The notes beneath the pieces are model-generated. The model was not told where the DNA came from. It saw only the letters and a program-made list of their open reading frames with translations, and did not search any database. From IMG/VR virus record IMGVR_UViG_3300036785_000649, positions 1 through 25,819 of that record: a DNA stretch of 25,819 bases; one strand, written 5' to 3'. This DNA is from a virus. Below are positions 1 through 25,819 of this stretch, piece by piece. Position numbers and translations under genes: made by a program. Numbering within the stretch: the stretch's first letter is position 1; each line of letters opens with the position of its first letter.

Positions 1-60
1 CCGCTCGATCTCCGCGTCAAGCTTGGAGATGGCAGTGGTGATAATGCTGGTGGAATCCAT
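1..60 (-). CDS. Small early protein, N-terminal 20 residues (partial)
   Basis: The gene starts at position 60 on the minus strand and runs off the left edge; only 20 codons are visible. They read as a Met followed by an Ile/Thr-rich helix and a Lys-Leu-Asp-Ala-Glu-Ile-Glu-Arg stretch. The start of the protein at 3180-3764 (MSAITIIAAIDAINVEIK) has a similar pattern, as does the N-terminal helix of the 4270-4575 protein. This suggests a third member of the same coiled-coil plus helix-turn-helix family, but the C-terminal part is outside the window so this is inference. An AAGGAGG-type ribosome-binding site lies about 9 nt upstream. The hammerhead element at 107-175 separates it from the gene before it. 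Confidence 0.7.
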   Translation of the reverse strand, partial: MDSTSIITTAISKLDAEIER

Positions 61-106
61 TGAAGATTCCCTCCTTGTGTTTGAGTGTGAGTATGTAGTA
101 CTCGGT

Positions 107-175
107 TGACTATGCTCTTCAGCGACCGGTCGTCACTCGGTCGGACGTTACCCTTTGATGGGTAACGTTTCGCTA
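107..175 (-). ncRNA. Type II hammerhead ribozyme HHR1
   Basis: Read on the minus strand: GC (173-172), GAAA (171-168), stem III of 8 bp plus the A-U closing pair (146-153 with 160-167), GUC (146-144), stem I of 6 bp (123-128 with 138-143), CUGAAGA (122-116), GC (115-114). The core is complete; position 7 is A instead of U, which the family allows. Predicted cleavage lies between 144 and 143. Stem II is short (2 GC pairs, then weak pairing). The stem I loop has UGACG, and GUCA at 110-107 could pair with its UGAC. The UAG stop of the upstream gene (175-173) overlaps the first stem II base. Confidence 0.88.
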
Positions 176-394
176 GTGTCGTTTCGATTCAGGGTGTGAC
201 TCGTGGTACGTAGCAAGCGCTAGGCCTGACCGTGCAGCGATGCGGAGTTCCGGGCCACCAAAGCCCAGTTCACCACATCCCTTCCACAAGTCACAGTCCC
301 ATTCGTCGAACATGCCATGGTTGAGGTATCCAAGTACCTCTTCTGCCAACATGTCATCGTTCGACATGGCAGTCAGAATCTCAATGGCATTCAA
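173..394 (-). CDS. Hypothetical small acidic protein (73 aa)
   Basis: I do not recognise the family. The 73-residue protein has an acidic helical N-terminus (about residues 1-25), a Trp/Cys segment (DEWDCDLWKGCG) in the middle and a His-rich tail. I chose the TTG start at 394: AAGGAGU lies 6 nt upstream, the same spacing seen for neighbouring genes, and no ATG in this frame fits the ribosome-binding site. The gene sits between HHR2 (upstream) and HHR1 (downstream), so its mRNA is predicted to be a one-gene unit. Its UAG overlaps the stem II strand of HHR1. Confidence 0.72.
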   Translation of the reverse strand: MNAIEILTAMSNDDMLAEEVLGYLNHGMFDEWDCDLWKGCGELGFGGPELRIAARSGLALATYHESHPESKRH

Positions 395-418
395 TGGGTT
401 ACTCCTTGAGTGTGAGTT

Positions 419-492
419 TGACTATGCTCATCAGCAAGTGAACGTCACTTCACTTGGACGTCCACAAACCAATGGCTGTGAACGTTTCGCAT
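419..492 (-). ncRNA. Type II hammerhead ribozyme HHR2
   Basis: Minus strand order: AUGC (492-489), GAAA (488-485), stem III of about 10 bp with two G-U wobbles (458-467 with 476-485), GUC (459-457), stem I of 8 perfect bp (435-442 with 449-456) with loop GUGACG, CUGAUGA (434-428), GCAU (427-424). Stem II is 4 bp (AUGC with GCAU). GUCA at 422-419 can pair with UGAC in the stem I loop. Predicted cleavage lies between 457 and 456. The UAA of the upstream gene (494-492) abuts the element. Confidence 0.9.
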
Positions 493-947
493 TACGGAAT
501 GAGTACTTCGAAGGCCTTTTCGATCAGCCGTCGCCGATGGGACAAGTAGTCCAGTGTGGCAACAGCGTCGCCCTTTTTGGGACTGCCATCAGGCGCTTCA
601 TCGTAGTACTTCATGGTTCGGTTAGTGTGGGCACTAACGCGGTCCATGTCACCTTGCCAGGCACCGAGCATCTCATCGGTGGACAAGTCAGTGACCAACT
701 CGATCTCGGTGATCGGGATGATGGACGGGCGGTCATGGCCAATGAAGGCCACTCTGTGCGACTTGCCAGTGGTCGGTTCCGTCTTACCCATAGGGGTGCG
801 ACGGTGATCGTCCACATCCAGTACTGTACCGAGCTTACCTATGGTCTTGTAATAACCACAAGCACTCGGACGGGACTGGCACAAGCTGCACTTCTCTGTG
901 TCGTGAGTGCACCTTACGGTGTCACCCACTGAAAACACAGGGGTCAT
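492..947 (-). CDS. Hypothetical SH3-like protein with Cys cluster (151 aa)
   Basis: The N-terminus (FSVGDTVRC) looks like the first strand of a small SH3/KOW-like barrel. Four cysteines at residues 13, 20, 23 and 30 could bind a metal ion within or next to it. The rest is mixed alpha/beta with a basic C-terminal helix. No enzyme motif is visible and I do not know the function. The ATG at 947 has AAGGAGU 5 nt upstream. The gene lies between HHR3 (upstream) and HHR2 (downstream). Metal binding and nucleic-acid contact are inference. Confidence 0.8.
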   Translation of the reverse strand: MTPVFSVGDTVRCTHDTEKCSLCQSRPSACGYYKTIGKLGTVLDVDDHRRTPMGKTEPTTGKSHRVAFIGHDRPSIIPITEIELVTDLSTDEMLGAWQGDMDRVSAHTNRTMKYYDEAPDGSPKKGDAVATLDYLSHRRRLIEKAFEVLIP

Positions 948-975
948 AGGTTACTCCTTGTTGTGAGTGTGAGTG

Positions 976-1042
976 TGACTATGCTCTTCAGTACCGATTC
1001 GTCACATCGGTAGACGTGCCACAATCAAGTGACACGTTTCGC
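976..1042 (-). ncRNA. Type II hammerhead ribozyme HHR3
   Basis: Minus strand order: GC (1042-1041), GAAA (1040-1037), stem III of about 9 bp with one U-G wobble (1014-1022 with 1029-1037), GUC (1015-1013), stem I of 7 perfect bp (992-998 with 1006-1012) with loop GUGACGA, CUGAAGA (991-985), GC (984-983). GUCAC at 979-975 is complementary to GUGAC in the stem I loop (5 bp). Predicted cleavage lies between 1013 and 1012. Stem II shows only the 2 GC pairs plus weak extension. The upstream UAA (1046-1044) is one base away. Confidence 0.9.
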
Positions 1043-1043
1043 T

Positions 1044-1640
1044 TTATACCCAGCAGTGGCAAGGTTCGGGACCACCACACGCCATGCAAGGCACGTACTG
1101 CTCGGAGTCAATCTGCTCCTGTCCACCGCTCTTCAACCAGTCCTGCTCCTCATGATCCCATCGGGCCATTTCGGTTTCCAACTTCATGACACGTAGGTCC
1201 TCTACGAACCGGCAAGGACCACAGATCATGAGGTCGTCCCAGTTCCAGGGCTCGATGCCACCGATGTTGATTAGGCGCACGTCGAACCGGTACATGTCGC
1301 AGACGTCACACATGGTCAGCACGTCACCGCGAGTGTGACTGTAGTCACGCACGCTGTCACTTGCTAGGACCAGGTCATCTGCCTCGACACTGGGCTCAGT
1401 GAACCAGGACGCAGTCTCGAATGGGAAGGTGCCGAATCGCTCGGTACCGTACGGCCACATCACCACCACATAGGGTGGAATGTCGATGTGCTGCAACGTG
1501 TCGTCGTCCACATCGCCGTCCCAATCGGTTATGTCCACGATGATGCCACAAGGCATGGGAACGTCCTGGTACTCCGTATTGACTACGGCACCAACGAACA
1601 GGTCCTGGCCCTTGGCATCGATCACCTTGGGGTAGGTCAT
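1044..1640 (-). CDS. Cys-rich, zinc-ribbon-like hypothetical protein (198 aa)
   Basis: The open frame continues upstream to 1832, but that part crosses the ribozyme and leader of HHR4. The ATG at 1640, with AAGGAGU just upstream, is the real start (MTYPKVIDAKGQ). The N-terminal third (about residues 5-60) looks like a small beta-barrel. A CDVC pair and an ICGPC pair further on form a likely zinc ribbon, and a second Cys cluster (CMACGGPEPCHC) ends the protein. It may bind nucleic acid or another protein, but this is inference. It lies between HHR4 and HHR3. Confidence 0.82.
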   Translation of the reverse strand: MTYPKVIDAKGQDLFVGAVVNTEYQDVPMPCGIIVDITDWDGDVDDDTLQHIDIPPYVVVMWPYGTERFGTFPFETASWFTEPSVEADDLVLASDSVRDYSHTRGDVLTMCDVCDMYRFDVRLINIGGIEPWNWDDLMICGPCRFVEDLRVMKLETEMARWDHEEQDWLKSGGQEQIDSEQYVPCMACGGPEPCHCWV

Positions 1641-1667
1641 TAGGTTACTCCTTGTGTGAGTGTAAGT

Positions 1668-1734
1668 TGACATATGCTCATCAGTGTACGTTCTGTCACG
1701 ACGTACAGACGGCACCGAAGTGCCGTTTCGCTTA
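1668..1734 (-). ncRNA. Type II hammerhead ribozyme HHR4
   Basis: Minus strand order: UAAGC (1734-1730), GAAA (1729-1726), stem III of 7 bp with a CGAA-type tetraloop on the plus strand (UUCG on the RNA), GUC (1710-1708), stem I of 7 bp (1685-1691 with 1701-1707) with loop CGUGACAGA, CUGAUGA (1684-1678), GCAUA (1677-1673). Stem II is 2 GC pairs, an A-A mismatch and two A-U pairs. The next five bases, UGUCA (1672-1668), are complementary to UGACA in the stem I loop; in this copy both sides differ from the UGACG/AGUCA form. Predicted cleavage lies between 1708 and 1707. Confidence 0.92.
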
Positions 1735-1869
1735 CAATGACTGGACCTTCTTGTTGCACCGTTCGCAAATGGGAACCTCTCCCAGGATCGGATGCTTGCG
1801 AGTGGTTGTGGCAGGATTAGTGCACAAAGCAAACCACTGGCAAATTACCGTGTCCCAAATGGCGCGCAT
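1732..1869 (-). CDS. Small zinc-finger protein (45 aa)
   Basis: The ATG at 1869 overlaps the UAA of the preceding gene (TAATG), so translation is probably coupled. The 45-residue product has C10, C16, H26, C35 and C38 in a pattern ending VPICERC. Small zinc-finger proteins of the CxNPA...HPxLGxVPxCxRC type are common in actinobacteriophages. Metal binding by C16, H26, C35 and C38 is likely; its target is unknown. The UAA at 1734-1732 touches HHR4 directly, so the ribosome ending here would cover the ribozyme's 5' strand. Confidence 0.78.
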   Translation of the reverse strand: MRAIWDTVICQWFALCTNPATTTRKHPILGEVPICERCNKKVQSL

Positions 1870-2111
1870 TACAGTACCCTCAGGATGCCATCTTGCTGAA
1901 CGGGAGTGGGACCGGACAAGTCATCGAATTCGATGACGTAGTCCACATCACCAGGTGACAACACGGCATCGGGTGCCATGTCATCGTTGAACTCCTGCAC
2001 AATGGCAGCGAATTCAGGACTGGTGTTGTCGTTGTGCGTGATGGTACCGTTGCCACCGCTCAGGTCCTCGTAGTAGACACGAGTCCCAATCGGCAAGGGA
2101 TGGGTAATCAC
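1869..2111 (-). CDS. Hypothetical acidic SH3-like protein (80 aa)
   Basis: The start is GTG at 2111, with AAGGAGU 6 nt upstream; no in-frame ATG fits. The N-terminus (PIGTRVYYEDLSGGNGTI) reads like the first strands of a small SH3/KOW-like barrel. The remainder is acidic (many Asp and Glu). No catalytic motif is seen and the function is unknown. It shares a TAATG overlap with the 45-residue zinc-finger gene downstream, so the two form a two-gene unit between HHR5 and HHR4. Confidence 0.75.
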   Translation of the reverse strand: MITHPLPIGTRVYYEDLSGGNGTITHNDNTSPEFAAIVQEFNDDMAPDAVLSPGDVDYVIEFDDLSGPTPVQQDGILRVL

Positions 2112-2313
2112 TATGTAACTCCTTGTGAGTGTGAGTGTTGACTATGCTCATCAGTGACCGGTCGTCAGTTGGCCAGACGGTACCGAAGTACCGTTTCGCT
2201 ATAGCAGTCCAATCAGGAAGTGGACGGGGAATCATCTCGATGTGGTGAACGCACACGATGACAGTATGCAACCAGTGGGCAGCGTTGGTGAGTGCCAAGT
2301 GAATGGTCCTCAT
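2014..2313 (-). CDS. Open frame with no stop before HHR5; doubtful small gene
   Basis: The ATG at 2313 overlaps the TGA of the preceding gene (ATGA), as expected for a coupled gene. The frame is not closed before the ribozyme: it passes through HHR5, its leader and most of the next gene, ending at 2014. Only the first 46 codons lie upstream of the predicted cleavage site, which falls exactly on a codon boundary. The first 40 residues contain His/Trp-rich segments and look like a plausible small protein; the rest is probably accidental. A UAG in another frame (2201-2199) sits where other genes place their stop, so a frameshift or sequencing error is possible. I do not recognise a family. Confidence 0.4.
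   Translation of the reverse strand: MRTIHLALTNAAHWLHTVIVCVHHIEMIPRPLPDWTAIAKRYFGTVWPTDDRSLMSIVNTHTHKELHSDYPSLADWDSCLLRGPERWQRYHHAQRQHQS
2139..2204 (-). ncRNA. Type II hammerhead ribozyme HHR5
   Basis: Minus strand order: CUAUAGC (2204-2198), GAAA (2197-2194), stem III of 7 bp with a UUCG loop, GUC (2178-2176), stem I of 5 bp including one G-U (2155-2159 with 2171-2175) with a loop holding CUGACGACC, CUGAUGA (2154-2148), GCAUAG (2147-2142). Stem II pairs CUAU-(A)-GC with GCAUAG with one bulged A. GUCA (2142-2139) can pair with UGAC in the loop. Predicted cleavage lies between 2176 and 2175. Confidence 0.9.
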
Positions 2314-2489
2314 GCCGCTGCCACCGTCACCGTGATCTCATCGGGAGTACCGATCTCGGCGTGCAGTTCCTTGCTGATGTAAAGGGTACGAATGTAAGGT
2401 GACTCATCGTCCCCAACCAGCTCGGTGAACCGCACGCAGTTCTTGGTTTCCTTTTCTATGGTGAAGGGAATTTCCACTGCGTTGTACAT
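2310..2489 (-). CDS. Hypothetical small beta-rich protein (59 aa)
   Basis: The start is the ATG at 2489, right after an AAGGAGU and the conserved leader of HHR6; the longer frame upstream crosses the ribozyme and is rejected. The 59-residue protein alternates charged and hydrophobic residues as in a small antiparallel sheet (KNCVRFTEL, IRTLYISKEL, EITVTVAA). Small phage proteins with a similar TLYI-K-L pattern are common but have no known function. Its TGA overlaps the ATG at 2313. Confidence 0.8.
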   Translation of the reverse strand: MYNAVEIPFTIEKETKNCVRFTELVGDDESPYIRTLYISKELHAEIGTPDEITVTVAAA

Positions 2490-2515
2490 GGTTACTCCTT
2501 GAGTGTGAGTGTAAG

Positions 2516-2582
2516 TTGACAGGCTCATCAGTACCGACATGTCAAGTCGGTAGACGGGACATTCACTGCCCCGTTTCGCCTG
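2516..2582 (-). ncRNA. Type II hammerhead ribozyme HHR6, with a stop codon in its stem III loop
   Basis: Minus strand order: CAGGC (2582-2578), GAAA (2577-2574), stem III of 8 bp (2554-2561 with 2567-2574; one G-U) with loop GUGAA, GUC (2555-2553), stem I of 7 perfect bp (2532-2538 with 2546-2552) with loop UUGACAU, CUGAUGA (2531-2525), GCCUG (2524-2520). Stem II can form 5 bp and differs in sequence from the other copies. UGUCAA (2521-2516) is fully complementary to UUGACA of the loop. Its first two bases are shared with the outer stem II pairs, so the two helices compete. Predicted cleavage lies between 2553 and 2552. The upstream gene ends at UGA 2565-2563, inside the stem III loop. Confidence 0.93.
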
Positions 2583-3093
2583 AGTGCAAGAACTCAGACA
2601 AGCGACCAATGACACGGTCCACTTCATCCTGCATGCCACTTTCGGCACCGTTGTAAATGAAGTCTCCCATGTACATGATCGCCTGGTCAAGCGCATCTGC
2701 CAGTGTCAAACCGTCCTTCTCCTCATTGAGGAAATGAGCGGTGACCTTTGCCAATGCCTGTTGACCCTTGCGCGTCCTAGTGGCGGTACGCTCGCGCGTT
2801 TCCACCACCGTGATCTCGTGTGCCGGTTCATTCGGTTGCCGCTTGGCACGAATGGGCCTGGTTGGGTTATTGATGAGTTGCATGTACTCACCTTTCACCC
2901 CACGAGTGGTCGGTGCCGGATCGGTGACAACACTGCGCAAACGCTGTGCCGTCTTGATACGAACCCTCCGACCAGTGGCCTCATTCTCAGCGACCCAGCC
3001 GGTAGTGGCCTTGCCGATGATTTGAACGATGACCATTGCGTTACTGACCTTGGCCTTGTAACGGCCACCGATCTTCACGTCTTTGGCGTGCAT
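2563..3093 (-). CDS. Hypothetical SH3-like protein (176 aa) ending inside HHR6
   Basis: The ATG at 3093 has AAGGAGU only 3 nt upstream. Residues 1-50 (DVKIGGRYKAKVSNAMVIV, then a WVAENEATGRRVRIK strand pair) look like a small beta-barrel module seen in many actinobacteriophage early proteins. The middle is a basic linker (TRERTATRTRKGQ) and the C-terminal 60 residues are a helical domain. The function is unknown; nucleic-acid binding is possible. The last eight codons and the UGA lie inside the ribozyme HHR6, so coding and ribozyme sequence overlap. This makes translation and ribozyme folding mutually exclusive. Confidence 0.82.
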   Translation of the reverse strand: MHAKDVKIGGRYKAKVSNAMVIVQIIGKATTGWVAENEATGRRVRIKTAQRLRSVVTDPAPTTRGVKGEYMQLINNPTRPIRAKRQPNEPAHEITVVETRERTATRTRKGQQALAKVTAHFLNEEKDGLTLADALDQAIMYMGDFIYNGAESGMQDEVDRVIGRLSEFLHSGETGQ

Positions 3094-3119
3094 GGTACTC
3101 CTTGTGTGTGAGTGTTAGT

Positions 3120-3180
3120 TGACTATGCTCATCAGTGCCACTTCGTCACAGTGACAGACGGGACCGAAGTCCCGTTTCGC
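3120..3180 (-). ncRNA. Type II hammerhead ribozyme HHR7
   Basis: Minus strand order: GC (3180-3179), GAAA (3178-3175), stem III of 7 bp with UUCG loop, GUC (3159-3157), stem I of 7 bp with one U-G (3136-3142 with 3150-3156) and loop GUGACGA, CUGAUGA (3135-3129), GC (3128-3127). GUCA at 3123-3120 can pair with UGAC in the loop. Predicted cleavage lies between 3157 and 3156. The UAG of the upstream gene (3182-3180) overlaps the first stem II base. Confidence 0.92.
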
Positions 3181-3764
3181 TAAGCGATGGAACGCTTCAC
3201 GTGGTACACGTAATTCGGCGCAATGCCGAGAGTGTCACCGATCTGCTGAGGGGACTTACCCTTGTTCAGCAGGGCGATGATCTGGTCCCGCCGAGTGACC
3301 TTGCCATTTGACTTGGCCTGCTTGGCGGCACGTGCCTTTTCGAGGTTCGCCAGGGTCTGCTTGCGCGTTTGGCCATTGCCACTTTTAGTGGACTTACGAG
3401 TGGCCTGCTTCACAGCGGACTTCACGAACGCTTCACCAGCCTCTTCGCTGTTCATCTTGCGACGCCGACGAGGACTGGGACCGTCACCGGTGGACTTGCT
3501 GGCACCCTCGATGATCGAGTCTGCCAGGTCATTCGCCAGTGTGCCCTCTTCGTCATCGACGATCTTGCCAGTGGCAATCACGGGACCCTCAGTGACCTTG
3601 ACGGGGCGAATGCGCTGACCCTTGCGGATCGGCTTCGCCTCATCAGTGGACACCAGGGTACCGAGCGTGTCACGTGCGTTGACCAGTCGGTCGATCTCGT
3701 CCTGGTGGGACTTGATCTCGACGTTGATAGCGTCGATGGCAGCGATGATGGTAATAGCGGACAT
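3180..3764 (-). CDS. Coiled-coil plus helix-turn-helix protein (194 aa)
   Basis: The ATG at 3764 follows an AAGGAGU; the longer frame to 3818 runs through HHR8's leader and is rejected. Residues 1-40 form a likely coiled coil (IDAINVEIKSHQDEIDRL). A long basic, Lys/Arg-rich middle includes PSPRRRRK. The C-terminal 38 residues form a helix-turn-helix (IIALLNKGKSPQQIGDTLGI, then YVYHVKRSIA). The protein at 4270-4575 has the same order of parts and a similar C-terminus, so the two are paralogues. A DNA-binding regulator is the best guess. Confidence 0.85.
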   Translation of the reverse strand: MSAITIIAAIDAINVEIKSHQDEIDRLVNARDTLGTLVSTDEAKPIRKGQRIRPVKVTEGPVIATGKIVDDEEGTLANDLADSIIEGASKSTGDGPSPRRRRKMNSEEAGEAFVKSAVKQATRKSTKSGNGQTRKQTLANLEKARAAKQAKSNGKVTRRDQIIALLNKGKSPQQIGDTLGIAPNYVYHVKRSIA

Positions 3765-3803
3765 GTTACTCCTTGTGTGAGTATGAGTGTTAGATTCTGA
3801 CAG

Positions 3804-3869
3804 TGACATGGTCATCATCAGCAGTGGAATGTCAATCCACTGGACGCCACTTGGTGTGGCGTTTCGACC
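3804..3869 (-). ncRNA. Type II hammerhead ribozyme HHR8 (extra U after the core)
   Basis: Minus strand order: GGUC (3869-3866), GAAA (3865-3862), stem III of 7 bp (3844-3850 with 3856-3862) with loop ACCAA, GUC (3845-3843), stem I of 7 perfect bp (3822-3828 with 3836-3842) with loop UUGACAU, CUGAUGA (3821-3815), an extra U (3814), GACC (3813-3810). Stem II is 4 bp. AUGUCA (3809-3804) begins directly after stem II and is complementary to all six bases UGACAU of the loop. Predicted cleavage lies between 3843 and 3842. Confidence 0.9.
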
Positions 3870-3872
3870 GGG

Positions 3873-4178
3873 TTAGAAATCACGCGCGTCGCTGATCAGT
3901 TCCGCCCAAGTGGCGTACTCATCGAGCAGTTCCGCGTATGAATCGGCGAACATGGCACCATCTTCCACTTCGTTGAATGCCTCTGGCATGTACGTGTGGA
4001 GGTAAGTGGACAGCTGTTCGATGTTTGACTCATCGATGAGGGGACGCTCGTTGGTACCGCTCACTGCACCAGTGGCAGGGTCAACGACGTAGTCCCACTT
4101 TCGATTGTTGCGAAGTTCACCGTACATGCCAGCAAGTGTGGCAGCGAAGGTGGCATCGGCAATGTCAACGGGGTTCAT
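3873..4178 (-). CDS. Hypothetical acidic helical protein (101 aa), paralogue of 7333-7587
   Basis: The ATG at 4178 lies 6 nt after AAGGAGU. The protein is acidic and helical. Its start (IADATFAATLAGMYGEL) and end (TYMPEAFNEV, then YAELLDEYATWAELISDARD) match the plus-strand protein at 7333-7587 (TADNAFATVMCDTYGEF; DYMPHAF; YASLIDE; FVELLEMARD). The pair is clearly related, though I know no function for the family. This copy has an insertion of about 20 residues (RKWDYVVDPATGAVSG) that the other lacks. It lies between HHR9 and HHR8. Confidence 0.83.
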   Translation of the reverse strand: MNPVDIADATFAATLAGMYGELRNNRKWDYVVDPATGAVSGTNERPLIDESNIEQLSTYLHTYMPEAFNEVEDGAMFADSYAELLDEYATWAELISDARDF

Positions 4179-4207
4179 ATGTGTACTCCTTGAGTGTGAG
4201 TGTGAAG

Positions 4208-4271
4208 TGGCAAGTCATCATCAGGCGGTGAATGCCAATCACCGCGACGCCACCGAAGTGGCGTTTCGACT
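4208..4271 (-). ncRNA. Type II hammerhead ribozyme HHR9 (extra U; compensated loop change)
   Basis: Minus strand order: AGUC (4271-4268), GAAA (4267-4264), stem III of 7 bp with UUCG loop, GUC (4248-4246), stem I of 7 perfect bp (4225-4231 with 4239-4245) with loop UUGGCAU, CUGAUGA (4224-4218), an extra U (4217), GACU (4216-4213). Stem II is 4 bp; compared with HHR8 the outer pair changes from G-C to A-U. The loop carries UGGCA instead of UGACA, and the linker carries UGCCA (4212-4208) instead of UGUCA, so pairing is kept. Predicted cleavage lies between 4246 and 4245. The UAG of the upstream gene (4272-4270) lies in stem II. Confidence 0.93.
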
Positions 4272-4575
4272 AGTCCTCGTAATCGAAGTCAGTGTCAATC
4301 TCCCACGCCGCGCGCACCTTGTACACGTAGCGGGGGTGAGTACCGAGCATCTCTGCCAGGTCCTTCGCCGACATGTCGGGATGGGACAGGATCTGCTCGG
4401 TGCGCTCGCCGTAGGCCACTTTGTTGTTGTAGTGGACCGTCGTGACGTTGCGCTTCACTGACTTGTCAGTGGCAACGGTCTTGCTGCTGACACCAACCAG
4501 TGCATTGCGCTCAGCGGTGAGCGTGGCAATGACCTGGTCGAGGTCAGCGATGTGGGACTTGGTTGCGTTAGACAT
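4270..4575 (-). CDS. Small coiled-coil plus helix-turn-helix protein (101 aa), first gene of the operon
   Basis: The ATG at 4575 follows an AAGGAGU. Residues 5-35 form a likely coiled coil (SHIADLDQVIATLTAERNAL). Residues 55-92 form a helix-turn-helix (ILSHPDMSAKDLAEMLGTHP, then RYVYKVRAAW) that resembles the C-terminus of the 3180-3764 protein. The tail is acidic (DTDFDYED). As the first gene after the likely promoter and a DNA-binding candidate, it could regulate this arm; that is inference. Its UAG lies within the stem II strand of HHR9. Confidence 0.83.
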   Translation of the reverse strand: MSNATKSHIADLDQVIATLTAERNALVGVSSKTVATDKSVKRNVTTVHYNNKVAYGERTEQILSHPDMSAKDLAEMLGTHPRYVYKVRAAWEIDTDFDYED

Positions 4576-4619
4576 TGTGTAACTCCTTGATATGAGTGTG
4601 AGTGTTAGTTGGTACTACA

Positions 4620-4676
4620 TGGCACGTTACTGTTGTGCCACGCCACATTACGGTCACGACACCGTGTGCGAGTCAA
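4620..4676 (-). promoter_or_regulatory. Candidate promoter and 5' hairpin of the left-arm operon
   Basis: On the minus strand TTGACT (4676-4671) and TAATGT (4650-4645) lie 20 nt apart, longer than the usual 17-18, so the -35 assignment is weak. A start 5-7 nt after the -10 would fall at about 4640-4638, the first base of a hairpin UGGCAC...GUGCCA (4640-4635 with 4625-4620, 9-nt loop). This hairpin lies where stem I lies in the ribozyme leaders, but no GAAA, GUC or CUGANGA core is present here. Confidence 0.4.
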
Positions 4677-5119
4677 ACGCGTTAGCGTTCACTCGTGTGG
4701 CGACAAGGAATGGAGTATGAATCACACGTGCTCAAACGGGGCACTCAAATTCCCCTCGCGTTGTGTGATTCTTTTCGCTTGCAAGTTGTGACACTGGCCA
4801 AGTAACGTGCGTTGCCGCGTTCCTTGCGATCATCGACCATCAGATCGCATATGCACCGTCCCATTTGCTTGTTTGCTTGTCTATCGTCACTGGGGCACCC
4901 CGGGAGATGTCCACGTCGTGTACCGACGCAAAGTGAATCGTGAAACCAAAGCACAATCGCTAGCGGGTAAGCACAAGGTGTGTGCCGTTACCGAGTTTTG
5001 GTCATTTGCTCGCCACCAGATTTTGATTACAGTGCAGTGTTGGGCAGCCTGCACGTGAGCGAATACACCGCATTGCGGCGCTCGTCATATTTCGCTTTCA
5101 ACCGTTCAAACGTGCCTGC

Positions 5120-5166
5120 CTCGCGTGCGCGCGTGACGTAAACGACGCGTCACGCGTGCGTGCGAG
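5120..5166 (+). repeat. 19-bp imperfect hairpin, best formed by plus-strand RNA
   Basis: Positions 5120-5138 pair with 5148-5166 around a 9-nt loop. The three departures from perfect complementarity are all G-U pairs on plus-strand RNA and would be A-C mismatches on the minus strand. This favours a role in a plus-strand transcript. No U-run follows. Confidence 0.55.
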
Positions 5167-5318
5167 GGGTCGCACGTTGTGTATGTTGGTCATCGTGACG
5201 CGCGGGACGGTGATCGCACATTGTGGTCGCATTCGCAGTTTCACACATTCGTTTGTAACGTTCGGCGTTCGCTCAACGTTACGCGTCGTGTGTGACATAC
5301 GATGACATTCACACAATG

Positions 5319-5347
5319 GCGAGTCACACGTAGGACGTGTCACTCGC
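5319..5347. repeat. 13-bp inverted repeat with 3-nt spacer
   Basis: Positions 5319-5331 and 5335-5347 are inverted copies with a single mismatch (12 of 13 pairs), separated by AGG. It may be a protein-binding dyad or an RNA hairpin. It is in the same gene-free stretch as three other hairpins. Confidence 0.5.
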
Positions 5348-5435
5348 GTACGTGCGTGGGAGCGTTAGCAAGGCCACACACGGTGGGGCGAAGAGGCGTG
5401 ATATGTGACGCGTTCGCCAGCGACGATTTCAACTG

Positions 5436-5456
5436 ATCGCCGCTACGCGGCGATTT
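5436..5456 (+). terminator. Candidate intrinsic terminator
   Basis: ATCGCCGC (5436-5443) pairs perfectly with GCGGCGAT (5447-5454) around a TAC loop and is followed by a short T-run (5454-5456). The T-run is short, so efficiency is doubtful. The run is on the plus strand, which would require a plus-strand transcript from the gene-free region. Confidence 0.45.
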
Positions 5457-5664
5457 TAGCAGCTCGTGACCGTTTTGTGCGAGATCCTTATGAAACACTT
5501 AGTTGTGCGCACAATTATGCGGGTTTTGCAGGGATTTTCTAGATTCTCGTAGATCAAGATTCTAGTTGCCAGGGTGCGATTTTGGGCGCTGTGCGACCAA
5601 ATTACGTATCCAGAGCTGTACTGGAACGCAATAAATTGCGACCGGTCAAACAAGGCGTCTCATG

Positions 5665-5708
5665 TAGGACGAGATCCTGATTGGGCGTGTAATCGGGATC
5701 TCGTCCTA
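5665..5708 (+). repeat. 18-bp hairpin downstream of the 5720-6316 gene
   Basis: Positions 5665-5682 and 5691-5708 are complementary over 18 bp with one T-G pair and an 8-nt loop. It begins 12 nt beyond the stop codon of the minus-strand gene, where a 3' end signal would be expected. There is no U-run on either strand, and the single non-Watson-Crick pair is a wobble only on plus-strand RNA (A-C on the minus strand). It could protect an RNA 3' end or act as a protein-binding dyad. Confidence 0.6.
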
Positions 5709-5719
5709 TGAAGGATTGG

Positions 5720-6316
5720 TCATCCTTGCCATTCCCAACCAGGGGCCCAATCGGAAGCGCCAGTCCATTCGTACCCTGTATGTCGCCGTCCCAACGTGTC
5801 ACGTCTCGTTACCTGTTCCAAGATGCCGCGTAGCAGAAATTCATTGATGACAAAACGAGCCTCATCCGCGGTACAACGACCCTTGCGACGTGTGAACTCT
5901 CCTGGCGTGAACGTGTGACGTGGATTGGCATCGATCAATTCAGTGAACCGGGCAATGAACTTGACAATGTGATCCACATTCAAGTACCGGAGCTCGTATT
6001 CGCGTATGTACGCAACCAGGTCCTCGGCACATTCATCCATTACATAATGACCACGCAGTGCCGATGGAATAAGCGGTTTCCCCTCCGCTTGAGCCGGTGG
6101 TGACACGGTTTCAAGTGTGGCATTGATTGCCGCGCGTTCGGTAGCGGTAAAAATGGCATCGTCAAGCGCCAGGATACTAACGTTCGGTATTACCCTTCGC
6201 CAACGGTATTCCAATTCGGTAATCCACACTTCATTCGGCTTCACCCTGTAATTGAACACGAGTGCATACAAGGTGGCCTCGTAAGGCGCCAGTGGTGTTG
6301 CATGTACTTCTGCCAT
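5720..6316 (-). CDS. Hypothetical protein with possible winged-helix C-terminus (198 aa)
   Basis: The frame opens at 6370, but the ATG at 6316 (MAEVHATPLAPYEATL) follows GGGGAG at a good distance and is the likely start. The N-terminal half is alpha/beta with Trp-rich and acidic segments (WITELEYRWRRVIP). Residues about 140-190 (FTRRKGRCTADEARFVINEF, then LLRGILEQV and a Gly-Arg-Arg turn) resemble a winged helix. The product may bind DNA, but no family is recognised. It has no hammerhead or conserved leader, so it is not part of the left-arm operon. Confidence 0.7.
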   Translation of the reverse strand: MAEVHATPLAPYEATLYALVFNYRVKPNEVWITELEYRWRRVIPNVSILALDDAIFTATERAAINATLETVSPPAQAEGKPLIPSALRGHYVMDECAEDLVAYIREYELRYLNVDHIVKFIARFTELIDANPRHTFTPGEFTRRKGRCTADEARFVINEFLLRGILEQVTRRDTLGRRHTGYEWTGASDWAPGWEWQG

Positions 6317-6371
6317 TGTGTACTCCCCTTTATTTTGAAAGTGGCGTCGTTTTTTCATTGTAAATGACATG

Positions 6372-6638
6372 TCAAGTTAGCCATTTTGGGCCACATTTTG
6401 AACCGTTCAATAAATGCCACATTTTGAACCGTCCAATATGTAAATACGCGGCGCTCAGTTCGTACATATATGACGAATGAACGATGGAACTAGGTTTGAT
6501 GTCATCGGCACTGGTCACACGGCAATCAGAGTTTCGGGGTACACGTAGGTTACTATATATACAAAAAAATCCATTCCCGTTCATGTAACCCGGGTACCCT
6601 AACTCCATCTCATTTTGCCAATCCCATCTCGCCGACAT
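6372..6638 (-). CDS. Doubtful small open frame (88 aa)
   Basis: The frame starts at ATG 6638, with no ribosome-binding site, and ends 55 nt before the next gene. It is rich in Tyr, Trp and Ser and matches nothing I know. Its 3' part covers two direct repeats (6390-6410 and 6416-6436), which is unusual for a coding region. It may be chance. Confidence 0.25.
   Translation of the reverse strand: MSARWDWQNEMELGYPGYMNGNGFFCIYSNLRVPRNSDCRVTSADDIKPSSIVHSSYMYELSAAYLHIGRFKMWHLLNGSKCGPKWLT
6390..6436. repeat. Two 21-bp direct repeats
   Basis: Positions 6390-6410 and 6416-6436 read GCCACATTTTGAACCGT(T/C)CAA, identical but for one base, with 5 bp between them. They share the CCACATT word with the repeat array further right at 6735-7000, so they may be outlying members. 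Confidence 0.8.
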
Positions 6639-7180
6639 TTGCTATACGCGGACGAACTAATCGCCGGGTAATTACATATTGGACGATTCATTTTTTGATG
6701 GGTCCACTTGAAACCGCTCACAATGGGACTGGTTGTGCGAATCCACATTGCGCGTGCCAATCCACATTCAAATGAACCGGGTCAATCCACTCACAATCCA
6801 CATTGAACGAATCCACTCACAATGCGGTTGTGTGAATCCACTCACAATCACACTGGTTGTGTACATCCACATTCAAAATGACACCTATCCACATTCAATG
6901 ACACCCGCACTGCCACATTCAAAACGCACCCATCCACATTCAGTGACACATCGGTTCATGTTCAGTGACGCATCGATTCACACGTTCAGTTCCATTTCAC
7001 GTTAGGACAAGTGCCGACAGGTACTTACCAATTGACCAGTCAAATGACCATTGGTACTGCTACGTCCACATTGTGGCGAGATAGTTCCGGTTCATCGGCG
7101 ACACGGAACTGGTTGTGACATTCAATGTGGCATGTGGCGAAGTGGCATCTCACATCGGCGAATCGGTACGCGGTTGACAC
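6639..7180. other. Gene-free stretch left of 7333-7587
   Basis: This 0.54 kb holds the ATCCACATT repeat array (own entry) and no gene I can support. The plus-strand open frame over the array (6733-7005) is a product of the repeats: its protein is a His/Ile/Pro pattern with no ribosome-binding site. The plus-strand frame from 7051 to 7332 is only an in-phase extension of the gene starting at 7333. Confidence 0.5.
6735..7000. repeat. Array of short degenerate repeats (iteron-like)
   Basis: About ten copies of ATCCACATT(C/G)A or ATCCACTCACAAT, with variants such as GCCACATTCA and TTCATGTTCAGTGAC, occur at irregular spacing of about 15-30 bp. Several are followed by AATGACAC. The density in an AT-richer gap between oppositely directed gene blocks is typical of a replication origin or a multi-site operator, but no replication protein is encoded in the window to support this. 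Confidence 0.6.
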
Positions 7181-7184
7181 GTGT

Positions 7185-7214
7185 GTGGCGAAAAGTGGTC
7201 ACTTTTTTCGCCAC
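7185..7214. repeat. Hairpin GTGGCGAAAAGTG / CACTTTTTTCGCCAC
   Basis: The arms at 7185-7197 and 7200-7214 pair except for two extra T in the right arm. A T-run lies inside the stem. TTGACA at 7174-7179 lies just upstream. It may terminate plus-strand transcription entering from the left, or be a binding site; the sequence does not decide. Confidence 0.4.
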
Positions 7215-7276
7215 TCCGATTCTTAGCAAGTTCTCATCCGTTTCATACGGTTTTCTTCGTTTCAACCGGATTTCGC

Positions 7277-7313
7277 TGCTACAATCAATGATGTTGTTCA
7301 ACATCATTGATTG
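7277..7313 (+). promoter_or_regulatory. Extended -10 promoter overlapping an operator-like dyad
   Basis: TGCTACAAT (7277-7285) is an extended -10 motif with no good -35. It overlaps a perfect 15-bp inverted repeat: CAATCAATGATGTTG (7282-7296) with its complement at 7299-7313, spacer TT. Transcription would start near 7292, inside the dyad, so the dyad is better explained as a repressor operator on DNA than as an RNA hairpin. It controls the gene at 7333. Confidence 0.55.
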
Positions 7314-7332
7314 TCAAACGAAAGGTTCCACA

Positions 7333-7587
7333 ATGTCATTCGCACGCAACGCCATCGCCACCGCCGACAACGCATTCGCCACCGTCATGTGTGACACGTA
7401 TGGCGAATTCGCCGATGTGACAATCGGCGACGTTGAAAACGTCATGACACAAATCGCCGATTACATGCCACACGCGTTCACACATCCGTGTGACGCGTGT
7501 GACGCATTCGACGCGTACGCGTCATTGATCGATGAATGTGAATGTCACACGTTCGTCGAATTGTTGGAAATGGCACGCGACATTTGA
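7333..7587 (+). CDS. Hypothetical acidic helical protein (84 aa), paralogue of 3873-4178
   Basis: The ATG at 7333 follows GAAAGG at 8 nt. The protein is acidic and mostly helical, with a Cys/Asp-rich segment (HPCDACDAFDAYASLIDECE). It matches the left-arm protein at 3873-4178 along its length: FA-T--D-YGEF near the start, YMPHAF in the middle, and LLEMARD at the end. It stands alone between an operator-like promoter and a strong terminator, on the strand opposite to its relative. A single-gene unit of this kind may be expressed separately, for example in lysogeny, but nothing here proves a temperate life style. The function is unknown. Confidence 0.72.
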   Translation: MSFARNAIATADNAFATVMCDTYGEFADVTIGDVENVMTQIADYMPHAFTHPCDACDAFDAYASLIDECECHTFVELLEMARDI

Positions 7588-7592
7588 CGCAC

Positions 7593-7628
7593 AAATAATG
7601 TCACACGCGAACGTGTGACATTATTTTT
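7593..7628 (+). terminator. Strong intrinsic terminator
   Basis: A perfect 15-bp hairpin (7593-7607 with 7612-7626) with a CGAA loop ends in a run of five T (7624-7628). It begins 6 bp after the TGA of the 7333-7587 gene. Confidence 0.88.
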
Positions 7629-7680
7629 GCCACCATACCCCCTCAACTCACTTGACTTACTGGGCATTGTGCGTGATTGC

Positions 7681-8247
7681 CGGCGCGCGTCACACGTGAC
7701 GCACGTGTCACACGCGCGTCACGACGCACGCACGACGCACGCGCGCACGACGCGTCACGACACGCGCACACGACGCACACGACGCACGACGCGTCACACA
7801 CGACGCACGACGCACACGACGCGTCACACACGTGTGTGATCGCACGACGCGTCACACGTGCGTCACGACGCACGACGCGTCACACGTGACGCACACGACG
7901 CGTCATGCGTCACACGTGCGCGTCACGCGTCACACGTGACGACACGACGCGTCACGTACGTGTGTGATCACACGACGTGTCACACGTACGTCACACGTGT
8001 GTGATCGCGTGACGCATTCGACACGTGCAATCGACACGTCATCGTGTGACGCGCGTGTCACGTGAACGTGTGAACGTGTGAACGTGTGAACGTGTCAACG
8101 TGTCACACGTGTGTACGTGTCACACGTGCGTCACACATGTGTACGTGTCACGTGTGCGTCCACACACGTGTCACACGTGTGTACGTGTCACACGTGTGTC
8201 ACGCATTCACGACAATGTGGATGCGGTTTGTACGTCACGTGTCACAC
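7681..8247. repeat. Low-complexity alternating pyrimidine-purine block
   Basis: For about 0.57 kb the sequence is made almost wholly from the words CACG, ACGC, GTCAC, ACGTGTG and their complements, with long alternating pyrimidine-purine runs of CG, CA and TG steps. Many nested palindromes (CACGTG, ACGCGT, ACGTGT) occur. Open frames on all strands give Arg/His/Thr or Val/Cys/Arg polymers and are not genes. A tandem 8-bp repeat, GTGAACGT, about five copies, lies at 8062-8101. Confidence 0.85.
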
Positions 8248-8248
8248 A

Positions 8249-8364
8249 TTGTCGAGCGACGAGGTGCGGTTCGTTTCGTGCATTGTGGCTCTGGTCACTC
8301 GACATTGGTGGACCCTTGTCGAGCGACGTTGTGGGGTTGGCCACCTCGCCCTTGTCGAGCGGTG
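8249..8364. repeat. Three copies of TTGTCGAGCG(A/G)(C/T)G
   Basis: Copies at 8249-8261, 8316-8328 and 8352-8364; the first two are identical over 13 bp and the third differs at two bases. They lie in a gene-free stretch upstream of the late promoters. They may be regulator-binding sites. No gene is seen in 8248-8597. Confidence 0.6.
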
Positions 8365-8560
8365 CAGTGGAGTTGGCCAGGACCAGTGCTGGACCGGTTC
8401 CACATCAGTGGCAAAAGATTACCGTTCCAGTGGCGGAAGAGTGGTGGTCACACTCCCAACTTGAAAAGACTTTGAAACCCCATTGAATAATTCGTAAACT
8501 CCGTACTTGCAAATGTCGCACCAATGACGTGGCAATTACTCATTTGACCAATTGTCACCA

Positions 8561-8600
8561 CTGTCATCACTGTCAACACTGCGATATGATGTGACCTATG
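8561..8600 (+). promoter_or_regulatory. Late-side promoter P1, leaderless
   Basis: TATGAT (8585-8590) is a strong -10, with CTGTCA (8561-8566) 18 bp upstream as a weak -35. Transcription is expected at about 8597-8598, the ATG of the next gene, so its mRNA would be leaderless. Two CACTGTCA direct repeats cover the -35 region and could bind a regulator. Confidence 0.6.
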
Positions 8601-8864
8601 GATAACACAGATCGCCCTCAATACTTCAACACGCTGGACGTAGCTCTTATTGGGTCTGGGTATGACCCAGCAGACATCGACGAGGTACTATGGGACAGTA
8701 AGGCTCCCAAGATCCTCAGGGTAAAGCTAAAGCCACACAGTCAACTGATCTTCCTAGAGATCACCAGTCACTCCCTAGTACTGGAGCACAAGGCTCACGT
8801 ACACAGAGCTCCCCCGTCCCAGGCTACGCACGCACTGATCCCAGAAAAATCCGAAACGCCTTAG
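8598..8864 (+). CDS. Hypothetical protein (88 aa), likely leaderless
   Basis: The ATG at 8598 sits 7 bp after the -10 element, so translation is likely from a leaderless mRNA; no ribosome-binding site is present. The protein starts acidic (DPADIDEVLWDSKAPKIL) and continues with a possible beta-hairpin (KLKPHSQLIFLEIT). I do not recognise it. It is the first gene of the plus-strand arm. Confidence 0.65.
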   Translation: MDNTDRPQYFNTLDVALIGSGYDPADIDEVLWDSKAPKILRVKLKPHSQLIFLEITSHSLVLEHKAHVHRAPPSQATHALIPEKSETP

Positions 8865-8944
8865 CGCAGGCCTAATACAAAGTTCGTACAAGACGTTTTG
8901 CCCACTGCTGTTCGCCGCAAAATCGGCCATTCACCGGAGTTGAC

Positions 8945-8985
8945 TTGACACTCGGCCTGGCCCCATGCTAATGTCGCAGACTATG
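8945..8985 (+). promoter_or_regulatory. Late promoter P2, leaderless start of the terminase gene
   Basis: TTGACA (8945-8950) and TAATGT (8969-8974) lie 18 bp apart, with a TGC before the -10 (extended). Transcription should begin at about 8981-8983, and the next ATG is at 8983. This is the best match to a housekeeping promoter in the window and probably drives the structural genes. Confidence 0.75.
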
Positions 8986-9573
8986 AGCGATGTAAACAGA
9001 TCACGCGGAGCACCCAGACTCAAAATGTCGATGCAGGACTGGTTGGGACGCGTTGATGACCGATTCATGGGAACCGCAGTTGATGTGGAACCCCATGAAG
9101 CTCTGCTCTGGGCCATTCGCCTCGCAGCTGGGGAAGTGGCCTACTGTGACGCTCAGATCAGTCGTCTGCATGAGGATGAGTTGTTCGAAAGACCACTACG
9201 TCAGACGTTCATGCAGATGCCATCAGGGGCCTTCGACCTGGTTGAGGAGAAGAGGGACCCAGAGATTGTTTCTCGTTGGGCACACTTGCGCAAAGATGCA
9301 GCAGACCGCATGGCACGCTATGCCAAGATGGCAATTGATGCTGGTATCGATGAGCGAAGGGTTGCCGTAGCAGAACGAGTGGCAGACATCCTCGCTCCGT
9401 TGCTTGAGAACCTCGCTGAGGACCTCAGTCTTACAGCCAAGCAACGGGCTAAACTACCCGATGTGCTCGGTACAAGACTCCGTGCACTAGAGATAGCAGC
9501 TCAAACAGGAGGAAATGGTGACCCCACAAGCGCGAACCGGGCACACGAAGGTCGAACAAGAGCAAGGTCCTGA
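8983..9573 (+). CDS. Terminase small subunit
   Basis: The protein (about 196 aa) has the layout of actinobacteriophage small terminases. A segment near residues 30-60 (EPHEALLWAIRLAAGEVAYC) is followed by a long central helix (WAHLRKDAADRMARYAKMAI) and a C-terminal helical region. Such subunits recognise phage DNA ends and pass them to the large terminase for packaging. The ATG at 8983 is chosen over an upstream ATG (8965) because the latter precedes the -10 of promoter P2. It lies upstream of the large terminase, with seven genes between. It overlaps the next gene by about 55 nt. Confidence 0.85.
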   Translation: MSDVNRSRGAPRLKMSMQDWLGRVDDRFMGTAVDVEPHEALLWAIRLAAGEVAYCDAQISRLHEDELFERPLRQTFMQMPSGAFDLVEEKRDPEIVSRWAHLRKDAADRMARYAKMAIDAGIDERRVAVAERVADILAPLLENLAEDLSLTAKQRAKLPDVLGTRLRALEIAAQTGGNGDPTSANRAHEGRTRARS

Positions 9574-9820
9574 ACAGGGCACGCCCAGTCAGGAACCTGC
9601 TCCTGAGCAGGAAGCAGCAACGGAAGAGCCAAAAGAGCTCACCGAAGATGAGAAGGTGGAACAGGAGCGCCTCGAATATCACCAGTCCATTCAGGACGAG
9701 ATCAAGGCACAGCAGGAAGAAGCAGGAACAGTCGAGGAGTACCCGAACGCTGAAGAGCGCGCAGTCAAGACAGCTCCGGCACCGGGGCAGGTCCCTGGGG
9801 ATCACATCCCTGTGGGGTAG
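9518..9820 (+). CDS. Acidic Gln/Glu-rich hypothetical protein (100 aa)
   Basis: AGGAGG at 9507-9512 leaves 2 nt to the ATG at 9515 and 5 nt to the GTG at 9518; GTG fits better, and the choice changes the product by one residue. The sequence is low in complexity and highly charged, with repeated EQE, PEQ and EEP words and a helical Glu/Lys centre. It is probably mostly disordered or a coiled coil. A small disordered protein next to the terminase has no assigned role. Confidence 0.65.
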   Translation: MTPQARTGHTKVEQEQGPEQGTPSQEPAPEQEAATEEPKELTEDEKVEQERLEYHQSIQDEIKAQQEEAGTVEEYPNAEERAVKTAPAPGQVPGDHIPVG

Positions 9821-9865
9821 GACCAATCGGCCGGAAACTAACAACACCCTAAGGGGCAAACTAAA

Positions 9866-10543
9866 GTGAAGAAGATCGCATCTGTCGGCGTGGCCTTGGT
9901 CGCGTCGTTCGCACTGGTTGGGGCAAGCACGGCGAACGCCATGCCAAACCAGGCCAGAGTCGCAAAGGCTGGACCTCGTGGACCGCGGGGTCCAGTTGGC
10001 CCGCGTGGGCCAATTGGCCTCACAGGACCAATCGGACCTGCAGGACCACTTGGACCTGTCGGACCCGCGGGACCCGCAGGCCCAGCTGGACCGAAGGGTG
10101 ACACGGGGCTCACCGGTTCAACTGGGCCGCAAGGGCCTGCAGGACCGGGCGGAAACAACGCCAAAGAGTTCACCTACAAGTCGGACACCAGTGGCGCAAC
10201 CACTGATGTTAGTGACCTGGATGGCGTCAAGTTGAACGCCAGTTGTGACGCATTCGGTCGACTTACGTTGACTGCTGTGGCCACAAACGTGGCTCCCGGT
10301 ATCCTCACCGAGCGGGATGGCACGAACTTCGCTATCGTTCCTCGGTTCGGTACCGCGAACACCACTGCTAGGGTCCTCATCAACCCGTTCAGCTCGGCAT
10401 CCTCAAGAGCTGACGTGCAAGTGCACTACGTGTCCAATGGTGGTCAGGACACAACCATCAGCATCGCGGCTGTCGATCTGGCAGACGGCCCGAACGGCCT
10501 CAGCAACGCGTGTGTCGTGTTTGGCACCGCAATGACGTTCTAA
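9866..10543 (+). CDS. Secreted collagen-like protein (225 aa)
   Basis: The start is GTG at 9866 with AAGGGG 9 nt upstream. Residues 1-25 are a classical signal peptide ([20 protein letters not shown], then STANA before the cleavage site). Residues 36-95 are 20 Gly-X-Y triplets rich in Pro, expected to form a collagen-like triple helix. The C-terminal 130 residues are beta-rich with two Cys (one in NASCDAF, one in SNACVVFG) that may form a disulphide. Collagen-like phage proteins are usually virion fibres, but a signal peptide is unusual for a virion part; it may be exported by the infected cell. That role is inference. Confidence 0.8.
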
Positions 10544-10619
10544 GCGACAAGCTGGGAGCGCAGTACGGTGGTAGGAATCTTCGATCAGAATCTGGAGCAC
10601 CAGGCCCTGGTTGAAGAAT

Positions 10620-10728
10620 GCGCCCTGAAGCAAGTACTACATACGCTGGCGCGTAGGCTGGTACTGGAGCTTCCTCGATCAAGTGGCAAAGTAGGGATCG
10701 GGCCAAGGTTCAAATCCTGGGGGGCGCA
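10620..10728 (+). ncRNA. tRNA-like element with T-arm and acceptor stem
   Basis: At the 3' side GG-TTCAAAT-CC with flanking pairs (10704-10720; 4 of 5 stem pairs) resembles a tRNA T-arm. It is followed by GGGGCGC and A (10721-10728), like an acceptor strand and discriminator base. The complementary GCGCCCT lies at 10620-10626, giving a 7-bp stem ending in a U-G. The total of 109 nt is too long for a standard tRNA, and I cannot assign a D-arm or anticodon arm. An inner hairpin (AGUAC...GUACU enclosing UACGC-UGGC-GCGUA) fills the D-arm position. It could be a degenerate tRNA, an intron-containing one or a tRNA mimic. The 3' end is 8 nt before the next ATG. Confidence 0.3.
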
Positions 10729-10736
10729 GTGGAAAA

Positions 10737-10955
10737 ATGGTTCCGTTTGCAGCAATAGAACAAGCCACCTTACTAGGTATAGCTGCCGTGCTTACGGCAA
10801 TAGGTGGATTAGCGTCAACCATCCTGGCGCTGCGTAAGAACCGTAGTGAAGAGCACGAAACATGTTTGCTACACCTAAAGGAAGCTAGAGAAGAGTCAGA
10901 GAGGCTTGCAGAAGAGTTGCACAGGTTGAAGATGGAACGGGAAAATGAAACCTAG
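10737..10955 (+). CDS. Small membrane protein with coiled-coil tail (72 aa)
   Basis: Residues about 9-32 form one membrane helix ([20 protein letters not shown]). Residues 36-72 form a charged coiled coil ([20 protein letters not shown]). This is the shape of small phage membrane proteins found near lysis or tail genes; a holin or holin partner is possible but not shown. No good ribosome-binding site precedes the ATG at 10737; the tRNA-like element ends just upstream. It overlaps the next gene by 11 nt. Confidence 0.7.
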
Positions 10956-11316
10956 TCAAATATTCATTATCGCTGGTGCAGTCGGTTTTGCATCTGCTGG
11001 TGGTTTGGCTACTGCTGCTGCCGTTTCGTCTTCCACCTCTGCACCACCACCAACTAAAACGGTAACCGTGAACTTATCACCAGGCCCACCAGGTCCACGT
11101 GGCATCCCTGGTCCCAAAGGTAACATCGGTGCGCAAGGCGCAAAAGGTGACAAAGGCGATAAAGGTGATACTGGATCACAAGGGATCCAAGGAATTCAAG
11201 GACCACCTGGACCGTCAGGCGGATTCAGTTGCCTTACAGGTTACTCGCCTGGCATCTTGCAGATAAACCAACCCGGTGGCCATGTGAGAATCTATACCTG
11301 CATAGAAGGTTCATGA
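10945..11316 (+). CDS. Membrane-anchored or secreted collagen-like protein (123 aa)
   Basis: The N-terminus (residues 4-30) is hydrophobic ([20 protein letters not shown]) and may be a signal or anchor. A Thr/Ser/Pro-rich link follows. Residues 47-91 hold about 15 Gly-X-Y triplets ([13 protein letters not shown] and so on). The last 32 residues ([15 protein letters not shown], ending YTCIEGS) form a small domain with two Cys. It is a second, smaller relative of the 9866-10543 protein in layout, without close identity. Its TGA (11314-11316) overlaps the next ATG. Confidence 0.75.
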
Positions 11317-11456
11317 TGAGCGCTGGCGAATCGAAAAATTCGACGCCACGACGCGTTATCACCGAACGCAAACGCTCCCTCACGAGATACTACGTGCCCC
11401 CCTGTACCTCGCGTCATTTTGTGCATGAGTCTAGATTAGGAGCGACGCACGTATGA
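11313..11456 (+). CDS. Basic micro-protein (47 aa), translationally coupled
   Basis: The ATG at 11313 overlaps the stop of the preceding gene (ATGATG), and its TGA overlaps the next ATG (ATGA), so overlaps at both ends support a real gene. The 47 residues are strongly basic ([19 protein letters not shown]) with no recognised fold. Only the overlaps support it. Confidence 0.5.
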
Positions 11457-11722
11457 CGATACTTACTCCATACGAGTATGACTGGGTTCTGGATGACGCT
11501 GCACGACAGGCTCTCGCTAACGTACACCGTCAGCCCATGAACGATCAGCACTCCCAAGGGTACCGTAGGATAAGAGGCAAGTTCATGAACGGTGACCCTG
11601 AAGCTGATCCTAGGACTTATGAAACTGTGGGATATGGCACAGGTAGTTCATTCGTGCCACATCTGCCAGTCGAATCATTACCAGCCCTACCGAGTTCACC
11701 GCCTGTCAGCCCCACAGGATAA
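11453..11722 (+). CDS. Hypothetical protein upstream of large terminase (89 aa)
   Basis: The ATG at 11453 overlaps the preceding TGA; an AGGAG lies about 11 nt upstream. The N-terminal half is helical and acidic (YEYDWVLDDAARQALANVHR); the C-terminal third is Pro/Ser-rich and probably disordered. The function is unknown. It ends 6 nt before the GTG of the large terminase. Confidence 0.65.
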   Translation: MTILTPYEYDWVLDDAARQALANVHRQPMNDQHSQGYRRIRGKFMNGDPEADPRTYETVGYGTGSSFVPHLPVESLPALPSSPPVSPTG

Positions 11723-11728
11723 GAAACG

Positions 11729-13216
11729 GTGCACTCAACTCTACCACCCGGCACGACAGAAAGTGTACTCAATCGCCTGTATCCGCAGCAGGCAAACAGC
11801 GAGTACGCATATGACCCAACCGCGTGGATGGAGGATAAGCTCGGCTGGGTGTGGTCCAAACAAGCAGACATCGCCGACAGTGTCTGCGATAACCGACATA
11901 CAGCAGTGATGTCTTGCCATGGTCCTGGTAAGAGTTACATCGCTGGTGGCCTCGTGTGCTGGTGGATGGACACGCACCCAGTCGGGCAAGCTTTTGCAGT
12001 GACAACAGCTCCAACTCAAACTCAGATCAAAGCAATTCTGTGGCGGGAAATTGGGCGTCATCACCGGAAAGCGGGATTACTCGGGTATATCACCGGTGGT
12101 GAACAGCCTGAATGGAAAATCACAGGTAGTCATGAGATCATCGCCTTCGGTAGGAAGCCGCAGGATTATTTGGACGTTGAGCAAGCCAAAGCCGCATTCC
12201 AGGGTATTCATGCCAGATACGTACTTGTGGTACTCGACGAAGCTGCCGGGATACCGAACTGGTTGTGGGACGCGGTTGAGGGTTTGGTCACGAACAAGTA
12301 CGCGCGAATGCTGGCAATTGGTAACCCTGATGACCCAACCAGTCAATTTGCCAAAGTATGCGCACCTGGTAGTGGATGGAACGTCATCAGTATCGACGCA
12401 TTCGACACGCCGAATTTCACCGGTGAGGAAGTTCCCGAAGCACTATCAGACATGCTTACGAGCGAGATTTGGGTAGAGGAGCGCCGCAAACGCTGGGGCG
12501 AAGGCAGTCCACTCTGGGAGTCACGCGTCCGCGGGAGATTCCCGAAGAAGGCTACAGACACGCTTATTCACCCAGAGTGGATTGTCAGAGCCCAAAAGGC
12601 AGACCTTTCCAAGATGGGCACGAAAAAGCGATACGGAGTGGATGTCGCTCGTGCAGGCATGGACCAAAGTGTCATCATACGAGTCAAAGGCTGTGTGTAC
12701 CGAGTCGTGTTCTCTGAAACAGGCATCGGTGACACAATGCTCCTGGCTGGGGAAGTTGGTGAGCGCCTCGGCGGAACATGGGACGAAGTACCAGCGGTCA
12801 TCGATATCATCGGCGTTGGTGCTGGTGTGTATGACCGGTGCAGCGAACTGGGCTACAACGTTGTGCCATTCCAAAGTAGTGAAGCAGCCTTCAACAAGAA
12901 GAAGTTCAAGAACAGGCGCGCTGAGCAGTATTGGAAACTTCGTGACTTGTTCTCCCGGGGACTGGTCGATATCGACGAGGAGGACGATGAACTGGCGAGT
13001 CAACTTGGTTCAATCAAATGGAAGATTGACTCGCAGGGTCGAATCCAAATCGAGTCGAAGGAGGACATGAAGAAACGAGGGCTCCCCTCCCCCGATAGAG
13101 CAGACGCAATGATGATGGCAACCGTTGAAGATGCCGTGTGGGAGGGGAGCGACGATTTGCAGAATTACCAGATGGGAACAAGCGAAACAGGCGATCTCCT
13201 GGGGATGGAGTGGTGA
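11729..13216 (+). CDS. Terminase large subunit (495 aa)
   Basis: The start is GTG at 11729 with AGGAT 8 nt upstream. An N-terminal ATPase has a Walker A-type motif SCHGPGKSY (residues 62-70), a Walker B VLVVLDEAAG (165-174) with the catalytic Glu171, and a likely coupling motif AIGNP (196-200). The C-terminal RNase H-like nuclease has acidic residues in GVDVA (D305), VIDIIGVGAGV (D359) and SPDRADAM (D456 and D459). It pumps DNA into the prohead and cuts concatemers. The length is normal. Its small-subunit partner lies 2.2 kb upstream. It ends in a GTGA overlap with the next gene. Confidence 0.93.
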   Translation: MHSTLPPGTTESVLNRLYPQQANSEYAYDPTAWMEDKLGWVWSKQADIADSVCDNRHTAVMSCHGPGKSYIAGGLVCWWMDTHPVGQAFAVTTAPTQTQIKAILWREIGRHHRKAGLLGYITGGEQPEWKITGSHEIIAFGRKPQDYLDVEQAKAAFQGIHARYVLVVLDEAAGIPNWLWDAVEGLVTNKYARMLAIGNPDDPTSQFAKVCAPGSGWNVISIDAFDTPNFTGEEVPEALSDMLTSEIWVEERRKRWGEGSPLWESRVRGRFPKKATDTLIHPEWIVRAQKADLSKMGTKKRYGVDVARAGMDQSVIIRVKGCVYRVVFSETGIGDTMLLAGEVGERLGGTWDEVPAVIDIIGVGAGVYDRCSELGYNVVPFQSSEAAFNKKKFKNRRAEQYWKLRDLFSRGLVDIDEEDDELASQLGSIKWKIDSQGRIQIESKEDMKKRGLPSPDRADAMMMATVEDAVWEGSDDLQNYQMGTSETGDLLGMEW

Positions 13217-13389
13217 CACAGCACCCACGATATGAGTACTTGTTCTGCTTTTGCTGCATGCTTCGGGGCAAGTTGATTCGAATGGCACATCACAGCATGG
13301 CAGAACTCACGTTCTGTCCCAGTTGTCATTGCCGTTGCACCGATGAACACCTTGTGTCGGTTACCTGCGGCGTGGTACCCACATCATGA
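13213..13389 (+). CDS. Small Cys-rich zinc-binding protein (58 aa)
   Basis: The start is GTG at 13213, overlapping the TGA of the large terminase. An in-frame extension upstream lies wholly inside the terminase gene and is rejected. The 58 residues carry a FCFCC pair and, about 25 residues later, FCPSCHCRC. Four to six Cys could bind one zinc ion. The stop overlaps the next ATG (ATGA). The function is unknown. Confidence 0.68.
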   Translation: MTQHPRYEYLFCFCCMLRGKLIRMAHHSMAELTFCPSCHCRCTDEHLVSVTCGVVPTS

Positions 13390-13889
13390 GTGAACTAGTG
13401 AAACTCATTCCACCGAAGTACACCACTCCTCTCACTAAGCTGATCAGGACACTTGAAGGCATCCTAGTCCTCATCGCTTGCGCTGTCCTGGTGGTTGCGG
13501 CAATTGTCAACGACATCTCGCCCGATCTGGCAGCTAAGCTCGGTACTGGACTGGTTGCTGTCACAACTGCCTCAAGGACACTGCTCAAAGCTTTCGCTAA
13601 CAAGAACCCCGATGCCTTACTCCCAATTGTGGGCCCTATTGGCACAACCGATGAGGTGGGTGATTCCGATGCCGTAGTACCGCTTGATTCACAAGCGACC
13701 CAAGAGTTTACGGCCATTGCAGATGTCCCCGCATATGGGGATGTAGCACCTGCTGCGGGGGAGCCTGTGGATGAACTCCTCCCAAGACCGGTATATGACT
13801 ATGAGTCAGAACAACCGGTGAGTATCGCTCCTGCTCCTCCGCAGACAGGTGACACTCCTGAATCGCGTGGTGAGGACCCTAACCTATGA
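13386..13889 (+). CDS. Membrane protein with acidic Pro-rich tail (167 aa)
   Basis: Residues 23-42 form a clear membrane helix ([20 protein letters not shown]). A second weaker hydrophobic stretch follows at 50-66. The remaining 100 residues are acidic, Pro/Ala-rich and probably disordered. It may be a holin or a membrane-linked virion protein; the endolysin gene is 6 kb downstream. It overlaps both neighbours by 4 nt (ATGA). Confidence 0.7.
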
Positions 13890-16800
13890 CTAGCATCTTC
13901 ATCACAGAGGAGGAACAAGTAGGTGGGCCAACACTGGTCATTCAAGATGAAGGCGTTGTACTACCAGCTGAACCAGCATTGGATTTCACTGGTGTAGGAG
14001 TAACAGCAACAGATGACCCCACGAACAACCGCACGAATGTTGCCATCGCTGGCACACCCGGTCCTACGGGACCAGAAGGCCCGCAAGGTAACCAAGGCAT
14101 TCAAGGTACTCAAGGACCAGTCGGCCCGGCATCAACGGTTCCTGGCCCAACAGGACCGCAAGGTGTACAAGGACCTATAGGTAATACAGGTCCTCAAGGG
14201 GCAAAGGGCGACACAGGTTCTCAAGGTCCTATAGGTAATACTGGTCCAACAGGACCAGTCGGTGCAGCTTCTACAGTTCCCGGTCCACAAGGACCAATCG
14301 GTAATACTGGTCCTCAAGGCGTCCAAGGCCCTATTGGTAACACAGGTGCTACAGGACCACAAGGTGCAACTGGTGCAACTGGCGCAACAGGCGCACAAGG
14401 ACCTGTTGGACCGACGATTTATGACAGTGACCAAATCGGCGTCATCAAGGCCTGGTCGGGTGCTGTTATTCCCACGAACTGGATGTTCTGCGACGGTCGA
14501 GCATTGGTGCGGACAAGTTACCCAGACTTGTTTGCCGCAATAGTTCCAACTGCTAATGTCTCGTCAGGTAGTGGTTCAGCCACTTTGTCTGGTGTGCCTG
14601 CCGCTTTGATGTCTGCTTTACAGGCGATGACCAATGGCATCAACACTGGTCTCTCTGTGCCTGTCTGCGGGACCTTCTTCATCCCAGCAGGTAGTGTCAT
14701 CAATTCCTATGACATGCCTTCATCGACCATCGTGCTCAACCAGCAGGCAACCGGTAGCGGTACCACTACTCTTTACATTTGTCCGTGGGGCGTTGGTAAC
14801 GGTACTACCACTTTCAACATTCCTGATCTGCGCAGCAAGATGCTGGTTGCGGCTGGACAAGGATCAGGCCTGTCTAACCGTATATTGGCTGGAGCAGGTG
14901 GTTTCGAAGGTATTATCCTTGACACCACAATGATTCCTGCTCACAGTCACCAGTTCAACGTGAACACGGGCTACGTTTCCTCTGACCACGCGCATTCCTT
15001 CAACGTCAACAGCGGTGGTAGATCAACTGGGCACTTTCACTCTCCGCCTTCAGCTGGCTATTTCATGGCGGCTGGCGTCTCTGGATCAACTAACCTAAAC
15101 GCTGGTACAAATTACCAGGCAGCTTCGAACAGTAACTCGTCCACATCTGTTGATGACCGCGACCATGGGCATAACGTTTCCGGCGGTACTGGTGGAATCA
15201 GCGCGAATCACTATCACAACGTTGCTGGTGGAACTGACAATGGTAACGTGAGCGGCGGTTCACACAACAACATGCCACCATGGTGTGCTGTCGGCATGAT
15301 CATCAAAGTACTAGGTACGCAAATCAATCCAGGTAGTGCATTACAGGGTGCCACTGGTCAACGTGGTACAACCTGGTACATTTATAACGGTGTTGGTGTT
15401 CCTCCTACTGGCACGTTCGTCGGTGAACTTGATGGTGACTGGGCAATTCGCCAATCTGACGGTGAGAACTTTGAGCGAGTCAACGGTGTATGGGTTGACC
15501 AGGGATTCACGAACCGTACGAATGCAGTACCCGTTGCCGCAAGAGGGTACGGTGTCGGAACACTCACCTTGGGTACTGGATTTACGAAGATTCCTATTGA
15601 CACGATTGACCATGACACCGGTGGAAATATGTCAACTGCGGCCGGGCGGTTTACGTGCCCGACTACCGGTTGGTATCAGGTTGGTGGATCGATTGAAGTT
15701 CCTGTCGCAGCGGGCGCGCGTCTCATTGCAACTATTTACAAGAACGGAAGCGAAGCTTCCCGAGGATCAGGCGGCACTGCTGATATCAACGCTGTTGTCA
15801 GCGCCGCCATGTACTGTACAGCGGGCGACTACTTGGAGCTTTGGGGCTACAACTCTGGGGCCGTGTCTGGCAACCTTCCAGGCAACAACGCACTTCGTTA
15901 TTTTTCAGTTGCGTTGATCACCGCAGGACCAGGACCCCAAGGTCAACGTGGTGCGCAATGGTTCAACTACGCCGGTAGTGGCACACCAGGTAGCACCCAA
16001 TTCCCAACTGCGATTATCAACGATCTTTGCGTGAGGACTTCAGACGGCGAAGTGTTCATGCTTACCGCCACTGGTTGGGTGGATCAAGGGTGGAAGGTAA
16101 CAGCTGGTATTACGCAGACAGCAGCGGCGGCACGCATGTATCGAGCAGGAGCGTTCACGACAAGTGGCGTCTGGACGAAGGTGCCGCTCGATACGGTGTC
16201 GTTCGACACGGCGGCAATGGCGTCAGTCGGAAATGGTCGCATCACGATCCAGACTGCTGGCATCTACCAGGTTGACGCAAACATTCTGGTCAACACTAGT
16301 GCAACTGGTACATACACAACAGTGGCGGCTGGCATCTATAAGAATGGCGTACAGATGTCACAGAACTATTCGGAACCAGCGATTATATCGTTGGGCGCTG
16401 CGACGATCTCCGACAAGTTCCAGTGCGTTGCCGGTGACTACTTCGAGTTGTATGTTCTCTGTTCGCAGGCTACTACACTCTGGCAAGGAGTTCCGGCAAA
16501 CTACCTGGCAGTGTCGCTTCTCGGCACTGGGCCAGGACCGCAGGGGCCGCGTGGTACCAACTGGTTCACTTACGCAGGTGCGGGTACTCCAGCGGCTGGC
16601 ACATTCACCGGTGAACTTGACAACGACATGGCAGTTCGAGCATCTGATGGTGAAGTATTCCGGCGAATTGCTGGTGCGTGGACTGATCAGAACTGGAAAC
16701 AGTCCACCGGTCAGGCAACTATGGACGTCTGGCATAACGTCGGTGCAACTGGCGAACCAGCATTTCAGAGCGGTTGGGGCAACTACGGCGCTCCGTACTC

Positions 16801-18751
16801 GTTTGCACAGTTCCGTAAGTATCCCGATGGAACGGTTAGGATTCGTGGCCTGATCAATTCCGGTTCATCTAGTGCAACGATTTTCACGCTGCCACCTGGG
16901 TATCGGCCACCAGGCAATGTCATCAATGCCACGGACATCAACGCTGAAGTTCACTCGCGACTTGAGGTCAACCCAGCTGGAGCGGTGACTTTGATCTGGG
17001 TGGCACCTGGCGGTAACGGATATGCTTCGATCAACTGTACGTTTGATACTGACAGCGTAACGACCTATGCAGTTGGTACTCGCGGATCAAATTGGTACTC
17101 ATATGCTGGAGCAGGCACGCCAGCGGCTGGAACATTCAGTGGTGAGATTGACAATGACATGGCTGTACGAACATCCGACAATGAGGTGTTCAAGCGGATA
17201 AGTGGAGCATGGGCCGATCAGGGCTTCAAAGTCGGTGGACAGATCGTTCAATCACCAGTCGTTGCCAAGGCACGTCGAGCAGGTAGCCTCACTCTAAACG
17301 GTTGGACGAAAGTTCCACTCGACACACTGGTTTACGATAGTGTCGGTACCATTGCGCAAATAGCCAACGGTCGTATGATCGTTCCGTCCACCGGTTACTA
17401 TCACATTGATGCACAACTTGGTGAAGCCGGTAGCACTGACTTCCTCATTGAAGTCATAGTGAACGGCGTTACACCGGATACAGGATCCAGTATTCGGGGC
17501 ACCCGGTCACCTAGCGGAAGTGGCAACCTCGTGCTCTCGGCGACTGCACTGTTCCAGGCTGGCGATGTGCTTGAACTTTGGGCCTATGCGCTCTCACAGG
17601 TTACGATGACACCTATCGCTAGCGGTGTCACTGCTTGGATGTCGCTGTCACTCAATCAGGCCGGTGCAGGACCACAAGGTAACCGCGGTGGACAATGGTT
17701 TGCATACAGTGGTGCAGGAACACCAGCGACGCCAACGTTCACCGGTGAACTCGATGGCGACATAGCTGTACGAACATCGGACAGTGAGGTGTTCAAGCGA
17801 ATCGCCGGTGTTTGGACCGACCAAAGTTACAAAGTAGGATCGAACCTGGCGGCGACAACTGTTACAACAGCGCGGGCGTATCGCAGCGCCGCTCTCACTA
17901 CGCCGCAGGGCTGGACTAAGATTCCACTCGATGCGCTTTCCTATGATGCCGGGAACAATCTGTTCAACGCGGCAACCAACAGGTTCAACATTCCTTCGAC
18001 TGGTTACTACTCCATCGATGCGCAAGTCACCTGGGGTCAGTCAACGTGGTCTGGGGTCACTGTACCGGCTATCTACAAGAACGGCGTAATTGTTACTCAG
18101 GGGACACAGGTCTATAGCACCAGCGATGGTAGTAATTATCGTACATTCGCGGTTACGGATGTTATTTACTGTCAGCAGGGTGACTACCTTGAGTTGTGGG
18201 TGTATGCGGCTACCGGCTATGGGACGGTTACGGGCCCATCACTAACCTTTATGGCTGTGTCGCTGATTACGGCGAGTCAGGGACCACAAGGACCTCCAGG
18301 ACCAGGGCCGGGCGGTGCAGTGCAGCGCAATCTCGGCAAGTACACGGGCTATAACACGATGTCCGGTACTGCTAACTTACTCGACGGCGCGGGTGGTGGA
18401 GGCGCAGGTAGCCCACTGACCTTGACGGTTACACCGACTGTGCCGTCCTGGTGGGAGGTCAACTTCCAATGCGCGAATATCCTCGCTGTCGCAGCCGCGT
18501 ACTACTATACACAGCTTACAATGAGCCTGTCGCAGGCTGACATGGATGGTTTTACTCAGGTTGATGGCCCTGTGATTACGCAGCATAGCCAAGTACAGAC
18601 CTATGAGGGCCGTCAGTTCCTGCGCATCTTCAAGCTCGACGCGAACAAGACGTACACGATTACACCGGCCCTCGCTACTTCAGGCGGCTCGTTTCAGTAT
18701 TACACCGCGCCGACGCACTTCTGGATCGAAGGAAAGTTATGGGCTCAGTAA
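13886..18751 (+). CDS. Large modular tail fibre: collagen, tail collar and repeated C1q-like modules (1621 aa)
   Basis: Residues 1-55: N-terminal domain. Residues about 56-178: Gly-X-Y collagen-like repeats. Residues about 185-350: a tail-collar-like domain ([20 protein letters not shown]). Residues about 352-475: several His-X-His motifs (HSHQF, HAHSF, HFHS, HYHN), as in collar fibres that bind metal along a trimer axis. From about 486 the chain has five copies of a linker (GPQGxRGxxWFxYxGxGTP, then GELDxDxAVRxSDxEVFxR), each followed by a globular module. Four of these resemble C1q/TNF-like jelly rolls (WTKIPLDxxxYD, IPSTGYYxIDAQ, YKNG); one, about 920-1065, is unrelated. The last 150 residues form a separate tip domain. 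It very likely binds the host surface. Confidence 0.85.
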
Positions 18752-18763
18752 AGAAAGTCACCT

Positions 18764-18991
18764 ATGCCTAGTTTCATTGTTTTCACACTTCCTCCTTCGC
18801 TGGATGGTGTTGCGCTGCCTGCCAGTGTGCCTGCTGTTGTCATCGAAGCTGCCGACGAGCAGGCAGCTATTTTCAAAGTGGCCGAGCTTCGACACTTTGG
18901 TATGGCAGAAGAACTTCATGCGTTTGATCTCAGTGCGGCACAGTCATTCGTGGTCAATCACAACGTTGCCCTTGAACCGAAGGAGGCCTGA
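18764..18991 (+). CDS. Small tail-associated protein, first of three paralogues (75 aa)
   Basis: The protein starts MPSFIVFTLPP and ends AFDLSAAQSFVVNHNVALEP. The next two genes encode proteins with the same plan: a short strand, an Ala-rich helix, then A-DLS-A--F-V--N--LEP. The three arose by duplication. The gene lies directly downstream of the tail fibre, so it may encode a fibre partner or chaperone; this is inference. The ribosome-binding site is weak (AAAGAAAG). Confidence 0.72.
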   Translation: MPSFIVFTLPPSLDGVALPASVPAVVIEAADEQAAIFKVAELRHFGMAEELHAFDLSAAQSFVVNHNVALEPKEA

Positions 18992-19216
18992 GTGGCACAG
19001 TTTGGTGTTTATCCAGCAGCTCCGCCTATTGCCATTTCAGTAGACGTGACACCTCAGGCATTTGCACTTGTCAACGCTGATACCGAACTAGACGCAGTGG
19101 AGCTTGCTGTCAAAGTAGGGGCAATGCAACCCGGTGAAATTTGCGCTATTGACTTGAGTACAGCTGTACGATTTTCAGTTGAAGTTGAAAGCACAATTAC
19201 AGTTCAACCCGACTAG
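18992..19216 (+). CDS. Small tail-associated protein, second of three paralogues (74 aa)
   Basis: The start is GTG at 18992 after a strong AAGGAGG and right behind the preceding TGA. It matches its neighbours in the C-terminal half (IDLSTAVRFSVEVESTITVQ), while the N-terminal strand is diverged (MAQFGVYPAAPP). The function is unknown. Confidence 0.72.
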   Translation: MAQFGVYPAAPPIAISVDVTPQAFALVNADTELDAVELAVKVGAMQPGEICAIDLSTAVRFSVEVESTITVQPD

Positions 19217-19221
19217 TGACC

Positions 19222-19755
19222 ATGAATACCTACATCGTATTTGCGCTCAATTACCCAACAGTTGAAAGTGGTGCAGTACCAGATCCGACACCGACATGGG
19301 CTGTACTTACTCAGAAGGAAACTGAGGCTGAGGCAGTTGACTTCGTTGTTCAGAATGGTGTTCTGCCAGCGCACGGTGAGATTCACGCTTGCGACATTGC
19401 TGCCACTCAATCATTCAAAGTTACAACCAATGTTAGCCTTGAGGCAAGTGGCGGTAGCACAGTGCCTGGAACGCCACCATCATCACCAGTTGAAAGTGTG
19501 CCACCGACTGCTTTGTTCACCTATACACCATCAGCACCGAACCGCAATGACACGGTTCAGTTCGACGCTAGTCAATCTGCGCCAGGATCAGAACCGATTG
19601 CGCGTTACGACTGGTTGTTTGGTGATGAGGCAATGCCAGGTGCTGGTGTCACGCCGACTTACCAGTTTACAAAGAATGGTGATTACGACGTGGTTCTGAC
19701 AGTTACCGATGAGGCTGAATTGACCAGTGAAACAACTCAGACAATTTCGATCTAA
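19222..19755 (+). CDS. Third paralogue fused to a PKD domain (177 aa)
   Basis: Residues 1-75 match the two preceding proteins (MNTYIVFAL against MPSFIVFTL; CDIAATQSFKVTTNVSLEAS). This alignment favours the ATG at 19222 over the GTG at 19216. A Ser/Thr/Pro linker follows. Residues about 93-177 are a PKD domain: PTALFTYTPSAP, VQFDASQS, DWLFGDE, TYQFTKNGDYDVVLTVTD. PKD domains are Ig-like folds used in surface and carbohydrate contacts. The fusion suggests a surface-exposed virion decoration, which is inference. It ends in TAATG overlap with the lysin. Confidence 0.82.
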   Translation: MNTYIVFALNYPTVESGAVPDPTPTWAVLTQKETEAEAVDFVVQNGVLPAHGEIHACDIAATQSFKVTTNVSLEASGGSTVPGTPPSSPVESVPPTALFTYTPSAPNRNDTVQFDASQSAPGSEPIARYDWLFGDEAMPGAGVTPTYQFTKNGDYDVVLTVTDEAELTSETTQTISI

Positions 19756-20531
19756 TGGCTGACATCCGCTTCTGCGACATATCTGAGTTCCAGCCTAACG
19801 TTGACCAGCAGGCTTACTACAACGCTGGTTACAGGGTGTTCCTTTACAGGGCGCACAGCGGTTACCGACCTGACAAGACAATGCCGGCTCGTCGTGAGGC
19901 AACGCGCAGAGTACCGTTCACTGCTGTTGGCATTTACCAGTATTTGGTGAAGGACAGAGATCCTGAAGTACAGGCGCGCGAGTTCATCGCTGCCATAGGT
20001 AAGTTGGCGCCGAACGAGTTTCCAATCCTTGACTATGAGGAAATAGCACCTGGCGGGCAAGTGCAACGTGCTGAGGCCTGGTTGAGCATAGTTGATAGGT
20101 GGGCGGGGTTCAAATCAAGTTTGTACTCAGGTGACTATTTCTTCCGAGCTTACCTCGGTGGTACGCTTTCATGGCAGCGTCCTACTTGGATAGCTGCCTA
20201 CCAAGCCAATGAACCGAGTCAACCTCACACATGGTGGCAGAACACGGACAAGGCGAGTTTCGTTGGCATAGGAAGGGAAGTCGATGGTAATATTTACCAT
20301 GGTACTCCTACAGATTTTGCCAGTCGTGTTCTTAGTAGGAGGCCTGCTAAGCCTGTGGCTCCTGTACCGGTCACAGAACAAGGACTAGTTTCGGTAGTGA
20401 AGAACACTGGTGCTATCGAAACGTTCGTTGAAACAGACAGTGGTGAAGTGTTCCATCGCTGGCAAAAAGGTGAAAATTCAGGCGATTGGGGCGATAAATG
20501 GTCATCATTGGGAAAGCCGGGTAAATCATGA
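19755..20531 (+). CDS. GH25-family endolysin (258 aa)
   Basis: The N-terminal 200 residues match glycoside hydrolase family 25 (1,4-beta-N-acetylmuramidase). DISEFQPNVD begins the chain with Asp8, and ILDYEE (Asp93, Glu95) carries the catalytic acids. YLVKDRDPEVQAREF and PTWIAAY are also typical. It would cut peptidoglycan at lysis. The C-terminal 50 residues (TFVETDSGEVFHRWQ, then GDWGDKWSSLGKPG) look like a single blade of the PLL/tectonin-type lectin propeller found in actinobacterial secreted proteins. No signal peptide is present, so a holin is needed. It overlaps both neighbours. Confidence 0.87.
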   Translation: MADIRFCDISEFQPNVDQQAYYNAGYRVFLYRAHSGYRPDKTMPARREATRRVPFTAVGIYQYLVKDRDPEVQAREFIAAIGKLAPNEFPILDYEEIAPGGQVQRAEAWLSIVDRWAGFKSSLYSGDYFFRAYLGGTLSWQRPTWIAAYQANEPSQPHTWWQNTDKASFVGIGREVDGNIYHGTPTDFASRVLSRRPAKPVAPVPVTEQGLVSVVKNTGAIETFVETDSGEVFHRWQKGENSGDWGDKWSSLGKPGKS

Positions 20532-22825
20532 GCATCGGTCCTCGCGGTCTAGTTGACATTGAGTACCTGGGTGGACCAACTCAATCGCTGCCTACTTCTC
20601 CTCCTACTGAGGAAATCGGTTCACTGACACAATGGGCACCTGGTGTACCGGGCTGGAACACATACGTTGGTGACAACCTCGAACGGTCACCACAGCTACA
20701 GTGGCCTCAGTGCATTCAAACTTACTCACAGATGCGGCATGACGCGCAGATTCAAGGCTTGTACCTTGGCACGTCGTTGCCTCTGCGACGGTACCACTGG
20801 TTGCTTGATCCGAACGAATGTGATCCCAAGATGGTAGAAAAGCTTGCTCGTGACTTGAGCATGAACATCAAAGGCCTTGAGCCATTGCCGCAGCAGAAGT
20901 ACCGTAATCGGTTCGACTTCGGCAAGCATATTCAGGATGCACTGCTAGCTCTGCTCATGGGCCACTATGCGTTTGAGCAAGTAGGTGAAGTTAGTGACGA
21001 TGACGGTATGTGGCACCTCACTAAACTTGCTCCGCGACCGCCTGAAACCATCAGTCAAATCTTCATGGACTCGGTTGGTGACTTGATCGGGTTCAGACAG
21101 TATTACTCGCCTACTTCGACGCAAAATCCAGGGTTGATTCCAGCTGATCGTGTCACCTGGTATGCGTGGTTGATGGAAGGTGCAAACTGGGTAGGTCGCT
21201 CGATGTTGCGTGCCTGCTATCGCAACTGGTTGAGGAAAGATAGGCTACTCAGAGTTGACGCACAGAAGCAAGAACGTAATGGGATGGGTATTCCAATTGC
21301 GGAGGCGCCTTCTGGCATGAGTGGCGCTGGTCTTATTCGCCTCGACATACTCATGCGCAAGCTACGCGCTGGTGACATGTCTGGTGGTGCTGTTCCTAAT
21401 GGCACTACAGTCAAGTTGGTCGGCACGACAGGTTCACTGCCTGACACCCTCGCATCAATTCGCCTTGATAACGAGGAAATGGCCCGCGCGTGGCTTGCCA
21501 TGTTTATGCAGTTGGGACAGACAGAAACAGGCAGTCGAGCACTTGGTAGTGAGTTCATTGACTTCTTCAGTGACGCTATCGATGAAATGGCCTACTGGAT
21601 TTGCCGTACGTTCACTGCCAGTGTGATCGAGAATTGGTGGGACTGGAACGTCGATCCTGAAGCTGATTCAACTCCACAGTTGATGTTCACTCGTAACCCT
21701 GATACAGCATTCACCGGTCGTGAGTTCGCCTGGTTGGTCGAACGTGGTGCAATTACCATGGACGAGAATCTAGAGAATGCGATTCGTGAACGTTACGGCC
21801 TGCCTGCAAGGCCTCCTGGTCTTCCTCAGCCCACATTGCCTGCACCTCCCGGTTCAGAGCCTTGGCCTCCTGGGCCCACTCAAACTGATGCTCCACCACT
21901 TGCACCACCGCCTAGCGGTTCAGATCAAGGCGGAACAGGTAAGAAGCCGCTCGGTGAACCCAACACCAAGGCTTCTGGGACTGTAGGCGTCAACGAGTCC
22001 CAGAATGGGGAGCGGTCGGTGAGGGCTCAAGCGGCAGGCTCCCCTGTGTCGCTCCCGAACCGGCCGCTCCGTCGTGAGTTGTATCAGCATGAGATTCAAG
22101 CAGCAGTTGACTGGGCCTCAATGGACACTAACTGGCAACATACACGTGACATTTTAGTTGCACATGTGCGTCAAGCGCAGCTGCGCCAGATCGAGCAGTT
22201 GCATGACCAGATTGTTGCTGCTGGTAATAACCTCGATGAGTTGAGTAAAATCAGTGCTGACCCAGCCATGGAAGCATTGCTGTTCACTGCGATGAGTAAC
22301 ATGGCAGTACAAGGTGCGCATGATGCGCAGGCTGAAGCAGCACGTCAGAGTACAACGGTACAGTTGCCTGACCTCACGGCATTGAGCAACGATCAGCGCG
22401 GTCGAGCTCAGGCGGTAGACAAGTTCCTAGCATCGTCCATTACGGCAGCTGCTCAAGCCAATGCGATTCGACTTGCTGGTGGCAAGTTGAGTGGCGTCGA
22501 GATCGCCAACAATACGAAGGTAAAGTTGACTAACTTGTCTCCAACGTATCTGGCTGATAATCTTGGCAGCGCATTGACAGCTGCAATGAACTCAGGAAGA
22601 AGGGCAACGATGGCGGAAGGGGACCCGTCGCAGATCTATGCCAGCGAAATTCTCGACAACAACACATGTACTGAGTGTATTGCCGAGGATGGCACTCAGT
22701 TTGTTTCACTGGCTGACGCGGAGAGGTTCTATCCATCTGGTGGATTCGTGGACTGCCTTGGAGGCGGTCGCTGTCGAGGTACGTTGGTCGCAGTCTACGG
22801 TGAAACGCCAGCCACAATTCAGTGA
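20528..22825 (+). CDS. Portal protein fused to a MuF-like minor head domain (765 aa)
   Basis: Residues about 1-430 match phage portal proteins: QMRHDAQIQGLYLGTSLPLR near 60-85, YAFEQVG, WHLTKLAPRPPETI, and a long helical stem. A Pro-rich linker follows (430-500). The C-terminal 250 residues match the MuF/SPP1 gp7-like family: helical bundle, then LDNNTCTECIAEDGTQF and a FVDCLGGGRC Cys cluster that likely binds a metal. The portal is the ring at the DNA entry vertex; MuF proteins enter the head. Fusion of the two is known in some actinobacteriophages. The ATG overlaps the lysin TGA. Confidence 0.88.
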   Translation: MSIGPRGLVDIEYLGGPTQSLPTSPPTEEIGSLTQWAPGVPGWNTYVGDNLERSPQLQWPQCIQTYSQMRHDAQIQGLYLGTSLPLRRYHWLLDPNECDPKMVEKLARDLSMNIKGLEPLPQQKYRNRFDFGKHIQDALLALLMGHYAFEQVGEVSDDDGMWHLTKLAPRPPETISQIFMDSVGDLIGFRQYYSPTSTQNPGLIPADRVTWYAWLMEGANWVGRSMLRACYRNWLRKDRLLRVDAQKQERNGMGIPIAEAPSGMSGAGLIRLDILMRKLRAGDMSGGAVPNGTTVKLVGTTGSLPDTLASIRLDNEEMARAWLAMFMQLGQTETGSRALGSEFIDFFSDAIDEMAYWICRTFTASVIENWWDWNVDPEADSTPQLMFTRNPDTAFTGREFAWLVERGAITMDENLENAIRERYGLPARPPGLPQPTLPAPPGSEPWPPGPTQTDAPPLAPPPSGSDQGGTGKKPLGEPNTKASGTVGVNESQNGERSVRAQAAGSPVSLPNRPLRRELYQHEIQAAVDWASMDTNWQHTRDILVAHVRQAQLRQIEQLHDQIVAAGNNLDELSKISADPAMEALLFTAMSNMAVQGAHDAQAEAARQSTTVQLPDLTALSNDQRGRAQAVDKFLASSITAAAQANAIRLAGGKLSGVEIANNTKVKLTNLSPTYLADNLGSALTAAMNSGRRATMAEGDPSQIYASEILDNNTCTECIAEDGTQFVSLADAERFYPSGGFVDCLGGGRCRGTLVAVYGETPATIQ

Positions 22826-22833
22826 GGAAGGAC

Positions 22834-24507
22834 ATGATTACCCCACCAATTACATTGCGAGTAGACGGTCGAAGGATTGTTGCGAAGGTAATAGAGTCAG
22901 TGGCTACGGACACTGGAAACCTCACGCCTCAGTTCGTGACCGTTCCCAATGTCCCTATGGTGAGCACGGGAATCGACTATCCTACTAGCACTGGGCTCAT
23001 CACTCTCACTGAGAGGCACTTGCAAGACTTGGTTGCGAGTCAGGACGATCCTGCCATTCATTCGCCACGTACCAAGATCGGCCACTCAGATCCTCGCTTC
23101 AATAAAACCACGACACCTGACGGTGATGTACTCGACGGTGAACCGTCACTCGGTACATGGATCAACCTGCGACTTGGTGACAACAACCAGACGGTATATG
23201 GCGACCTGGTTGGGGTACCGGCATGGTTCGCTAGTATCATGAGTACAGCGTATCCATCGCGGTCTATCGAGGGTAACTTCGATGTAGAAACTGTGACTGG
23301 TCACAAATGGGCGCTTGCTGTTGATGCAGTTGCGATGCTTGGTGTTGTGGGACCAGGAATCACAACGCTCGACGATTTGCCAATTCTTTTCAGCGCTGAG
23401 GGCCCAACTGGTGTGTCAGTCACTGAACCAGAGGAAGGCGAACCAATGTCTGTCATCAGGAGCAGCGCCGGCCTTATTGCGCAAGTCAATCTTGATGATG
23501 TTCGTCGTGGCTACTACGACTCGCTTGAACCGAGTCAGATGTGGTGGTGGATTCGTGCCGTCTACTTCGACCCCAATGAGTTGATAGTAGACGACGATGA
23601 AGGCGGGCTGTATCGAGTTCCATTCCAAAGCAAGGGTGAGGAGGTATCTTTCGGAGATCCTGTACAGGTCAAAATCCAATACGTTGACACACCGGCGAAA
23701 ACCAAGGCTGCCGCGCTCGTAAGAGCATCGGTCGCCGCGTCACTTGGTGGTCAACCGGTGATGATGTTCAATGCACGTGCAGATTCACGACCAGGAGGCT
23801 GTATGACTCCCGAGGAAGCCGCAGCGTTGCGTGGACGCCTGAACCTCACTCCCGAGCAACTGCCAGATGACGCGGATGACGCGACGGTGACTCGGGTTGT
23901 AATTCAGGCTGCCAGCGCTCGGCCCGAAACTCCTCCAGCTGAGCCCGCTCCTGCGCCTACCCCTGACGAAGGGAGAGACGGTGGGAACGGTGACGATGAA
24001 GGTGATGAAGGTAGTGGTGAGGAGAGCCGTACACGTACAGGCATCCAAAGCACTGCTGCAGCCAGCAGGATTCCCGGATCATCTCCGATCCAGCTGCCTG
24101 AAGGAACCATCGTCGTCGATAAGGCGACCTGGGACGCTGTTGCTGATCAGGCTCGCCAAGGTGCAGAACTCGCTGCAAAGACCCGTGACACAGAGCGTGA
24201 CTCGTTCTTGAACACGGCGATCAAGGCGGGCAAGTTCCCTCCGTCACGCAAAACCCACTATCTCAAGGCGTGGGACGCTGACCCGGAGGGTACCCGTGGA
24301 CTCATCGATTCGCTGGCAGCTGGACTTGTGCCAGTCGAGGCTCGCGGAACCGCAGGAACAGGCCAGGTGGAGTCGGCGCAGGCTGCCGACGCATCGGCGT
24401 ACGAGCAGAGCTGGTTGACACCGGCAGAAAGGCAAAGGGTCAAAGTCGCACAAGGCCAGACAACAGGAGATGTTCAAATCCCGGCGGTTGTTCAAGGAGG
24501 TGACTGA
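22834..24507 (+). CDS. Prohead protease and scaffold fusion (557 aa)
   Basis: A GTG at 22822 overlaps the portal stop, but the ATG at 22834 lies behind GAGGAAGG and fits better; both are possible. The first 190 residues resemble the Mu gpI-like prohead protease: DGEPSLGTW, then a SIEGNF motif (Ser near 143) and VAMLGVVGPGI. A middle beta-rich domain (YYDSLEPSQMWWWIRAVYFD) is often seen in actinobacteriophage proteases. An acidic Pro/Gly-rich linker and a helical C-terminus (about 430-520) resemble a scaffold tail. It guides and matures the capsid, next to the capsid gene. Confidence 0.82.
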   Translation: MITPPITLRVDGRRIVAKVIESVATDTGNLTPQFVTVPNVPMVSTGIDYPTSTGLITLTERHLQDLVASQDDPAIHSPRTKIGHSDPRFNKTTTPDGDVLDGEPSLGTWINLRLGDNNQTVYGDLVGVPAWFASIMSTAYPSRSIEGNFDVETVTGHKWALAVDAVAMLGVVGPGITTLDDLPILFSAEGPTGVSVTEPEEGEPMSVIRSSAGLIAQVNLDDVRRGYYDSLEPSQMWWWIRAVYFDPNELIVDDDEGGLYRVPFQSKGEEVSFGDPVQVKIQYVDTPAKTKAAALVRASVAASLGGQPVMMFNARADSRPGGCMTPEEAAALRGRLNLTPEQLPDDADDATVTRVVIQAASARPETPPAEPAPAPTPDEGRDGGNGDDEGDEGSGEESRTRTGIQSTAAASRIPGSSPIQLPEGTIVVDKATWDAVADQARQGAELAAKTRDTERDSFLNTAIKAGKFPPSRKTHYLKAWDADPEGTRGLIDSLAAGLVPVEARGTAGTGQVESAQAADASAYEQSWLTPAERQRVKVAQGQTTGDVQIPAVVQGGD

Positions 24508-24935
24508 TGAGTCCCACCAACCTGGCAAATCCCTTCTATGAAGAAGGCGATGAGCTTACGGGCTATTGCACGGCTGCTGTTACCGGCATGACGTTCGTGA
24601 AGATCTCAGGACCTCGCCAGCCGGGTGGTCCGAACCTGGTCAACAGTGCGATCACCGATAGTGTGGTCGGCGGTACCGTTTCCATTGCGCCGTGTGTTTC
24701 AGGTGACAAGGTGTTCGGTGTTGCCATGTACGACCAGACCTTGGGCAACCTTGTGCCTGTTTTCAGGCATCCAAAGGTGATGCCTGTTACTGCAGGTGCT
24801 GCGATTGTGGCTGGACAGGAAGTTCAGGCAGACGCAAATGGGAACGCAGTTCCCCTCGCTGCAGGCAAGGCAGCCGGTCTGGCACTCGACAGCTGCGCGT
24901 CGGGTGCAATTGCTCAAATCTCTCTCTATAACTAG
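24507..24935 (+). CDS. Capsid decoration/stabilisation protein (142 aa)
   Basis: Small Gly/Ala/Val-rich beta protein with alternating strands (VMPVTAGAAIVAGQEVQADA), in the place between protease and major capsid where HK97-type phages encode their decoration protein. The sequence resembles DUF2190-type capsid proteins. The ATG overlaps the preceding TGA (TGATG) and follows a strong AAGGAGG. Confidence 0.8.
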   Translation: MSPTNLANPFYEEGDELTGYCTAAVTGMTFVKISGPRQPGGPNLVNSAITDSVVGGTVSIAPCVSGDKVFGVAMYDQTLGNLVPVFRHPKVMPVTAGAAIVAGQEVQADANGNAVPLAAGKAAGLALDSCASGAIAQISLYN

Positions 24936-24944
24936 AAAGGAGTG

Positions 24945-25819
24945 ATGGTGAGCACAGTCAACAAAGCACTGGTTCGGGCCGGCAAGCGCATTCAGGCGCG
25001 TTCCGAGGAAGCGCAGATTCAGGCCCAGATCGCTGCAGCTGGTCCTGTGACTGTCGGTGCACCAGTGTCCCACCCGTTGGGCCCGCCTACTTTGGCCGGG
25101 ACCCTAATGACGGTGGACATCATGCTCAACCAGCCGACGCGAGTCACACGGATGATCATGGATCTCACCCTTCAGCGATTCATCGCTGACCGGGTGTTTG
25201 CGTCTGCCGGTGGTGTTACTGGCGGCGCCGTGGTGTATGACCAGGCAACAATGAACGAGCTCTATGCGGCACGTGATGTTGAGCGTGTTTCGCCTGGTGG
25301 CGAGTTCCCACTGCTCACCGGCGTTCAGCTGGTGCCGAAGGTTGCTTCCGTCGAGAAGTGGGGCGGCAAGGTCTACATCACAGACGAGGCAAGGGACAGG
25401 AACAACGCGGTCCTGTTCATGCGACTCATGCGGCAGGTGGCTAACACCATCGTCCGCAAGATCAACGCGCGAGCGATTGCTGAGTTGAACTCAGCAGTGT
25501 CAGCGTTCAACCAGACGTTTGTCGGTCGCAACTGGCAAACAGTCGTCACCGCTGGTACCAATGCCAGCACGGCGAGCAACTATCCTTTGCGTGACTTCGC
25601 GCAAGCGGACATGATCGCTGAGCAGGACGAGTTGGGAGTGCTGTTTGATCTCGTCCTGCTGAATCCGCAGGAATATGCCCAGCTGGCTACCATTTATGGT
25701 GCCCAGTCACTTCAGCAGTTCCTGCAGTTCATCAACAAGCAGCTCTACATCTCCAACCGTGTGCCGGCAGGCACGGCGTACTTTGTCCAGGAAGGACAGG
25801 TCGGTGAGATGCGGATTGA
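24945..25819 (+). CDS. Major capsid protein, HK97 fold (3' end beyond window)
   Basis: The frame is open from 24945 to the window end (291 codons). AAAGGAG is 2-7 nt before the ATG at 24945 or the GTG at 24948. The protein has an N-terminal helical arm (VNKALVRAGKRIQ), an E-loop-like segment, and a typical HK97-family core: KVASVEKWGGKVYITDEARD, then MRLMRQVANTIVRKINARAI and LFDLVLLNPQEYAQLATIYG. The C-terminus is missing. It forms the head shell, and its position after protease and decoration protein is typical. Confidence 0.9.
   Translation, partial: MVSTVNKALVRAGKRIQARSEEAQIQAQIAAAGPVTVGAPVSHPLGPPTLAGTLMTVDIMLNQPTRVTRMIMDLTLQRFIADRVFASAGGVTGGAVVYDQATMNELYAARDVERVSPGGEFPLLTGVQLVPKVASVEKWGGKVYITDEARDRNNAVLFMRLMRQVANTIVRKINARAIAELNSAVSAFNQTFVGRNWQTVVTAGTNASTASNYPLRDFAQADMIAEQDELGVLFDLVLLNPQEYAQLATIYGAQSLQQFLQFINKQLYISNRVPAGTAYFVQEGQVGEMRI

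Follow-up and report, generated by a model that had tools for sequence, protein, structure and literature searches.

Clusters of hammerhead ribozymes in phage DNA were described well before the present analysis. In 2011, Perreault et al. reported that clustered hammerheads flank prophage genes, and proposed that they process transcripts into gene-length mRNAs (PMC3088659). Small clusters are shown there to cleave both in vitro and in E. coli, where A. tumefaciens supplied the triple array that was cut, and 14 of 18 consensus hammerheads are active in vitro, the other 4 of 18 being inactive (PMC3088659). Type II hammerheads use a pairing between loop I and the tail that follows stem II (PMC3088659). 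The role of prokaryotic hammerheads is still termed an open question in a review (PMC6155905).

The window analysed here is a whole IMG/VR virus record of 25,819 bases. Its plus strand encodes terminase, portal, endolysin and collagen-like tail proteins, and the phage is distantly related to phages of Arthrobacter, Gordonia and Streptomyces. A minus-strand operon of about 12 small genes, mostly without a family, occupies positions 1-4700, and within it nine type II hammerhead elements, all on the minus strand, span positions 106-4273. Overall, we believe that these nine elements punctuate a single polycistronic phage transcript, cutting it into RNAs of one or two genes, and we put the probability of this reading at roughly 80%. 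The analysis shows that the elements are present, with their structure, covariation, sense orientation and position at junctions, and that they recur in other phages; the cleavage in the cell and its purpose are what we infer, and cutting into mono- and bicistronic RNAs would be the best such reading.

In each element, the 5' strand of stem II leads into GAAAC and the stem III hairpin, and GUC then precedes the stem I hairpin, which is followed by CUGANGA and the 3' strand of stem II; in all nine, loops close off stems I and III, and stem II is open. The invariant core (C3U4G5A6N7G8A9, G12A13A14, A15.1-U16.1 and H17) is present in every copy, H17 is C in every copy, and the A15.1-U16.1 and C15.2-G16.2 pairs do not vary. 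The core order given in the preliminary description, with C17, both pairs and CUGANGA intact, holds for the whole set, while the GC that it placed before GAAAC holds for seven copies and fails for those with GAAAC at 4267 and 3865, which have UC there and an extra U after CUGAUGA. These two copies read GUC-GAAAC ... CUGAUGA-U-GAC(U/C), with a 4-bp stem II and one extra U after A9, and stem II of both pairs one base out of register, beyond the extra U. We consider it unlikely that this U reflects damage, because the same U is present in Streptomyces phages; at one orthologous junction it is found in Marav, Salutena, Alvy and Puginator and is absent from R4 and ELB20.

In the direction of transcription, with all features on the minus strand, the operon opens with gene 1 (4270-4575; 101 aa, a weak HTH-like match), whose leader contains the same CA-rich/AAGGAG sequence as the other leaders, but no ribozyme upstream. 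Hammerhead 1 (4206-4273; GAAAC from 4267; predicted cut 3' of C4246) is of the UC-GAAAC form with the extra U, has stem II AGUC/GACU and a UGGCA x UGCCA pseudoknot, and overlaps the gene 1 stop TAG with its own 5' strand. Gene 2 (3873-4178; 101 aa, no family) is followed by hammerhead 2 (3803-3872; GAAAC from 3865; predicted cut 3' of C3843), likewise UC-GAAAC with the extra U, with stem II GGUC/GACC and a UGACAU x AUGUCA pseudoknot. Next come gene 3 (3180-3764; 194 aa, a weak C-terminal HTH match) and hammerhead 3 (3119-3184; GAAAC from 3178; predicted cut 3' of C3157), then gene 4 (2563-3093; 176 aa, no family) and hammerhead 4 (2515-2583; GAAAC from 2577; predicted cut 3' of C2553), which has a 5-bp stem II and contains the gene 4 stop within stem III. 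A conflict at hammerhead 4, with the upstream gene reading through it, was considered and rejected, since the gene 4 stop precedes the cut. Gene 5 (2310-2489; 59 aa, no family) has a stop that overlaps the start of ORF 6, and this junction carries no ribozyme.

ORF 6 (2014-2313; 99 aa as read), a doubtful gene, crosses hammerhead 5 (2138-2203; GAAAC from 2197; predicted cut 3' of C2176) into gene 7. From its start at 2313 it has no in-frame stop ahead of the predicted cut, and would be truncated by a cut at 2176. Hammerhead 5 is the weakest of the set, with a 5-bp stem I that includes a G-U pair and a competing minimum-energy fold. Its weak stem I and competing fold, together with the core-adjacent extra U of two other copies, count against the proposed mechanism. 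Downstream lie gene 7 (1869-2111; 80 aa, GTG start), whose stop overlaps the ATG of gene 8 at a junction again lacking a ribozyme, and gene 8 itself (1732-1869; 45 aa, phrog_15221, of unknown function). Hammerhead 6 (1667-1735; GAAAC from 1729; predicted cut 3' of C1708) is followed by gene 9 (1044-1640; 198 aa, no family), hammerhead 7 (975-1046; GAAAC from 1040; predicted cut 3' of C1013) and gene 10 (492-947; 151 aa, a weak SH3-like match below the cut-off). The remainder comprises hammerhead 8 (418-494; GAAAC from 488; predicted cut 3' of C457), with a 10-bp stem III, gene 11 (173-394; 73 aa, TTG start), hammerhead 9 (106-177; GAAAC from 171; predicted cut 3' of C144) and the start of gene 12 (1-60), which runs off the contig end. 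Because the contig stops inside gene 12, the array may extend past hammerhead 9. None of eight proteins from the operon region matched a defence-gene model.

Support for the identity of these elements comes from covariance models, from covariation and from chance expectation. With the Rfam type II model RF02276, cmscan places three copies above the gathering score of 37 bits, while a whole-record search recovers seven copies at E<=2.3e-6, four of them above the cut-off and three below it. Hammerheads 1 and 2, the two upstream copies with the extra U, are not detected by this model, so that an Rfam search of the kind first proposed for this DNA finds most of the array and misses two members. 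A model built from the nine copies returns exactly nine matches in the 25.8 kb window (E 4.8e-21 to 1.9e-14). Since these copies match by construction, the informative parts of that search are the lack of extra matches in the window and the outcome of the searches elsewhere. A descriptor scan gives seven strict matches in the window and one in 200 first-order Markov windows, and a chance origin of the elements is negligible.

In the model alignment, 96.5% of cells are paired (stem III 100%, stem I 95.2%, stem II 88.9%), and in 11 of 16 pairs both sides have changed in a compensatory way. The covariation score is 0.833, compared with 0.183 +/- 0.041 for shuffled alignments and at most 0.115 for slid partners, and none of 500 shuffles attains the observed percentage paired or the covariation score. 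This alignment is structure-fitted and so biased towards structure; direct pair-type counts made outward from the core agree with it. A pseudoknot of 4-6 bp between loop I and the 3' tail can be drawn in each copy, mostly as UGAC x GUCA or longer, with copy 1 carrying a compensated version, and the summed pseudoknot length of 43 exceeds the maximum of 41 reached in 5000 shuffles. Taken together, the Rfam matches, the covariation, the pseudoknot and the nine-copy model with its exact count uphold the original assignment of nine minus-strand type II hammerheads. The elements might instead be ordinary hairpins or decayed relics, hammerhead-like and non-cutting, and the 4 of 18 consensus hammerheads found inactive in the 2011 tests (PMC3088659) are a precedent for this. 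Set against nine intact cores with their pseudoknot, covariation and exact count, and against the negligible chance expectation, such an explanation is hardly credible.

Ungapped identity among the copies is 0.94-0.95 in the core and about 0.3 in stem-loops III and I, and a near-constant core beside stem-loops at about 0.3 identity argues that no recent duplication took place. Stems I and III thus differ in sequence and remain paired, as had been noticed at the outset, and the copies are old or independent in origin, with their pairing maintained.

We find similar arrays in other phages. A pattern scan of IMG/VR gave at least 120 stretches, and searches of whole records showed that G001, a contig of 57 kb, carries 24 elements, that G008, of 49 kb, carries 11, and that five further contigs have 6-8 each. 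A blast search with the G001 array led to the Streptomyces phages Marav (13 elements) and Salutena (12), and then to R4 (9), ELB20 (10), Alvy (11), Sentinel (10), Omar (9) and Puginator (10). Single hammerhead elements are also common in IMG/VR. The bare GAAAC...CUGANGAGC pattern was rejected as evidence, 97 of 119 bacterial-genome stretches with it having no paired stems. The nine-copy model gives 127 matches in the arrays of further phages and of one archaeal scaffold, 96.3% paired and with 499 double-change cells, and over the 86 kb of non-array sequence in G001 and G008 it has no match. An excess of pseudoknot pairing is clear in G008 (mean 5.50 vs a null maximum of 4.57) and, by the same crude measure, not clear in G001 or G007.

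In the array-bearing contigs compared, the window operon proteins have no convincing relative, and G008, the one contig found by a tail-specific pattern, has none for any window protein outside low-complexity collagen-like repeats. Neither megablast nor distant blastn against phages identified a near relative of the window phage, and IMG/VR scans with the operon protein encoded at 492-947 and with the terminase gave no relatives. The preliminary description regarded the array as unusual, a view that is not supported: clusters flanking phage genes were described in 2011 (PMC3088659), and arrays of 6-24 elements occur in unrelated phages, including cultured Streptomyces phages.

Across six annotated Streptomyces phages, none of the 66 junctions that measure at most 20 nt has an element, and 31 of the 36 that measure 60-140 nt have one. 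Fourteen of their 57 elements overlap an annotated CDS, and six of these 14 are in the long-cultured phage R4, where 6 of 9 elements lie under annotated coding regions and the array is not annotated. The Salutena genome paper does not mention ribozymes. At a single junction of the R4 group, the orthologous elements are 100% paired with compensatory changes, a figure that represents only six distinct sequences, and orthologous elements hold the same junction across R4-like genera.

This conservation bears on a further explanation, in which the hammerheads are selfish or recombination elements, either spreading cassettes or shared sites for gene swapping, and their cleavage is of no use to the phage. 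The arrays do bracket changing and mostly unknown small genes, and the commonness of singletons in IMG/VR would suit a spreading element. Copies within an array, however, share only the core, and stems about 0.3 identical are too short for homologous exchange; compensatory change maintains those stems, orthologues keep their junction from one R4-like genus to another, and the window elements have neither a mobile gene nor a terminal repeat attached to them. We therefore regard selfish spread as highly improbable.

The placement of the elements supports punctuation of the operon transcript. All nine are sense-oriented relative to the operon, and they occupy 9 of 9 non-overlapping junctions and 0 of 2 overlapping ones (gene 5/ORF 6 and gene 7/gene 8), which bears out the first impression of one element per junction. 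In seven copies the upstream stop codon precedes the core by 1-7 nt, and in an eighth it lies within stem III, so that in 8 of 9 it falls within -20 to +10 nt; these stops always come before the predicted cut. The G of the TAG stop also serves as the stem II G in copies 3 and 9 (in the former, the stop is that of gene 3). The exception is copy 5, which follows the doubtful ORF 6. Downstream of the elements are an AAGGAG Shine-Dalgarno sequence and a start codon, the latter 33-50 nt past CUGANGA in 8 of 8 scorable cases. With a stop before the cut and a Shine-Dalgarno sequence after it, the predicted cleavage would therefore leave each coding RNA whole, with stem I at its 5' side and stem III at its 3' side.

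Thus, a general scheme can be proposed. During transcription, each hammerhead would fold just after the stop codon of one gene and cut itself 3' of GUC, upstream of the Shine-Dalgarno sequence of the next gene. Each resulting coding RNA would carry one gene, or two where genes overlap. It would start with the stem I hairpin, bearing a 5'-OH and kept in place by the pseudoknot between loop I and the tail, and it would finish, a few bases past the stop, with a 2',3'-cyclic phosphate on the stem III hairpin. Hairpins, 5'-OH and cyclic phosphate would shield an RNA from 5'-monophosphate-dependent nucleases and 3' exonucleases. Consensus scans of positions 1-5200 detected no promoter-like sites, and no terminators on the operon strand. 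In this context, the purpose we favour is that each small gene of a long transcript would decay and be translated independently of the others, on RNA whose ends resist nucleases, in an operon that seems to lack promoters and terminators. Any benefit in stability or independence is conjecture, and cleavage could also lower expression.

The adjacent stop codon suggests, in addition, that cutting may be coupled to translation: the GAAA strand would be hidden beneath a terminating ribosome, and cutting could follow its release. Taken further, the same observation leads to conditional control in place of constitutive processing, whereby cleavage would report translation of the flanking genes and tune the decay or expression of poorly translated messages. 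A terminating ribosome would block folding of the GAAA strand, and a ribosome initiating at the next Shine-Dalgarno sequence could disturb the pseudoknot tail. A spacing of 1-3 nt from stop to core is the commonest in the window, in G001 and among 135 other IMG/VR elements, 96 of the 135 have a stop within -20 to +10 as against a fraction of 0.12 at random, and in G008 the pseudoknot strand continues directly into AAGGA; regulated cleavage in phages is also allowed for by Perreault et al. (PMC3088659). At the same time, compact phage genomes could yield close spacing without any coupling, and the usual distance to the stop in the R4 group is 4-48 nt. On balance we think conditional control unlikely, and we retain punctuation of the transcript as the preferred account.

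The ribozyme class and the processing idea are already known from Perreault et al. (2011). What appears new is the size of the array and its regularity at every non-overlapping junction, the coupling to stop codons, the spread of arrays to other phages including the R4-like group, and the availability of a culturable test system; we found no report of large hammerhead arrays, or of these features, in the open-access literature. Because R4, which grows on S. coelicolor A3(2), and other cultured Streptomyces phages carry long regular arrays, the role of prokaryotic hammerheads is directly testable. Self-cleavage would be a third way to divide a bacterial-type transcript, besides promoters and terminators and protein nucleases. 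The R4 record, with six of its nine elements so placed, illustrates how phage annotations hide ribozymes beneath small or extended ORFs. More tentatively, and in our view less likely than not, ribozyme punctuation might be a regular means by which phages express their genes, in which accessory operons of several phage groups, without internal promoters or terminators, would use stop-fused hammerheads and ribosome-gated cleavage to yield units with a hairpin at both ends.

Regardless of how far that generalization extends, the window can be placed among known systems. HDV-like theta ribozymes of gut phages are also self-cleaving and also reside in phage genomes, but they have a different fold and are linked to tRNA-based recoding, not to an array between protein genes (PMC10879173). 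Hammerhead_II (RF02276) shares with the window elements the open stem II, the GAAA/CUGANGA core, C17, A15.1-U16.1 and the pseudoknot of loop I with the tail; two window copies differ from it in having one more U, placed after A9 and before stem II, and go undetected by the library model. The R4-like Streptomyces phages (Arquatrovirinae) differ from the window in stem sequences and in a looser stop spacing, their elements are unannotated in the records read, and in the two compared, Salutena and Marav, no protein convincingly homologous to those of the window operon was found; as in the window, they carry 9-13 type II hammerheads at the junctions of small-gene operons, all in the sense orientation. 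The prophage clusters of Perreault et al. (Figure 3 of that paper: A. tumefaciens around ardA, Azorhizobium and Clostridium scindens) likewise flank single genes or short gene blocks, and the window, with several sense-oriented elements between phage genes, is to this extent a cluster in the sense used there. Those named in the text of that paper are small (the triple of A. tumefaciens), whereas the window has nine elements and G001 as many as 24, and by comparison with the clusters depicted there, the window elements fill every non-overlapping junction and abut the stop codons of the genes that they separate.

Were the open reading frame that spans hammerhead 5 of the window (positions 2014-2313; ribozyme at 2138-2203, minus strand) translated, predicted cleavage 3' of C2176 would leave a stop-less message, as the frame holds no stop codon ahead of that cut. 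The leader of gene 1, the first gene of the operon, lies at 4576-4700 and is CA-rich with an AAGGAG motif, as in the other operon genes, but carries no ribozyme, and it is likely close to the transcription start of the operon. The minus and plus gene blocks are separated by a low-complexity stretch resembling CACGTGTGACGCG, roughly 600 bases long (7640-8240), which possibly represents an origin or packaging region.

The longest array found in the present analysis comprises 24 type II hammerheads on a single contig (IMGVR_UViG_3300017605_000570, 9.9-17.5 kb), most with a stop codon 1-7 nt upstream. An Archaeoglobales MAG scaffold (QMZE01000031.1, 9.3 kb), which may represent a virus infecting a hyperthermophilic archaeon, holds about seven, most of them near-identical to each other, with a 9-bp pseudoknot, GCCGCCGCC x GGCGGCGGC. 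Streptomyces phage R4 (NC_019414) carries nine unannotated hammerheads at 41.7-49.5 kb; six overlap annotated CDSs, among them the tiny ORFs gp60.1, gp67.1 and gp75.1, which look spurious.

Streptomyces phage Omar also contains a bacterial 16S rRNA-like fragment (5762-5879 of locus L261, 48.6-48.8 kb; RF00177, 68.4 bits, model positions 106-311), with a weaker relative in phage Stella. OCR-like antirestriction genes adjoin hammerheads in the R4-like Streptomyces phages, including Marav (OQ995441, 43730-44143) and R4 itself (45302-45832), similar to the position of ardA in the published A. tumefaciens array (PMC3088659).
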